DNA from: Mesorhizobium sp. M3A.F.Ca.ET.080.04.2.1 | Lineage (GTDB): Bacteria; Pseudomonadota; Alphaproteobacteria; Rhizobiales; Rhizobiaceae | Direction: 5' to 3' | Length of the DNA stretch: 64,000 bases | Assembly: GCF_003952525.1 (NCBI RefSeq) | Contig: NZ_CP034451.1 | Coordinates: 744,001-808,000, forward strand | In this document: in pieces, positions 1-64,000 of the stretch | How the letters are laid out: each line of letters starts with the position of its first letter | How positions within the stretch are numbered: the first letter of the stretch is position 1 | Position numbers and translations under genes: made by a program | Notes under the pieces: generated by a model | What the model was told of the DNA's origin: nothing | Database searches by the model: none | The model's input: only the letters and a program-made list of their open reading frames with translations

Positions 1-1495
1 CCGGCTGGTCGGCATCGTTGTTAGCCTCAGCGACCACCGGCGCCGGGCGCGCCACGGGCATCGCCACCTGTTCGATGCGGTCGAATGGGGCACCAGGCGC
101 CGGTCGCATGGCACGGCCGGAGAACAACTCCGCCAAAAGAGTGCCAATGGCCATCAGCAGCAGCGATGCGGCGGCGGCGGCGCCCGTGATCGGCCCGATC
201 TTGGGGAAATAGGGCTCGGTAGGGACCTGCGCTTTGGCGAGCAGACGGGCATCCACCGGAAGATAGTTGCGGTCCGCCCGGGAAGCCGCCTCGCGGTAGC
301 TCGCCATATAGGATTCGAGCTGCTGGCGCTGAGCATTGGCGTCGCGCTGCAGCGCATCGAGTTGCACCTGCTGCTCGCCGGCGCGGGCCGAAGCGACCTT
401 CAACTGGTTGACCTCGGAAACGAGCTGGTTCTCGCGAGCCTTGGCTGTCTGCGCCTGAGTCGCCAATCCCTTCAGGATCTTCTGCGCCTCGCTGCGGATT
501 TGACCGTTGAGGTCGGCAAGCTGCGACTTCAACGCCCGGATGCGCGGATGGTTGTCCAGCAAGGTGGTCGACAGGTCGGCGATGCTGGTCCTGAGTTCAA
601 CCTGCCGCTCGAGCAGACGTTGGATCAGTTCCGAGGACAGTACCTCCGGCACGCTGTCGAGCGTGCCGCCATTCTGGAGCGCCTTGCGCACGCTGTCTGC
701 CGTCGCCTCGGCAGCGGCGCGATTGGCGCGCACCCGCGAAAGCTCGCTAGACAGTTCGGAGAGCTGCTGGGTGGCAAGCACCGAATTGTTGCCGCCCATC
801 AAGAGATCGGATTGAGCCCGATAGGCGGCAACCTTGGCTTCGGCCTCCTTCACCCGGTTCTGCAGATCGGTGATTTCCGGGCCAAGAAAGCCGGTGGCGG
901 CGGAATTCGATTCCTTCTTTGCATTGGCCTTGGAGGCGAGATAGGCCTGGGCGATGGCGTCGGAAATCTTGGCGGCGAGAGCTGGATTCTTCGAGGAAAA
1001 CTCAACCGCAATAACGTGAGTTTTTTCAATTCCATAGACGTTGAGCTTATCGTGCATTGCCTTGAGCACGCGCTCTTCCGGCGGGATGTCGAAGGGATCG
1101 CTCTTCAGGCCGACAAGGACAAGCGCGCGCGCCAGCGCCGACATTTTCAGCGCCTCGTCGAATTCTGGCAATTTCTCCAGGTCGAGATCGGCCGCAACCT
1201 GCTTGAGGATATCGGGGGACGATATGATCTGGACCTCGGTGGCCAGCGTCTCCTCGTCTGTTGCCGGCCGGTCGTCATTGCTCGAGCCGGCCGGCCGCGT
1301 GTAGACCGATTCGCGTGGCCCGATCTCCAGCTTGGCGGTCGCCTTGTATTGCGGCGTCGCGAGCCAGGCGAAGGCGAAAGCCAATCCCATTGCCGCCATC
1401 GTGACGACAAATATGCGCAGCCAGTTCCTCGCCAGGCTGGCGAAAAGCTGTCTCAGGTCGACATCGACATCCGCGGCCGCTGACTGAACGGACAT
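1..1495 (-). CDS. Wzz/GumC-type polysaccharide chain-length and transport protein (partial)
   Basis: The open frame runs leftward from an ATG at 1495 through the window edge, giving about 498 residues without a stop. The N-terminus (MSVQSAAADVDVDLRQLF) leads into a transmembrane helix at about residues 22-42. Next come a Wzz-like periplasmic domain, a long Gln/Glu/Ala-rich coiled coil (about 190-400) and a second membrane helix near residue 440-460 (ITGAAAAASLLLMAIGTLLA). This is the layout of ExoP/GumC proteins, which set polymer length and contact the outer-membrane exporter. Whether a cytoplasmic tyrosine-kinase domain follows cannot be seen. It is divergent from the Wza-like gene at 1762, which fits a joint role in export. 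Confidence 0.85.
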   Translation of the reverse strand, partial: MSVQSAAADVDVDLRQLFASLARNWLRIFVVTMAAMGLAFAFAWLATPQYKATAKLEIGPRESVYTRPAGSSNDDRPATDEETLATEVQIISSPDILKQVAADLDLEKLPEFDEALKMSALARALVLVGLKSDPFDIPPEERVLKAMHDKLNVYGIEKTHVIAVEFSSKNPALAAKISDAIAQAYLASKANAKKESNSAATGFLGPEITDLQNRVKEAEAKVAAYRAQSDLLMGGNNSVLATQQLSELSSELSRVRANRAAAEATADSVRKALQNGGTLDSVPEVLSSELIQRLLERQVELRTSIADLSTTLLDNHPRIRALKSQLADLNGQIRSEAQKILKGLATQAQTAKARENQLVSEVNQLKVASARAGEQQVQLDALQRDANAQRQQLESYMASYREAASRADRNYLPVDARLLAKAQVPTEPYFPKIGPITGAAAAASLLLMAIGTLLAELFSGRAMRPAPGAPFDRIEQVAMPVARPAPVVAEANNDADQP

Positions 1496-1761
1496 GCATC
1501 CTGCTCCGGAGCTTTGAGTCGAGCGTGGACCGTAAACAACTATGGTAACTCAGGCGTTAAGATCGGACCGGGCGACCTATTAGAGATTGCTCAAGCACGC
1601 AGCATATAAAGCAGCAGAAATATTACGCTTTTCGACGATCCGCATTGTCTCGCACTCCAGTCCTTTACCGGCCATTAACCCTAACAGGATGATAACGATC
1701 CCGGGTTTCTTGGGGTGGCCGCGGCACTGGCTGCGAGAGCGATGAAGGTTCGTAACCGGTC

Positions 1762-2322
1762 ATGAAAAGCACTTGTCTCTTTCGCGCTTTGCTTGCCTTG
1801 TCGCTGCTGACCGGCTGCTCCAGCTATCGACCGGCGCCCGCCGCTTTCCATGAGGTGCTGGACCAGCCCTACCGGCTCGGTGCCGGCGATCGCATCCGAG
1901 TCACCGTGTTCGAGCAGGACGGGCTGACAAATACCTACAGCGTCGACCAGTCCGGCTATATCTCCTTTCCCTTGGTCGGCGCCGTTCCGGCGCGCGGCCA
2001 TACGGCCCACCAGCTCGAGAAGGAAATTGCCGACAAGTTGCGGCAGGGCTATCTGCGCGATCCCGATGTTTCGGTGGAGATCGACCGCTACCGGCCGATC
2101 TTCGTCATGGGCGAGGTCGGCGCCGCCGGCCAGTATTCCTATGTGCCGGGGCTGACAGTGCAAAAGGCAATCGCCATCGCCGGCGGCTTCACGCCCCGCG
2201 CCAACCAGGAGAGCGTCGACATCACCCGCGACATAAACGGCAAGGTGATGACCGGGCGGGTGGTGACTTCCGATCCGCTGCTGCCCGGCGACACCGTCTA
2301 CGTCCGTGAACGCCTGTTCTGA
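1762..2322 (+). CDS. Polysaccharide export outer-membrane lipoprotein, Wza/ExoF type
   Basis: This 186-residue protein has a lipoprotein signal peptide with lipobox LLTGC at about residues 15-19. A poly-export domain follows (YRLGAGDRIRVTVFEQDGL, about 38-56) and then an SLBB-like segment (GEVGAAGQYSYVPGLTVQKAI). Proteins of this family form the outer-membrane channel through which exopolysaccharide or capsule leaves the cell, together with a GumC/Wzc partner such as the one encoded divergently at 1495. The gene is short compared with E. coli Wza, as is common for rhizobial and GumB-like forms. The next gene starts 8 bases downstream, so the two are probably co-transcribed. Confidence 0.88.
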   Translation: MKSTCLFRALLALSLLTGCSSYRPAPAAFHEVLDQPYRLGAGDRIRVTVFEQDGLTNTYSVDQSGYISFPLVGAVPARGHTAHQLEKEIADKLRQGYLRDPDVSVEIDRYRPIFVMGEVGAAGQYSYVPGLTVQKAIAIAGGFTPRANQESVDITRDINGKVMTGRVVTSDPLLPGDTVYVRERLF

Positions 2323-2330
2323 AAACCAAC

Positions 2331-3461
2331 GTGGCGGCGAACCTCAGGATCGTCCATTGCTTTCGCTCACCTGTCGGAGGAATCTTCCGGCATGTGCGCG
2401 ACCTGACCGAGGCGCAGGTCGCGGCCGGCCATTCGGTCGGCATTGTCTGCGATTCGACCACCGGCGGCGACTACGAGGAGCGGCTGTTCGGGGCGATGAA
2501 GAACTGCCTGGCGCTCGGCATCCATCGCACGCCGATGCAGCGACACATCGGGCCGGGCGACGTCGCGGCGGCCTGGCGCACGTACAAGATCATCAAGGAA
2601 TTGCGGCCGGACGTGCTGCACGGGCACGGCGCAAAGGGGGGCGCCTATGCCCGTCTGTTCGGCTCACTGTTGCGGGTCTCCAGGTTTCGCGTAGCCCGCC
2701 TTTATTCGCCGCATGGCGGCTCGCTGCACTATGACGAAACGACGGCCACCGGGAAGCTGTTCTTCGGGTTGGAGCGATCCATGGCGCGCTTCACCGACTG
2801 TCTGTTGTTCGTCTCCGATTACGAGCGGCGCACCTGGCGCCGAAAGGTCGGCGAGCCGTCCATCCCCAACAGGCTGGTCTATAACGGCCTGCGCGCGGCC
2901 GAATTCCATGCGGTGACGACGGCGCCAGATCCCGCCGACTTCCTCTACATCGGGATGATGCGCGACCTCAAAGGTCCCGACATCTTCATCGAGGCCCTGG
3001 CGCTCGCCGCCAACCAACTCGGCCGTCGCCCGAGCGCGGTGATGGTGGGCGATGGCGACGACCTGCCGCGCTACCACGCGCAGGTCAAACGTCTCGGGCT
3101 TTCGGATGATGTCCGCTTCCTGGCGCCGATGCCGGCGAGGCAGGCCTTCGCGCTGGCGCAGCTGATCGTGGTGCCCTCGCGCGCCGAGGCGATGCCCTAT
3201 ATCGTGCTGGAGGCGCTGGCCGCCGGTAGGCCGATGATCGCCACCGCGGTGGGCGGCATCCCGGAAATATTCGGCGAAGGGTCCCCTGCCCTGATCCGGC
3301 CCGATGCCGTTCAACTCGCGGACAGGATGAAAGCAGCCCTCGAAGACCTCGCCGCCTTTCGGCAGTTGATGCCGCAGACAGTCGAACTCAAATCCCGGTT
3401 CGGCGCCGACGTTATGGCCGCGGATATCGAAAAGACCTATTTCGCTGCGCTCGGCCGATAA
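2331..3461 (+). CDS. Glycosyltransferase family 4 protein (polysaccharide biosynthesis)
   Basis: This 376-residue protein begins at a GTG codon 8 bases after the export gene. The N-terminal domain opens with the acceptor-site signature of GT4 enzymes (HCFRSPVGGIFRHVRDL, residues 10-26). The C-terminal nucleotide-sugar domain carries the EX7E motif in RAEAMPYIVLEALAAG, followed by a GGIPE turn. It should transfer a sugar from an NDP-sugar to a growing lipid-linked repeat unit at the inner face of the membrane. The sugar donor cannot be told from sequence. Its location between an exporter and an initiating transferase places it in exopolysaccharide assembly. Confidence 0.85.
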   Translation: MAANLRIVHCFRSPVGGIFRHVRDLTEAQVAAGHSVGIVCDSTTGGDYEERLFGAMKNCLALGIHRTPMQRHIGPGDVAAAWRTYKIIKELRPDVLHGHGAKGGAYARLFGSLLRVSRFRVARLYSPHGGSLHYDETTATGKLFFGLERSMARFTDCLLFVSDYERRTWRRKVGEPSIPNRLVYNGLRAAEFHAVTTAPDPADFLYIGMMRDLKGPDIFIEALALAANQLGRRPSAVMVGDGDDLPRYHAQVKRLGLSDDVRFLAPMPARQAFALAQLIVVPSRAEAMPYIVLEALAAGRPMIATAVGGIPEIFGEGSPALIRPDAVQLADRMKAALEDLAAFRQLMPQTVELKSRFGADVMAADIEKTYFAALGR

Positions 3462-3557
3462 TCCGCGCAGCCATACAGCTTCAAAACCACTGGTTGTCTC
3501 AAGGCTTTCTTAGCTCTCTTTTGCTAAGCACCTCCGCGTTGTTTGCGGACACTCCCG

Positions 3558-5093
3558 ATGAACGAGATCGACCCCGCGCGCCGCTTTTCCATGGACGTGG
3601 TGCGGAAATTGGACAGCCCAGCCGAGAGCGGAAAGCCCGGCGGCATCAACGACGTCGCCCGCCAGGTCGCCTCGCAGTACCGGCGTGATACGATGTCGCC
3701 GATCATGGTCAGCGGCGTGCTGCGCATGGTCGAATTCGCCCTGCTGTTCGGGTCGGGACTCGGACTCTATTTCCAGTATGTCGGCTTCTTCACCTATCTC
3801 GCCTGGCAGTATCCGCTGACGATCGCCGCTGCTTCGTTCATGGCGGTGGTGCTGCTCGACGTCAGCGATTGCTACCAGGTCGCGGCCCTGATGCGCCCGA
3901 TCGCCAATTTCGGCCGGCTGCTGCTGGTATGGGCCGGAACCTTCGCGCTGATGGCACTGACGGCCTTTATCATGAAGATGTCGGAGGACTATTCGCGCCT
4001 GCTGTTCGGCACCTGGTTCGTCGTCGGCTTTGCCCTGATCTTCGGCCTGCGAGTGGTGATGGCGAGGCTCATCCGACGCTGGGCGCGCGATGGTCGAATG
4101 GAGCGCCGCGCCGTCATCGTCGGCGGCGGCAAAGCGGCCGAAGAGCTGATCCGCTCGGTCGAGAAGCAGCCCTATAACGACATTCGCATCTGCGGCATCT
4201 TCGACGATCGCGGCGACAAGCGCTCGCCGCCCATCGTCGCCGGCTACCCGAAGCTAGGCACCATCACGGAACTGATCGAATTCGCGCGCATCGCTCGCAT
4301 TGACATGCTCATCGTGTCGCTGCCGCTGACGGCCGAATCGCGCGTCCTGCAACTCTTGAAGAAATTATGGGTGCTGCCCGTCGACATCCGGCTGTCGGCG
4401 CATTCGAACGCGCTGCAGTTCCGCCCGCGCGCCTATTCCTACATCGGCTCGGTGCCGATGCTCGACATCTTCGACAAGCCGATCAACGACTGGGACTCGG
4501 TCGCCAAGCGCGCCTTCGACATCGTCTTCTCGCTGGTCGGCATCATCCTGTTCTCGCCAGTGATGATCGCGACTGCCATCGCCATCAAGCTCGACAGCAG
4601 GGGTCCGGTGCTGTTCAAGCAGAAGCGGCATGGCTTCAACAACGAGATCATCGAGGTCTACAAGTTCCGCTCGATGTACACCGACAAGTCGGATCCGACC
4701 GCCAAGCAGACAGTGACCAAGAACGATCCGCGCGTGACCCGCGTCGGCCGCTTCATCCGCAAGACCTCGATCGACGAGCTGCCGCAGTTCTTCAACGCGC
4801 TGCTCGGCTCGTTGTCGCTGGTCGGGCCGCGCCCGCATGCGATCGCCGCACAGTCCCACAACCTGCTCTACAACGAGGTGGTGGACGGCTATTTCGCCCG
4901 CCACAAGGTGAAGCCCGGCGTCACCGGCTGGGCGCAGATCAATGGCTGGCGCGGCGAGATGGACACCAACGAGAAGATCCGCATGCGCACCGAATACGAC
5001 CTCCACTATATCGAGAACTGGTCGATGCTGTTCGACCTGCGCATCCTGTTCCTGACGCCGGTCCGACTGCTCAACACGGAAAACGCCTATTGA
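3558..5093 (+). CDS. Undecaprenyl-phosphate sugar phosphotransferase, WcaJ/ExoY-like
   Basis: The protein has 511 residues if started at the ATG at 3558; an in-frame TTG at 3543 is an alternative. Several N-terminal transmembrane helices (about residues 55-150) are followed by a Rossmann-like soluble domain (AVIVGGGKAAEELIRSVE). Another helix and a C-terminal bacterial sugar-transferase domain complete it. The catalytic domain contains KFRSMY, KTSIDELPQFFNALLGSLSL, VGPRP and KPGVTGWAQINGWRG, typical of polyisoprenyl-phosphate hexose-1-phosphate transferases. These enzymes load the first sugar phosphate onto the lipid carrier and start repeat-unit assembly. Glucose is the usual substrate of this subgroup, but that is family knowledge, not visible here. 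Confidence 0.9.
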   Translation: MNEIDPARRFSMDVVRKLDSPAESGKPGGINDVARQVASQYRRDTMSPIMVSGVLRMVEFALLFGSGLGLYFQYVGFFTYLAWQYPLTIAAASFMAVVLLDVSDCYQVAALMRPIANFGRLLLVWAGTFALMALTAFIMKMSEDYSRLLFGTWFVVGFALIFGLRVVMARLIRRWARDGRMERRAVIVGGGKAAEELIRSVEKQPYNDIRICGIFDDRGDKRSPPIVAGYPKLGTITELIEFARIARIDMLIVSLPLTAESRVLQLLKKLWVLPVDIRLSAHSNALQFRPRAYSYIGSVPMLDIFDKPINDWDSVAKRAFDIVFSLVGIILFSPVMIATAIAIKLDSRGPVLFKQKRHGFNNEIIEVYKFRSMYTDKSDPTAKQTVTKNDPRVTRVGRFIRKTSIDELPQFFNALLGSLSLVGPRPHAIAAQSHNLLYNEVVDGYFARHKVKPGVTGWAQINGWRGEMDTNEKIRMRTEYDLHYIENWSMLFDLRILFLTPVRLLNTENAY

Positions 5094-6451
5094 GCGCGGT
5101 CACGCATGAGCTGTCGCCAGCCGCGGTCAACAAGTTGCCGCTTCAGGCGGTCAACCAGTTGCCGCCTCGGGCGGTCAACCAGGTGCCGCCTCGGGCGGTC
5201 AACGCCAAGCTGATCGCGCTGATCTCGTCCGGCGCAATCATGTTCGGCATTCTTCTCTCCGGCTTCGTCATCAGCGAGCCCGCGCCTTACGAGCTTTATA
5301 TGGCCGCGCTGATCGCCGTCTGGGCGCTGTTCGGCTTGCGGATCTCGCGGGCAATCATGCCGCTGCTGGTGCTGCTGGTGGCGATGAACATCGGCGGCAT
5401 GATCGCGATGACGCAGATGTCGGACCTTGCCAACACTCCGCTCTATCTCGCCGTCTCGCTGTTCCTCGCCTTCAGCGCGGTCTTCTTCGCCTCGGTGACA
5501 TCGGTCCAGCCCGATCTCTACCGCCTGATCTTCATCGCCTATGTCGTGTCGGCGGTCGCCACCTCCCTGCTCGGCATAGCCGGCTATTTCCATGCCTTCC
5601 CGGGCGCCGAGATGTTCACCAAATACGACCGCGCCGCCGGCGCCTTCCAGGACCCCAACGTGTTCGGCCCGTTCCTGGTGCTGCCCGGCACCTACCTGCT
5701 CTATCTCCTGATGACCGGGCCGGCGTCGCGCATGCCGCTGCTTGCGGTGCCGCTGCTCGTCGTCGCGGCCGGCATCTTCTTTTCCTTCTCGCGCGGCGCC
5801 TGGGGCATGTTCGCCGTGTCGGCGGTGCTGCTCACCGCCTGCCTCTTCCTGCAGAGCGCAAGCAGCCGGTTCAGGCTGCGGCTGGTGGTGATGACGATCG
5901 CGGCGCTCGCCCTGCTCGTGATCGCCATCCTCGTCATCCTGCAACTGCCCGGCGTGTCGGACATGTTCAGCCAGCGCGCGCATCTGGAGCAGAGCTACGA
6001 CACGGCCCGCCTCGGCCGCTTCGCCCGCTACACGATCGGCTTTCAGATGGCGCTGGAGCACCCGTTCGGCATCGGCCCGCTGGTGTTCGGCACCCTCTTC
6101 GGCGAGGACACGCACGACATCTGGCTGAAGGCCCTGATGGACTATGGCTGGCTCGGCTTCGTGTCATTCCTGACGCTGACGCTATGGACCATCAGCGCAG
6201 GCTTTCGCATCATTTTGCGCGACCGGCCGTGGCAGCCCTATCTGCTCTGCGCCTTTGTCGCCTATCTCGGCAATATCGGGCTCGGCACCTTCATCGACAT
6301 CGACCATTGGCGCCATCTCTATCTGCTGCTCGGCCTGATCTGGGGCGCGATCGCGTTGGAATACCGGCATCAGAAGCATTTGCGGCTGGGCCTAGGGCCG
6401 CAATTCGCCATGGGGAATTCGTCGGGGCGATACCTTGCCGAATTCGGTTGA
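5090..6451 (+). CDS. O-antigen ligase/Wzy-like polysaccharide polymerase membrane protein
   Basis: This is a hydrophobic protein of about 453 residues with roughly ten transmembrane segments. It contains a Wzy_C-type loop with RAAGAFQDPNVFGPFLVLPG and, near the end, DTHDIWLKALMDYGWLGF. The likely start is the TTG at 5090, overlapping the TGA of the previous gene; no in-frame ATG occurs before 5240. The first 40 residues are unusual, with three and a part copies of an eight-residue repeat of the form AVNQLPPR. Family members polymerise or ligate lipid-linked glycans on the periplasmic side, matching the preceding initiation, transfer and export genes. The start site is the main uncertainty. 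Confidence 0.75.
   Translation: MSAVTHELSPAAVNKLPLQAVNQLPPRAVNQVPPRAVNAKLIALISSGAIMFGILLSGFVISEPAPYELYMAALIAVWALFGLRISRAIMPLLVLLVAMNIGGMIAMTQMSDLANTPLYLAVSLFLAFSAVFFASVTSVQPDLYRLIFIAYVVSAVATSLLGIAGYFHAFPGAEMFTKYDRAAGAFQDPNVFGPFLVLPGTYLLYLLMTGPASRMPLLAVPLLVVAAGIFFSFSRGAWGMFAVSAVLLTACLFLQSASSRFRLRLVVMTIAALALLVIAILVILQLPGVSDMFSQRAHLEQSYDTARLGRFARYTIGFQMALEHPFGIGPLVFGTLFGEDTHDIWLKALMDYGWLGFVSFLTLTLWTISAGFRIILRDRPWQPYLLCAFVAYLGNIGLGTFIDIDHWRHLYLLLGLIWGAIALEYRHQKHLRLGLGPQFAMGNSSGRYLAEFG
5123..5203 (+). repeat. 24-bp in-frame tandem repeat, about 3.4 copies
   Basis: Copies start at 5123, 5147, 5171 and (partial) 5195. Each begins GCGGTCAAC and encodes Ala-Val-Asn plus five more residues. Copies 2 and 3 differ at a single base. 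The repeat sits in the cytosolic N-terminus predicted for the ligase-like protein and is of the kind that changes copy number by slippage without breaking frame. Confidence 0.9.
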
Positions 6452-6488
6452 CCGGCACCGGGTTATCACGATACATCGCCACCCGGTC

Positions 6489-6565
<77 letters not shown>

Positions 6566-6626
6566 TTTAAATCCTTGATGTCCCCAAGTCTTTCAGCACC
6601 GTCGACACATCGAACGGCTTCTGCTC

Positions 6627-7259
6627 TTAGCGGCTTGTGCCGTTACCCAAAGCCAAACGGACCCCCAATCCGACGATGACGCATCCGGCAATTCGCTGCT
6701 GCCAGAGCCGCACATGAGGGCGCGCCATAATCCAGGCGCCGATCGAACCGGCCGCGAGAGCATAGGCTCCTAGCACCAGAACGCCCGTCAATTTCTGAGT
6801 CGCCCCTAGCAGCAAGAGTTGCGATGTCACCGAACTGCCATGCGGTTCGACAAACTGAGGCAGAAATGCAACCATGAAAGTGATGGGCCAAGGGTTGATC
6901 AGATTGGCAACCATCCCTTCCCGTGCAGCGGCGAGCGGCTTGATGTCCCTGACTTGCTGGGACGCCATAGCGGGCGACGCGAAGATCAGCCGCACGCCAA
7001 GCCAAATCAGATAGGCTGCTCCCATCCATTGCAGCATTGCAAAGGCAAACGGCGACGCTCTTACGAGCGATGAAACTCCAATCGCGATCAACGGAAGTTG
7101 CACCATGCCGGCGCCGGCTGTCATCCCCAACACCGTAAACAAGGCAACTCCACGCCCCTGGCCGATGCCACGGGCCATGACAAGCATGCTGTCCGGGCCT
7201 GGTGGCATCTGTAGCAGGATGACAGTTCCAACAAAGGCTATCCAGTGCGCCGGGTTCAT
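6627..7259 (-). CDS. LysE/RhtB-family amino-acid exporter
   Basis: The product has 210 residues from the ATG at 7259. It opens with the family signature at the N-terminus (MNPAHWIAFVGTVILLQMPP, then GPDSMLVMARG) and has about six hydrophobic segments, including GAAYLIWLGVRLI and INPWPITFMVAFLPQFV. This LysE fold family exports amino acids or related small molecules across the inner membrane. The length is typical. An upstream extension of the reading frame to 7538 runs over the neighbouring intergenic stretch and has no family-like sequence, so the start at 7259 is preferred. The substrate is unknown. Confidence 0.88.
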   Translation of the reverse strand: MNPAHWIAFVGTVILLQMPPGPDSMLVMARGIGQGRGVALFTVLGMTAGAGMVQLPLIAIGVSSLVRASPFAFAMLQWMGAAYLIWLGVRLIFASPAMASQQVRDIKPLAAAREGMVANLINPWPITFMVAFLPQFVEPHGSSVTSQLLLLGATQKLTGVLVLGAYALAAGSIGAWIMARPHVRLWQQRIAGCVIVGLGVRLALGNGTSR

Positions 7260-7341
7260 CTTGGCTGACTCGCATCGTCTACTCCCAACCGTTTGGCCGG
7301 CTTCGAGGTTCCTCTGCGATTCAGGCGCCTTCACCAGCACG

Positions 7342-7800
7342 CTACTGGCAAACGTCGACCCATTTGGCATCGACGAGCTCGGCCATGCGTTGCGGCGTGA
7401 TGCGCACGGCGGCGTTGGTGGCGCCGGCGGCGGGAACGACCTCGTCGAAGGCTCGCAGCGTGACGTCGCAATAGACCGGCAGCGGCGCCGGCAGGCCGAA
7501 CGGGCAGACGCCGCCGGGCGGATGGCTGGTTGCCGCAAGCACCTGCTCGCCGTCGAGCATGCGCGGCTTGCCGCCGAGAGTGTCCTTGCACTTGCGGTTG
7601 TCGAGCCTGGCGGTGCCGCTTGTCACCACCAGCATGGTCTCGTCGCCGACACGCAGGCAGATGGTCTTGGCGATCTGCTCCGGCAGCACGCCATGGGCCT
7701 CGGCGGCCAGCGCCACCGTCGCAGAACTGGCCTCGGTGACGATCACCTCGATGTCGGGCGCATGTTCGGCGAAGAATGCGCGGACCGATTCCAAGCTCAT
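7342..7800 (-). CDS. YbaK/EbsC-family aminoacyl-tRNA deacylase
   Basis: The product has 152 residues from the ATG at 7800 (MSLESVRAFF). The single editing domain includes QIAKTICLRVGD, where the Lys corresponds to the substrate-binding lysine of the family, followed by VTSGTARLDNRKC, and the late loop SHPPGGVCPFGLPAPL. YbaK/ProX-type proteins hydrolyse mischarged Cys- or Ala-tRNA, often tRNA-Pro. A tRNA-Pro gene lies only about 0.8 kb away, which may be coincidence. The longer reading to 7890 adds Arg-rich residues with no family resemblance and was not used. Confidence 0.87.
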   Translation of the reverse strand: MSLESVRAFFAEHAPDIEVIVTEASSATVALAAEAHGVLPEQIAKTICLRVGDETMLVVTSGTARLDNRKCKDTLGGKPRMLDGEQVLAATSHPPGGVCPFGLPAPLPVYCDVTLRAFDEVVPAAGATNAAVRITPQRMAELVDAKWVDVCQ

Positions 7801-7920
7801 CTCTAACCTCGTCGGAGAGGATGCCAGTCGGCGCCAGCGAATCGACCGGCGACGGACGGGATTGGCACATAGGGCGCCGCCGATTGGCAAGAGCCGGTGG
7901 CCAATCGTCGGAGACGCAAA

Positions 7921-7952
7921 AAAGCCCGCCTGGCAAGGCCTTGGCGGGCTTT
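7921..7952 (-). terminator. Rho-independent terminator of the HTH gene
   Basis: Inverted arms AAAGCCCGCC (7921-7930) and GGCGGGCTTT (7943-7952) flank a short loop. Read on the minus strand, the stem is followed by a run of T. It lies just downstream of the stop of the minus-strand HTH gene at 7973 and upstream of the YbaK gene. Confidence 0.85.
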
Positions 7953-7972
7953 CAGTCCCTGAGTGCGCACCT

Positions 7973-8239
7973 CTATTGTCGCGTCGGCCGGCTTTCCACG
8001 GCGGGTACGCTGATCAATTCCTCTTCCGGCATCTGCAGCGCGGAAGCGATACGTCGGAGTTTGACGGGATCGGCGTCCCTGCCATCCTCGATGTCGATGA
8101 TCTCGCCAACGGCCAAACCGCAGGTCAAAGAAAGCTCCTCAATTGTATATCCCCTGGTTTCGCGCACGGCCTTGAGGGCGTTGTAGCCGGGCGCAGCAAT
8201 CATTTCGCTGGAAACTGCGTTTCTTGCGGTGTTGGGCAT
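7973..8239 (-). CDS. Small XRE-like helix-turn-helix protein
   Basis: This 88-residue protein has a single helix-turn-helix core at about residues 20-70 (ALKAVRETRGYTIEELSLTC, then GLAVGEIIDIEDGRDAD). It resembles the lambda-repressor-type HTH of XRE regulators but lacks any extra sensory domain. An SD-like AAGGAG lies just before the ATG. It is followed by its own terminator and is therefore probably monocistronic. The regulated genes are unknown. Confidence 0.72.
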   Translation of the reverse strand: MPNTARNAVSSEMIAAPGYNALKAVRETRGYTIEELSLTCGLAVGEIIDIEDGRDADPVKLRRIASALQMPEEELISVPAVESRPTRQ

Positions 8240-8818
8240 GGCAACTCCTTGGGGTGAAACAGAATGATGAAATGCTGGCGTTGCCTGAGACGGGCGGGAG
8301 AATGATCGTTAACAGGTGATTTGCCAAGCCGCTCGTCACGGCGTCACGCCATCGTGACCCGCAAATGGCCGCGAAAACCGCGCAATTCCGCCATTCCGCG
8401 GCCTTCATTCCAGCGATCAAGTTGTTTTGAGGAATGAAACGTCGAGTTGATCGACGCTGCCGTGCCGCCAATGCCTCAGGTCGACATCGCTGCTCGTCGC
8501 GACTCAGTCGGGAGGAAGCGGGGGAATTCGCGGCTGCGTTTCCGGCAGATGTGAGCGGTGTCGTCACCGCATGCCCAGCAGCAGCTGCAGCTCGCTTGCC
8601 CTGCTATCGTGGCGGAAACCACGGCCTTGTTTCGCCCGATGCGAGGCCAAAGGGTGCTCCAGGAGGCGATCAGCCAGCCAGAAACAATCCAGAAACAAAA
8701 ATCTACAGTTGGGAAAAATTGTCGAAAAAATCCAGGAGGATAGTCCCGATCGCGAGGCTTGGGTCACCGATTTGGTGCGGTGGATCTCGGAAGGCCCGCA
8801 TACAAAGGAAACTAAGTT
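8240..8818. other. 579-bp intergenic stretch without a supported gene
   Basis: Frames open through this region have Arg/Ser/Pro-rich, non-family-like translations and no convincing start sites. The last 150 bases before 8819 are comparatively AT-rich and presumably carry the promoter and leader of the histidine-rich peptide gene. No repeat or RNA gene was recognised. Confidence 0.5.
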
Positions 8819-9013
8819 ATGAAGAAGTCCCTCCTCTCCGCCCTTGGGCTGGCTCTGGCCCTGGCGTTCACGATGCCGATCCTCGGCGCGACCAGTGCTG
8901 ATGCTGCGCCGGTGACGAAGCACCACCATCACCGTCATCACCACAAGCATCATCGCATGCATCACCACCATCATCATCACCACCACAAGAAGGTGGCTCC
9001 GAAGAAGGCCTGA
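8819..9013 (+). CDS. Secreted histidine-rich small protein
   Basis: The 64-residue protein has a clear Sec signal peptide (Lys-Lys, then a hydrophobic core, about residues 1-29 with ADA-A cleavage). The mature chain of about 35 residues is roughly two-thirds histidine, including a block of nine consecutive His, with Lys/Arg spacers and a Lys-rich tail. An AAAGGAA sequence precedes the ATG at suitable spacing. Such a composition implies periplasmic metal (Ni, Zn, Cu, Co) binding or buffering, but no metal gene is adjacent. The function is therefore inferred from composition alone. Confidence 0.8.
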   Translation: MKKSLLSALGLALALAFTMPILGATSADAAPVTKHHHHRHHHKHHRMHHHHHHHHHKKVAPKKA

Positions 9014-9049
9014 TTCTTCCCGCCATCTGCCGATGGGAGGCAGGCCTTC
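9004..9049 (+). terminator. Hairpin at the end of the His-rich gene
   Basis: The arms GAAGGCCTG (9004-9012) and CAGGCCTTC (9041-9049) are perfectly complementary and enclose a further imperfect stem. The left arm covers the stop codon. There is no strong T-run after it, so a terminator or mRNA-stabilising role is only likely. Confidence 0.5.
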
Positions 9050-9486
9050 ACGTTGACCGGGCTTGGCCTTTCCATCGGTATTTTGTATCTCGATTGTCCT
9101 TAGTCTTCTCTCATGCCGCCGCCGGATATGGCCAATCCTCCACATTAGGCGTTGCGTCAGCGATTGTGCTTGAAGCCCACCGGTCCGCTGAGCCCCAAGC
9201 CGGCAATGGCTGACGAGCAATCGGGACCGGTATCGACCCACCCCTCCCGCTGGCGGCATCGATCGCAACCCCGCACCGGCCTCCAGACTTACGACCGAGG
9301 CCGCAATTCGCCTGCGGGCAGCGTTCGGTCTTGATCGGTCATCAGCCGATCGCTGCAAGAAATCTGAACCGTCGCGTGAACCTTTCCTGTCCGGGCTGCA
9401 CCAAGCTGTCATGGACGCCAAGAAGGCTCCCCAACCCGAAGGACGCCCAGACGGCGATCCTCAACCCAATGGAAGGAAATGATCAC
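9050..9486. other. Intergenic stretch upstream of the small secreted protein
   Basis: No gene with believable start, composition or family match was seen in these 437 bases. The end holds the ribosome binding site (GGAAGGAAA) of the gene at 9487. Confidence 0.5.
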
Positions 9487-9747
9487 ATGACCAACTTCAA
9501 GCGCATCTCGCTCGCCGCGGCCCTCGTCGTCTCGGCTTTCGGTTCGGTTTCGGCTCCGGCCGTTGCGGGTACGCATCCCACCGGCGACGGCGGTGCGGTC
9601 TGCAAGGGCGCCGGCTCGTGTCTGGTGCTGCAGATCGACTGCAAGGGCACCTACACCGACGCCACCGACAAGAACGGCACCGTCTATGGCAAGTGCAGCC
9701 AGGTCATGAAAGTCGACCCCAAGACCCGGCTCAAATTGGCGAACTGA
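9487..9747 (+). CDS. Small secreted protein of unknown function
   Basis: The product has 86 residues from the ATG at 9487, preceded by GGAAGGAAATGATCAC. A Sec signal peptide ends near VAG at residue 28. The mature part has four cysteines (CKGAGSCLVLQIDCKGTY and YGKCSQV) and could form two disulfides. No family is recognised. The longer frame to 9331 has no start signal and reads unlike a protein N-terminus. The periplasmic location is inferred from the signal peptide. Confidence 0.72.
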   Translation: MTNFKRISLAAALVVSAFGSVSAPAVAGTHPTGDGGAVCKGAGSCLVLQIDCKGTYTDATDKNGTVYGKCSQVMKVDPKTRLKLAN

Positions 9748-9875
9748 GGCGCTAAGCCTTCGTCTTGATGCACGACCTTGTCGCTGGACCGCTCCGGGCG
9801 ACATGCATTCCTGGCACGGAAATGGCGGCCGTCATGGACGGCCGCCATTTCTGTTTCCGTAATTCCGGCGAAGGT

Positions 9876-10178
9876 TCAACGCCGACTGAGCAGCAGCCCG
9901 GCAAGCAACCCGACCACGACCAATCCAACGGCGGCAGCCGTCGCAGGATGGTCGCGCGCCGTGCGTTCGAGCGCGCTACCCCTGCGCCGAATTGCCGGCA
10001 GAGCGTCGTGCAGCCGTTCGGCAAGCTCTGAATAGTAGTCCGACGCTGCCGCGCGACCATCGTCATAGTAAGCGTCCCCGCGTCTGGCCAAGGCCGACCG
10101 AAGATCTGTCAACTGGCGCGACAGCGAGGCGATCTGCTTGTCCAGGTCGAGGTCCGAGAGAGACGAAAATGAAGCCAT
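9876..10178 (-). CDS. DUF883/ElaB-like C-tail-anchored membrane protein
   Basis: The 100-residue protein has an amphipathic helical N-terminal two-thirds (SLSRQLTDLRSALARRGDAY; YYSELAERLHDALPAI). A C-terminal transmembrane helix ending LLLSRR follows, preceded by the ARDHPATAAAVG segment typical of the ElaB/YqjD (DUF883) family. Those proteins are inner-membrane-anchored and in enterobacteria associate with ribosomes in stationary phase; that role is not shown for rhizobia. It stands alone between two unrelated genes. Confidence 0.75.
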   Translation of the reverse strand: MASFSSLSDLDLDKQIASLSRQLTDLRSALARRGDAYYDDGRAAASDYYSELAERLHDALPAIRRRGSALERTARDHPATAAAVGLVVVGLLAGLLLSRR

Positions 10179-10245
10179 GCCGGAAGTCCTTCTCTGTCAG
10201 AGAAGGCCTAACGCATGGAAGCAGCGGCAGTTCCGGGCTCCAGGC

Positions 10246-10788
10246 CTAGCGCACCTGATCGAGCAGGCGCTTGCACTCGAGCAGATCGAACAAGGCCTCC
10301 TGCAGCAGAGCGCGGTTGTCGCGCGACAGTTTTCCGGAATCCGGCTGCACCGGACCATCCTCTTCAGCCTTGCCGAGGCCGAAGAAGCGGCGGCTGGGCT
10401 TGACCTTGGGCTGGCCGACCAAGGCGTCCTCGTCGCCGGCGCGCGGTTGGGCGGCGACCGTCAACGGGACCTGCTCGGCCTGCCGGCGTTGCGCAATCGC
10501 TTCGACGGCCGCCATGTCGCCATTGCCGATGGCGACCAGGAAGTGATTGCCGTTCTCGCGCAGCAGCTTCTGCACGCCCTTGATCGTGTAGCCCTGGTCG
10601 TAGAGCATGTGACGTATGCCCTTGATCAGTTCGACGTCCTGCGGCCGGTAGTAGCGGCGGCCGCCGCCGCGCTTCATCGGCTTGATCTGGTTGAAGCGCG
10701 TCTCCCAGAAACGCAGCACGTGTTGCGGCAGGTCGAGATCTTCCGCGACTTCGCTGATGGTGCGGAAAGCATCCGGGCTCTTGTCCAT
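10246..10788 (-). CDS. MerR-family transcriptional regulator
   Basis: The product has 180 residues from the ATG at 10788, with GAGGA about 7 bases upstream; an in-frame ATG at 10812 is an alternative. The N-terminal winged helix ([20 protein letters not shown], then [20 protein letters not shown]) is a canonical MerR DNA-binding domain. The C-terminal half is charged and low in complexity, with no Cys-based metal site, so it is not a metal sensor of the MerR/CueR type. This gene regularly follows ihfA and fabH in rhizobia. Its targets are unknown. Confidence 0.88.
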
Positions 10789-10920
10789 GGGCGAATCCTC
10801 ACACTGGACCATGATCCGGCAATGATGCCGAATCGCGCCTTATTTCAGCGGTTTATGAAACAATATTCAAGCCCGGCGTCAAAGCGATCCGGGGTTTTCA
10901 ACTGGCATTCGCAGCGGGCG

Positions 10921-11244
10921 CTACTTGCTGCCCTTGGCCTTGCTGTTCTGGTGCGAGCGCAGGATGCGGTTCTTCAGCACATTTGATGATTTGAACGTCA
11001 TCACGCGGCGCGGCAGGATCGGCACTTCCTCGCCGGTCTTCGGGTTGCGGCCGATGCGTTCGTTCTTGGAGCGGACATGGAAGGTGGCAAAAGACGATAG
11101 CTTGACCGTCTCGCCGCGGACGATGGCTTCGCAAATCTCGTCCAGCACCGCTTCGACGAGCTCCGCCGATTCAGTTCGCGACAAGCCGACTTTGCGGTAC
11201 ACGGCTTCGGCAAGGTCGGCGCGCGTAAGTGTCTTTCCCCCCAT
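10921..11244 (-). CDS. ihfA: Integration host factor subunit alpha
   Basis: This 107-residue DNA-bending protein of the HU/IHF family starts [20 protein letters not shown]. It carries the beta-arm signature [13 protein letters not shown] with the proline that intercalates in DNA at the tip. It forms a heterodimer with IHF-beta (not in the window) and acts in transcription, recombination and replication. It lies downstream of fabH in the same direction, with a 104-base gap. The Lys/Ser-rich tail after residue 95 is slightly longer than in enterobacteria. Confidence 0.95.
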
Positions 11245-11348
11245 GCGACCGTCCCATCAGCTCAAAAAACGTAAATCGATACAGGCAAAGGCAGAGCCTA
11301 AGTAATTGATCCGGCAAGGTCAAGGGAGCGAACCCGTCCGTTCGGCAC

Positions 11349-12320
11349 TTACCAGCGAACCAACACCGCCCCCCAGGTGAAGCCCCCACCCATCGCCTCC
11401 AGCAGCACCAGGTCACCCTTCTTGATGCGGCCGTCGGCAATGGCCACCGACAACGCCAGCGGCACGGAGGCAGCCGAGGTGTTACCGTGTAGATCGACGG
11501 TGACAACCACTTTTTCCTCGGCAATCCCGAGCTTCCTGGCGGAAGCGTCAATAATGCGTTTATTGGCCTGATGCGGCACGAACCAGTCGAGGTCTTCCGC
11601 CGTGATCCCGGCCTGCGCGAACGTCGCCTCGATGACGTCGGTGATCATGCCGACCGCGTGCTTGAACACTTCGCGGCCCTCCATCCTGAGATGGCCGACC
11701 GATCCCGTGGTCGAAGGACCGCCGTCGACGAAGAGCTTTTCCTTGTGGACGCCGTCGGAGCGCAGGCTTGCCGCCAGCACGCCGCGATCGGCGATGCCGC
11801 CCGTCCCTTCGCCGGCCTCCAGCACCACCGCGCCGGCGCCGTCGCCGAACAGAACGCAGGTGGAGCGGTCGCTCCAGTCGAGAATACGCGAGAAGGTTTC
11901 AGCGCCGATCACCAGCACACGCTTCGCCAACCCGCCGCGGATATAAAGATCGGCGGTGGCAATCGCATAGACGAAGCCGGAGCACACGGCCTGCATGTCG
12001 AAGGCAAAACCGTGATGCATGCCAAGCCGGTTCTGGATCTCGACGGCGGTCGCGGGAAAGGTGTTGTTGGGCGTCGACGTCGCAAGCACGACGAGATCGA
12101 TGTCGGCCGGCGTGAGAGCGGCACTGTCGAGCGCGGCGCGTGCGGCTGCCTCGCCCAGCGAAGCAGTCGTCTCGTCATCGGCCGCGATATGGCGCTGACG
12201 AATGCCGGTGCGCTGGACGATCCACTCGTCGGACGTCTCCACCATGCCTTCGAAATCGGCATTCTTCATGATGCGGCGGGGCAGCGCGGCACCGTTGCCG
12301 CGCACGACTGATCTGATCAA
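11349..12320 (-). CDS. fabH: Beta-ketoacyl-ACP synthase III
   Basis: This 323-residue condensing enzyme starts fatty-acid synthesis from an acyl-CoA and malonyl-ACP. The catalytic triad is complete: Cys113 ([10 protein letters not shown]), His250 ([10 protein letters not shown]) and Asn280 (LHGNTSAAS). It follows plsX with a 9-base gap in a plsX-fabH-ihfA order widely conserved in alphaproteobacteria. The start [11 protein letters not shown] matches the usual family N-terminus. Confidence 0.96.
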
Positions 12321-12329
12321 GGCTCTTTC

Positions 12330-13400
12330 CTATTTCTCGGCGTCGACGGCGACACCGGATTTCCTGTTTGCCTGGGCATGCGGATTGCGCGCATGGAACA
12401 GATCAAGGTCGGCCTCGATGCGGTCAAGCAAATTGTTGCGCACCATGTCGTAGCCGAGTTCGATCGCGGCGGCAAAGCCGTCCGAATCGGCGCCGCCGTG
12501 GCTCTTCACGACGATGCCGTTGAGACCCAGGAAGACGCCGCCATTGGAGCGGCCGACATCCATCTTCTCGCGCAGCCGATCAAAAGCGCCCTTGGCGAAG
12601 ACATAGCCGATCTTGGCCATCAGCGTGCGGCTCATGGCGGCGCGCAGATAGCCGGCGATCTGCCTTGCGGTTCCTTCGGCGGTTTTCAGCGCGATGTTGC
12701 CGGCAAAGCCTTCGGTGACCACGACGTCGACCGTGCCTTTGCCGATGTCGTCGCCTTCGACGAAGCCGCGATAGTTCATCGAAGCCATGTTGGCCTCGCG
12801 CAGCATGCGGCCGGCCTCCTTGACTTCTTCCTGACCCTTGATCTCCTCGACGCCGACATTGAGCAGGCCCACACTCGGCCGTTCGACGCCGAACACCGAG
12901 CGCGCCATGCCGGTGCCCAGAATCGCGAAATCGATGAGCTGGTGCGCGTCCGCGCCGATCGTGGCGCCGACATCCAGCACCACGCTTTCGCCGCGCGTCG
13001 TCGGCCAGAGCGCTGCGATCGCCGGACGATCGATGGTCGCCATGGTGCGCAGGCAGAATTTCGACATCGCCATCAGAGCGCCGGTGTTGCCCGCCGAAAT
13101 GCAGGCCTGCGCCGAGCCGGACTTCACCGCCTCGACAGCTTTCCACATCGACGATTTCCAGCGCCCGTGGCGCAGCGCCTGGCTCGGCTTGTCGTCCATC
13201 CTGACCGCGATCTCGCAGTGGACGAATTCGCTCACCTCGGCCAGTTTCGGGAACTTGGCCAGTTCGGGACGCACGGCGTCCTCGCGGCCATAGATGACAA
13301 AACGGATGTCAGGGCGGCGGATGGCGACCGTCATCAGCGCAGGGATGACGACGCCGGGTCCGTGATCTCCGCCCATGGCATCGATGGAAATCCTGATCAC
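12330..13400 (-). CDS. plsX: Phosphate acyltransferase PlsX
   Basis: The 356-residue protein begins [20 protein letters not shown], the standard PlsX N-terminus. It also contains [15 protein letters not shown] and the late glycine-rich block [20 protein letters not shown]. PlsX makes acyl-phosphate from acyl-ACP, the donor for PlsY in phospholipid synthesis, and is peripheral at the inner membrane. It sits directly upstream of fabH, linking the start of fatty-acid synthesis and phospholipid synthesis in one transcript. Confidence 0.96.
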
Positions 13401-13529
13401 GCGGTGTTTTTCTCACGGTTTGCCTGGCTTGCGGGGGGCGCCTGCCAAGGTAAGGGGGCTCGCGAAGGTTCGGCGAAAATAGCGGTTTTGGGCTGCCGCA
13501 CAACCAACTTTTCCAAATTCCGGCCGCCT

Positions 13530-14090
13530 TCAGGTTTTTCCGAGCAGCGACCGCAGTTTTTTCTGGAATTCGCTTTCCTCAGGTTCGTCCCCGCCCGCAG
13601 CATCGAGCGAGGCTCCGGGTTTGCGCGGATAAGGATCGATCGCCAGACCGAAGAACTGCTCGGCCAAGGCGCCGACGTCGATGGTGTCGCCGGAGAATGT
13701 CTCCGGACTGTCTGGTCCATCGGCATCAAGCACGATCTCGCCGCCGCCCTCGAAACCCTCGCGTCCAAGCTTCGATTGCTCGGGCAGGAACAGCGCCTCC
13801 ACCGGCTCGTCTATATTGGCTGCGACCGGGTCGAGAGTGACGATACAGGCCTGCGTGATGTCGGCCTCGACACGGCCGCTGATTTTGACGCCGTTGCGCT
13901 TCCATGACGACACCAGAAGCTCGGCGCGGTAGCGCTCCACCGAGAGCAGCCCGTGCTCGCTGGCAAGCGCGGCACGCTGGCTCTCGTCGGCCTCGACGAC
14001 CACAGGCAATCCTTTCTGCGGCAGGCGGGCGACATTGGCGACAAAGGAAACCGGGCTTCGCGGTTCGGCGTGTCTCATCTCCGGCTCCAT
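13530..14090 (-). CDS. DUF177 (YceD-like) protein
   Basis: This 186-residue acidic protein has a DUF177 core near residues 70-145 (CIVTLDPVAANIDEPVEALF, later DTIDVGALAEQFFGLAIDPYP). The start codon overlaps the previous stop as ATGA, which suggests translational coupling with the bc1 chaperone gene and supports this start. In many bacteria the family lies before rpmF-plsX-fabH and has been linked to 23S rRNA metabolism. Here rpmF is absent but plsX-fabH follow. No catalytic residues are recognised. Confidence 0.85.
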   Translation of the reverse strand: MEPEMRHAEPRSPVSFVANVARLPQKGLPVVVEADESQRAALASEHGLLSVERYRAELLVSSWKRNGVKISGRVEADITQACIVTLDPVAANIDEPVEALFLPEQSKLGREGFEGGGEIVLDADGPDSPETFSGDTIDVGALAEQFFGLAIDPYPRKPGASLDAAGGDEPEESEFQKKLRSLLGKT

Positions 14091-14632
14091 CAGGCTGCCA
14101 TCGCGGTCGGGAACGCAAGGGTGCCGGCCACGATCGATTCGGTCGACTGGCCGGCCAGTTGCCTCGATGCTTCCGAAACATAAGCCGCGAGGGACGATGC
14201 CTGCGGCCAGGGACCGGCATCCGGCCTGACATTGCGGGCCAGCGCCGCGGCGAGCGCGGCGCGGTCGTCGTCCTTCAAGGCATCGTCATAGGCAGCGGTG
14301 CGGCCATAAAACATCTTTGCCAGCTTCTTCATGCGCTTCGGCACGCCAACATCGCTGACGCCCAGTTCCCTCAGGGAATGGTCGACATCGAGGAAGAACT
14401 CGTCGATCAGCACCTGCGCGACCTCGGCCGCCGCGCCAGCCTCCGCCCGCAGCCTGTGCTGGACAAGGTACATATGCAGCGACAGCATCTCGAAGCGGCC
14501 AAGCGGCGTATCAGGCACATTCCACTCTGAATAAAAGACAGTCTGCCGCGCCGCCGCCACGATTTGTGCGTAGAGCGCCTCGGTGATAGCGCGGTTGGCA
14601 TGGCGTTCGCGGCCAAAAAGGCGCTGGAACAT
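14090..14632 (-). CDS. Ubiquinol-cytochrome c chaperone (CBP3-like)
   Basis: The product has 180 residues from the ATG at 14632 (MFQRLFGRERHAN); a start at 14680 would add 16 residues. The core (FYSEWNVPDTPLGRFEMLSL, then HMYLVQHRL; later FFLDVDHSLRELGVSDVGVP) matches the family that includes yeast CBP3/UQCC1. These act in assembly of cytochrome b into the bc1 complex. It is cytoplasmic, with no signal peptide. It is divergent from bamE and overlaps DUF177 by four bases. Confidence 0.9.
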   Translation of the reverse strand: MFQRLFGRERHANRAITEALYAQIVAAARQTVFYSEWNVPDTPLGRFEMLSLHMYLVQHRLRAEAGAAAEVAQVLIDEFFLDVDHSLRELGVSDVGVPKRMKKLAKMFYGRTAAYDDALKDDDRAALAAALARNVRPDAGPWPQASSLAAYVSEASRQLAGQSTESIVAGTLAFPTAMAA

Positions 14633-14749
14633 AGAGGGTGGTCTCCCGGGGACCTTTTGTTTGAATTGGCCTTGTTGCATCGGCAGGCAAGCTGGTTTAC
14701 CGGTTTTGCGGCCCAGCGCAAGTTGCGGGGATGTGATGGAGAATTGTTG

Positions 14750-15268
14750 TTGGGTGCGCTGAAATTCAAGTCGGTTTTTGCGCCGATGCCCGCGGGCATG
14801 GCGTCGCTGCTGTTGGCGGTATCAGCGCTCTCGGCATGCAACACGTCAAAGATGGTCGGCGACCTCAACCCGAGCGAGACGCTGACGCAGGGCTATGTCA
14901 TCGATCAAGCGGCGATCGACTCGGTGCCCGTCGGGTCAAGTCGCGAGCAGGTGCTTCTGGCGCTCGGCACCCCGTCGACGACGGCGACCTTCGACAACGA
15001 GGCCTTCTACTACATCTCGCAGACGCGCAAGCGTTACGTCGCCTTCGACAAGCCGCGCCTGGTCGACCAGAAGGTGCTGGCGGTCTATTTCGGCGCCGAT
15101 GGACGCGTCAGCCAAATCGCCAATTACGGAATGAAGGACGGCAAGATCTTCGACTTCATCTCGAGGACGACGCCGACCGGCGGCAAGGACCAGAACTTCC
15201 TCAGCCAGATCATCAACGGCGCCAGCAAGCTGGCGCCTGGCATCCCGGGTGGCGGCGGCACGCCCTGA
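14750..15268 (+). CDS. bamE: Outer-membrane assembly lipoprotein BamE (SmpA/OmlA)
   Basis: This lipoprotein has about 172 residues. The signal peptide with lipobox LSAC (AVSALSACNTSK) is followed by a SmpA/OmlA domain (VPVGSSREQVLLALGTPSTT, then FYYISQTRKRY). BamE belongs to the BAM complex that inserts outer-membrane proteins. There is no ATG before the signal peptide. A TTG at 14750, with GGAG eight bases upstream, gives a positively charged N-terminus, while the ATG at 14789 would give a shorter signal. It ends in front of a strong terminator. Confidence 0.88.
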   Translation: MGALKFKSVFAPMPAGMASLLLAVSALSACNTSKMVGDLNPSETLTQGYVIDQAAIDSVPVGSSREQVLLALGTPSTTATFDNEAFYYISQTRKRYVAFDKPRLVDQKVLAVYFGADGRVSQIANYGMKDGKIFDFISRTTPTGGKDQNFLSQIINGASKLAPGIPGGGGTP

Positions 15269-15294
15269 GATCTCTCCCGGCTTTCGCAGATCAG

Positions 15295-15322
15295 AACCCG
15301 TCGGCTCGCCGGCGGGTTTTTT
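15295..15322 (+). terminator. Rho-independent terminator after bamE
   Basis: A GC-rich hairpin (ACCCGTCGGC pairing with GCCGGCGGGT, one G-U pair) is followed directly by six T. It begins 27 bases after the bamE stop. Confidence 0.88.
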
Positions 15323-15346
15323 GTTTGCGGTGCTTAGCTCACAAGC

Positions 15347-15376
15347 AAAACCCGCGGGATCACTCCCGCGGGTTTT
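15347..15376 (-). terminator. Bidirectional terminator between bamE and hppA
   Basis: The perfect 13-bp arms AAAACCCGCGGGA and TCCCGCGGGTTTT are separated by four bases. The stem ends in T-runs on both strands and lies 20 bases after the hppA stop, so it probably ends hppA transcripts and backs up the bamE terminator. Confidence 0.85.
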
Positions 15377-15396
15377 CGCGTGGGAACGGATCCGGA

Positions 15397-17538
15397 TCAG
15401 CCGTGCGCGAGCACGGCAAGCAACAGCAGCGCCACGATGTTGGTGATCTTGATCGCCGGGTTGACCGCCGGACCGGCGGTATCCTTGTAGGGGTCGCCGA
15501 CGGTGTCGCCGGTGACCGAGGCCTTGTGCGCCTCGGAACCCTTCAAGTGCTTGATGCCGTCCTTGTCGGTGAAGCCGTCCTCGAACGACTTCTTAGCATT
15601 GTCCCAGGCGCCGCCGCCGGAGGTCATCGAAACGGCGACGAAAAGGCCGTTGACGATGACGCCGAGCAGCGAGGCGCCGAGCGCGGCAAAGGCCGAGGCC
15701 TTCGAGCCGGAGATCAGCAGCACGCCGAAATAGACGACGAGCGGCGCCAGCACCGGCAGCAGCGAGGGAATGATCATTTCGCGGATCGCGGCCTTGGTCA
15801 GCAGGTCGACCGCGCGGGCATAGTTCGGCTTCGACGTGCCGGCCATGATGCCCTTGTCCTCGCGGAACTGCTTGCGCACCTCCTCGACGATCGAGCCGGC
15901 GGCGCGGCCGACGGCGGTCATGGCAATGCCGCCGAACAGGTACGGAATCAGACCGCCGAAGATCAGGCCGGCGACGACATAGGGATTGGAGAGGTCGAAG
16001 GAAACCTCGCCCATGCCCTGGAAGTAGGGATATTTGTCGCCATTGGCCGCAAAGAACTTCAGGTCGTTCGAATAGGCCGCGAACAGCACCAGCGCGCCGA
16101 GGCCGGCCGAACCGATCGCATAGCCTTTGGTCACCGCCTTGGTGGTGTTGCCGACAGCGTCGAGCGCGTCGGTGGAATGGCGCACTTCTTTCGGCAGACC
16201 CGACATTTCGGCAATGCCGCCGGCATTGTCGGTGACCGGGCCGAAAGCGTCGAGCGCCACGATCATGCCGGCGAGGCCGAGCATGGTGGTGACCGCGATC
16301 GCCGTGCCGAAGAGTCCGCCGAGCTGGTAGGTCGCGATGATGCCGCCGACGATGACGATCGCCGGCAGTGCCGTCGATTCCAGCGAGACCGCGAGCCCCT
16401 GGATGACGTTGGTGCCGTGGCCGGTCACCGAAGCCTGGGCGATCGAATTGACCGGGCGCTTGTTGGTGCCGGTATAATATTCGGTGATCACCACGATGAG
16501 GCCGGTCACAGCCAGGCCGACCAGGCCGCATACGAACAGGTTCTTGCCGGTGATGGCGATGCCGCCGACGGTGCCGACCTCGCCCCAGCCGAGCGTCGCC
16601 GAAGTTGCCGCGCCGAGGCCGACGATCGACAGCAGGCCGGTGACAATCAGGCCCTTGTAGAGTGCGCCCATGATCGAGCCGTTGGAGCCCAGCTTGACGA
16701 AGAAGGTGCCGACGATCGAGGTCAGGATGCAGGCGCCGCAGATGGCCAGCGGATAGAGCATGGCGGCACCCAGAACGGCGGTGCCGCCGAAGAAGATGGC
16801 GGCCAGCACCATGGTGGCGACGACGGTCACCGCATAGGTTTCGAACAGGTCCGCGGCCATGCCGGCGCAGTCGCCGACATTGTCACCGACATTGTCGGCG
16901 ATGGTAGCCGGATTGCGCGGATCGTCCTCAGGGATGCCGGCCTCCACCTTGCCGACAAGATCGCCGCCGACGTCCGCGCCCTTGGTGAAGATGCCGCCGC
17001 CGAGACGGGCGAAGATCGAGATCAGCGAAGCGCCGAAGCCAAGCGAGACCAGCGAGTCGATGACGACGCGGTCATTGGGCTGCAGGCCGAGCGGACCCGT
17101 GAGGATGAGGTAGTAGATCGAGACGCCGAGCAGCGCCAGCCCCGCCACCAGCAGGCCGGTGATGGCGCCGGACTTGAAGGCGATGTCGAGGCCGGCGGCA
17201 AGGCTGTTGGACGCGGCCTGTGCGGTGCGCACATTGGCGCGCACCGAGACATGCATGCCTATGAAGCCGGCAGCGCCCGACAGCACGGCGCCGATCAGAA
17301 AGCCGATCGCGGAGGTGATGGACAGCAGCCACCAGGCGAGCACGAGCACGACGATGCCGACGACGGCGATGGTCGTGTACTGGCGGGCCAGATAGGCCTG
17401 GGCACCCTCGCGAATGGCAGCAGAGATTTCCTGCATGCGCTGGTTGCCCTGGTCGGACGCGAGGACCGAACGTGTCGCCCAGATGGCGTACAGGACTGAA
17501 AGCAGGCCGCAGGCGATGACGGCGGAAATGATGGTCAT
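15397..17538 (-). CDS. hppA: Membrane-bound proton-translocating pyrophosphatase
   Basis: The product has 713 residues from the ATG at 17538 ([20 protein letters not shown]), with about 15-16 transmembrane helices. The pyrophosphate site is intact: [20 protein letters not shown], then [18 protein letters not shown], and the second acidic cluster [16 protein letters not shown]. The diagnostic GNTTKA contains Lys, where potassium-dependent enzymes have Ala, so this is predicted to be the K+-independent H+-pumping type. It couples PPi hydrolysis to proton export or acidification of compartments. An upstream frame extension to 17613 lacks membrane-protein character and was left out. Confidence 0.96.
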
Positions 17539-17917
17539 TGCCGGATTTTCCTCGATTGTTGGCCCAGAAGAACCCCTCCCTGGACCGTTGAGACGGGGGA
17601 CGGATGACGCCAAGCGGAATCCGCCCCTTCGCTGGCGTGTATGCGAAACAGGGCTTGGAACGTCAAGATATTGTTCGGTTTTTGCCCTGCTTTCACCGGA
17701 ATGACGGGCGCCACGCCGGGCATCCTGGCGCGGCTTTCAAAATTAGATCGATTGAAATGACGTTGAGTAACCGTTCCGGACGAGATCTTTTGACGATCCT
17801 CCGGCAAGGCATTCCAGCCCACGCCGACGACCTGCCCGCGGACGTTTGCCGGCGTCGATCGGCACCGCCGGAACGACGACAATCAGGCCAGCCGACCCGG
17901 TCGCGGCAGGCGCAACG
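17539..17917. other. Intergenic stretch between hppA and the MFS gene
   Basis: These 379 bases hold the hppA promoter side and the end of the nusB-MFS transcript. No gene, strong hairpin or repeat was seen. Small frames here are Arg-rich and lack family resemblance. Confidence 0.5.
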
Positions 17918-19141
17918 TCAGTCGGCGGCGCGCACTTCCCGCAGTTTCAGGGCGCCAAGCGCCATAAAGCATAGCACGGTGACGGGAAGCACTATCCAGT
18001 TCAGCATGGTCCAGCCCCAGGCGTTGTAGACCGCACCGGACATCAGCGAAGCGAAGGCGACGGAACCGAACAGGACGAAGTCGTGGAAGCCCTGAACCTT
18101 GCCCTTTTCCGAAGTTCGGTAGCTGGCGGCAACCATGGCGGTGGCGCCGATGAATCCGAAATTCCAGCCGAGCCCGAGCAGGATCAGCGCCGTCCAGAAC
18201 TGCCATAATGCGAGGCCCGAAAGCGCCACCACGGCGCAACCTATGAGCAGGACCAGCCCGACGGCAACAATGCGCTCGGCGCCGAAGCGATGGATCAGCG
18301 AACCGGTGAAGAAGCTTGGCCCGAACATTGCCATGACATGCCAGGAGATTCCCAGCGTGGCGTCGTCGGTCGAGAGCCCACAGCCTACCATGGCGAGCGG
18401 CGCTCCGGTCATGACGAAGCTCATCAACGCGTAGCTGCCGACGGCGCAGAACAGTGCTGCGACGAAGCGCGGCTGGGTAGCGATCTCAACCAGCGGCCGG
18501 GCGTCGCTTGCGGCGGCTTCGGTGGCGATTCTTGTGCGCCTGGACATGTGCAGGAACGAAAGGATGACGGCGCCAACCGCGGCCAGCACCAGGATCGAGG
18601 CGAAGGACCCGGCAAACATCACGGGCGCCAGGAGTTCGCGGGTGTAGATGACGATCTGCGGTCCAAGGATGGCGGTGACGATGCCGCCAGCCAGGACGAA
18701 GGAAATGGCGCGCGCCTTGAATTCCGACGGCGCATTGTCGGCGGCGGCGAAACGGAACTGCTGGACGAAGGCTCCGCCGACGCCGATGATGCCAAGTCCA
18801 AAGGCGAACAGCCAGAAGCTGGCCCGATAGAGCGCCACCGTCGCGACGAGGCCACCCAGCGCGGTGACGATCGTCCCGGTCATGAAACCGCCGCGATGGC
18901 CAAGCCGGCGGATGATGGCGGCTGCCGGCAGGGCGCCGAGCGCGACGCCGAGATTGAAGCCGGTGACGGGGGCTGTCGCCAGAGATTTGTCGGGGCCGAG
19001 CAGATATTGTCCGGCGAGCGCGCCGAGCGAAATGGCGATGGGCGCGGCGGAGCCGACAATGGCCTGCGCCGCCGCCAGCAGCAGCGCCGTGCGGCGCGCC
19101 TCCCTGCCAGCCCCGGCGACCACAGCCGAGGCCGCGGTCAT
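17918..19141 (-). CDS. Major facilitator superfamily transporter
   Basis: This 407-residue protein has about 12 hydrophobic helices and an MFS loop 2-3-like signature ([20 protein letters not shown]). The central cytosolic loop contains [19 protein letters not shown]. The start overlaps the nusB stop by four bases, so it is translated from the riboflavin-nusB transcript. No substrate can be deduced; a link to riboflavin export or uptake is only suggested by position. A similar carrier after nusB is common in rhizobia. Confidence 0.8.
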
Positions 19142-19632
19142 GAAGCGTCCTTGCCGCGACCCTCGCCGCGCACCCGGCGGGCGACGCGATCGAGCACGGC
19201 ATTGACCAGCTTGGGCTCGTCCTCCTCGTAGAAGGCTTTGGCGATGTCGACATATTCCGAGACGATGACGGCCACTGGCACGTCGTCACGTTTCATCAGC
19301 TCGTAGACGCCGGCGCGCAGGATGGCGCGCAGCGTCGAATCCAGCCTCGACAGCGGCCAGTCGTCGGTGAGCGCCTGGTGGATCACCGGATCGATGGTCT
19401 TCTGGTTCTCGACGACGCCGGTCAGGATGGCGCGGAACCATTGCGCGTCCGCCTCGCGATAAAGCGCGCCGTCGACTTCCTTGCCGAGGCGGAAGGCCTC
19501 GTATTCGGCGGTGGTTTCGAACACGCCGCTGCCGGCAACATCCATCTGGTAGAGCGCCTGAACGGCAGCCAGACGGGCGGCGCCGCGCTTGTTGGCGTGG
19601 CGCACGGCACCGGTCGAACCGGGATCGCTCAC
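19138..19632 (-). CDS. nusB: Transcription antitermination factor NusB
   Basis: This 164-residue all-helical protein has the NusB signature [20 protein letters not shown], then [20 protein letters not shown]. It acts with NusE (S10) in antitermination on rRNA operons. Both ends overlap neighbours by four bases (ribH before, MFS after), indicating a tightly coupled operon. The N-terminal Arg/Lys-rich stretch ([20 protein letters not shown]) contacts boxA RNA in homologues. Confidence 0.95.
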
Positions 19633-20123
19633 GATTGCGCTCCCAATTTCTCTTTCAGAGCGATCATGGTCAGCGCCGCGCGGGCGGCGAAGCCGCCCTT
19701 GTCGCCTTCGCTGCGCCTGGCGCGGGTCCAGGCCTGCGCGTCATTCTCGGTGGTCAGGATGCCATTCCCGATCGCGATCGCCTCATGCACCGACAGATCC
19801 ATCAGCGCGCGGCTCGACTCATTGGCGACGATGTCGAAATGATAGGTGTCGCCCCGGATAATGGTGCCGAGCGCAACGAAACCATCGTAACGCGCGCCGC
19901 CTTCGCCGGCGCCGTCCAGCGCGAAGGATATCACGGCCGGGATTTCCAGCGAACCCGGGACGGTGACGACGTCATAGGTGGCGCCCGCTTCGTCCAGCGC
20001 GCCGGTCGCGCCTTCGAGCAGCGCGTCGGCGAGATCGTCGTGAAAGCGCGCCTCGATGATGAGCAGGTGCGCCTTCGCCTTCGGACGAATGAACGCTTTG
20101 CCGTGTTCGGATATGCCAGCCAT
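19629..20123 (-). CDS. ribH: 6,7-dimethyl-8-ribityllumazine synthase
   Basis: This 164-residue enzyme condenses 5-amino-6-ribitylamino-uracil with dihydroxybutanone phosphate. Visible family motifs include [12 protein letters not shown] and [18 protein letters not shown], which carries the catalytic His after RGDT. The C-terminal [10 protein letters not shown] and AALTMIAL also match the family. It precedes nusB with an ATGA overlap, the usual ribH-nusB pair. Confidence 0.95.
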
Positions 20124-20208
20124 AAAAGTCTCCGGGGGATCGCCGGTGACTTAGGCCGAAGCCGGGTTGATCGCAAGCGGAAGATGTTACTATGCGACGC
20201 TGCGTAAT

Positions 20209-20319
20209 TTAATCAGGCCGACGTGTTGGTGCAGTCTCCAGGTCTCTGGCCCAAGCCTCGATCTCTTTCTGATCAATCACTCGGCCAGCATCGATATCCG
20301 CCAGCACCTCAAAGCTCAT
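20209..20319 (-). pseudogene. Possible remnant of a small antitoxin-like protein
   Basis: In the 236-base gap between ribE and ribH an open frame reads MSFEVLADIDAGRVIDQKEI and continues EAWARDLETAPTRRPD (36 residues). The middle resembles the C-terminal tails of small RHH/CopG-like antitoxins in rhizobia. The DNA-binding part and any toxin partner are missing. The frame stays open upstream to 20400 over the end of ribE, but that part has no such character. It could be a decayed cassette or chance similarity. Confidence 0.3.
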
Positions 20320-20359
20320 CCGTCGATGATCGACCGCCTTCTGCCTTCGGCCTGAACCA

Positions 20360-20977
20360 TCAAAGCCCTTCTTTAGCCGCCTCCACCAATCGTGCGGCAT
20401 AGCGCGCCATGGTGTCGATTTCGATATTGACGCGGTCGCCGGTCCGGCGGTCGCCCCAGGTGGTGACGCTCAGCGAATGCTGGATCAAGAGCACGTCGAA
20501 ACGGGTGCCTTCGACCTTGTTGACGGTGAGCGACGTGCCATCGAGCGCGACCGAGCCCTTCGGCGCAATGAATCGCGCGAGGTGGCGTGGCGCGTCCAGC
20601 GTGAAACGCACGGCATCGCCCTCTTCCTTGCGCTCGACGATCTGGGCCGTGCCGTCGACATGGCCGGAGACGATATGGCCGCCGAGCTCGTCGCCGATCT
20701 TCAGCGCCCGCTCGAGGTTGATCCGGGTGCCGGATTTCCAGCCTGCTGCGGTGGTCAGCCTGAGCGCTTCTTCCCAGGCCTCGACCTCGAACCAGCGCGC
20801 GTTGGAGCCCTGCTCGGGCAATCCGGTCACGGTCAGGCAGACGCCGCCGCAGGAAATCGAAGCGCCGATCGCAATCGTCGCGGGGTCGTACGCCGTGTCG
20901 ATGCGCAGGCCGATACCTTCGCTGAGCCGCTTCACGTTGGCGACAGTGCCAACGTCGGTGACAATTCCGGTAAACAT
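20360..20977 (-). CDS. ribE: Riboflavin synthase alpha subunit
   Basis: This 205-residue protein consists of two similar lumazine-binding barrels. It starts with the invariant MFTGIV; barrel 1 contains GASISCGGVCLTVTG and GGHIVSGHVDG, and barrel 2 contains KGSVALDGTSLTVN. It dismutates two lumazine molecules to riboflavin plus the ribitylamino-pyrimidine. It lies 61 bases after ribD. No FMN riboswitch sequence precedes it. Confidence 0.95.
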   Translation of the reverse strand: MFTGIVTDVGTVANVKRLSEGIGLRIDTAYDPATIAIGASISCGGVCLTVTGLPEQGSNARWFEVEAWEEALRLTTAAGWKSGTRINLERALKIGDELGGHIVSGHVDGTAQIVERKEEGDAVRFTLDAPRHLARFIAPKGSVALDGTSLTVNKVEGTRFDVLLIQHSLSVTTWGDRRTGDRVNIEIDTMARYAARLVEAAKEGL

Positions 20978-21038
20978 CAGTTTCGGTCTTTCCGTATGAC
21001 CATGCTCCTATCCAAGAACCGGTCCTCACTTCTTGGAG

Positions 21039-22166
21039 TCATGGTCGTGTCCACTCGGCGTAGCCGTCCTCCCCGAAGCGCATTTCGCGCAACTTGCGGA
21101 AACCCGGCGGGATGTGGTCAGCGTCTATAGGCGATGCAATGCCGTCCTCGCCGATCGCATCCGGCCCTCGGAACAACACGATGCGGTCGACCAGTTCTTC
21201 GTCCAGGAACGCCTTGGCGACCTTGGCGCCGCCCTCGACGAGCACGCTCGCCATGCCGAGTGCCGCCAGATCCTCGAGCAATTCCGGCAAAGCCACCTCG
21301 CCTTCATGCGTCTCGGTGCCGATGAAATGCACGCCAGCGCGCTCGAGAGCTGCCCTGCGGTGCGCGTCGGCTTCGAGGCAGGCCGCCACATAGAGCGGCA
21401 CGTGGTCTACGCCGGAGACCAGCTTTGAGGATTCGGGCAGGCGAATCTGGCGATCGAGGATGATGCGCGCCGGCGAGCGGGTCTCCAGGCCCGGCAGGCG
21501 CACGGTCAGCGCAGGATCATCCTCCAGCGCCGTGCCGATGCCGACAAGAATGGCGTCGGCCTCGGCGCGCATCATATAGACCTCGCGGCGCGCAATCTCG
21601 CCGGTGATCGCGATCTGGCCGGCCCCTCTCCTGCCGATCTTGCCGTCGCTCGAAAGCGCAAGCTTCAGTATCACTTCGGGCCGCTTCTTAAGCGATCGAA
21701 TCAAGTAACCGGCCATCTGCTCGGAAGCTTCGGCGGCCAGCACTTTCTCCACCACCTCTATGCCGGCGGAGCGCAGGATGGCGTAGCCCCTACCGGAGAC
21801 GCGCGGGTCGGGATCGCTCGCTGAACCCACGACCCGAGCAATGCCGGCGTTGACCAGCGCATTCGCACAGGGCGGCGTGCGGCCGTGATGGGCGCAAGGC
21901 TCCAACGTGACATAGGCGGTGGCGCCCCGCGCCAATTCGCCTGCCTCCACCAACGCTTCGGTCTCGGCATGCGGCCGGCCGCCGACGGCAGTGACGCCGG
22001 TGCCAACGATCATCGGGCCGGCGCCGTCGTCGCGTACGATGATCGTGCCGACTGAGGGATTGGTCGAGGTGCGTCCGGCATTGCGACGCGATAGCCTCAG
22101 CGCCGCGGCCATGTAGCGGCGATCAAGAGCTCCCTGTTCGGCCTCGCTCAATCGAGATCCCGCCAT
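21039..22166 (-). CDS. ribD: Bifunctional riboflavin deaminase/reductase RibD
   Basis: This 375-residue fusion has an N-terminal deaminase with zinc motif His66-Ala-Glu68, Cys91 and Cys100 (GGRPHAETEAL, EPCAHHGRTPPC). The C-terminal reductase of the DHFR fold starts near RPEVILKLALSSDGKIG (about 162) and contains VLVEGGAKVAKAFL. It catalyses the second and third steps of riboflavin synthesis. The start follows the nrdR stop by two bases, so nrdR and ribD are co-transcribed, a widespread arrangement in rhizobia. Confidence 0.96.
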   Translation of the reverse strand: MAGSRLSEAEQGALDRRYMAAALRLSRRNAGRTSTNPSVGTIIVRDDGAGPMIVGTGVTAVGGRPHAETEALVEAGELARGATAYVTLEPCAHHGRTPPCANALVNAGIARVVGSASDPDPRVSGRGYAILRSAGIEVVEKVLAAEASEQMAGYLIRSLKKRPEVILKLALSSDGKIGRRGAGQIAITGEIARREVYMMRAEADAILVGIGTALEDDPALTVRLPGLETRSPARIILDRQIRLPESSKLVSGVDHVPLYVAACLEADAHRRAALERAGVHFIGTETHEGEVALPELLEDLAALGMASVLVEGGAKVAKAFLDEELVDRIVLFRGPDAIGEDGIASPIDADHIPPGFRKLREMRFGEDGYAEWTRP

Positions 22167-22168
22167 GC

Positions 22169-22648
22169 TCAGCCGGCGTCCTCTTCACTTTTTTCCTCGT
22201 CGCCCTTCAATTCGCCCAGCAGTTCGTGGAAATCCTTGGCTTCGCGGAAATTGCGATAGACCGAGGCGAAGCGGACATAGGCGACGTCGTCGAGCGACTT
22301 GAGCGCCTCCATCACCAGGCGGCCGACCTCGCCCGAGGCCACTTCCGTTTCGCCGGAGCTTTCCAACTGGCGCACGATTCCGGTCACTGCGCGGTCGATG
22401 CGCTCGGGGTCGACATTGCGCTTGCGCACCGCGATCTCGACCGAGCGCAGGAGTTTGTCGCGATCGAACGGAACCTTGCGGCCGGACTTCTTGATGACGA
22501 CGAGGTCGCGCAGTTGCACGCGCTCGAACGTGGTGAAGCGGCCGCCGCAATCGGGACACACGCGCCGCCTGCGGATTGCCGCGCCATCCTCGGCCGGGCG
22601 CGAATCCTTCACCTGCGTATCTTCGGACTGGCAATAGGGGCAGCGCAT
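22169..22648 (-). CDS. nrdR: Transcriptional repressor NrdR
   Basis: The product has 159 residues from the ATG at 22648. The zinc ribbon ligands are Cys3, Cys6, Cys31 and Cys34 (MRCPYCQ and [16 protein letters not shown]). An ATP-cone domain follows ([20 protein letters not shown]). NrdR senses dATP/ATP and represses ribonucleotide reductase genes. The C-terminal Glu/Asp-rich tail ([10 protein letters not shown]) is a little longer than in E. coli. The upstream extension of the frame to 22951 is non-coding. Confidence 0.96.
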
Positions 22649-22793
22649 GGAGAGCCTTTGGTTCGCGATTCTTGGCTTGCGGAAAGGCTTAGTGCTTTTT
22701 GCCGCTATGGCAAAGCCAGGAGGTCTTTCGCGCTTCACAGATAGCGAGGCGCCAGGCAGATTGCCAGCGCCCCTGCTCTGCACATCGCAGCGA

Positions 22794-23369
22794 TCAGGGC
22801 GCGACGTCGACCGTCGGAAAACCGCATGACAGGCCGAGGCTGCGATAGGCCTTGGTGAAGCCATCCATCGAGATCGTCCCGACAGGCTGCTTGCCGAACA
22901 CGACATCAACGGTGGAAGCGCGGCGCATCGCACGCAGCACGGCAAGAGCAATGTCGGTCTTGTTGTCCAGCATCCACTGGTCGCCTACATCGGCGCTGAC
23001 GGTCGCCTTTACCTTGCCCTTGTCGTCGCTGAACTCGGCCGCAATATGCTCCCCGGTCGGCAGATCCTTGTTCCGCAGGGCGATGACTATGCTCGGATAG
23101 CCGTTCGGGGGAAGCGCATCTCCGTTCGAGATGGCCAGCGTGAGAGTTCCCCCGGTGCCATAGGAATCGAGAAAGGCGGTCGAGGCGGCACAAGTCTTGC
23201 GCACCTCCTCGCCCGCCTTCAGTTCATCGACAATGGTCGACCACCGCCCGAATGTCTCTGTCTTCGGTGCCGGCAGCGAATCCGTTTGCGCGGCAACGGG
23301 CAACGCCGGCAAGGAAATGGCCAGCCAGCCAAGAACAGCACAGGCGGCGGGGCGGAAATTGCACATCAT
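22794..23369 (-). CDS. Secreted protein of unknown function between glyA and nrdR
   Basis: This 191-residue protein has a signal peptide (hydrophobic core [20 protein letters not shown], cleavage after AAQ near residue 28). The mature domain has two cysteines (about Cys60 and Cys183) that could pair. The second half ([20 protein letters not shown], then [15 protein letters not shown]) is vaguely like the IalB/invasion-associated periplasmic family, but the match is too weak for a name. It lies in the same direction as nrdR, 145 bases upstream of it. Confidence 0.75.
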
Positions 23370-23447
23370 CCTCTCTCCTGTTCGGAGCGCCGCCCGATCA
23401 GAGGGCGGCGCGCTGCCGGCGGATAAGAGATGACCTGCGGCGCACGG

Positions 23448-24761
23448 TCAACCGAGATAGGGGTAGAGCGGGAAGCGATCAGTCAGTGCCGTGACCTTGG
23501 CCTTGACGGCCGCCTCGACGGCTGCATTGCCTTCGTCGGAGTTCGCCACCTTCAACCCGTCCAGCACCTCGGCGATGAGCTTGCCGATCTCGCGAAATTC
23601 GGCCTGGCCGAAGCCGCGCGTGGTGCCGGCCGGCGTGCCGAGGCGAACGCCCGAGGTGACGAAAGGCTTCTCCGGGTCGAAGGGAATGCCGTTCTTGTTG
23701 CAGGTAATGTTGGCGCGGCCAAGAGCCGCCTCGGCGCGCTTGCCGGTGGCGTTCTTCGGGCGCAGGTCGACCAGCATCAGATGGTTGTCCGTGCCGCCCG
23801 AAACGATATCGAGACCCGTTTCCTTGAGGCTGGATGCCAGCGCCTTGGCGTTGGCGACGATGCTTTCGGCGTAAATCTTGAAACTCGGCTTCAGCGCCTC
23901 GCCGAATGCCACCGCCTTGGCGGCGATGACATGCATGAGCGGGCCGCCCTGCAGACCCGGGAACACCGCCGAATTCATCTTCTTGGCGATATCCTCGTCA
24001 TTGCAGAGGATCATGCCGCCGCGCGGGCCGCGCAGCGACTTGTGCGTCGTCGTGGTCACGACATGGGCATAAGGCAGCGGCGATGGGTGTACGCCGCCCG
24101 CGACCAGGCCGGCGATATGGGCCATGTCGACCATCAGGTAGGCGCCGATCGAATCGGCGATCTCGCGGAAGCGCTTCCAGTCCCAGATACGCGAGTAGGC
24201 GGTGCCGCCGGCCAGGATCAGCTTCGGCTTGGTCTCATGCGCGGTCTTTTCGATCGCGTCCATGTCGAGCAAATGATCGTCCTTGCGCACGCCATAGGAA
24301 ACGACCTTGAACCACTTACCGCTCATGTTGACCGGCGAGCCGTGGGTGAGATGGCCGCCGGAATTGAGATCGAGGCCCATGAAGGTGTCGCCGGGCTGCA
24401 GCAGCGCCAGGAACACTGCCTGGTTCATCTGGCTGCCGGAGTTCGGCTGCACATTGGCGAAATTGCAGCCGAACAGCTTTTTGGCGCGCTCGATGGCGAG
24501 TTCCTCGGCTATGTCGACGAACTGGCAGCCGCCGTAGTAGCGCTTGCCCGGATAGCCTTCCGCATACTTGTTGGTCATGATCGACCCCTGGGCCTCGAGC
24601 ACGGCACGGGAGACGATATTTTCGGACGCGATCAGTTCGATCTCGTGGCGCTGGCGGCCGAGCTCCTTGCCGATAGCACCGAAAATTTCCGGATCGGCGT
24701 CGGCAAGCTTGGTCTCGAAAAAGGATTCGGAATTGCTGGAGGCTGCCGCGGCTGTTGACAT
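23448..24761 (-). CDS. glyA: Serine hydroxymethyltransferase
   Basis: The product has 437 residues from the ATG at 24761 ([20 protein letters not shown]), preceded by GGGAAAGC. The PLP-lysine motif is [20 protein letters not shown], and the substrate region includes [18 protein letters not shown]. It interconverts serine and glycine with tetrahydrofolate as one-carbon acceptor. An in-frame extension to 24899 is not family-like. The glyA-nrdR-rib order is conserved in rhizobia, here with one secreted protein gene in between. Confidence 0.97.
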
Positions 24762-25029
24762 AGCTTGCTTTCCCTTGGGGCCGGAGATCTGCGAGGTGGC
24801 CGCCATTAACACAGTTGTTTCTAACCTGCCACGTTTGCCGCGCGAAATTTGCTTGCCGAATTGCGCCAAAGCGCACCGGCTGGCGGGCCGTCTCGACACA
24901 TGATTTCCTGCATGGCGACACGCCTGGCCAAATGGAGCGCAATACCCGCGCCGGAACGCCAGCCGCAGGCTTGACGCTGTAGGCGCACAATTGCGGGCGG
25001 GGCTGGTGGGTCAAGCCCCCAGCAAACAG
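24762..25029. other. Upstream region of glyA
   Basis: This non-coding stretch has no recognised riboswitch fold or repeat. It should contain the glyA promoter. Confidence 0.5.
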
Positions 25030-25055
25030 AAAAGGCCGCTCGAGAGCGGCCTTTT
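25030..25055 (-). terminator. Terminator after the L,D-transpeptidase gene
   Basis: The perfect self-complementary arms AAAAGGCCGCTC and GAGCGGCCTTTT overlap in a GA core and end in T-runs on both strands. It lies 19 bases after the minus-strand stop at 25075. Confidence 0.88.
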
Positions 25056-25074
25056 CATTCGGCATTTCAGTTGC

Positions 25075-26343
25075 TTACAGCGAAGAAGTGATCTGCAGCT
25101 GCTCGTTGCCGTCGAGGCCGTAGATGTCGTCGCGGAACTGCACGACGCCGGGGCCGGTCGACCAGGCCGACAGATAAAGGAAGTGCACCGGCACGGGGTT
25201 GACGACCTGCACCGGAGTGTTCTCGCCGGTCTTGATCGTGGCCTCGAAATGCTGACGATCCCAGCCGGGCGTGTCACGCAGGATCCAGGTGACGAGGTCG
25301 CGCACGTTCTGGACGCGCACGCAGCCGGATGAATCGAAGCGCATGAGCTTGCCGAACAGGCTCTGCTGCGGCGTGTCGTGCATGTAGACGCCATCCGGGC
25401 TCGGGAAGTTGATCTTGACCGAGGCCATGGCGTTGCCGGCACCTGGGTCCTGCCGGAACCGGTATTTTTCGGCATCGTCGGTCGACCAGTCGACCGTCAT
25501 CGGATCGACCTCGTTGCCGTCCGGCGCGAACAGGCGGATGTGGCTGTCCTTGAGATAATTCGGGTCCTTCCGCATCAGCGGAATGATGTCCTTGCGCACG
25601 ATCGACACCGGCGCATTCCAGTAAGGATTGACGATGATCTCGTTGATCTTGGAATTGACGATCGGGGTCTGGCGATCGATCTTGCCGACGATCGCAGTGT
25701 GGCGAAGCACGACGCGGTCGTTCTCGACGGCTTCCACCTGCGCCGCCGGAATGTCGACCAGCACATAGCGATTGCCCAACGTGCCGGCCTTCTCGCGCAG
25801 ACGCTGCAGATTGGTCTGCAGTTGGCCGAGCCGGATCTGCGCCGAGACGTTCATCGCCGCATAGGTGTATTTGCCCATCGAGCCGTCGGCCGGCAGGCCG
25901 TGGCGGAGCTGGAAGCGCTTCACCGCCGAGTCGACATAGGAGTCGAACGCGGTCGAGACGCCGGCGCTCTGCGACAGGTCGCCCGACATCATCAGCCGCT
26001 TGCGCAGCGGCACGACATCCGGATCGTCGACGCCGAGCTGAAGCTTCTTGGTTGCCGGAACCTGTTCCCAGCCGCCTTGCCCGACAATGGTCTGATATTG
26101 CGCCACCGCCTGCTCGGTAAAGGCTACGGTCTGCAGACTGAAGATCGGCAGCGTCGAGGCAACCTTGCCGGTCTGGCTGGCGCGTGCGTCGAACTGGTCG
26201 TCCCAGTTGCCGCGGGCAGAGGATTTCAGGATATCCCCGATCACATCCTGTGCGCTGGCACGGCCCGCGACCATGGCGGCGGCGAGCGCGGAGGCTCCGG
26301 AAAGGAAGAAACGGCGGCTGGTTCTCATGGACGTTCCAGACAT
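25075..26343 (-). CDS. ldtP: L,D-transpeptidase (LdtP-like)
   Basis: This 422-residue protein has a twin-arginine-like signal (RTSRRFFLSGASALAAAM). A peptidoglycan-binding helix bundle lies at about residues 100-165 (PVGLRKR-type LRKRLMMSGD to YTYAAMNV), followed by a YkuD catalytic domain. His322 and Cys341 are in place (YMHDTPQQSLF; RFDSSGCVRVQNV). It would form 3-3 cross-links or attach proteins to peptidoglycan. An ATG at 26328 with GGAACG upstream is an equally likely start. The nearby ldtR gene encodes the regulator named for control of such an enzyme. Confidence 0.88.
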   Translation of the reverse strand: MSGTSMRTSRRFFLSGASALAAAMVAGRASAQDVIGDILKSSARGNWDDQFDARASQTGKVASTLPIFSLQTVAFTEQAVAQYQTIVGQGGWEQVPATKKLQLGVDDPDVVPLRKRLMMSGDLSQSAGVSTAFDSYVDSAVKRFQLRHGLPADGSMGKYTYAAMNVSAQIRLGQLQTNLQRLREKAGTLGNRYVLVDIPAAQVEAVENDRVVLRHTAIVGKIDRQTPIVNSKINEIIVNPYWNAPVSIVRKDIIPLMRKDPNYLKDSHIRLFAPDGNEVDPMTVDWSTDDAEKYRFRQDPGAGNAMASVKINFPSPDGVYMHDTPQQSLFGKLMRFDSSGCVRVQNVRDLVTWILRDTPGWDRQHFEATIKTGENTPVQVVNPVPVHFLYLSAWSTGPGVVQFRDDIYGLDGNEQLQITSSL

Positions 26344-26647
26344 TCTAGCTGTATCTAATCTCGCTCGGTTCGCTCTACTGGCGGGCTTGCCCGCACTCTA
26401 GGGTCGGCAATCTTAACAATTAGCCAACCATGATCCGCATAGCGAGGCCGCGACAAACGCGCAGCCCCGAAGCCGGCTCCAGGAAGCGCCAGGCATCTGC
26501 CCGCAGCGTCACCCGCATCCTCGCTTTCACCGGGATTATGGCGGCAACGTGGCCTTGACCCGCGATTTGCGTGCGGCGGCGGAAGGAAAAAAGCGACCGG
26601 TGTTTTTGAGCACTGGTGACCGCGACAACGGGGAGTGAACTGGCGAT
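26344..26647. other. Intergenic region upstream of ldtP
   Basis: It contains a small hairpin (GCGGGCTTGCCCGC near 26381-26394) and an AT-rich stretch at about 26400-26430. No gene was recognised. Confidence 0.45.
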
Positions 26648-27022
26648 CTAAGGTTTCTTGGCCTCGAGTTCCGAACAGAGTTGCAAGACTTGGTATTCGG
26701 GGTATCGCAAGACCTTGTTGTCCTGGAGCTTGAGCAGGAGGCCGCGCCGCTTTTCCGTACTGTGGGAATCGTCCGAGCACGTCATATCCAAGATGATGGC
26801 GTCGAGGCCCTTGACTTTCTGGACCCGGTCCAGAGTGCACCCAACTTCCCACATTTCCACGGATGTATCGGTGAACGTCACGATCGAGTCATTGTTGTCG
26901 CACGGGCTACTGCCTTCCGCGGCGAAGGAGCCTTGCCACCACTCTTCGGCGAAGCCCGCTTCTGGCGGCAGCGACAACGCCGCTGCGACAGAACAGATTG
27001 CGAAGCTATTCCTTCGACCCAT
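26648..27022 (-). CDS. Secreted cysteine-containing protein of unknown function
   Basis: This 124-residue protein has a signal peptide (SFAICSVAAALSLPPEAGFA, cleavage near residue 25). The mature chain has four cysteines (DNNDS preceded by PC, EVGCTL, DMTCSD, LQLCSEL), suggesting two disulfides in the periplasm. No family is recognised. It is encoded between ldtR and ldtP in the same direction, so it may belong to the same envelope stress programme, but that is only positional. Confidence 0.68.
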   Translation of the reverse strand: MGRRNSFAICSVAAALSLPPEAGFAEEWWQGSFAAEGSSPCDNNDSIVTFTDTSVEMWEVGCTLDRVQKVKGLDAIILDMTCSDDSHSTEKRRGLLLKLQDNKVLRYPEYQVLQLCSELEAKKP

Positions 27023-27197
27023 CGCCCCCCCTTGTGCCGGTCACACTAGGCATTGGGGAGGCAAAAGCAAAGGTCAGGCCCCCCTCCGGCATGCGTGGTC
27101 CGAAAAAAAGGGGCCGGCGCCTTTCGACACCGATCCCCCATTGTTTCCCCCGGCCGCGCTTCTCCGGCGCGGCTTCAGTGTCTCAGGCTTCCAATGC

Positions 27198-27713
27198 TTA
27201 CATCCGGTAAGCGATGGTGTCGTTCCAGAAGCGGTCGAGGCGCTGCAGCGCGCGGTTCATCTGCTTGAACTCGTCGGTGTTGATGCCGCCGACCTGCTCG
27301 ATCGAGCCGACATGGCGCTCGTAGAGGCCGGCAACGACTTCCGCCACCTCGTTGCCCTTCGGCGTCAGCGAGACGCGGACCGAGCGGCGATCGATGCGCG
27401 AGCGCTGGTGGTTGATGAAGCCGAGGTCGACCAGCTTCTTCAGATTGTAGGAGACATTCGAGCCGAGATAGTAACCACGCGAGCGCAGTTCGCCGGCGGT
27501 CAGCTCCGAGTTGCCGATGTTGAAGAGCAGCAGCGCCTGGATGGCGTTGATGTCGGAGCGGCCGTTGCGATCGAACTCATCCTTGATCACGTCAAGCAGG
27601 CGGCGGTGCAGACGCTCCACCAACTGCAGCGATTCCATGTACAGCGAACGGATCGCCTCGCGGCGATCGTCGGAAACGTTAGCGGTCTTCGCCGCCGGAC
27701 GCGAATTGATCAT
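27198..27713 (-). CDS. ldtR: MarR-family regulator LdtR
   Basis: The product has 171 residues from the ATG at 27713, with GAGAGG nine bases upstream; a frame from 27758 is possible. The winged-helix MarR domain includes INAIQALLLFNIGNSELTAG and RGYYLGSNVSYNLKKLVDLG, followed by the wing RSRIDRRSVRVSLTPKG. The sequence strongly resembles LdtR of rhizobia and Liberibacter, which controls an L,D-transpeptidase gene and osmotic tolerance. Here an ldtP-like gene is two positions downstream. A 12-bp palindrome lies upstream at 27820. Confidence 0.9.
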   Translation of the reverse strand: MINSRPAAKTANVSDDRREAIRSLYMESLQLVERLHRRLLDVIKDEFDRNGRSDINAIQALLLFNIGNSELTAGELRSRGYYLGSNVSYNLKKLVDLGFINHQRSRIDRRSVRVSLTPKGNEVAEVVAGLYERHVGSIEQVGGINTDEFKQMNRALQRLDRFWNDTIAYRM

Positions 27714-27819
27714 TGTCTTTGCCTCTCGTTTGTCGCCCGGTGATTTTTTGTTCTTCACCTTGATCGCGACACTATCGAATACTCATAAAATTCGACTTAA
27801 ACGCCAGGGCTAACAAGAG

Positions 27820-27831
27820 CTTACCGGTAAG
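27820..27831. promoter_or_regulatory. 12-bp palindrome upstream of ldtR
   Basis: CTTACCGGTAAG is a perfect dyad 107 bases upstream of the ldtR start. It could be an autoregulatory MarR site. No second copy was found in front of ldtP. Confidence 0.35.
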
Positions 27832-27950
27832 TGGTTTCGAAAGAGGATTAACGAACGGTCACGTGAACAAGATCAATTAACCTAAAGGTTTAGCCAATAG
27901 CCGCGGGCAAAATCCGGTCCGGATTTGGGCTGCCTCGGCGGCCCGCCAGC

Positions 27951-28373
27951 CTATTGGCGGAGCTGGCGCTTCTGCAGCCAGATCGTCACGCGGAAGACGA
28001 CATAGAGCAGCGCCACGCAGCCATGCGAGACGATGATCAGGAGCCGGTGGCCGAACAGATCCGGAAAGCCGGCATACATCACGATCTCGGTCGCCGCGCA
28101 GATGAACCAGATCACCGGCCCCCAGGACGCCAGCATCCACAACCCGGCGGCGGCGAAGGGAAAGAAGACGGCGAGCGTCACTGCAGCCACCTGCCAGTGC
28201 ACGGGCATCAGGTCGAAGCGCCACAGCGGTCCCTGGTAGATGCCGATCAGCCGGATCCAGTAGAGAACGCCGAACAGCAGGCAGTAGCCGGCGATCACAC
28301 GCTGGAACCAGGCGAAGATGATCTCGGTGGTCGATGGCTGCAGCACCACGCGCCGTGAGGTGACCTCGCTCAC
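27951..28373 (-). CDS. Four-helix inner-membrane protein of unknown function
   Basis: This 140-residue protein starts at a GTG at 28373 whose last bases overlap the stop of the hydrolase gene (GTGA), indicating coupling. Four transmembrane helices are visible (for example AGYCLLFGVLYWIRLIGIY and LIIIVSHGCVALLYVVFRVT). It resembles conserved rhizobial proteins found beside ldtR, possibly the DUF6163 group, although I cannot confirm that. No catalytic motif is visible. Confidence 0.72.
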   Translation of the reverse strand: MSEVTSRRVVLQPSTTEIIFAWFQRVIAGYCLLFGVLYWIRLIGIYQGPLWRFDLMPVHWQVAAVTLAVFFPFAAAGLWMLASWGPVIWFICAATEIVMYAGFPDLFGHRLLIIVSHGCVALLYVVFRVTIWLQKRQLRQ

Positions 28374-29413
28374 AGGCGCAGCTCCTGAGGGCCGAGCGGC
28401 GCGAAATAGGCATCGATGTCGGCAGTGCTCACCTCGTCCAGGGTCGCCGGGCGCCAGCGCGGCGTCGAGCCCTTGTCGATGATGGCGGCACGGATGCCTT
28501 CGTAAAAGTCGTGGCCGGCAAGCATGCGGTTGAGGATGCGGAACTCCATCTTCATGCATTCGTACATCGACATCGTCAGCCCGGCGCTGATCTGGCGCCA
28601 AGCGACATGCAAGCTGGTCGGCGAACGGGTTCTGATCGCGGCCAGCGTTTTCGCGGCAAACGCGTCGGCGGCGGCGGCCTGTTCTAGACTGGCGATGATG
28701 TCGGCGAGCGAGGGTTGCGAAAAGTGCCGGGCGATCGAGGCCAGATCCTGCCGCTCGGTCTCGCGCTTGGCGGGCGTGAAGAAGCCGCGCAGCTCGGAGT
28801 CTGGATCACCTGACACCGCCAGTTCATCGAGCAGCCCTGCCTGGTCCTCGGCCTTGATGGTGTGCGTGGCGAGGCCCGACCACAGTGCATCGCCGGAGCG
28901 GATGCGATTTCCCGTCAGCGCGAGATACATGCCGAAACTGCCGCCGAGATCGGGCAGCAGATGGCTGGCGCCGACATCGGGGAAGAAGCCGATGCCGACT
29001 TCGGGCATGGCGAACTGGGCATTCTCAGTCAGCACGCGGTGCGAGCCGTGGAAGGAGATGCCGACGCCGCCGCCCATGACGATACCGTCGACCAGCGCGA
29101 CATAGGGCTTCTTCAAGCCGTTGATGCGGGCATTGAGCCGGTATTCGTCCGCGAAGAAGTCGACCGGCGGCTTGCCGGCGCGGCCAGCCTCGTAAATGTG
29201 GAGGATATCGCCGCCGGCGGAGAACGCCCTGCCCTCAGCCTTGACAATGACGACGCTCACGTCGGCATCACGTTCCCAAGCATCGAGCGCCCTGCCAAGC
29301 GCCTTGATCATGCCATGGGTGACCGCGTTGAGCGCCTGCGGCCGCGTCAACGTGACCACGCCGGCCTTGCCCAAACGTTCGAAGCGAATCTCGTCGCCTC
29401 CGCCAAAATCCAT
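28370..29413 (-). CDS. 3-hydroxyisobutyryl-CoA hydrolase (enoyl-CoA hydratase family)
   Basis: The product has 347 residues from the ATG at 29413. It has a crotonase fold with oxyanion-hole segments AEGRAFSAGGDI and VALVDGIVMGGGVGISFHGS. The catalytic region is AMPEVGIGFFPDVGASHLL, where Glu and Asp match HIBYL-CoA hydrolases. The C-terminal extension (SMYECMKMEFRILNRMLAG, then HDFYEGIRAAIIDK) sets hydrolases apart from hydratases. It acts in valine degradation. A small membrane protein overlaps its 3' end. Confidence 0.88.
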   Translation of the reverse strand: MDFGGGDEIRFERLGKAGVVTLTRPQALNAVTHGMIKALGRALDAWERDADVSVVIVKAEGRAFSAGGDILHIYEAGRAGKPPVDFFADEYRLNARINGLKKPYVALVDGIVMGGGVGISFHGSHRVLTENAQFAMPEVGIGFFPDVGASHLLPDLGGSFGMYLALTGNRIRSGDALWSGLATHTIKAEDQAGLLDELAVSGDPDSELRGFFTPAKRETERQDLASIARHFSQPSLADIIASLEQAAAADAFAAKTLAAIRTRSPTSLHVAWRQISAGLTMSMYECMKMEFRILNRMLAGHDFYEGIRAAIIDKGSTPRWRPATLDEVSTADIDAYFAPLGPQELRL

Positions 29414-29581
29414 CGCCAGAGAATCCCTCTCTCCGCTTTTTGCGGGGGACTGAAGTGCTAAAGGTGGCACTTGGACGCGTCAATGCCGGGGGTAGCGCTC
29501 TGGCGGCTGGCCTCGCCAGATGTTACGAAACCGGCAAACTATCGTGCCCCCACGGTTCGACGGATTTTCGAGCAGATCGAC

Positions 29582-30396
29582 ATGCCGGGATTTTCTCGTC
29601 TCGCGGCTGGATTGGCAGGCCTCCTGTGCCTTGAGCTCTGCCGGCCATCGCCGCGACGGCAGACGAGCTCTACCAGGCGCAGACCATCGTCACCGGCACC
29701 GGCGAGGTGAACCGCGAGGTCGGCTTCAAGGATTGCCTGGATAAAGTTCTGGTCAGAGTCTCGGGCGACCAGCGACTGCCGCAGAAGCCCGAAATGCTGG
29801 CGCTGCGCGAGAAGGCCGGGGATTTCGTCGACCGCTTCCGCTACCGAGACCGGCTCGAAGGCATCCCGGTGCATGACGAGCAAGGCACGCACGACCGGCC
29901 GCACGACCTCACCTGCCTCTACAAGCCAACCGTCGTGGACAAGCTCCTGGCGCAACTGGGCAGCAAGCCCTGGCTTGGCGAGCGGCCGGTGCTGTCCGTC
30001 TTCCTCGCGGCCGAGCAAGGCTCGAGGCATTTTGTGCTGACGGCGGACGACGTGCGCGGCGAAGCGATGCGCGAATCCTTCATCAACGCCACCGGCCCCC
30101 TGCTGCTGCACGTCAGTTTCCCCAAGGCTGCGCGACTGGCAGGACTTGACGGAACGGCACTGCGCAAATCCGACATGGCAAAGCTCGACCTGCTCGCGAG
30201 AAAAGCAGCTGCAGCCCGGGCGCTTGCCGGCACCATCATCTGGAGCGACAAGGAATTGGGCTGGATTGCCGACTGGCGTCTGGCCGATCGCGGCAAGACC
30301 TATCGATGGCAGGTACGCGGCGTCAGCTTCGACGAGGCGTTTCGCGTGGCCGTGAGGGGCGCTGCGCAGATCTTGTCGGGCAACGGACAGCCTTGA
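29582..30396 (+). pseudogene. DUF2066 protein with an apparent frameshift in the signal peptide
   Basis: Positions 29582-29630 encode a good signal peptide start (MPGFSRLAAGLAGLLCL) in one frame. The mature DUF2066-like domain (ADELYQAQTIVTGTGEVNRE, then VGFKDCLDKVLVRVSGDQRL) begins near 29641 in another frame and stays open to 30396. In that second frame a TGA at about 29632 blocks translation from upstream, and the first start is GTG 29707 inside the conserved domain. Removing two bases near 29632-29634 would join signal peptide and domain smoothly. Either the gene is broken, or there is a sequence error, or a truncated cytosolic form is made. Confidence 0.62.
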
Positions 30397-30436
30397 AGAT
30401 CGCGTTGGGCAATTCCAAATGTCGGCGATCCTTCAT

Positions 30437-30486
30437 GCCCCCTCTGCCCTGCCGGGCACCTCCCCCACTAGCCGGGAGGTTGGCGG
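30437..30486. repeat. Palindromic intergenic repeat, copy 1
   Basis: The core CCCCCTCTGCCCTGCCGGGC recurs almost unchanged at 46594 and inverted near 46495-46514. It fills the gap between the DUF2066 gene and hemB. The CTCCCCC and GGGAGG parts can pair, giving a REP-like hairpin. Confidence 0.75.
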
Positions 30487-30561
30487 CACTGGCACAATCG
30501 TGTCGCATTGGTCAGCGACAAAGGTGCGTGGTAAAAGCCCGACCGAAAGCGAGTTTTGGCG

Positions 30562-31593
30562 ATGAACAGATTCACCCCCGCGAAGCCTGCCGGCGCGCGC
30601 AGCGTCGACGAGATCACAGGCAGCCGGCGGCTCAGACGCATGCGCAAGGCCAACTGGTCGCGACGCCTGGTGCAGGAGAACCAGCTCTCGGTCAACGACC
30701 TGATCTGGCCGATCTTCGTCGTCGAAGGCAAAGATGTGAGGGAGCCGATCGCGGCCATGCCCGGCGTCTTCCGTCTTTCTGTCGACCTCGCGGTCAAGGA
30801 GGCCGAGCGCGCCGCCAAGCTCGGCATTCCGGCGATCGCCACCTTCCCCAATGTCGAGCTGTCGCTGCGCGACCAGACCGGCTCGCATATCCTCGATCCT
30901 GAAAACATCATCAACCGCACCACCCGCGCCATCAAGGCCGCGGTGCCGGAGATCGGCATCATCACCGATGCCGCGCTCGACCCGTTCACCAGCCACGGCC
31001 ACGACGGCATTTTGCGCGACGGCATCATCCTGAACGACGAGACGGTGGAGCAGGTCACCGCCGCGGCCGTGATCCAGGCGGCGGCAGGCGCCGACATCAT
31101 TGCCCCATCGGACATGATGGACGGGCGGATCGGCGCGATCCGCGACGCGCTCGACGCCAACGGTTTCCAGGACGTGGCGATCATGTCCTACGCGACGAAG
31201 TTCGCCTCGGCCTTCTACGGACCCTATCGCGAGGCGGTGGGAACCGCCGGCCTGCTCAAGGGTGACAAGAAGACCTACTATATCGATCACGCCAATTCCG
31301 ACGAGGCGGTGCGCGAGGCCGAGCAGGATCTCGCCGAAGGCGCCGACATGCTGATGGTGAAGCCGGGGCTACCCTATCTCGACATCATTCGCAGGCTGAA
31401 GGACGAATTCCAGATGCCGACCTTCGCTTACCAAGTTTCAGGCGAATATTCGATGATCAAGGCAGCGGGCGCCAATGGCTGGATCGACGGCGAAAAGGCG
31501 ATGCTGGAGTCCCTGCTCGCTTTCAAGCGCGCCGGCTGCGACGGCATTCTCACCTATTTCGCGCCGACGGCGGCGGAGATGCTGAGGGGCTGA
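30562..31593 (+). CDS. hemB: Delta-aminolevulinic acid dehydratase (porphobilinogen synthase)
   Basis: The product has 343 residues from the ATG at 30562. Both Schiff-base lysines are present: Lys213 (SYATKFASAFYGPYREA) and Lys267 (ADMLMVKPGLPYLD). The metal segment reads TDAALDPFTSHGHDGI, with Asp where zinc enzymes have Cys. It is therefore the Mg/K-type enzyme known from Bradyrhizobium and relatives. It condenses two aminolevulinate molecules to porphobilinogen in heme and vitamin B12 synthesis. Asp at these positions may spare zinc. Confidence 0.97.
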   Translation: MNRFTPAKPAGARSVDEITGSRRLRRMRKANWSRRLVQENQLSVNDLIWPIFVVEGKDVREPIAAMPGVFRLSVDLAVKEAERAAKLGIPAIATFPNVELSLRDQTGSHILDPENIINRTTRAIKAAVPEIGIITDAALDPFTSHGHDGILRDGIILNDETVEQVTAAAVIQAAAGADIIAPSDMMDGRIGAIRDALDANGFQDVAIMSYATKFASAFYGPYREAVGTAGLLKGDKKTYYIDHANSDEAVREAEQDLAEGADMLMVKPGLPYLDIIRRLKDEFQMPTFAYQVSGEYSMIKAAGANGWIDGEKAMLESLLAFKRAGCDGILTYFAPTAAEMLRG

Positions 31594-31743
31594 GCCTCAG
31601 CGCACGCACATACACCGATCCACAGCTGTTCAATTGCCATCGCTGGACAATGCTGTACGCCGGGGTGGAACGCCCTCAGCCTTCGCTTACCGATGATCGG
31701 ACGCCCTGAGGAAAACCTCCCGGTGGCGCGCCGTCAAATTACC

Positions 31744-31790
31744 GCTTGCATTTTGCAATCGGTCGAGTTAACTCATAACTGCTTGCATTT
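31744..31790. promoter_or_regulatory. Direct repeats and palindrome upstream of the DHFR-like gene
   Basis: GCTTGCATTT occurs twice, at 31744-31753 and 31781-31790. A perfect dyad GAGTTAACTC lies between them at 31765-31774, 40 bases before the start at 31814. The arrangement suggests a repressor or activator site. No cognate regulator is adjacent. Confidence 0.4.
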
Positions 31791-31813
31791 GACCACCGGT
31801 TCAGGAGACAGCC

Positions 31814-32458
31814 ATGTCCAAGCTGCGTGTCAACGCCTTCACCTTGTCGCTCGACGGCTATGGCGCCGGTCGGGATCAAAGCCTGAACAGCCCGTTGGGC
31901 GTCAGCGGCGAGGCCCTGCACAAATGGATGATCGGCACCCGGACATTCCGCAGGATGTTCGGGCAGGAGGGCGGATCCACGGATACCGATGACAGCTTCA
32001 CCGCGCGCAGTTTCGAGAATGTCGGCGCCTGGATTCTCGGCCGCAACATGTTCGGACCCATCCGCGGCGACTGGCCGGACGAGAACTGGAAAGGCTGGTG
32101 GGGCGACAACCCGCCCTATCACGTCCCTGTCTTCGTGCTCACCCATTACAAGCGCGCGCCGATCGCCATGCAAGGCGGCACGACCTTCCATTTCGTCACC
32201 GACGGGATTCATTCGGCGCTGGAACAGGCCAAAGCAGCGGCCAATGGTAAGGATGTGCGCGTCGGCGGCGGCGTTTCGACGGTCAGGCAATATCTCCAGG
32301 AGAGCCTCATCGATGAAATGCACCTCGCGATCTCGCCGGTCCTGCTCGGCTCCGGCGAGCATCTCCTCGGCGGCCTCGACATGCCGAAGCTCGGCTATCG
32401 TTGCACCGGCCAGGTCGCAACCGCCGACGCCACGCATGTGATGATCGAGCGGGGCTAA
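31814..32458 (+). CDS. Dihydrofolate reductase-like (RibD C-terminal fold) protein
   Basis: This 214-residue protein contains the NADPH-binding and substrate motifs of the YyaP/YwjB-type DHFR-like family: FTLSLDGYGAGRDQ at the N-terminus, VGAWILGRNMFGPIRGDW in the middle, and VRVGGGVSTVRQYLQESLID with the glycine-rich loop. It is likely an NADPH-dependent reductase of unknown substrate, not a housekeeping DHFR. The ATG follows AGGAGA at good spacing. A stem-loop follows the stop. Confidence 0.85.
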   Translation: MSKLRVNAFTLSLDGYGAGRDQSLNSPLGVSGEALHKWMIGTRTFRRMFGQEGGSTDTDDSFTARSFENVGAWILGRNMFGPIRGDWPDENWKGWWGDNPPYHVPVFVLTHYKRAPIAMQGGTTFHFVTDGIHSALEQAKAAANGKDVRVGGGVSTVRQYLQESLIDEMHLAISPVLLGSGEHLLGGLDMPKLGYRCTGQVATADATHVMIERG

Positions 32459-32489
32459 ACGACTTCCCTCTCCCCATCGGAGAAGAGGG

Positions 32490-32504
32490 CCGAGCGAAGC
32501 TCGG
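32490..32504. terminator. Stem-loop after the DHFR-like gene
   Basis: CCGAGC and GCTCGG pair around a GAA loop, just after a second small pairing CCCTCT/AGAGGG at 32466-32489. There is no T-run, so it may be a repeat remnant acting as a weak terminator. Confidence 0.4.
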
Positions 32505-32649
32505 TCGGCAATGACGGTCTTGTTGCAGGACCTGGCCCAGCCGATACGTGCTCGGCGAGCGAGACAAGACAACGGAATTGTCCTACAAATGCCGGCCTTG
32601 TTCCGGCGCCCCAGGCGCGCCTTTTCAATCTCGATCACGAGGTCACCGC

Positions 32650-33693
32650 ATGGAGTACCGCACTCTCGGCCGTTCCGGCCTGAAGGTTTCGACGTTGACC
32701 CTCGGCACGATGACCTTCGGCGGCGCCGGTCCGTTCGCGGCCGTCGGCAATTCCGATCTGCCGCAAGCCAGGCGCATCATCGACACCTGCATCGATGCCG
32801 GCATCAACCTCATCGACACCGCCAACGTCTATTCGAACGGCCTTTCCGAAGAGATCATCGGCGAGGCGCTCGACGGCAAACGCAAGAACGACGTGCTGAT
32901 CGCAACCAAAGCCCGCATGCGCATCGGCAAGGGGCCCAACGATGAAGGCTTGTCACGGCATCATCTGATCCGCGAATGCGAAGGAAGTCTCAAGCGGCTC
33001 AGAACGGACGTCATCGACATCTACTTCCTGCACGAATGGGACGGCGTCACGCCGCTGGAGGAGACGATCGCAGCGCTCGACACCTTGGTGACGCAGGGCA
33101 AGATCCGCTATGTCGGCTGCTCCAACTATTCCGGCTGGCAGGTGATGAAGGCACTTGCCGTCAGCGACGGACGTCACCAGCCGCGTTTCGTCACGCAGCA
33201 GATCCACTACACGCTGGAAGCGCGCGAGGCGGAATACGAATTGCTGCCGATCTCCGTCGACCAGGGCCTCGGCGTTCTGGTGTGGAGTCCCCTCGCCGGC
33301 GGCCTGCTTTCAGGCAAATATCGGCGCGACAGCCCAACGGCACGGCAGCTCGCAGGCTGGTCTGAACCGCCGATCCGCGACGAGGACCGGTTGTGGCGGA
33401 TCGTCGACGTGCTGGTCGAGATCGGCAAGACGCGCGGCGTGTCGGCGGCGCAGGTGGCGCTCGCCTGGCTGCTCGGGCGGCCCGCGATCAGCTCGCTGGT
33501 GATCGGCGCACGCAACGAGGACCAGCTCAAGGACAACCTTGCCGCCGCAAGCCTGACGCTGTCCTTCGACGAGCGGCAGCGCCTCGACGCGGTCAGCCGC
33601 CCGCCGGTGCTCTATCCCTATTGGCACCAGCAGTTCACGGCCAAGGAGCGCTTCGGCCCGGCCGATCTGGTGCTCGATCGCGGTGATATTTGA
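32650..33693 (+). CDS. Aldo/keto reductase
   Basis: The product has 347 residues from the ATG at 32650 (MEYRTLGRSGLKVSTLTLGT). The catalytic tetrad is visible: Asp and Tyr in NLIDTANVYSNGLSEE, Lys in IATKARM and His in DIYFLHEWDG. The NADPH-binding end VIGARNEDQLKDNL is present. It belongs to the YajO/IolS-like group and reduces aldehydes or ketones with NADPH; the natural substrate is unknown. The translation upstream of 32650 has no family match. Confidence 0.9.
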   Translation: MEYRTLGRSGLKVSTLTLGTMTFGGAGPFAAVGNSDLPQARRIIDTCIDAGINLIDTANVYSNGLSEEIIGEALDGKRKNDVLIATKARMRIGKGPNDEGLSRHHLIRECEGSLKRLRTDVIDIYFLHEWDGVTPLEETIAALDTLVTQGKIRYVGCSNYSGWQVMKALAVSDGRHQPRFVTQQIHYTLEAREAEYELLPISVDQGLGVLVWSPLAGGLLSGKYRRDSPTARQLAGWSEPPIRDEDRLWRIVDVLVEIGKTRGVSAAQVALAWLLGRPAISSLVIGARNEDQLKDNLAAASLTLSFDERQRLDAVSRPPVLYPYWHQQFTAKERFGPADLVLDRGDI

Positions 33694-33787
33694 GAGCTGT
33701 TGGAGTTCAGCGCGTCGCGGAACCGCTTTGTCTATCCGTTTCCTGCGCCAGTTCCGGACGGAAAACCGCTGAAGCGCTTTCTGTATT

Positions 33788-34759
33788 CTAGCCCGTGATG
33801 TAGCGCCACACTTGCGGATCCGGTTCGATCTGGCCGCTCAGGACGAAGTATTTATAGAGGACGAGCAGCGAAACCGTGCTCTCCTCTCTCTCGTTGTGAA
33901 ACCTGCGGCAATAGGCATGGGCGGCCGCGACAATGCGCTGGGCCTCTGCCGGATGCTTCTCATAGTAGGCGACCTTGTCGGCGACGTCCGAAAAGTCGGA
34001 CGCCAAGGGCACATAGTGCACGTTGGCCTCGATCTCAGCCTCGGCGAACCAGGTTTCGTATTTCGGCGGCGGCATCAGACAGAGCGAATTCGAGCTCATG
34101 ATCCATTTCAAGTTCGTCGCCACATCGTTGCCCTCGAGCGAGACGATGTAGCGGAACTTCCGCTGCTGCGGGATGGTGAGATAGGGCTTGCGATACGCTG
34201 CCGGCGCTTCGGGCTTGGGCGAGCCGGCATCGCAGATCGGCAGGCCGCGCACGGCATCGATGAACCGGGCCCGTATCGGATTGTTGAGATGGCCGCGCCA
34301 GACAACCATCGGGCGCTTGTCGGCGAAGGCCAGCCTGTCCGCCGGCATTCTGAAATGGCGGAACTTGTCGAGCTTCATGATCACGGCATTGGCATTGTCA
34401 TTCCCAATCGGCCGATCCTTGACGATCGAAGGCATCTTGGGCACGTGGGCGAGGTCGCCGAACTGGACGTCGATGAGCAGGTCGCGATCGAAGTAGCGGG
34501 CGAACTCCTTCAGGTCGTAATAGTACATGCTGCCAAAGCTGGGGATCCGGCCGGCCGGCACCGCCGTCGGGCTCGGCACGAAGCTGTGCTCTAGCCTGTT
34601 GTAGTAGTTGACGCGGTTGCGGATCGTTTCGCCAGAAAGGCTGGCCTCCTGCAGCCGGCTGGCCAGGCGGCGGCGGAAGAGAGCCTGAGGCACCACATCG
34701 CGCGTGATGTTGCGTATGAAATAGAATACCCGCGCTGCGGTGCGTAAGGGCGAGGCCAT
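33788..34759 (-). CDS. Glycosyltransferase family 90-like protein (LPS/capsule modification)
   Basis: The product has 323 residues from the ATG at 34759; a TTG at 34834 would add 25 residues. The family core is seen as MVVWRGHLNNPIRARFIDAV, then YIVSLEGNDVATNLKWIMSS and SLCLMPPPKYETWFAEAEIE. These resemble the CAP10/GT90 fold that transfers xylose or other sugars to surface glycans, as in rhizobial LpsA-type enzymes. No signal peptide is seen. It stands alone, away from the main polysaccharide locus. Confidence 0.78.
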   Translation of the reverse strand: MASPLRTAARVFYFIRNITRDVVPQALFRRRLASRLQEASLSGETIRNRVNYYNRLEHSFVPSPTAVPAGRIPSFGSMYYYDLKEFARYFDRDLLIDVQFGDLAHVPKMPSIVKDRPIGNDNANAVIMKLDKFRHFRMPADRLAFADKRPMVVWRGHLNNPIRARFIDAVRGLPICDAGSPKPEAPAAYRKPYLTIPQQRKFRYIVSLEGNDVATNLKWIMSSNSLCLMPPPKYETWFAEAEIEANVHYVPLASDFSDVADKVAYYEKHPAEAQRIVAAAHAYCRRFHNEREESTVSLLVLYKYFVLSGQIEPDPQVWRYITG

Positions 34760-34882
34760 GCGTGCGTCGTTTTCAAAGATTGGTGGCGTTGAATTCCCCG
34801 CGCCTCCTACAGCATTGTGGGGAATATCTTGCAAGCCCGCGTGCCGCGACAGGCCTGAATGTCCGCCGAGGTCAGCACAGGA

Positions 34883-35548
34883 TCAGGCAGCGACGACGGC
34901 AAAGCCCCTGGCGCGCAGCGCCCGCCTGTCGTCGTGCAGGGAATTCACCAGCCGGTCGCGACTGCCGGCAATGTGAGCCGAGAGAAGCCGTGCGGCCGCG
35001 TCGCCGTCGCCGGCCCGGACGGCGGCCAGGATGGCATGGTGCTCGGCCCAGGCGCGGCGGAGCGCCGCCTCGTCGCGAACTTCAAGCCAGCGGGCGCGCG
35101 AGAGCCTCGTCATCGCATCGCGCACGGCCCTCAGAAGGAACTCGTTGCCGGACAGCCTGGCCAGCTCGATATGGAAATCCATGCCGACGCGGTGCCACTC
35201 CTCGCGAGGGGTGTCGCCGTCGCAGGAATCGAGCATCGCGGCGATCACCTCAATCCCGCCTCGATCAGGGAGTTCGGCCGTCAGCCGGACAGCCGCGATC
35301 TCGACAGCCTCGCGGTAGACGGCAATCTGCGCCAGCTCGGTGAGGTTGATCGGCGCCACCGTCCAGGCGCGACCGTCACGGCCGATCAGGCCTTCAGTCT
35401 CGAGCCGCAGCAGGGCTGCCCGGACCGGCGTGCGCGAGGCGCCGAAACGGTTTTCGATCCAGCGCTCGGTCAGCCGCTCGCCTGGACCGATTTCCAGCCC
35501 AAGGATCATCTCGCGTAATTGTCTTTCGACGCTCTGCATCTGCGACAT
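34883..35548 (-). CDS. GntR-family regulator with FCD domain
   Basis: The product has 221 residues from the ATG at 35548 (MSQMQSVERQLREMILGLEI); an ATG at 35587 would add 13. The N-terminal winged helix has ENRFGASRTPVRAALLRLET, then EGLIGRDGRAWTVAPI. The C-terminal FCD domain has the metal-binding pattern with MDFHIELARLSGNEFLLRAV and EHHAILAAVRAGD. It is divergent from an MFS gene, and the gap holds three operator half-sites, so it most likely represses the transporter and itself. Confidence 0.9.
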   Translation of the reverse strand: MSQMQSVERQLREMILGLEIGPGERLTERWIENRFGASRTPVRAALLRLETEGLIGRDGRAWTVAPINLTELAQIAVYREAVEIAAVRLTAELPDRGGIEVIAAMLDSCDGDTPREEWHRVGMDFHIELARLSGNEFLLRAVRDAMTRLSRARWLEVRDEAALRRAWAEHHAILAAVRAGDGDAAARLLSAHIAGSRDRLVNSLHDDRRALRARGFAVVAA

Positions 35549-35603
35549 CGTCGTTCCCGCTTTCCAGAGCCGCATTGACAGCGGCAAGGTTGAGGTCCAT
35601 GAC

Positions 35604-35635
35604 GGATACCGATTTGGTATCCCAAAATGGTATCC
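35604..35635. promoter_or_regulatory. GntR-type operator array
   Basis: GGATACC (35604-35610) and GGTATCC (35616-35622) form a perfect dyad with a five-base spacer. A third half-site GGTATCC follows at 35629-35635. It lies between the divergent GntR and MFS start codons. Confidence 0.75.
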
Positions 35636-35664
35636 GGAACAACCCCGGTAAGGGCACGCATGAG

Positions 35665-36918
35665 ATGAGGCAGGACGACACGGGCCAAGGCGACTACAAC
35701 GTCCATTGGCGGCGCAATCTCGCCGTCTGCTTCGCCGGTTCGTTCAGCACGCTGATCGCCATGACGCTGCTGCTGCCCTTCCTGCCGCTCTACGTCGAAC
35801 AGCTGGGCGCGCAAGGACATGCGGCAATCGTGCAGTGGTCAGGCATCGCCTATGGCGCGACTTTCTTCGCCGCCGCCCTGGTCGCGCCGCTCTGGGGACG
35901 CCTCGGCGATCGTTACGGCCGTAAGCTGATGCTGGTGCGCGCGAGCTTCGGCATGGCGATCTGCATGTCGCTGACCGGCATGGTGCAGAGCGTCTGGCAA
36001 CTGGTGCTGCTCAGACTGCTGATCGGCTTTGCCGGCGGCTATTCCTCGGGATCGACCATCCTTGTGGCGATGCAGACGCCAAAGCACCGCTCGGGCTGGG
36101 CGCTAGGCGTGCTGTCGGCCGGCATCACCGCAGGCTCGCTGGTCGGTCCGCTGCTCGGCGGGGCGCTGCCGCCGCTCATCGGTATCCGCGCCACCTTCCT
36201 GCTCTCCGGCGCCGTCATCTTCCTGGCTTTCCTGGCCACGACCTTCCTGATCAAGGAGAACCCGCGTCCGCAAGCGGCAAAGGTCGCGACGGTAAAGAAG
36301 GCGCAAAGCGGCTGGTCGCAAATCCCCGACAAGCGACCGGTCGTCGCGATGCTGGCGACGGGCATGCTGCTGGCCTTTGCCACCATGTCGATCGAGCCGA
36401 TCATCACCGTCTATGTGCAGCAACTCGTCGAGAACCAGAACCGGGTGACGATGATCGCCGGCGTGGTGATGGCGGCGGCGGCGCTCGGCACCATCCTGTC
36501 CTCATCAAGGCTGGGCAGGCTTGCCGACCGCGTCGGTCACTGGAACGTGGTTGTCGGCGCGCTCGCCGTATCGGCGCTGCTGCTCATCCCCCAGGCCTTC
36601 GTCACAGACAGCTGGCAGTTGATCGGGCTGCGCTTCCTGATGGGGCTGGCGCTCGGCGGCCTGCTGCCCTGCATCACCAGCGTCATCCGCCACAACATTC
36701 CGGACGGCATCGGCGGCAATGTGCTGGGACTGTCGATCTCGGCGCAATATGTCGGCCAAGTCGCAGGACCGCTTGCCGGCGGGTTTGTCGGCGGTCATTT
36801 CGGCATGCGGGCAGTGTTCCTCGGCACCTCGGCGTTGATGGCGCTGGGAGCAGTCTATAACTGGCTTGTCCAGTCGCGACGGGCGCGGCATATGCTGCTG
36901 GTAGCTCGCGAGTCCTGA
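35665..36918 (+). CDS. MFS drug/solute transporter (MdtG-like)
   Basis: The product has 417 residues from the ATG at 35665 and 12 membrane helices. It has the MFS loop motif GRLGDRYGRKLMLVRASFG and the repeat-half motif SRLGRLADRVGHWN. It resembles multidrug exporters of the MdtG group. In-frame starts at 35575 and 35599 exist, but they would place the operator inside the coding sequence, so 35665 is preferred. Control by the divergent GntR protein is expected. Confidence 0.85.
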   Translation: MRQDDTGQGDYNVHWRRNLAVCFAGSFSTLIAMTLLLPFLPLYVEQLGAQGHAAIVQWSGIAYGATFFAAALVAPLWGRLGDRYGRKLMLVRASFGMAICMSLTGMVQSVWQLVLLRLLIGFAGGYSSGSTILVAMQTPKHRSGWALGVLSAGITAGSLVGPLLGGALPPLIGIRATFLLSGAVIFLAFLATTFLIKENPRPQAAKVATVKKAQSGWSQIPDKRPVVAMLATGMLLAFATMSIEPIITVYVQQLVENQNRVTMIAGVVMAAAALGTILSSSRLGRLADRVGHWNVVVGALAVSALLLIPQAFVTDSWQLIGLRFLMGLALGGLLPCITSVIRHNIPDGIGGNVLGLSISAQYVGQVAGPLAGGFVGGHFGMRAVFLGTSALMALGAVYNWLVQSRRARHMLLVARES

Positions 36919-36951
36919 GGGCTCGCTCACGCGAAACACGGAGCATCCGCC

Positions 36952-37320
36952 ATGAGCCTGCCAGTTCAGTCGTCGAACGGCGGCAACCCCATTCTGGTGC
37001 TGGCGGGCGGAGTTATCGGCGCCGCCGGCGTGGCGCTGTCGGCGCTTGCCGCTCACCGCGGTGGCGCCTTCACCGGCACTGCCGCCTCGTTTTTGCTGAT
37101 GCACGCCCCGGTCTTCCTCGCCATCGGCCTTACGGGCAGCAACCGAGGCCTCAGGATCGCAAGCCTGGTGCTGCTCGCCGGACTGTTGCTGTTCAGCGGC
37201 GACCTGCTTGCCCGTGACTTCCTCGGCTCTCGGCTGTTTCCGATGTCGGCGCCGATCGGTGGCACTTTGCTGATCGCCGGCTGGCTGGCGGTCGCCGTCT
37301 GCGCGCTGTGGCGTCGCTAG
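36952..37320 (+). CDS. DUF423 family membrane protein
   Basis: This 122-residue protein has four transmembrane helices. Its DUF423 features are GAAGVALSALAAH early, LLFSGDLLARDFLG (GDL in the third helix) and APIGGTLLIAGWLAVAVCAL at the end. The function of the family is unknown. It starts 33 bases after the MFS gene and is probably in the same transcript. Confidence 0.87.
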   Translation: MSLPVQSSNGGNPILVLAGGVIGAAGVALSALAAHRGGAFTGTAASFLLMHAPVFLAIGLTGSNRGLRIASLVLLAGLLLFSGDLLARDFLGSRLFPMSAPIGGTLLIAGWLAVAVCALWRR

Positions 37321-37368
37321 ATCTATCGGGCATTCGTCAAGGCGATGCCGGACGCGCGCACGGGCAAT

Positions 37369-37500
37369 TTACCTGCGTTCCGAACGCAGCTTGCGCGTCG
37401 CCGGTTGAACGGCGCGGCGCCGCTCCGGCAGGTCGGACCGGGGCGAGATGCCCCAATAGTTGCGGTAGATGTCCTGGAACAGGTGGCCAATCGGATGCAT
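37369..37500 (-). CDS. Micro-ORF 1: 43-residue protein with MHPxxxLFxDxYxNxWGI motif
   Basis: The ATG at 37500 has a strong ribosome binding site (GGAGG, six bases upstream). The protein starts MHPIGHLFQDIYRNYWGISP and ends in an Arg/Lys-rich tail (QPATRKLRSERR). It has no signal peptide or membrane helix. Its first 18 residues match the protein from micro-ORF 2 at 37702 at ten positions, which supports real coding. A LacI-type operator lies 18 bases upstream. The function is unknown; a small regulatory or nucleic-acid-binding role is conceivable from the basic tail. Confidence 0.7.
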   Translation of the reverse strand: MHPIGHLFQDIYRNYWGISPRSDLPERRRAVQPATRKLRSERR

Positions 37501-37517
37501 GGCTGCCCTCCTTAATG

Positions 37518-37531
37518 TTGAATCGATCCAA
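37518..37531. promoter_or_regulatory. LacI-type operator O1
   Basis: TTGAATCGATCCAA is a near-perfect dyad with a central CG, the hallmark of LacI-family sites. It sits between the stop of micro-ORF 2 and the ribosome binding site of micro-ORF 1. Confidence 0.82.
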
Positions 37532-37558
37532 TTTCTCCGAATAGAAAAGACTGGCTGT

Positions 37559-37702
37559 CTAGCTGCGCTTGCGCCCCACAAGGAAGCGCGGTTCGCGCTT
37601 CCACGGGCTTGCCTTGCCGCGGCGTTTCTCGCTGAACGCAGCCGAAGCGATGCCCCAATCGTTGTGATAAACATCTTCGAACAGATAATTGACCGGATGC
37701 AT
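37559..37702 (-). CDS. Micro-ORF 2: 47-residue paralogue of micro-ORF 1
   Basis: The ATG at 37702 follows GGAG at six bases. The protein begins MHPVNYLFEDVYHNDWGIAS and ends with a basic stretch (KREPRFLVGRKRS). The conserved positions with micro-ORF 1 are M, H, P, L, F, D, Y, N, W, G and I, with Glu/Gln and Val/Ile exchanges, followed by a shared RR. The tandem duplication, strong ribosome binding sites and shared operators argue for genuine genes. No known family is recognised. Confidence 0.7.
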   Translation of the reverse strand: MHPVNYLFEDVYHNDWGIASAAFSEKRRGKASPWKREPRFLVGRKRS

Positions 37703-37743
37703 GGCACTCTCCTTGCCAAAAGCCGCCTGCTGCGGCGGCGAAC

Positions 37744-37757
37744 TTGGATCGATTCAA
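37744..37757. promoter_or_regulatory. LacI-type operator O2
   Basis: TTGGATCGATTCAA is the exact reverse complement of O1 and O3. It lies 41 bases upstream of micro-ORF 2. Confidence 0.82.
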
Positions 37758-37791
37758 CCTTAGACCTCGAGCCCCGAGAGTCAAGCGATAT

Positions 37792-37805
37792 TTGAATCGA
37801 TCCAA
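37792..37805. promoter_or_regulatory. LacI-type operator O3
   Basis: TTGAATCGATCCAA is identical to O1. It lies 70 bases upstream of the LacI gene, 48 bp centre to centre from O2, within the divergent promoter region. Confidence 0.82.
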
Positions 37806-37875
37806 CAAAAATGTTAGAGGACCGGCAACCATTCCACGGTCATGCTTGTCACCTGACCGGATTCGGAGGAACGAC

Positions 37876-38955
37876 ATGGCATCACTCGCCGAAGGCCAGG
37901 GACGACCGATCCGGCTGGCGGACATCGCCAAGGCCGCCGGCGTGTCGCATGGCACGGCCTCCAACGTTTTCAGCCGTCCGGAAATCGTGCGCGCCGAGGT
38001 GCGCGAACGGGTCAAGGCGGTCGCGGAGGCGATGGGGTATGCAGGACCGGACCCGAAAGGCCGCCTGTTGCGCGCCGGCAAGGTCAATGCGATTGGCGTC
38101 GCCACCACCGAGCATCTATCCTATTTCTTTGACGATCCGTTTGCCCGCGTCATGATGGCCGGCATCTCGCAAGCGTGTGACACCACAGGGGCCGGGATTG
38201 CCCTGGTGTCGGCCCGAGATGACGAAAAACTCGCCTGGAACATTCAGAGCGCGCTGGTCGACGGCTTTATCCTGTTCTGTATCGAAGGCGGCCCGCGTCT
38301 CGTCGAGCTGACGCGCGAGCGCAGGTTGCCCTTCGTGGCGCTGGAACTCGGCTTCGATGACGACACCATTTCCATGATCGGCGTCGACAATGTCGCCGGC
38401 GCGCGGCTTGCCGCCCGTCATCTCGCCGAGCTTGGGCATCGCCGCTTCGCCGTGCTGTCGCTGCCTTTCGGCGACGGCCGTGTCGGTCTGGTCGCGCCTG
38501 AGCGTTTCGGGACGGCGATTTACGCCGGATCGCGCAACCGTCTTGCCGGCTATTTCGAGGAACTTTCCCAGTTCGGCATCGATACCGCCAAGGTGCCCGT
38601 CTACGAAACCGAGAACGAGGCGGTCACCACCAGGGCTGGACTCGAAACGATCTTCGCCAACGGCGATCCGCCCACCGCTATCCTGGCGATGTCGGACCGG
38701 ATGGCGATGGTCGCGATCGAGTGGCTGGTCGAGCGTGGCTTGAGCGTTCCCGGCGATGTCTCGGTTATCGGCTTCGACGGCGTACCCGACGGCGTGCTGT
38801 GCTTGCCGCCACTGACGACGATCGCCCAGCCCATCGTCGAGATCGGTCGGCGCGCGGCGCGCATGATCCTGGATTACGATGGAACAGTGCGGCGCGAAAC
38901 GCTCGACCTCGAATTGATCGTCAGATCCTCCACTGGCCCTGCGCCAGAGGCTTGA
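37876..38955 (+). CDS. LacI-family transcriptional regulator
   Basis: The product has 359 residues from the ATG at 37876 after GGAGGA. The N-terminal HTH (RLADIAKAAGVSHGTASNVF, then SRPEIVRAEVRERV) and hinge are canonical. The periplasmic-binding-protein-like sensor follows (AIGVATTEHLSYFFDDPFAR; later SVIGFDGVPDGVLCLPPLTT). Three 14-bp operators lie just upstream, two of them in the divergent promoter and one before micro-ORF 1. It is therefore expected to control itself and the two micro-ORFs. The effector is unknown and no sugar genes adjoin. Confidence 0.92.
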   Translation: MASLAEGQGRPIRLADIAKAAGVSHGTASNVFSRPEIVRAEVRERVKAVAEAMGYAGPDPKGRLLRAGKVNAIGVATTEHLSYFFDDPFARVMMAGISQACDTTGAGIALVSARDDEKLAWNIQSALVDGFILFCIEGGPRLVELTRERRLPFVALELGFDDDTISMIGVDNVAGARLAARHLAELGHRRFAVLSLPFGDGRVGLVAPERFGTAIYAGSRNRLAGYFEELSQFGIDTAKVPVYETENEAVTTRAGLETIFANGDPPTAILAMSDRMAMVAIEWLVERGLSVPGDVSVIGFDGVPDGVLCLPPLTTIAQPIVEIGRRAARMILDYDGTVRRETLDLELIVRSSTGPAPEA

Positions 38956-39046
38956 GCTCGCAAGAGCAGGTGAACGTCGATAGAACCCGGAACTGCTACA
39001 ACACTTCGTTCGACATTAGTCCGGACCGAAGTGTCACGCTCCTTCG

Positions 39047-40291
39047 TCAGTAGGCGCTCGCCGGCACCGATCGCGCGCCGAATGCAGTGCGTTCCGGAGC
39101 TACATTTTCGCGCTCCGGCTTTGCACGAGTGGTGCCCAGGCTGGACAGCCATTCGAGGTAGAAGGCCAGCGCGAATTGCATGGCGATGCCGGCCGATATC
39201 AGGAGGCTGTCATAGACGACCCCGCCCGGATTGATCAGCTTCAGCACCTGAGCCGCCATGGCGATCAGTGTGCCGGCGATGAACACCGGCAGGGAACGCT
39301 TGCCGAGTATGGCCAGCGGATTGTCGGTGCTGGTACGGAACAGGTTCGAGACCGCGGGCAAGGCGACAATCAGGTAGCTGACGGCGAGGATATGCAGCAG
39401 CCGAGGCAGCGACAGAAAGGTCTTGTCGAAGCCGCCGATCACCACCGGCAAGTCGAACCACGTCACCTTGCCCCAGAGCGGGCTATGCACCCAAACCACC
39501 GCCGCCAGCACATACACACCGCATAGGCCGAGCAGCCAGCGGTTGACGGGGATGGATCCGCCGCGCCTGACATGCAGCATGGCGGCGAGGCCGATGTTGA
39601 ACAGGAACTGCCAGGAGAGCGGGTTGAGGAACCAGAAGCCGGGTTCGGGATAGTTCGGCGGCGCGATCTGCCAAACCCCGGCGATGAGCCACAGCAGTCC
39701 GGAAAGCGTCAATGCGAGGACCGGCCGGTAGCTGATCAGCAGCACAAAGGCGGGGGCAGCCAGCAGCAGCGCCGCATAGACCGGCAGGATGTTGTTATAG
39801 CCGAGCTGATGGCCCAGCGTGACGATGCCGACCAGCACTTCCGGCGTGTTCTTCATCAGCGGCTCGATGTTGATCAGCTTCAGCAACTCAGGCCGGTGGG
39901 CGAACACCGCCGCGGCGCAGAACAACGCCATCACCACCATGGTGATGACGATATGGGCGACATAGAGGACCCCCGCACGCCGCCACATCTTCAGGGCCGC
40001 CAGAAGCCTCCCGCCCGGCCTGAACTTGCCGCCATAGGCAAGCGCCACCGATATGCCCGAAATCAGGACGAAAGCCTCGGCCGCGTCGGAGAAGCCAAAA
40101 TTCTTGTAGGTCATGCTTTCGAAGACAGTGCCCGGCACATGATCGATGAAAATCGTGAGCAGGGCGAGCGCGCGCAGCACATCGATACGCGTGTCGCGAT
40201 CGTTGACGCGCGCATGGCGACCGTTGAGACGCGTATCGCGTTCCTGGACACGCTCAGCGCGCTCCGACAAAACTGGCATGGTCATCGACAA
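39047..40291 (-). CDS. opgC: OpgC-like membrane acyltransferase
   Basis: This 414-residue protein has about ten membrane helices. It carries the OpgC pattern RIDVLRALALLTIFIDHVPG, then FGFSDAAEAFVLISGISVAL. OpgC proteins add succinyl groups to osmoregulated periplasmic glucans; the rhizobial targets would be cyclic beta-glucans. The first 35 residues are polar, with ERDTR, GRHAR and DRDTR-like repeats. The gene stands alone. Confidence 0.85.
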   Translation of the reverse strand: MSMTMPVLSERAERVQERDTRLNGRHARVNDRDTRIDVLRALALLTIFIDHVPGTVFESMTYKNFGFSDAAEAFVLISGISVALAYGGKFRPGGRLLAALKMWRRAGVLYVAHIVITMVVMALFCAAAVFAHRPELLKLINIEPLMKNTPEVLVGIVTLGHQLGYNNILPVYAALLLAAPAFVLLISYRPVLALTLSGLLWLIAGVWQIAPPNYPEPGFWFLNPLSWQFLFNIGLAAMLHVRRGGSIPVNRWLLGLCGVYVLAAVVWVHSPLWGKVTWFDLPVVIGGFDKTFLSLPRLLHILAVSYLIVALPAVSNLFRTSTDNPLAILGKRSLPVFIAGTLIAMAAQVLKLINPGGVVYDSLLISAGIAMQFALAFYLEWLSSLGTTRAKPERENVAPERTAFGARSVPASAY

Positions 40292-40488
40292 AAGGCCTCA
40301 AAGCTGGTCGTTCATTGGGGCAATGCGACCCCCGGGGCGCACCGCTTTGATTCCTCCCACGGGGAGACTATCGGCGCAGAAACGGACTGAAGTGGGCCTG
40401 GTTCAATCAACTTTCGCGGAGCGCGAAAATAATCCGTTTTCAAGCCGGCAAAACAACAAAAGCACCACGGAATCAAAAGGATGTGAAC

Positions 40489-41160
40489 ATGTCCGAATAT
40501 GCGGACGAAAACAGCGAGCTACGTCGGGATCTGCTCTTTGCCTATCGTTTGCTGAAGCCGGAAAACGCAAGCGGCGAATGCCTGTTCGCGCTGCACGGGT
40601 CGGGCGTCGACGAGACGACGATCATCCCACTGGCAAGACAGATCGCGCCGCGTGCCACGCTGATCACCGCGCGCGGCCGCATCGCCCAGGACGACGGCTT
40701 CCGCTGGTTCGAGCGCATCACGCCGACCAGCTTCGAGCAGTCGAGCATACGCACCGAGACGGCCGCCTATGCCCGCTTCATAGCCGAGGTGGCTAGTCGC
40801 CATGGCCTTGACCTCCCCCAGGCCGCCTTCCTCGGTTATTCCAACGGCGCCAATCTCGTCTCCAGCCTGATGCTGCTCCATCCCGGCCTGGTCAGGGACG
40901 CTATTCTGTTGAGAGCAATGCCGGTGCTCGACGATCCGCCGGCCACCGCCCTCGGCGGCACCCGGGTGCTGGTCATAGCCGGTGCGACCGATCAAACCTA
41001 CGGCCCATTCGCGCCGGCCCTGGTGACGCTGCTCAGCCAGCGCGGCGCCGAGGTCGACGCGCGCATCATCGCCGCGGGCCATGAATTCGGCGACGCCGAT
41101 GCCGCCATTGCCAGGCAATGGCTGGCGGGCCGCCGACCGGCTACGGAACCGAAGGGCTGA
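40489..41160 (+). CDS. Alpha/beta hydrolase (carboxylesterase/phospholipase type)
   Basis: The product has 223 residues from the ATG at 40489 (MSEYADENSELRRDLLFAYR); a GTG six bases upstream is possible. The nucleophile elbow is GYSNGAN, the oxyanion region LFALHGSGVDETTIIPLA, the acid probably the Asp in GATDQTYGPF and the base the His in AAGHEFGDAD. This is the YpfH/esterase-like group, with cytosolic location. The substrate is unknown. It is convergent with sthA, 17 bases away. Confidence 0.85.
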   Translation: MSEYADENSELRRDLLFAYRLLKPENASGECLFALHGSGVDETTIIPLARQIAPRATLITARGRIAQDDGFRWFERITPTSFEQSSIRTETAAYARFIAEVASRHGLDLPQAAFLGYSNGANLVSSLMLLHPGLVRDAILLRAMPVLDDPPATALGGTRVLVIAGATDQTYGPFAPALVTLLSQRGAEVDARIIAAGHEFGDADAAIARQWLAGRRPATEPKG

Positions 41161-41177
41161 ACCGCCGAATAGGTGCC

Positions 41178-42566
41178 CTATCCCTGGCTCATCCTGTTCC
41201 AGGCGTCCAGGCCGGCAATCTTGTAGGCCTCGGCCAGTGTCGGATAGTTGAAGGTGTTGTTGACAAAGAAATCGACCGTGCCGCCGAGATTGATTACCGC
41301 CTGGCCGATATGGATCAGTTCGGTCGCGCCCTCGCCGACGATGTGGGCGCCGAGCAGGCGACGCGTCTCGACCGAGAACAGAAGTTTCAGAAAGCCGCTG
41401 TTGACGCCCATGATGTGGCCGCGCGAGGTTTCGCGGAAACGTGCCACTCCGACCTCGTAGGCGGCACCGCTCTCACGCACCTGTTCCTCGGACTGGCCGA
41501 CGGTGGAGATCTCGGGCACGGCGTAGATGCCATAGGGAAAGCTCTCGGGCGGCGGCGGCAGTGCAACGCCAAAGGCATGGCAAGCGGCCACCCTGCCCTG
41601 TTCCATCGAGGTCGAGGCAAGGCTCGGGAAGCCGATCACATCGCCGGTGGCATAGATATTGGCGACGCTGGTCTGAAAGGTTTGCGGATCGACCTTGATG
41701 CGGCCCCGGGAGTCGGCCTCGATGCCGACAGCGTCGAGGCCAAGGCTGCCAAGATTGCCGCTGCGGCCGGCGGCATAGAGCAGGATTTCGGAACGGATGG
41801 TGCGGCCGTCGGCAAGCGTCACCTCGGCGTAGTCGGGCTTTGAGGCGACCTCCTTGATCGTGCTGCCGAGACGGATGGTCATGCCGCGGTCGCGCATCTG
41901 GTGGATGAAATCATCGACGATCTCGCGGTCGACGAAGTCGAGGATGCTGTTGCGCGGCTCGACCAGCGTGACCGGCACGTCGAGCGCCGAGAAGATCGTG
42001 GCATATTCGACGCCGATCACGCCGGCGCCGATGACCGTCAGCGTTCGCGGCAAGCGGTTGAGCTCAAGCACCTCGTCGCTGTCGAACACGCGTGTCTTGT
42101 CGAACGGCACGTCGCGCGGGCGGTGCGGCCTGGTGCCGACCGCGATCAGGGCATTGGCGAAACCGACCTCGCTGTAGTCGCCATTGTCGGCGGTCAGGCC
42201 AACCTTGTTGGGACTGAGGAATTTGGCGGTTGCGCGTGCGCTCTTGACTGCGTTGCGCATAAACTGGTGCTGCAGCACCTCGACCTCGTGATCGAGCGTC
42301 TTGTGCAGCCGCTCGATCAGGTCGGCGATCGAGATGTCCTGCTTGACCCGATAGCCGCGCCCGTAGAAGCCGCGTTCGCGCCAGCCGGATAGGTTGAGCA
42401 CCGTCTCGCGCAATGTCTTCGACGGGATGGTGCCCGTGTGCACCGACACGCCTCCCAGCCGCCGGCCTCGATCCACCACCAGCACCGACTTGCCAAGCTT
42501 GGCCGACTGCACCGCGGCGCGGCGCCCTGAAGGCCCGCTGCCGATGACCACCATGTCGTAATCCAT
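41178..42566 (-). CDS. sthA: Soluble pyridine nucleotide transhydrogenase
   Basis: The product has 462 residues from the ATG at 42566. The FAD-binding N-terminus is YDMVVIGSGPSGRRAAVQSA, and the NAD(P) domain has VIGAGVIGVEYATIFSALDV. The dimer domain ends NNTFNYPTLAEAYKIAGLDA. The position of the redox disulfide reads VSVHTGTIPSKTLRE with no Cys pair, which fits SthA and not a disulfide reductase. It balances NADPH and NADH pools. An in-frame ATG at 42602 would add 12 basic residues. Confidence 0.92.
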   Translation of the reverse strand: MDYDMVVIGSGPSGRRAAVQSAKLGKSVLVVDRGRRLGGVSVHTGTIPSKTLRETVLNLSGWRERGFYGRGYRVKQDISIADLIERLHKTLDHEVEVLQHQFMRNAVKSARATAKFLSPNKVGLTADNGDYSEVGFANALIAVGTRPHRPRDVPFDKTRVFDSDEVLELNRLPRTLTVIGAGVIGVEYATIFSALDVPVTLVEPRNSILDFVDREIVDDFIHQMRDRGMTIRLGSTIKEVASKPDYAEVTLADGRTIRSEILLYAAGRSGNLGSLGLDAVGIEADSRGRIKVDPQTFQTSVANIYATGDVIGFPSLASTSMEQGRVAACHAFGVALPPPPESFPYGIYAVPEISTVGQSEEQVRESGAAYEVGVARFRETSRGHIMGVNSGFLKLLFSVETRRLLGAHIVGEGATELIHIGQAVINLGGTVDFFVNNTFNYPTLAEAYKIAGLDAWNRMSQG

Positions 42567-42760
42567 TCCTGCCCCACTCGGCGTCTTCTTGCGCCGCAGC
42601 AAGCTAACGCCATACGCGCCGCGAATTCAACCGGTTCAACCGACCCTCGCCCTGGCTTACTGCTCTGACGGCGAAAAGCGCCGACCTTGATTCCGAGGCC
42701 GGTTTTCACCATCTCAGTGCGACGGCCGACAGCTGTTTCAGGCCGTTGCGAGGAACCGAT

Positions 42761-43231
42761 ATGAACGCGCGCGTGCTTGACGGCGAGATCATCACCACGA
42801 GGCTCGAGGACACTCGCGCCTATCGCGGCGTGCGCACGAGGCGTATCTTTGCCTTCATCCTCGACTATTTCATCGTCGCGCTGCTCACAGTCCCGTTCGC
42901 CATCCTGGTCGCCATTCTCGGACTCTTGACCTTCGGCCTTGGCTGGGCGCTGTTTTCCGTGCTGGTGCCGCTGGTCGCCATTCTCTACATCTGGAACACG
43001 CTGGGCAGCAAAGACCAGGCGACCACGGGCATGAAGCTCATGGGCATCCGTCTGGACAAGCTCGACGGCAGCCGCATCGACGGCATGACCGCAGTCGTGC
43101 ACTCCGTGTTGTTTTGGGCCGGCAATGTCATCCTGACGCCGCTGGTGCTGCTGGTGACGCTGTTTTCCGATCGCAAGCGCACGCTGCACGACCTGCTCTT
43201 GGGGACCGTGGTCACCCGCCATGACGTTTGA
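42761..43231 (+). CDS. RDD-domain membrane protein
   Basis: The product has 156 residues from the ATG at 42761 after GAGGAA. The RDD signature is RTRRIFAFILDYFIVALLTV. Three membrane helices are followed by the family end SDRKRTLHDLLLGTVVTRHDV. Its role is unknown. It is found before bpt in many rhizobia, often directly after hemB; here hemB is 11 kb away. Confidence 0.88.
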   Translation: MNARVLDGEIITTRLEDTRAYRGVRTRRIFAFILDYFIVALLTVPFAILVAILGLLTFGLGWALFSVLVPLVAILYIWNTLGSKDQATTGMKLMGIRLDKLDGSRIDGMTAVVHSVLFWAGNVILTPLVLLVTLFSDRKRTLHDLLLGTVVTRHDV

Positions 43232-43380
43232 TGGCGTTCGCTACAGCCATCGCCGGCTCGGTTCGACGCCTTGTGCCCAAATATGAGGGCCTTCGACAGG
43301 TCGCTGCCCCACAATCCTGTTGAATTTTTCCCCGACCGGGCCAAAGGTAGGGTGATTCGTAGGAGCACTTCCAAGAATAG

Positions 43381-44145
43381 ATGACGCAGCATCCGACCCA
43401 GTCGCCGCAGTTCTTCCTGACCGCGCCGTCGCCGTGTCCGTATTTGGAGGGCCAGTTCGAGCGCAAGGTGTTCACGCACCTGGTTGGCGACAAGGCTCCG
43501 GAGATGAACGACCTGTTGACGCAAGGCGGCTTCCGGCGCTCGCAGAATATCGCCTACCGGCCGGCCTGCGAGTCGTGCCGGGCCTGCGTGTCGGTGCGCA
43601 TCCTGGCGCAGGAATTTTCCGCCAGCCGCAATATGCGCCGCGTGATCCAGCGCAACGCCGATCTTATCGGCGCCATGCATGACGCGCAGCCGTCGACCGA
43701 GCAATATTCGCTCTTCCGCGCCTATCTCGACGCCCGCCACCGGCGCGGCGGCATGTCCGACATGACGGTGCTCGACTATGCCATGATGGTTGAGGACACG
43801 CATGTCGACACCAAGATCATCGAATACCGGCGTCGCGGCCCCGACAGCTTCATCACCGGCAAAGGCCAGGGCGAGTTGATCGCGGTGGCGCTGACCGACA
43901 AGATGGCTGACGGCCTGTCGATGGTCTATTCCTACTTCAGCCCCGATTTCGAGGATCGGTCGCTCGGCACCTTCATGATCCTCGACCACATCGCCCGCGC
44001 CAGGGCGATGGGGCTGCCCCACGTCTATCTCGGCTACTGGGTCAACGGCTCGCGCAAGATGAGCTATAAGATGCGTTTCATGCCGCAGGAGCATCTCGGC
44101 CCGAAAGGTTGGGAACGCTACGACGACGAAGCGGTCAGTCGCTGA
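43381..44145 (+). CDS. bpt: Aminoacyl-tRNA-protein transferase (Bpt/Ate family)
   Basis: This 254-residue protein has the N-terminal cysteine motif [15 protein letters not shown] and the CxxC region [16 protein letters not shown]. The catalytic GNAT-like domain includes [20 protein letters not shown], then [19 protein letters not shown]. Family members add Leu (or Arg) from charged tRNA to N-terminal Asp/Glu of substrates for ClpAP-mediated degradation by the N-end rule. The bacterial form is usually leucyl-specific. Confidence 0.92.
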
Positions 44146-44271
44146 GTTTTTCAAGGTCGAAGCTTAACTGTTTCAAGTCAGGCGACGCTGAGTTTTGAGG
44201 CGCCTGGCTGGAGATTTCGCTATCGCGCCGGTTGCCTGGCGACCTGCATTCCACCCGCGAGAATTGCCCGC

Positions 44272-45168
44272 ATGTCCTCCCATCACGACCACCAGAAAGG
44301 CCTGCTTTTGACCGCCATAGGCGGCATGACGCTGACCGTAGACATCCCGTTGGTCCGGCTCGCCCATGGCGAGGCCTGGACGATTCTGATGCTGCGCACC
44401 GCAAGCATGTTCATTGCCGCGATTGTCATCTGGGCGGTCTGGCGCTCGTTGAGCGACAAGGCGCCAAAGCTCATTCCGGGCCGGCTGGGCGTGGTCGTCG
44501 CCACCTTCTATGGGCTCGGCTCGATTGCCTTCATCACCGGCGTCTATCACACCTCGACCGCCGACCTCGTCTTCATCCTCGCCTTCACCACAATGTTCTC
44601 GGCACTGCTGTCCTGGCTATTCCTCAAGGAAAGGCCGCAGCCGCTGACGCTCGCGGCGCTGGCGATCATGATCGTCGGCGTCGGAATCATTGTCAGCGAC
44701 TCCATTGGCAATGGACATCTGTTCGGCGACGTCATGGCGCTGTGCTCGGCACTCTGCGTTGCCTGCGCCATCACCGTCTCGCGAGCCAGCGGCAGGGAGA
44801 TGGGTTTCACATCGCTCGTAGGGGTGATCCTGCCATTCGCCGTGGCGATCATCATGGTAACGAAGACCGGCTTTCACGTCGACGCGCCGTGGTGGATCAT
44901 CCTCAACGGCGCCGTGGTCATGCCAATCTCGTTCTTCTGCCTCGCCAATGGGCCGAAATACATTTCAGGGCCGGAAGTGGCGATGTTCTACCTACTGGAA
45001 ACGGTGTTCGCCCCGGTATGGGTGTGGCTGATCTTTGCCGAGGCTCCATCGCGCAACAGCCTGATCGGCGGGACGATCCTGATCGTGACGCTGGTCGCGC
45101 ATTCGCTGTGGCAGTTGCATGAGGGGCGAAAGCGGCGCGCGGCGCTGGCCGTGGTTCACCCGGCCTGA
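44272..45168 (+). CDS. EamA/DMT-family transporter
   Basis: This 298-residue protein has ten membrane helices in two EamA repeats (start HDHQKGLLLTAIGGMTLTVD; second half VACAITVSRASGREMGFTSL). It probably exports a small metabolite; the substrate is unknown. The 3' end overlaps the convergent AI-2E-family gene by 13 bases. Confidence 0.87.
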   Translation: MSSHHDHQKGLLLTAIGGMTLTVDIPLVRLAHGEAWTILMLRTASMFIAAIVIWAVWRSLSDKAPKLIPGRLGVVVATFYGLGSIAFITGVYHTSTADLVFILAFTTMFSALLSWLFLKERPQPLTLAALAIMIVGVGIIVSDSIGNGHLFGDVMALCSALCVACAITVSRASGREMGFTSLVGVILPFAVAIIMVTKTGFHVDAPWWIILNGAVVMPISFFCLANGPKYISGPEVAMFYLLETVFAPVWVWLIFAEAPSRNSLIGGTILIVTLVAHSLWQLHEGRKRRAALAVVHPA

Positions 45169-46370
45169 GATTTTTTCGCCGCGCCGCGCTCCGCGACCAT
45201 CTCGATCTGCGGCGGGCCGCCTTCCGGCTCGGCCTGGCTCGTCTGGGCCATTTCATCGGCCAATTCCACCTCACGCAGCCATTCGCGCCAGATGGCGACG
45301 AGCAGTGCCATCAGCACCGGGCCGATGAACAGGCCGAGGAAGCCCATCGTCTTGACGCCGCCGATCAGCCCGAAAAAAGTCGGCAGGAACGGCAGCTTGA
45401 TCGGCCCGCCGACCAGCTTCGGGCGCAACGTCTTGTCCACAATGAAGAGCTCGACCGCGCCCCAAACGAACAGCGCCAGGCCGGCAAACAGCTTGCCGCT
45501 GGCGGCGAGGTAGATCGAGACCAGCGTGAAGGAGAGCGGCGCGCCGCCGGGGATCAGCGCCATGATGCCGGTGAGCGCCCCGAGCGTCACCGGCGAAGGC
45601 ACGCCGGCCAGCCAGTAGGCGACGCCCAGCACCACCCCCTCGCCGATCGCGATGATGGTCATGCCGGTGACCGTGGACGAGATGGTCGCCGGCACGACGC
45701 GGGAGATGCGCTCCCAGCGCGTCGGCAGGATGCGCTCGCCGAGCCGATCGACCTGGGCGGCGAAAGACTCGCCGTCGCGATAGGCAAAGAACAGCGCGAT
45801 CAGCATGAAGAGCAGCGTGAGCAGGAGGCCAAACGCGCTACCGCCGGCCGCCAAGGCGCCGCGATAGATGGTGCCGATGTTGGAGCCGCTCACCAGTTGG
45901 ATCAATTCTCCGATGCCGCCGGGATGCCCGAGATTGGCCATCCATTGCTCGTTCAGCCATTCGCCGACGACCGGCATGGTCGCGATCCATTGCGGCGTGA
46001 CCGAGCCGTGGCGGTTGGTCTCGATGGCCCAGGTCACCCATTCGCGCAGCTCGTTGATGGCATAGGTGCCGGCAAGCGCGATCGGCACGACCAGGAAAGT
46101 GAGGATGAACAGGATGGCAAAGGTCGCAGCGATGGTGCGACTGCCGCCGACGGCGACAAGCAGCCGGCGGTAGAGCGGCCAGCTGGCAAAAGCGATGACA
46201 AGCGCCGCCAGCACTGGGAACAGGAAGCCATGGAAGAAATAAACACCGGCGGCGACGATCAGCACCAGGAGCCAACGCGCCGCCGACAGCGGCGGAATGA
46301 CAGCCGCCCTGAGCGGCGTCGACAGCCCAAACAGGCGCTGCCCCGGCTTCTGGTTTTCAGCCCGCTTCAA
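45156..46370 (-). CDS. AI-2E-family permease (UPF0118)
   Basis: This 404-residue protein has about eight helices. It shows family segments WEWPLYR-like FASWPLYRRLLVAVGGSRTI, the extracytoplasmic loop near 110-170 and the C-terminal LTGIMALIPGGAPLSFTLVS and VWGAVELFIVDKTLRPKLVG. Members include the TqsA exporter and Na+/H+ antiporters, so the substrate cannot be assigned. The last 40 residues are acidic or polar, without homology. Confidence 0.87.
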   Translation of the reverse strand: MKRAENQKPGQRLFGLSTPLRAAVIPPLSAARWLLVLIVAAGVYFFHGFLFPVLAALVIAFASWPLYRRLLVAVGGSRTIAATFAILFILTFLVVPIALAGTYAINELREWVTWAIETNRHGSVTPQWIATMPVVGEWLNEQWMANLGHPGGIGELIQLVSGSNIGTIYRGALAAGGSAFGLLLTLLFMLIALFFAYRDGESFAAQVDRLGERILPTRWERISRVVPATISSTVTGMTIIAIGEGVVLGVAYWLAGVPSPVTLGALTGIMALIPGGAPLSFTLVSIYLAASGKLFAGLALFVWGAVELFIVDKTLRPKLVGGPIKLPFLPTFFGLIGGVKTMGFLGLFIGPVLMALLVAIWREWLREVELADEMAQTSQAEPEGGPPQIEMVAERGAAKKSQAG

Positions 46371-46461
46371 TCCGGCGTTTCTCCCCTGCCCGGTGGTTCA
46401 TGGATGCTTATGGACGATCATAGTGCAGCAATCGTGGCGATAGTCCAAATGTTTGGGGTGC

Positions 46462-46516
46462 AGCTGCCAATCTCCCCCCTTGTGGGGGAGATGTCCGGCA
46501 GGACAGAGGGGGGGCG
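46462..46516. repeat. Palindromic intergenic repeat, copy 2
   Basis: It contains CTCCCCCCTTGTGGGGGAG, a strong hairpin at 46472-46490, followed by ATGTCCGGCAGGACAGAGGG. It is an inverted copy of the element at 46591. Confidence 0.8.
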
Positions 46517-46590
46517 CGAAGGAACACGACCTTCGCAATCTGTCTTACGAAGGGCTGATAGATGCATCGAACTGACAGGCCGGCGGGACA

Positions 46591-46639
46591 GCGCCCCCCT
46601 CTGCCCTGCCGGGCATCTCCCCACAAGAGGGAGATCAGC
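46591..46639. repeat. Palindromic intergenic repeat, copy 3
   Basis: This is the opposite-orientation partner of copy 2 with about 75 bases between. It begins GCCCCCCTCTGCCCTGCCGG and ends GGGAGATCAGCT. Together the two can form a large stem between the AI-2E and parC genes and may act as a transcription barrier. Confidence 0.8.
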
Positions 46640-46644
46640 TAACT

Positions 46645-48900
<2,256 letters not shown>

Positions 48901-49338
48901 GGGCGTGGAACTAGCCGAGCGGGTGATTCGCGGCAAGCGCCGACACCGAAATCCGCAGAGACTCGCCCCGGCACCGGACACCGCTGCCTTCTACAGGCCT
49001 CACGGACAATGATGTGAAGGATTTCACGGAACCACCCGGCCCGCCGCTCCAATTTGCCGGCAATCTGCAACGTAAGTCTCTGGGGCAGTCCGCGCCGGCC
49101 AACATCAACTTGTTACATGCCGGCTCTATTTCGCATGCAACGGGTCGGCGCAGTGGAGCGGAATGGGAGCCGCTGTCTTCATGACAAATTCACCGCATAT
49201 GCCAAAGGCCTCCGACCGGGTTTGCTTTTCATCGCCGATTTCGACAAAGGTGCCGGGAAATGCCTTCTTCCCGTTCCGTTCGTCACGGAATGGTGGTGGA
49301 GTAGAATTCAAAGCACTTTTCAGGACAGGGAACTCGCC
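48901..49338. other. Intergenic stretch upstream of parC and the secreted protein gene
   Basis: These 438 bases hold divergent promoters. Frames open here are Arg/Pro-rich or the extension of the gene at 49339 and have no supporting start. No repeat or RNA was seen. Confidence 0.5.
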
Positions 49339-50529
49339 ATGACCATTCAAAACACCATGCTCAAGAAGCTGACTTTTTCGACCTTTCTTCTGACTTTGCC
49401 CCTGAATAGCGCCCTCGCCGCTGACCCGGCGGTCGCCGAGCGCGTCAAATCCATGCTTGCCACGCAGGGCGTCGAGATTTCCTGGACCGGGGTCTCCGGC
49501 GACAACTCCAACGTGGTGCTGCAGGGCGTCTCCATCAAGCCGGCGGCTGAGAAGGAGGCGCTCCCGATCGGCGATGTGAAGCTGGAAGGCGTCACCGAGG
49601 CCAACGGCGGCTTCGATATCGCAACCGTGTCGACTTCGGCCTTCGAGCGCAGCCAGGACGGCGTGACGCTCAATCTCAGCCCCTTCGTCATCCACGACAT
49701 GAAGGTTCCGGCCGAAGGCAGCACCGACCCGCTGGGCTCGCTGATGATGTACAAGTCGGCCGAACTGTCGAACATGACGGTCAAGGTCGCCGACAAGACC
49801 GCCTTCTCGATGGACGGGCTCGCGGTCCAGATCAACCCGCCGGCAGACGGCAAGCCGATGGATTTCACCGCCAACACCGAAAAGTTCAATGCCGACCTGA
49901 CGCTGGTCGACGACCCCAAATCGAAGGAGGTCATCGACGCGCTTGGCTACCAGAACATCTCCGGCACCATCGCGATGGCGGGCACCTGGCAGCCGAGCGA
50001 CGGCAAGATGGAACTGTCGAAATATGACATCTCGGTCGAGAATGCCGGCACGCTCGGCATGACCTTCAACCTCGGCGGCTACACCGTCGAGTTCGTCAAG
50101 TCGATGCAGGAGATGCAAAAGAAGCTCGCCGCGCAACCCCAGGGCGCCGACAACTCGGCGGAAAGCATGGCCATGCTCGGCCTGCTGCAGCAGCTTTCCT
50201 TCAACGGCGCCTCGATCCGCTTCGACGACGATTCGCTCACCGGCAAGGTGCTCGACTATGTCGGCAAGCAGCAGGGCATGTCGGCCAAGGACGTCGCCAA
50301 CCAGGCCAAGGCCGTGGTGCCGTTCGGCATGGCGCAGCTCAACAATCCGGAACTGACGGCCGAGGTCACCGCTGCGGTCAGCAAGTTCCTCGACGATCCG
50401 AAGAGCCTCGAAATCTCGGCCGAGCCGCCCGCTGCCGTGCCGTTCGCGCTGATCATGGCCGGCGCGATGTCCAACCCGCTCGACCTGCCGAAGACGCTCG
50501 GCGTCAAGGTCAGGGCCAACGAGGACTGA
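49339..50529 (+). CDS. Periplasmic protein of unknown function
   Basis: The product has 396 residues from the ATG at 49339 after CAGGGA. It has a Sec signal peptide (LKKLTFSTFLLTLPLNSALA, cleavage before ADPAV). The rest is beta-rich with repeated patterns such as GVSIKPAAEKEALPIGDVKL and SPFVIHDMKVPAEGSTDPLG, suggesting a domain of AsmA or YdgA (DUF945) style that scores by layout only. A hydrophobic stretch (PFALIMAGAMSNPLDLPKT) occurs near the end. No catalytic residues are recognised. Confidence 0.75.
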   Translation: MTIQNTMLKKLTFSTFLLTLPLNSALAADPAVAERVKSMLATQGVEISWTGVSGDNSNVVLQGVSIKPAAEKEALPIGDVKLEGVTEANGGFDIATVSTSAFERSQDGVTLNLSPFVIHDMKVPAEGSTDPLGSLMMYKSAELSNMTVKVADKTAFSMDGLAVQINPPADGKPMDFTANTEKFNADLTLVDDPKSKEVIDALGYQNISGTIAMAGTWQPSDGKMELSKYDISVENAGTLGMTFNLGGYTVEFVKSMQEMQKKLAAQPQGADNSAESMAMLGLLQQLSFNGASIRFDDDSLTGKVLDYVGKQQGMSAKDVANQAKAVVPFGMAQLNNPELTAEVTAAVSKFLDDPKSLEISAEPPAAVPFALIMAGAMSNPLDLPKTLGVKVRANED

Positions 50530-50540
50530 GCGGGCCGTGC

Positions 50541-50583
50541 TCCTTCTCCCCGCCTCTATACCGTATAGGGCCGGGGAGAAAGG
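50541..50583. terminator. Hairpin between convergent genes
   Basis: CCTTCTCCCCG and CGGGGAGAAAGG flank an inner pairing CTATAC/GTATAG. The hairpin lies between the stop at 50529 and the aspS stop at 50602. It probably acts as a bidirectional terminator or is a REP-like element. Confidence 0.65.
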
Positions 50584-50601
50584 GCAGTTGCAACGCTGCC
50601 G

Positions 50602-52389
50602 TCAATCCTTCTTAGCCACGGCCACGCGCAGCGACAGCTCACGCAGCTGCTGCGGCGTGGCTTCCGAGGGCGCGTTCATCAGCAAGTCATACGCCTGCTG
50701 GTTCATCGGGAACATGGTGACCTCGCGCAGGTTCTTGGCGCCGACCAGCAGCATGACGATGCGGTCTATGCCGGCCGCCATACCGCCATGCGGCGGCGCA
50801 CCGTACTGGAAGGCGCGGTAGAGGCCGCCGAAGCGCTCCTCGACCGTGGCGCGATCAAGCCCGACGGTTTCGAAGGCCTTGACCATCGTTTCCGGCAGGT
50901 GGTTGCGGATGCCGCCGGACGCGATCTCGAAGCCGTTGCAGACCATGTCGTACTGGAACGCCTTGATGCCGAGCAGGTCCTCGCCGCCGAGCGCCTCGAT
51001 GCCGCCCTGCGGCATCGAGAACGGGTTGTGGGCGAAGTCGATCTTCTTCTCGTCCTCGTTCCACTCGAAGAACGGGAAGTCGACGATCCAGCACAATTCG
51101 AAGCGGTCGCGGTCGACGAGATTCAACTCCTCGCCGGCGCGGGTGCGAGCAGCACCCGCAAAGGAAACGAACTTCTTCGGATCGCCCGCGACAAAGAAGG
51201 CGGCATCGCCGTCGGCAAGGCCGAGCTGCTGGCGCACGGCCTCGGTGCGTTCCTCACCGATGTTCTTGGCGATCGGACCCGCGCCTTCGAGCTTGTCGCC
51301 CTCCTTGCGCCAGAAGATATAGCCAAGACCAGGCTGGCCCTCGCCCTGCGCCCAGGAATTCATGCGGTCGCAGAAGGCACGGCTGCCGCCGGTCTTCGCC
51401 GGAATGGCCCACACCTCGGCCTTCGGATCGTTGGCCAGGATGTTGGCGAAAACCTTGAAGCCGGAGCCGCGGAAATGGTCCGATACCGCCTGCATCTCGA
51501 TCGGGTTGCGCAGGTCCGGCTTGTCGGTGCCATAGGTGCGCATGGCCTCGTCATAAGGGATGCGCCGGAATTTCTGGGTCACCGGCTTGCCGGCGGCGAA
51601 GGTCTCGAAGACGCCGCGAAGCACCGGCTCCATGGTGGAAAGCACGTCGTCCTGCTCGACGAAGCTCATCTCGAGGTCAAGCTGGTAGAACTCGCCAGGC
51701 AGACGGTCGGCGCGCGGATCTTCGTCGCGGAAGCAGGGCGCGATCTGGAAATAGCGGTCGAAGCCGGAGACCATGATCAGCTGCTTGTATTGCTGCGGCG
51801 CCTGCGGCAGCGCGTAGAAGGTGCCCGGATGGATGCGTGACGGCACCAGGAAGTCGCGCGCGCCTTCAGGCGACGACGCGGTCAGGATCGGCGTCGAGAA
51901 CTCGGTGAAACCCGCCTCCCCCATGCGGTTGCGCATCTCGGCGATGATCTTGGTGCGCGCGATGATGTTCTTATGCAGCGTCTCGCGGCGCAGGTCGAGG
52001 AAGCGATATTTCAGGCGGATGTCTTCCGGATAGTCCGGCTCGCCGAACACCGGCAGCGGCAGTTCCTTGGCCGCCGACAGCACCGCGATCTCGCGCGCGA
52101 AAATCTCGATCTCGCCGGTCGGCAGGTTGGCGTTGACGGTTTCGGGCAGACGCGCCTTGACCGCGCCGTCGACGCGGATCACCCATTCGCCGCGCACCGT
52201 CTCGGCGATCTTGAAGGCGGGCGAATCCGGATCGGCGACGATCTGCGTCAGGCCATAGTGGTCGCGAAGGTCGATGAACAGCAGCCCGCCATGGTCCCGC
52301 ACGCGATGCACCCAACCCGACAGACGGACGGGATTGCCGACGTCGCTCTTTCGCAATTGGGCACAGGTGTGGCTGCGGTAACGATGCAT
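50602..52389 (-). CDS. aspS: Aspartyl-tRNA synthetase
   Basis: The product has 595 residues from the ATG at 52389 ([20 protein letters not shown]); an ATG at 52395 adds two residues. It has an OB-fold anticodon domain, then the class II core with motif 2 [20 protein letters not shown], a bacterial GAD insert near 290-420, and motif 3 [16 protein letters not shown]. It charges tRNA-Asp, and tRNA-Asn as well if the non-discriminating form is present, which cannot be decided here. Confidence 0.96.
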
Positions 52390-52524
52390 GGTCATTGCTG
52401 GAATCCGGAATTGCGAGCGAAAGCCCGGCTCGAAAATTGGCGCGAAAAGCGCATGAGAGACCCGCTTTGTCAAGTTAAGTGGTCGCATGGGGCAAGCGTC
52501 ACAACAGGCTCGCGGCCTCGTTGT

Positions 52525-53283
52525 TCAAGCGAAGCGGATTTCGGCACCCTGTCGCTCGAAATCGGCGAGGATATCGGCAGGCGCCGTGCTTTCGACCACC
52601 AGATGCCGGATCGCGTCGGGCGCAGCGACCCGGTAGGGAGCCGCGGTGGCGAGCTTGTCGTTCGTGACCGCGATGACGATGCCGGCGCTGTTCCTGGCCA
52701 TGGCGCGCTTTACCTCGGCCTCGGCCGAATCGAACGCCGTGACGCCGCGCGAGGCATCGAGGCCGCAGGATCCGAGGAAAAACAGATCGGCCCCGAGCTG
52801 CGCGACGGCCGCTAGTGTGTCGCCGCCGACGCAGGTGCCGAGGTCGCGCGAATAGCGGCCGCCGAGCATGATCAGCTCGACCAGCGGAAGATCGGCCAGC
52901 GCCGATGCGACCCCCAGCGAATTGGTGGCGACCGTCAGCTCAATGTCGCGCGGGAGGGCGCGGGCGATCGCCTCGTTGGTGGTGCCGCCATCGATGAACA
53001 GCGCCTGACCGGCGGTGACAACCTCCACCGCAGCCTTCGCCAGGCGCATCTTTTCCTCGACAGCGTGGCTGCTGCGCTGACTGATCGTTGCGGCAGCGAA
53101 CGGCGCCAAGGTGATCGCCCCGCCATAGACGCGCCGGAGTTGGCCGGCCTTGGCGAGTTCTCGCAGATCGCGGCGTACCGTGTCCTCGGAAACGCCGAAG
53201 CGGCTGGCCAGCTCGCCGGCAAGAACCTTCCCGTCCGCCGCCAGGCGGTCGAGTATGAATTGGTGACGTTCCTCGGTCAGCAT
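52525..53283 (-). CDS. DeoR-family transcriptional regulator
   Basis: The product has 252 residues from the ATG at 53283 (MLTEERHQFILDRLAADGKV). The HTH is ASRFGVSEDTVRRDLRELAK. The sugar-phosphate sensor DeoRC domain has ALFIDGGTTNEAIARALP and FFLGSCGLDASRGVTAFDSA. A perfect 11-bp inverted repeat lies 26 bases upstream, suggesting autoregulation and possible control of the divergent gene at 53397. No sugar catabolic genes adjoin. Confidence 0.9.
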   Translation of the reverse strand: MLTEERHQFILDRLAADGKVLAGELASRFGVSEDTVRRDLRELAKAGQLRRVYGGAITLAPFAAATISQRSSHAVEEKMRLAKAAVEVVTAGQALFIDGGTTNEAIARALPRDIELTVATNSLGVASALADLPLVELIMLGGRYSRDLGTCVGGDTLAAVAQLGADLFFLGSCGLDASRGVTAFDSAEAEVKRAMARNSAGIVIAVTNDKLATAAPYRVAAPDAIRHLVVESTAPADILADFERQGAEIRFA

Positions 53284-53308
53284 GCACGAACCTCTTTCTT
53301 TATGCACG

Positions 53309-53339
53309 TTCTTGCATGATTTGCCTGTTCATGCAAGAA
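53309..53339. promoter_or_regulatory. DeoR operator candidate
   Basis: TTCTTGCATGA (53309-53319) and TCATGCAAGAA (53329-53339) are perfect arms with a nine-base spacer. They are flanked by ATGCAC and GTGCAT half-sites that extend the symmetry. It lies between the divergent DeoR and Imm11-like genes. Confidence 0.75.
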
Positions 53340-53396
53340 ACGGTGCATGGATCGGCGATGCCGACCGTGGCGCAACGGCAAAATAGGGGCGCATGA

Positions 53397-54083
53397 ATGG
53401 CGTGGTATATCGCAACATCTCTCCGCAACGAGGACCGCCCAAAGCTGACGGTCGCTCCGGAAAACGTGGCCGCATACGACAAGGTGTGCGACGCGATGAC
53501 TGCGCAATATGAGCAATTGCCGAAAGACGATCCGCTGTACGCCGTTGCCGATCCCGTCGAGATGATCAACGGTTTCGAACTCCCGGACTTCGAACCGTTC
53601 GAGATCAAGATCAGGGGAAGCTCGGCCGACCTTCCCGACATCATCAGTACCGGAATGGGCTGGCTGGTGAGCGACAAAGTCAGGGCCGAGATCGAGCGGA
53701 TCGAGCCCGGTCGCCACAAGTTTCTCCCGGCCCGCCTTGCCACGGACACGGAGACGGGGATCGACCGCTGGAGATTCCTCGACATTTGCGGGCGGCTGGA
53801 CTGCGTCGCGCTCGATGCTTCGGAAGGCGTATTCAAACGGGTCTACGATCCGGAACTGCCCGAATACTTCCGCTACCTGGAAGAGGGCGGAAGCAAGACC
53901 AAGATCGCGATCTGGCGATCCTGCGCGGAAGGTCGTGCCATCTGGTACGACTATCGCATCAAACGCCGGTTTATTTCCGACGAATTCGCAGAATTCATTC
54001 AACGAGAATGCATTCGCGGGTGGTCTCTGACGACTTTTGACCGGCCCAATCGAGTGCGCGAAGTCGAGGGGGGCATCGACTGA
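53397..54083 (+). CDS. Imm11/DUF1629-like protein, possible orphan immunity protein
   Basis: This 228-residue soluble acidic protein has an ATG preceded by AGGGG. The middle shows LPDIISTGMGWLVSDKVRAE, then IEPGRHKFLPARLATDTETG and YFRYLEEGG. This order recalls the DUF1629 (Imm11) family of polymorphic-toxin immunity proteins, but the match is by memory and moderate. No toxin gene is adjacent, so it would be an orphan. The composition looks a little less GC-rich than its neighbours, as for transferred genes. Confidence 0.55.
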   Translation: MAWYIATSLRNEDRPKLTVAPENVAAYDKVCDAMTAQYEQLPKDDPLYAVADPVEMINGFELPDFEPFEIKIRGSSADLPDIISTGMGWLVSDKVRAEIERIEPGRHKFLPARLATDTETGIDRWRFLDICGRLDCVALDASEGVFKRVYDPELPEYFRYLEEGGSKTKIAIWRSCAEGRAIWYDYRIKRRFISDEFAEFIQRECIRGWSLTTFDRPNRVREVEGGID

Positions 54084-54132
54084 TGGCTGGCGACCATCCA
54101 TCTGGCAAAACGTCCTATCGGAAAGGGCCGCT

Positions 54133-55344
54133 ATGACCTTTGGCCTCAAACTCGCCCCTCAGCACCGCGTCTATGCCGGGTTCGGGATCTATTCCTTCGC
54201 CATGGGCAACATTTTCCCACGGCTGCCCGACATCAAGCACGCGATGGGCATCGCAGACGGAACACTGGGGCTCAGTCTGATAGGGACGCCCATCGGCACC
54301 TTGATCGCGCTGACGCTGGCAGCGCCGATCCTGGAACGTGTCGGCTTCCGCCGGGCGCTGCTCTGGCTGGTCCCGCTTCTGGCGCTTGTCTACGCCATCG
54401 CCGTGCACGCGTCCGGGCCGGTCGCGCTGTTTCTGATGCTGCTTCCTATCGGCCTGATGATCGGCAGCGTCGAAATCATTCTCAACGTCGAGGCCGACAG
54501 AACCGAGTTCCTGCTCAAGCGACGCATCATGAACCGCGCGCATTCATTCTGGAGCGCGGGCTTCTTCGGCGCCGGCCTGTTCGGCGGCGCCATGGCGCAT
54601 CTCGGCCTGTCACCGCAACTCCACCTGGCCCTCGTCGTGCCGATGGTGGCCGTTGCGATGGCGCTGTTTCTCGGCGGCTACGAGCCGGCCCCTGCGCGCT
54701 TTGCCACCTCCGGCGACACGGCGCCCATGTTTGCGCGGCCGACACTGCCGATCCTCGTGCTCGTCGCGGTGACGCTTTCGGCGATGCTGCTGGAAGGCGC
54801 GAGCATCGACTGGTCGGCCATCTATATGCGGACCGTCTTCGAATCCGGCCCGTTCATCGCCGGCTTAACGGTGGCTCTGTTTGCGTTCTCGCAGGCGGCG
54901 ACGCGCTTCTTTGCCGACAGCTTCGTCGACCGCCACTCGCCGAGCGGCGTGGCGCGCACCCTCCTGGCGACGATGGCCGCCGGCGTCGTCGTGGTCTTCT
55001 TCTCGCCCGCGCCATTTGTCTCGATGTTCGGCTTCGTGCTCCTGGGCATCGGGAGCAGCGCCATCTTCCCGCTGGCGATTTCGGCAGCCGCGCAGCGAAG
55101 CGACCGCCCGGCGGCCATCAACGTGGCGGCATTGTCGCAAATCTCCTTCATTGCTTTCCTGCTCGGCCCGCCGCTGCTCGGCTTCGTCTCCGACCACTGG
55201 GGCATTCGCTCGGCCTTCGGCATCGGCATCCCGTTCATCGCACTCAGCCTGCTGACAGCGGGCTCTCTTGGCCGGCGCCCCACGCTGGCCGAGGTGGGAT
55301 CCGGCACGACCCAGGAAGCGCTGGCGCGGGCCAACGAGGCATAA
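54133..55344 (+). CDS. MFS transporter
   Basis: The product has 403 residues from the ATG at 54133 (MTFGLKLAPQHRVYAGFGIY). The 12-helix pattern includes GNIFPRLPDIKHAMGIADGT and SFWSAGFFGAGLFGGAMAHL, similar to the YbjJ/fucose-permease-like subgroup. The frame continues upstream to 54037 over the end of the previous gene, but that part is not membrane-like. It ends 22 bases before the convergent RpiR stop. The substrate is unknown. Confidence 0.85.
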   Translation: MTFGLKLAPQHRVYAGFGIYSFAMGNIFPRLPDIKHAMGIADGTLGLSLIGTPIGTLIALTLAAPILERVGFRRALLWLVPLLALVYAIAVHASGPVALFLMLLPIGLMIGSVEIILNVEADRTEFLLKRRIMNRAHSFWSAGFFGAGLFGGAMAHLGLSPQLHLALVVPMVAVAMALFLGGYEPAPARFATSGDTAPMFARPTLPILVLVAVTLSAMLLEGASIDWSAIYMRTVFESGPFIAGLTVALFAFSQAATRFFADSFVDRHSPSGVARTLLATMAAGVVVVFFSPAPFVSMFGFVLLGIGSSAIFPLAISAAAQRSDRPAAINVAALSQISFIAFLLGPPLLGFVSDHWGIRSAFGIGIPFIALSLLTAGSLGRRPTLAEVGSGTTQEALARANEA

Positions 55345-55366
55345 GATCAAGCTGTCCCTTGTGGGA

Positions 55367-56284
55367 TCAGCCGACTTCTATGTTCATTTCTGCAATCAGA
55401 CGCTCGCGCCCGGCCAGCGAGTTCAGAGCCTTGTCGCCCAGTTCCCGGGCGACGAGGTTGAGCAGCGCTTCGCAAAAGACGACATAGGCACCCATGCTGT
55501 TCGAATAGAAACTGCTGGCATGGGGAATGAAGAAGGCGTGCTTGGCCGGAGGGACGAGCGGCGAGGATCGGGAATCGGTGATCGCCATTACGGTTTGGCC
55601 GTTCGCAGCGGCGATGCGACCCACCTCGGCGACGCTCCTCGTATAGGGCGCGCAGCTTGCGATGATGACGACGTCGCCTTTATCCAGCTGTGAGAGCGCC
55701 TCGGCGACACCCAGCCGCGGCGCGTCCAGGAGCGCGACGTCGGAGCGCACCATTCCCAGGCAATAGGTGAGAAAGCTCGCCAGCGAATGGAACTGGCGAA
55801 CGCCATGGATGCGCACGCGACGCGCGCTTGCGAGCAGCTTCGTCGCCCCCTTCAGCGACGCGCCATCCAACTGGCCCAGGAAAGCGTCGACATTCGCCGC
55901 CGTTTCCTGCGCCAACTGCGCGAAAACCTCGACCTCTGCATCGCCGGCGGACGGAGTCGCCAGCAACCGTCCGGCCTGGCGGCTGTAGAAATATTGCTGG
56001 TCGTTTGCGATGGCCTTGCGGAAGACGGCCTGGAAATCGCCAAAACCTTCGAAGCCGAGACGTTTCGCCAGCCTGGTCAGTGTCGATGGATTGATGCCGA
56101 ACTGAGCGGCGAGCTCCGAGATCGAGCGCACCGCCGATTGTTCCGGAGCCTCCACCAGCTTGGCGAACACGTCATGCGCCTTCGAGCCGAGGGAGAAGCC
56201 AGCCTCGTCGCGGCCGACCGAGAGCGCCAGCGCCCTGAGTTCTTCGATGGTGCGCGGCGGCTCCGCTATGGCTTCCTCAGGCAT
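55367..56284 (-). CDS. MurR/RpiR-family regulator (1)
   Basis: This 305-residue protein has an N-terminal HTH_6 (SISELAAQFGINPSTLTRLA, then KRLGFEGFGDFQAVF) and a C-terminal SIS sugar-isomerase-like sensor (VVIIASCAPYTRSVAEVGRI). It is the last gene of the minus-strand BKACE-transporter-amidase operon, starting 15 bases after the amidase gene stop. It therefore probably controls that operon in response to an intermediate. Confidence 0.9.
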   Translation of the reverse strand: MPEEAIAEPPRTIEELRALALSVGRDEAGFSLGSKAHDVFAKLVEAPEQSAVRSISELAAQFGINPSTLTRLAKRLGFEGFGDFQAVFRKAIANDQQYFYSRQAGRLLATPSAGDAEVEVFAQLAQETAANVDAFLGQLDGASLKGATKLLASARRVRIHGVRQFHSLASFLTYCLGMVRSDVALLDAPRLGVAEALSQLDKGDVVIIASCAPYTRSVAEVGRIAAANGQTVMAITDSRSSPLVPPAKHAFFIPHASSFYSNSMGAYVVFCEALLNLVARELGDKALNSLAGRERLIAEMNIEVG

Positions 56285-56299
56285 CGCCCCCGTTCCTGC

Positions 56300-57358
56300 T
56301 CACGCGGCGACAGGGACCAACCCGTCGCGCATGTCGAAGCGAGCTGCTTCATGCGGGGCATCGTAGACAGACCATTCGACCTTGTCAGCCCCGATGCAGA
56401 TGACCGCGGTCGCCAAGGTGTTCTCGATATCGCTGTCGTCCGGGTCGGTGCGGTGAATCGGCAGCTCCGGGTCGGCTGCGTCCCACAATATGCCAAGCGC
56501 GCGGGTTTGCGGATCAGACTGGAGCGGCTGATCGAGCAGCAGTTCGCCACGCCGCTGGCGGACACCGGACGATCCTGTGACGATCTGCGACACGCGTCCG
56601 GAGTCGGCATGGATGAGGTGGTTCGAGTGAACCCGCGGCACGTCGACACGGTCGACCGACAGGACTTGGGCGGTGAACTCGACGCTGAGGAGCCGTTCGT
56701 CTCCGGCCTGGCCCAGGGTCAGGTGAAAGGCGCCGGCGCGGGGCGCCGATCTGAGCACGGCCAACGCCGCGTCAAGATTTGATGCATCAAGCATCGCGCG
56801 CGCGAGCACCATACGCGGCGTGCCGGCGCCGGCGGCCAGCGGCCTGATGTTGTTGACGGCCTGGACCAGGCCCGTCGACGTGACGCCAAACGTGTGGCCG
56901 GGCAGCGAGCCGGGATAGACGAAGGCTGTGAAGTGATTGCCGCCCTCGGAAGCCACATGCGCCAGCGCGCAGTGACCGGCAAAGTCGGGAGCGCCATCCT
57001 CATTATGGCCGATGACGTGCGGCGAACCCGGCAATTGCACGGTGGTGCAGCCGTCCGGCGCCATCGCCCAGATATCGCCGCGACAGTTCCACAGGAAAAC
57101 GTCCTCGAAGGGCAATTCCAGACCGGCGGCCAGGCCCCGCAATTCGGCCCAGTATCGCGGAAACCGGTCCCGCACGATCGTTGCCATCATGCCGATGCGG
57201 GTATCGAAGCGGCGAGAAACCAGCTCCTGCCATGCGGCAGATTGGCGGAAATGATCGTGCAGGGCCGCGCGGCCGAAACGCCCCAGGGTTGCTCCGACAT
57301 CATATGGCGAGCCCGAGACCTCGATGAAGGAAAGCAGGCGGCAATCATCATGCGACAT
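56300..57358 (-). CDS. C45-family acyltransferase/amidase (AAT-like)
   Basis: This 352-residue protein has the Ntn-hydrolase signature of the acyl-CoA:6-APA acyltransferase family: Cys104 in DGCTTVQLPGSPHVIGHNED, with Asn119 and Glu120, preceded by DVFLWNCRGDIW. Members deacylate or transfer acyl groups on amides after self-cleavage before the Cys. The start overlaps the end of the ABC ATPase gene by 11 bases, so it is translated from the transporter operon. An N-acylated amino compound is a reasonable substrate. Confidence 0.82.
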   Translation of the reverse strand: MSHDDCRLLSFIEVSGSPYDVGATLGRFGRAALHDHFRQSAAWQELVSRRFDTRIGMMATIVRDRFPRYWAELRGLAAGLELPFEDVFLWNCRGDIWAMAPDGCTTVQLPGSPHVIGHNEDGAPDFAGHCALAHVASEGGNHFTAFVYPGSLPGHTFGVTSTGLVQAVNNIRPLAAGAGTPRMVLARAMLDASNLDAALAVLRSAPRAGAFHLTLGQAGDERLLSVEFTAQVLSVDRVDVPRVHSNHLIHADSGRVSQIVTGSSGVRQRRGELLLDQPLQSDPQTRALGILWDAADPELPIHRTDPDDSDIENTLATAVICIGADKVEWSVYDAPHEAARFDMRDGLVPVAA

Positions 57359-58076
57359 GCTGCAGAAACTCTTTCAAGCGAGGATTTTGCGGGTTCTCGA
57401 GCAGCTCCCGCGGCTCGCCGTCGACGGCGATCTTGCCGCCTTCCATGAAAATCAGCCTGGTGCCGACCTTGCGGGCGAAGGCCATCTCGTGGGTGACCAC
57501 AATCATCGTCATGCCCTCTTCGGCGAGCGCCTGCATGACGCGCAGCACTTCATGCCGGAGCTCGGGATCGAGCGCCGAGGTCGGCTCGTCGAACAGCATC
57601 AGCTTAGGCCTGACGGCGAGCGCGCGGGCGATGGCGACCCGTTGCTGCTGGCCGCCGGAAAGTTCACTCGGATAGTGATGCGCCCGATCGGCGAGCCCGA
57701 CCTTGGCCAGCATTTCCAGCGCTTGCTTGCGCGCCTGCTGCCGCGTCTCACCGCGCACACGGTGCGGGCCGAAGGCGACGTTCTCGAGCGCCGTCATCTG
57801 CGGAAAGAGATTGAACTGCTGGAAGACCATGCCGGCTTCCTGACGGATCAGGCGAACCATGCGGCCGCCGGACTTGACGCTGATGCCGTCGACGACGAGA
57901 TCTCCGCCGTTGATCTCTTCAAGCGCGTTGATGCAGCGAAGCAGCGTCGACTTGCCGGATCCGGAGGGACCGATCAGAACGATCTTCTCGCCAGGTTCAA
58001 TCGCCAGGTCGACTTCGTCGAGGATCGTGACGTGGCCGAAGCGCTTGGTAACCTTCCTGAATTCCACGATGCTCAC
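57348..58076 (-). CDS. Polar amino-acid ABC transporter ATP-binding protein
   Basis: This 242-residue ATPase of the GlnQ/HisP type has Walker [10 protein letters not shown] (residues 36-44), signature LSGGQQQR, Walker [13 protein letters not shown] and the H-loop VVTHEMAFA. It overlaps the permease gene by four bases (ATGA). It powers the importer formed with the genes at 58729 and 59542. Confidence 0.93.
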
Positions 58077-58729
58077 AGGATGCGCATCCTCTTCTCGGTC
58101 AGCCTGAGGATCAGCGTAAGCGTGCCGGTCATGATCAGGTAGAACATGGCCACGGCGGACCAGATCTCGACGGCACGGAAGTTGGCCGCCATGATTTCCT
58201 GGCCCTGCCGGGTGAGCTCGCCGACGCCGATGACGATAAACAGCGACGTGTCCTTCAGGCTGACGATGAACTGGTTGCCGAGCGCCGGGATCATGCGGCG
58301 GAACGCGAGTGGACCGATGATGTAGAAAAGCACCTTCCAGAACGGCAGGCCAAGCGCCAGGCCGGCTTCGCGCAAGCCGCGATGGACGGAAAGAAACGAG
58401 CCGCGCACGATCTCGGCGATATAGGCGCCGGCATTGATGACGATTGCCATGATGGCGGCCGCCAGCGGGTTGATGCGGACATCGGCAAGAATCGGCAATG
58501 CGAAATAGATGAACATGACCTGCACGATGATCGGCGTGCCGCGTATCAGCTCCACATAGAGGAAGGCGATCGCGTTGAGAACGGCATTGCCGTAGGCGCG
58601 CGCCAGGCCGGCGGTGAAGCCGATCACCAGCCCGCCGGCGAGCCCGGCGAGCGCGATCAGCACGGTGAGGCGCGCTCCTTTCAAGAGCTCAGGCAGGGCC
58701 TGCCAGATAACGGACCAATCGAAATCCAT
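58073..58729 (-). CDS. Amino-acid ABC transporter permease
   Basis: This 218-residue protein has five membrane helices. The EAA loop is [20 protein letters not shown], then [17 protein letters not shown]. It is of the HisM/GlnP type, and only one permease gene is present, so a homodimer is likely. Confidence 0.92.
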
Positions 58730-58789
58730 GAGAGCTGTCCTTCAAGGAAAGCGCACCGGACGCGCCCGGCGCGCAGAGAATCCCGGCGA

Positions 58790-59542
58790 TCAGCTCTTTG
58801 GCGGTTCGGTGCCGAACCACTTCTTGTAGATCGTGTTATAGGTGCCGTCGCTTTTCAGCTTGGCGATCGACGCGTTGACCTTGGCGACGAGCTCGCTGCC
58901 CTTCGGGAAGGCGATGCCATATTGCTGGGCCATCATTTGCGGGCCGACGGTCTTCACTTTCCCCTGGCCGTTGGTCTTGATGTAGTAAAGCACGTTCGGT
59001 GTGTCGTGCATGGCGGCGTCGGCGCGCCCGGTCGCGACTTCCAGATAGGCATTGTCGCTGTTCGGGAACAGGCGCAACTCGGTGTCCTTGAAGTGCTCCT
59101 TGGCGTAGTCGGTGGCTGAGGTGCCGGTCTTGACGGCAAGCGTCTTGCCGGCGAGATCGTCCGGACCCTTGATCGCACTGTCGACCGGCACCATCAGCAG
59201 GAAGCCGCTGTCGTAATAGCCATCCGAAAAGTCGATGACCTTCTTGCGTTCATCCTTGATGGTGATGCCGGCAAGGCCGACGTCGACCTGCTTGGTCTGC
59301 AGCGCCGGAATGATGCCGTTGAAGTCCATCGGCTGCAGCGTGTAGGTCACGCCAATGTCCTTGGCGATTGCCGCCCACAGGTCGATGTCGAAGCCGACAT
59401 ACTTGTCGCCCTCCTTGAATTCGAACGGAACAAAGGCGGTGTCCGTCGCCACGATCAGGTCGGCGGCAAAGGCAGGTTGGCCAAGCACAAGTGTTGCCGC
59501 GACGGCCGCTGCGGCGGTGAGGCTTGCAAGCGCGAACTTCAT
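58790..59542 (-). CDS. Amino-acid ABC transporter substrate-binding protein
   Basis: The product has 250 residues from the ATG at 59542. It has a signal peptide ([20 protein letters not shown], cleavage near AFA-AD) and an SBP_bac_3 domain ([20 protein letters not shown], later [14 protein letters not shown] and [16 protein letters not shown]). It is closest to GlnH-like proteins. The conserved Arg and Asp for an alpha-amino acid are not clearly all present in the short motifs, so the ligand could be a different amine. Confidence 0.92.
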
Positions 59543-59603
59543 TTTTCGGGTTCCCCTGTTTGTTGGAATTGCCACGGAACCCTAGCACCGCTGTACCCTT
59601 ATC

Positions 59604-59649
59604 GCAAATCTAAAATGCATTTTGTTCTATGAATGCCTTTTAGATTTGC
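59604..59649. promoter_or_regulatory. 46-bp imperfect palindrome upstream of the ABC transporter genes
   Basis: The 18-base arms starting GCAAATCTAAAATGCATT and AATGCCTTTTAGATTTGC differ by one base and flank a ten-base loop. A perfect inner dyad AAAATGCATTTT is at 59612-59623. It lies 62 bases upstream of the binding-protein start, between it and the BKACE stop. An operator for one of the two RpiR proteins is the simplest reading; an mRNA hairpin is the alternative. Confidence 0.72.
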
Positions 59650-59682
59650 ATGACCGCCTGTTTGGTCCCGGAGAAATGAGCC

Positions 59683-60543
59683 CTAGTCGAAGGCCCATTG
59701 GGCTCGCAACGCGTCCGCACCGGCAAGCCTCAGCCCACACGCTTCGACCGCCCGTCTGGTGGCCGCGACAAGGTCCTGATTTCCGGAAGCCAGCGCTCCA
59801 TCGGGGAGCAAAAGATTGTTTTCGAATCCGACGCGCGCGTGCCCCCCAAGCAGTGCCGCGGCGGTGACGCAGGCCGTCTCGCAAGCGCCGAAGGCGCAGA
59901 CCATCCAATGCCTGAATGGGGCAGTGCCGGGGGCCAGAAACGGCAGCAAGTCGGCAGGGCTGGATTTCTGCCCGACCGTGTAGCGACCAAGCACATAGAG
60001 AACGGGCACGTTGTCGAAGGGTATCACGCCGCGCTTCGCGAGCGCCGCCAGCCGGGTCGCTTCTTCCGGCGAATAGAGGATGACCTGCGGCGCGATCTTC
60101 TCCACCCGCAACTTTTGGAGAAACGCAGCGAAGGCGCTTTCGTGCGCTTCATCCGGGACGAATTCGCGCAAGGCCAGCGAAACCGCTTCGGGGCGCGTCT
60201 CAAGCACCACGCGCATCTGCTGCTCTGGTTGATACATCTCCAAGGCCTCACTCGTGATCTGGACCACCAGACCTTCGCCGACGCGAGCTTTGATCGCCGC
60301 CGTCGCGGCCCGATAAGCCTCGGCGTCCAGCAGGTGACCTCCATCGCGGTCGCGGACATGGACATGGATCATGGCAGCGCCGGCATCGAGCGAGGCTGCG
60401 GCAACGCTCGCCAGTTCTTCGGGGGTGATCGGCAAGGCGGAATGATCCACCTTCGTGCGCCTGCCGCCATTGGGCGCCACGGCGATGACGACCGAATCGG
60501 ATCGCCCGGAAGCGGCCTGCCCTTCAGTTGTGCCGTTGCGCAT
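59683..60543 (-). CDS. BKACE-family beta-keto acid cleavage enzyme
   Basis: The product has 286 residues from the ATG at 60543, with GGAG six bases upstream; upstream ATGs at 60555 and 60564 would overlap the operator. The DUF849 fold has zinc ligands in AAMIHVHVRDRDGGHLLD, TSEALEMY, and the C-terminal ARVGFENNLLLPDGALASGN. BKACE enzymes cleave a beta-keto acid with acetyl-CoA to acetoacetate and a new CoA ester. The cluster's class III aminotransferase could supply the beta-keto acid. Confidence 0.85.
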   Translation of the reverse strand: MRNGTTEGQAASGRSDSVVIAVAPNGGRRTKVDHSALPITPEELASVAAASLDAGAAMIHVHVRDRDGGHLLDAEAYRAATAAIKARVGEGLVVQITSEALEMYQPEQQMRVVLETRPEAVSLALREFVPDEAHESAFAAFLQKLRVEKIAPQVILYSPEEATRLAALAKRGVIPFDNVPVLYVLGRYTVGQKSSPADLLPFLAPGTAPFRHWMVCAFGACETACVTAAALLGGHARVGFENNLLLPDGALASGNQDLVAATRRAVEACGLRLAGADALRAQWAFD

Positions 60544-60556
60544 GGCCAGCTCCATT

Positions 60557-60583
60557 TGTTGCATACTGCTATTGTTTGCAACA
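60557..60583. promoter_or_regulatory. RpiR operator candidate between BKACE and RpiR genes
   Basis: TGTTGCA (60557-60563) and TGCAACA (60577-60583) form a perfect dyad with 13 bases between. A further TTGCATG follows at 60588. The site covers the start region of the minus-strand operon and precedes the divergent RpiR gene by 40 bases. Confidence 0.65.
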
Positions 60584-60622
60584 TCTATTGCATGCCCGAG
60601 CAGCGGCGTCTATGGTTGCGGC

Positions 60623-61513
60623 ATGATCCGCGCGCCACTCTCCGATGCCATCGTCGAGATCTTCGACACCTTGCCCTCCCAGTTGCAGGGCGCTGCGCGC
60701 TATCTGCTCGACAATCCCGAAGACGTCGCGCTGTTGTCGATGCGCGAGCAGGCCCGTCGCGCCGGCTTGCAGCCCTGGACGATGGTGCGCCTGGCGAAAC
60801 GGCTGGGCTTCGACGGCTACGAACCGCTGCGGTCGCTCTACGCCAACGCCATGCGACAAGGAGAACTCGGCTTTGCGGGCAAGGCCGGCGCGCAGCTCGC
60901 GCGGCAAAAGCAGGTTGGCGACCGGGCGTTGGCCGCCGAGATGATCAGGTCGCTGTCGGCCCAAGTCGCCGAACTCGGCGAGACCGACCGGCTCGAGTCT
61001 CTGGTCGCCGCCGCCGAGGCGCTGCATGCGGCGCGCCGGATATTCTGCCTCGGGCTGCGCTCCAGCCATCCGGTCGTCGCGCATTTCGCCTATGTCATGT
61101 CCTTCCTCGGCGAAAAGGCCGTCATGCTGGACGCCGCATCGGGAGCCGGTACCGACGCCATTCGCCTGGCGGCCGACGAGGACGTGCTGCTCGTGGTCAG
61201 CGTCGCCCCCTACACCAGGACAACCGTCGACCTTGCCCGTCGCGCGGCAGCCAATGGCGTGCCGGTGATCGCGCTCACCGACAGCGCCGTATCGCCGCTC
61301 GTCGGTTTGGCTGGACTTTCGGTCCTGATCGCGACCGAAAGCCCGTCCTTCTTCCACACCATGGCGCCGGCCTTCATCGTCGGCGAGGTTCTCGCGGCGC
61401 TGATCGCCGGCAAGGGGGGAGAAGGTTCGCTCGCCGCCATTCGCCGCACCGAGGATCAACTGTCCCAACTCGACATCCACATTCTGACGCCGCGCGGCCG
61501 GAGGAAAGCATGA
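60623..61513 (+). CDS. MurR/RpiR-family regulator (2)
   Basis: The product has 296 residues from the ATG at 60623 (MIRAPLSDAIVEIFDTLPSQ). The HTH is REQARRAGLQPWTMVRLAKR. The SIS domain has LLVVSVAPYTRTTVDLARRA and AANGVPVIALTDSAVSPLVG. It is divergent from BKACE and overlaps the aminotransferase start by four bases. Its SIS core resembles the other RpiR in the cluster (shared APYTR), so the two may be paralogues responding to related ligands. Confidence 0.9.
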   Translation: MIRAPLSDAIVEIFDTLPSQLQGAARYLLDNPEDVALLSMREQARRAGLQPWTMVRLAKRLGFDGYEPLRSLYANAMRQGELGFAGKAGAQLARQKQVGDRALAAEMIRSLSAQVAELGETDRLESLVAAAEALHAARRIFCLGLRSSHPVVAHFAYVMSFLGEKAVMLDAASGAGTDAIRLAADEDVLLVVSVAPYTRTTVDLARRAAANGVPVIALTDSAVSPLVGLAGLSVLIATESPSFFHTMAPAFIVGEVLAALIAGKGGEGSLAAIRRTEDQLSQLDIHILTPRGRRKA

Positions 61514-62835
61514 CCCACATCCTGCACCGCCAGATCCACGCCAAGCTGCCCATCGCCAGCGGCGGCAAGGGCGTCGAGCTCTTCGATACCGACGGGCGCG
61601 CCTATATCGATGCCTCGGGCGGAGCAGCGGTTTCGTGCCTCGGCCACGGTCATCCCGATATCCTCGCCGCCATGCACCGGCAGGCCGACCGGCTTGCCTA
61701 TGCCCATACCAGCTTCTTCACCAGCGACGTCGCCGAAGCGCTCGCCGACCGGCTCGTGGCGGACGCTCCGGCCGGGATCAGCCATTGCTATTTCGTCTCG
61801 GGCGGCTCGGAGGCGGTCGAGGCCGCGCTCAAGATGGCGCGGCAGTATTTCGTCGAGATCGGCGAGCCGCAGCGCCGCAACATCATCGCCCGCAGGCAAA
61901 GCTACCACGGCAACACGCTCGGCGCGCTCGCGACCGGCGGCAACGAATGGCGCCGCGCGCAGTTCCGGCCGCTGCTCATCGACACGCATCACATTGATCC
62001 CTGCTTCGCCTATCGTTTCCAGGAAGCGGGCGAGACGGATGCAGAATATGCCGCGCGCGCGGCACAGGCGCTGGAGGACAAGATCCTCGAGCTCGGGCCT
62101 GAAACGATCATGGCCTTCGTTGCCGAAACGGTGGTCGGCGCGACGGCAGGCGCCGTGCCGCCGGTGGCGGATTACCTCCGCCGCATCCGCGAAATCTGCG
62201 ACCGCCACGGCGTCCTGCTGATCCTCGACGAGGTCATGTGCGGCATGGGCCGCACCGGAACGCTGCATGCCTGCGAGCAGGACGGCGTCGTTCCCGACCT
62301 GATGACGATCGCCAAAGGGCTGGGCGGCGGCTATCAACCGATCGGCGCCGTCCTGCTCAGCCGAAAGATATTCGATGCGTTCGCGAACGGCTCGGGCCTT
62401 TTCCAGCACGGCCACACCTATATCGGCCATCCCATGGCCTGTGCGGCGGCACTTGCCGTTCGGGAGGTGATCGCCCGCGACAGGCTGCTCGAAAACGTCA
62501 GAGCCATGGGCCACTATCTGTCGCGCCGGCTTGGCGAGCGGTTCAGCAATCATCCTAATGTCGGCGACGTCCGCGGGCGCGGCCTGTTCATGGGCGTCGA
62601 ACTGGTCGAAGACCGTTCGACCAGGCAGCCGTTCGATCCGAAGCGGAAACTGCATGCGAGGATCAAGAAGGCGGCGATGGCGCGTGGGCTTCTCGTGTAC
62701 CCCATGGGAGGCACGATCGACGGGGTCAATGGCGACCACGTGCTTCTCGCGCCACCGTTCATCAGCGGCGAGCAGGTCATCGATGCGATCGTCGAACGCC
62801 TCGACGATGCCATCCGGGATGCATTGCGGGCCTGA
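61510..62835 (+). CDS. Class III (omega) aminotransferase
   Basis: The product has 441 residues from the ATG at 61510 after GGAGGAAAGC. The PLP site is MTIAKGLGGGYQPIGAVLLS with the Schiff-base Lys. The aspartate contacting the ring nitrogen lies in LLILDEVMCGMGRTGTLHAC. SGGSEAVEAALKMARQYF is also typical. It belongs to the beta-alanine/diamine/omega-amino-acid group and would turn an amino acid into a keto acid for the BKACE step. The start overlaps the RpiR stop (ATGA). Confidence 0.9.
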   Translation: MTHILHRQIHAKLPIASGGKGVELFDTDGRAYIDASGGAAVSCLGHGHPDILAAMHRQADRLAYAHTSFFTSDVAEALADRLVADAPAGISHCYFVSGGSEAVEAALKMARQYFVEIGEPQRRNIIARRQSYHGNTLGALATGGNEWRRAQFRPLLIDTHHIDPCFAYRFQEAGETDAEYAARAAQALEDKILELGPETIMAFVAETVVGATAGAVPPVADYLRRIREICDRHGVLLILDEVMCGMGRTGTLHACEQDGVVPDLMTIAKGLGGGYQPIGAVLLSRKIFDAFANGSGLFQHGHTYIGHPMACAAALAVREVIARDRLLENVRAMGHYLSRRLGERFSNHPNVGDVRGRGLFMGVELVEDRSTRQPFDPKRKLHARIKKAAMARGLLVYPMGGTIDGVNGDHVLLAPPFISGEQVIDAIVERLDDAIRDALRA

Positions 62836-62983
62836 GCCGGACAGCCAAGGGTTGGCCAGCCGGACCGCGACGAGGGCTGCGCTCGTCCAGGTCGACAGGA
62901 TGACCGGACCAGGGCCGGATTGGGCTGGCATTGATGGGGGCAATGGTCCAAGAAGGATCACTCGAACGTGATTGCCCTTCCAG

Positions 62984-64000
62984 ATGTCCTCTATCCGCCC
63001 GCTGATCCCTCTCCTCATTGCCGCAGGCATCCTGCTCGGCGGCAACGGACTGCAGGGCACGCTGATTGCATTGCGCGGCGCGCGGGAAGGCTTTTCCGCC
63101 TCCGACATCGGCCTGATGGGCACGTTCTACTTCGCCGGCTTCCTGCTCGGCTGCCTTGCGGTCACCCACATCCTCAAGGCCGTCGGCCATGTACGGACGT
63201 TCTCGGCACTCGCCGCGATCGCTTCGGTCGGCACGCTGCTCTTGGTGCTTGTTATCAACCCGGTGATGTGGTGCGCGATACGCTTTGCCGGCGGCTTCTG
63301 CTTCGCCGGCCTGTTCACCGTCATGGAGGCATGGCTCAATTCAGGCGTCGGCAACAAGGACCGTGCCCGGGTGCTCGCCATCTACCGCATGGTCGACATC
63401 GGCTCGGTGACCAGCGCGCAGTTCCTGATCCCGGTGTTCGGCGCCGGCGGCTTCGCCATCTTCGCCGTGATGTCGATGATGATCACCTTGTCGCTGGTGC
63501 CGGTCTCGCTTGGTGACCGCTCCAATCCGGCGCCGCCGGAAGAGGTCAAGCTCGACCTGCCGCGGGTGTGGCGGATCTCGCCGCTCGGCTCGATCGGCTG
63601 CATCGCCGTCGGAGTGACCAACAGCGCCTTCCGCACGCTGTCCCCGGTCTATGCCGAGGAGATCGGCATGTCGGTTGCCGACGTCGTGACCTTCGTCAGC
63701 GTCGGCATCTTTGGCGGGGCGCTTATCCAGTATCCGCTCGGCTATCTCTCCGACCGCTGGGACCGGCGCTCGGTGCTGCTGACGACAACATGCTGCGCCA
63801 TGCTCGCGGCGCTGGCGCTGGCCTTCGTGGCGCGCAGCGACCCGTTCCTCAACTTCGTCATCGTCTTCATCTTCGGCAGCTTCGCCATGCCGCTTTACTC
63901 GCTGTCGGCGGCACATTCCAATGACCGCGCAGGCAAGGGTGAATTCGTGCTAATCAATGCGGCGCTGATGCTGTTCTATTCCTTCGGCGCCATCGGCGGG
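62984..64000 (+). CDS. MFS transporter, YcaD-like (partial)
   Basis: The frame runs from the ATG at 62984 (MSSIRPLIPLLIAAGILLGG) to the window edge, giving 339 residues. About ten helices are visible, with MFS motifs GLMGTFYFAGFLLG and GYLSDRWDRRSVLLTTTCCA between halves. It lies 148 bases after the aminotransferase and may carry a substrate or product of the cluster. The C-terminus is outside the window. Confidence 0.85.
   Translation, partial: MSSIRPLIPLLIAAGILLGGNGLQGTLIALRGAREGFSASDIGLMGTFYFAGFLLGCLAVTHILKAVGHVRTFSALAAIASVGTLLLVLVINPVMWCAIRFAGGFCFAGLFTVMEAWLNSGVGNKDRARVLAIYRMVDIGSVTSAQFLIPVFGAGGFAIFAVMSMMITLSLVPVSLGDRSNPAPPEEVKLDLPRVWRISPLGSIGCIAVGVTNSAFRTLSPVYAEEIGMSVADVVTFVSVGIFGGALIQYPLGYLSDRWDRRSVLLTTTCCAMLAALALAFVARSDPFLNFVIVFIFGSFAMPLYSLSAAHSNDRAGKGEFVLINAALMLFYSFGAIGG

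Follow-up and report, generated by a model that had tools for sequence, protein, structure and literature searches.

Layout of the locus

The window, a stretch of 64,000 nucleotides from Mesorhizobium sp. M3A.F.Ca.ET.080.04.2.1, contains two short open reading frames in tandem on its minus strand, micro-ORFs A and B, which are separated by 58 bases. A gene for a LacI-family repressor lies divergent from them. The features of the locus, in window positions, are as follows.

37369-37500, minus strand: micro-ORF B, 43 codons, 43 aa, protein starting MHPIGHLFQDIYRNYWGI; paralogue of A
37507-37511, minus strand: ribosome-binding site GGAGG of B, ending six bases 5' of the ATG
37518-37531, plus strand: operator O3, exact TTGAATCGATCCAA, in the gap between A and B, ahead of B
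37559-37702, minus strand: micro-ORF A, 47 codons, 47 aa, protein starting MHPVNYLFEDVYHNDWGI
37709-37712, minus strand: ribosome-binding site GGAG of A, ending six bases 5' of the ATG
37744-37757, minus strand: operator O2, exact TTGAATCGATCCAA, at the -10 box and 48 bp away from O1
37757-37762, minus strand: putative -10 box TAAGGT, read by eye, weak (3/6 to consensus), spacing of 16 from the -35 box, touching O2
37779-37784, minus strand: -35 box TTGACT of the micro-ORF promoter, at a position where TTGAC is conserved in relatives
37792-37805, plus strand: operator O1, exact TTGAATCGATCCAA, upstream of the micro-ORF -35 box; the LacI start codon follows after ~70 bp
37876-38955, plus strand: LacI-family repressor gene, 359 aa, PF00356 and PF13377, divergent from the micro-ORFs

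The codon counts, the gap, and the distance of the GGAG and GGAGG sites from their start codons were re-read in the sequence, and the values given for them in the initial annotation are accurate. In the relatives displayed, purine-rich sites occupy the same position as the ribosome-binding site of A, and the site of B is variable in sequence yet purine-rich. A gene for an MdtG-like MFS transporter (35575-36918, plus strand) and a DUF423 gene (36952-37320, plus strand) run convergently toward the micro-ORFs; this pair is syntenic in many Mesorhizobium loci and not in the other genera compared.

No same-strand gene follows A and B in the window, the MFS and DUF423 genes being convergent, and no terminator was found in 37150-37950. 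This arrangement bears on whether A and B might be leader peptides that control a downstream gene, as short ORFs near a regulated promoter can be. With no gene downstream on their strand, and with neighbours that differ between genera, we consider a leader function extremely unlikely.

Conservation and coding constraint of A and B

The N-terminal segment of A and B is nearly invariant (M-H-P-x3-L-F-[EQ]-D-x-Y-x-N-x-W-G-I) and is followed by a variable, basic tail. Among the 146 genomes searched in the window's genus, 135 gave an A-like match (E of 0.01 or better). Counted by eye in the table, 122 of these genomes have two matches, which are not necessarily two intact copies, and 13 have one. 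Ten of the 11 genomes with no A-like match are 5.4 Mb or smaller. In the protein collection, A has 32 relatives (E, 5e-21 to 8e-10) and B has 37 matches, one of which is the window's own protein, leaving 36 relatives; the named sources of these relatives are nearly all Mesorhizobium. In genome G102 (locus L071) A has a stop inside its frame, and in G113 (L070) its start is missing, with B intact in both. These two broken copies and the 11 of 146 genomes lacking a match suggest that neither copy is strictly needed.

Coding constraint was measured on 32 loci, the window and 31 relatives, which were mostly best matches and are therefore biased to near relatives; in this sample dN/dS was 0.22 for A (codons 2-47), with 0.096 over codons 2-18 and 0.31 over codons 19-47, and 0.065 for B (codons 2-18). 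Constraint is thus far stronger on the N-terminal segment than on the tail. In the +1 and +2 frames the values were 1.1-2.4. The opposite-strand frames of A gave 1.37, 0.34, and 1.70, of which the 0.34 is taken as a mirror of the coding frame. For the type 2 relatives described below, the pooled dN/dS was 0.13. Conservation of the motif elsewhere and coding constraint were tests set for the micro-ORFs at the outset. A-like proteins do recur, in the 135 genomes of the genus and in other genera and families, and the constraint is present in the frame of A and B and absent in the +1 and +2 frames. By these measures, A and B are real genes.

The same measurements address the possibility that the transcript is chiefly a regulatory or dual-function RNA, with the peptides secondary. 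The transcript would be short and stand-alone, made from a tightly regulated promoter, and the palindromes of O2 and O3 can pair in the RNA (folding z-score, -1.79; 5 of 100 shuffles fold as well). However, that pairing is explained by the DNA palindromes themselves, and the third-position substitution pattern and dN/dS of 0.065-0.22 point to selection on the protein. The type 2 relatives are likewise constrained at the protein level, and the Rfam search of 36500-39200 returned nothing at the gathering score. A primarily RNA-based function appears unlikely.

Scans of A and B against Pfam and NCBIfam gave no match, in agreement with the initial statement that no known family fits the micro-ORFs. 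A search of solved structures with the family profile gave nothing at E of 1, and a search of the plasmid collection with A gave nothing at E of 0.01. AlphaFold returned a single helix at residues 5-27 (mean pLDDT, 55), a low-confidence model that would fit a microprotein lacking a confident fold on its own. Among 145 type 1 proteins (the A/B type), the mean net charge of the tail after residue 18 was +6.1, and the best 17-residue window on the Kyte-Doolittle scale reached 0.49, with no hydrophobic stretch. With its N-terminal segment constrained and its tail basic, the protein looks like a short binding segment carrying a charged tail.

These properties also weigh on the proposal that the repressor holds off a toxic activity of A and B, as small toxins or as membrane peptides. 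That they are small and under the tight control of paired operators would suit this reading. However, the proteins lack the hydrophobic transmembrane segment of type I toxins, no antisense RNA was found with Rfam, the locus is chromosomal with no match in the plasmid collection, and A is spread throughout the genus, which is untypical of toxins. We regard a toxin function as very unlikely.

Operators, the LacI repressor, and spread of the unit

The operator is a 14-bp near-palindrome with a central CG. As first annotated, three exact sites are present, two on the plus strand and one on the minus strand. The accompanying description of sites before each gene holds for the number of sites and not for an allocation of one per gene, as O1 and O2 flank a single promoter and O3 lies in the gap between A and B. 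With up to two mismatches allowed, the window contains 7 operator matches, that is, the three near-palindromes counted on both strands and one weak place at 17743, compared with a mean of 0.45 in shuffles; none of 100 shuffles reached 7.

The position of O1 is conserved among the LacI loci tabulated. Operator pairs were sought at spacings of 44-58 bp, giving 108 distinct inter-operator stretches, many of them from near relatives and so not independent. The distance within the pair was 46-51 in 107 of these and 56 in one, and TTGAC occurred 3-8 bases past the first operator in 98 (4.24 expected from shuffling). The TTGAC feature is also present in type 2 and DUF1127-like loci. Many relatives have a better match to the -10 consensus than the window does, and a strict promoter scan of the window did not report the micro-ORF promoter. 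By position, O1 and O2 bracket the predicted micro-ORF promoter. Many relatives have a third operator, ~33 bp beyond O2 and ~30 bp ahead of the ATG; where the ORF is doubled, the second copy is preceded by an operator as well. Since an operator thus precedes each ORF copy in relatives, O3 would belong to the duplicated unit, as a probable leader operator copied along with the ORF.

The regulator has a LacI-type helix-turn-helix (HTH) domain (PF00356; 40 bits, cut-off of 27) and a periplasmic-binding-protein-like effector domain (PF13377; 108.7 bits, cut-off of 26.5), as expected of the LacI family, and the palindromic central-CG operators lie, judged by sequence, near its own promoter and that of its target. 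One arginine and one aspartate, which we take to be effector contacts in PurR-type regulators, align with columns that do not vary across 20 LacI orthologues, which would fit a sugar-like or nucleobase-like ligand.

The exact operator occurs three times in the 6.17-Mb genome, in each case at this locus. Just two one-mismatch sites lie elsewhere in the genome (C1:3025603-3025616 and C1:6114279-6114292). A looser pattern, applied to 30 genomes picked for having the LacI gene and counting sites that fit that pattern, gave 81 sites, of which 4 among the listed places lay outside the locus; the reversed-pattern control gave 5. The six sites of genomes G428 and G318 are accounted for by three seen at each one's own locus. 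Off-locus sites that could represent further regulon members are no more frequent than in the control, and this LacI protein looks dedicated to its own locus. In Mesorhizobium composti (L208, genome G815) the LacI orthologue is kept, and its divergent slot is without a micro-ORF. This genome, the one seen with LacI yet no micro-ORF, is also without an operator-pattern site, which was counted in favor of a LacI switch.

At the family level, the micro-ORF profile matched 16 of 297 genomes: five from the window's genus, ten from six other genera, and one false match. The false match (L052, genome G199) was rejected as a family member, as it has no motif ORF and no LacI-like HTH. The check for a linked LacI gene set in the initial annotation was positive, with a divergent LacI orthologue and operators at all ten loci from other genera. 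At the order level the profile matched 12 of 397 genomes, nine of them from the window's genus. LacI orthologues (E of 1e-80) were found in 25 of the 297 family genomes and 52 of the 397 order genomes, and elsewhere in the class a LacI relative (E of 1e-70) was found in one genome besides the window's own, among 385. In all these counts only the best candidates of an initial pass were scored in a genome (for the micro-ORF, up to 23 at the family and up to 17 at the order level; for LacI, up to 6, 5, and 5 at the family, order, and class levels), and the absence of a match in a genome is no proof of absence. The slot of this class-level LacI relative (L241, from another order, 43% identity) has no clear family member.

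By pattern, 129 LacI loci, 12 of which are duplicate copies of loci under another name, were divided into 71 with two type 1 ORFs, 18 with one, 23 with type 2, 5 with DUF1127-like ORFs, 11 with none, and 1 in which no HTH was found. Inspection of the 11 revealed family members in L112, L113, L197, and L092, DUF1127-like ORFs in L083 to L086, ORFs of uncertain type in L079 and L091, and no ORF in L208. The L079 slot holds a different 74-aa ORF, with no Pfam match, under conserved operators. Two or more operators were found in 124 of the 128 HTH-bearing loci; among the 80 loci of named genomes, 79 carry two or more and 73 carry three or more. When 19 relatives were compared with the window, the neighbouring genes were syntenic within Mesorhizobium and different in other genera. 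LacI, operators, and small ORF therefore stay together while the neighbours change between genera.

The slot was read at 22 order-level LacI loci (one without a recognisable HTH) and two micro-ORF loci. Outside the window's family, most slots read encode a type 2 protein of 57-70 aa, MIP[AS]SY[LF]F[KR]xxYxxx[FW], which is present, going by source names, in Labrys, Kaistia, and Prosthecomicrobium; four slots read at the order level hold DUF1127-like ORFs. A model built from type 2 alone matched all 145 type 1 proteins at E of 100 or better and 85 at E of 0.01 (best, 8.3e-6). Among its decoys, the one at 0.0037 is the L092 slot ORF, that at 0.062 looks like the L128 protein read from a late start, and the first attributed to chance scores 0.48. 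These decoys had passed a text filter on the motif, which may also have dropped chance ORFs bearing it. In the reverse direction, the type 1 model matched 3 of 17 type 2 proteins at E of 0.01, with a chance decoy at 0.0027. Drawing on one direction of profile search and on the shared slot and operators, we class types 1 and 2 as homologous members of one M-[HI]-P microprotein family.

At L083 to L087 and L130 to L133, LacI and its operators face a DUF1127-like protein instead of an M-[HI]-P microprotein. In a LacI tree of 57 rows, the slot types were strongly clustered (7 changes, compared with 26.8 for shuffled labels), some slot labels having been set by hand after inspection and L092 still being labelled none. 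The DUF1127-like slot holders formed one supported group of 7 (98/94) and an outlier, L132. Of eight slot proteins scanned with PF06568 (L083 to L085, L087, and L130 to L133), two scored above 23.3 bits (24.0 and 25.1), four scored 14.6-18.7 bits, and two had no match; the DUF1127 label is accordingly firm for two and tentative for the others. DUF1127 proteins (PMC12501420) are, like A and B, small and arginine-rich, and along one branch of the LacI tree DUF1127-like proteins fill the slot that is otherwise taken by the microproteins. A and B differ in having no Pfam DUF1127 match, and their profile shows no resemblance to that of the slot DUF1127 proteins (hhalign probability, 0.3%). A DUF1127 origin of A and B, which have no PF06568 match, was rejected. 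The simplest reading would be that one small protein came to replace another as the output of the same repressor.

Proposed switch and its relation to known systems

On this basis we favor, as moderately probable, an inducer-relieved LacI switch whose output is a microprotein, a small adaptor-like regulatory protein. The computations show that A and B are genuine genes under coding constraint, how operators and promoter are laid out, that the sites are confined to the locus, and how far the unit has spread phylogenetically; repression, induction, translation, and the adaptor role and target of A and B we infer. The repressor would bind O1 and O2 around the micro-ORF promoter and hold it off, and LacI is probably autoregulated, since O1 lies ~70 bp ahead of its start codon. 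A small effector, probably sugar-like, would free the operators from the repressor, and derepression would yield a short mRNA encoding A and B. The N-terminal segment may then fold as a helix on a partner, such as a sensor, enzyme, or transporter of metabolism, with the basic tail adding affinity for the partner, nucleic acid, or membrane. Agrobacterium DUF1127 proteins bind the sensor kinase PhoR (PMC12501420), and by analogy a protein-binding role is the leading guess for A and B.

Alternatively, A and B might act on LacI itself, as anti-repressor or co-repressor, in a closed feedback switch. LacI and the small ORF do co-occur, and no other target site is visible. However, LacI is conserved where the slot protein is DUF1127-like and unrelated by profile, as well as in L208 without a slot protein, and a switch that acted on nothing outside itself would be difficult to maintain. 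Such a feedback loop seems improbable. A broader extension of the microprotein-output switch is possible, if doubtful: an ancient, order-wide cassette in which one LacI switch controls interchangeable effectors, M-[HI]-P microproteins in the majority of lineages and DUF1127-like proteins in others, both acting at the same step in response to a sugar-type signal. As equally tentative examples, that step might be RNA turnover or the tuning of a sensor kinase, for instance PhoR.

Sugar operons are the textbook setting of switches built on LacI-family repressors. The local regulators AglR and ThuR of Rhizobiales (PMC4052901) share with the regulator here the LacI family, a palindromic operator with a central CG, a divergent target, and probable autoregulation. 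They control operons of sugar transport and catabolism, whereas here the sole gene under the sites besides lacI is the microprotein pair. PckR, which shares family and order with this regulator, acts globally on central carbon metabolism in Rhizobiales; in most families a genome has 14-28 PckR target genes, and an adjacent target is usually lacking (PMC4052901). Site counts set the two apart, PckR having many targets and this LacI having exact sites at its own locus only. Judged by this locus's own site, the many sites at central carbon genes that mark a PckR regulon were not found.

In enteric bacteria, SgrR is a dedicated regulator adjoining SgrS/SgrT, the gene for a ~43-aa protein of sugar metabolism; SgrR is not known to be a LacI protein. 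SgrS is a base-pairing RNA, whereas region 36500-39200 here has no Rfam match of the kind that would indicate a dual-function RNA. A dedicated regulator paired with a small regulatory protein is a kind of system known in outline, and this particular pairing and protein family appear to be undescribed. No description of a LacI-microprotein system was found in the open-access papers searched. Mesorhizobium does not occur in the main text of PMC4052901, nor LacI in that of PMC10117765, on the small proteome of Sinorhizobium meliloti. The initial suggestion of an undescribed LacI-controlled small-protein system is supported by conservation, constraint, the linked LacI and operators, and the lack of a Pfam or NCBIfam family, and the locus is best described, from these comparisons, as a real, conserved, LacI-linked microprotein module.

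A widely kept LacI protein with a microprotein gene as its sole visible target would add a protein family for which neither Pfam nor NCBIfam has a model. The family is found in most Mesorhizobium genomes examined, where genetics is easy, and the replacement of microprotein by DUF1127-like protein behind unchanged operators gives an independent route to DUF1127 function. The unit points to an overlooked small-protein control module.
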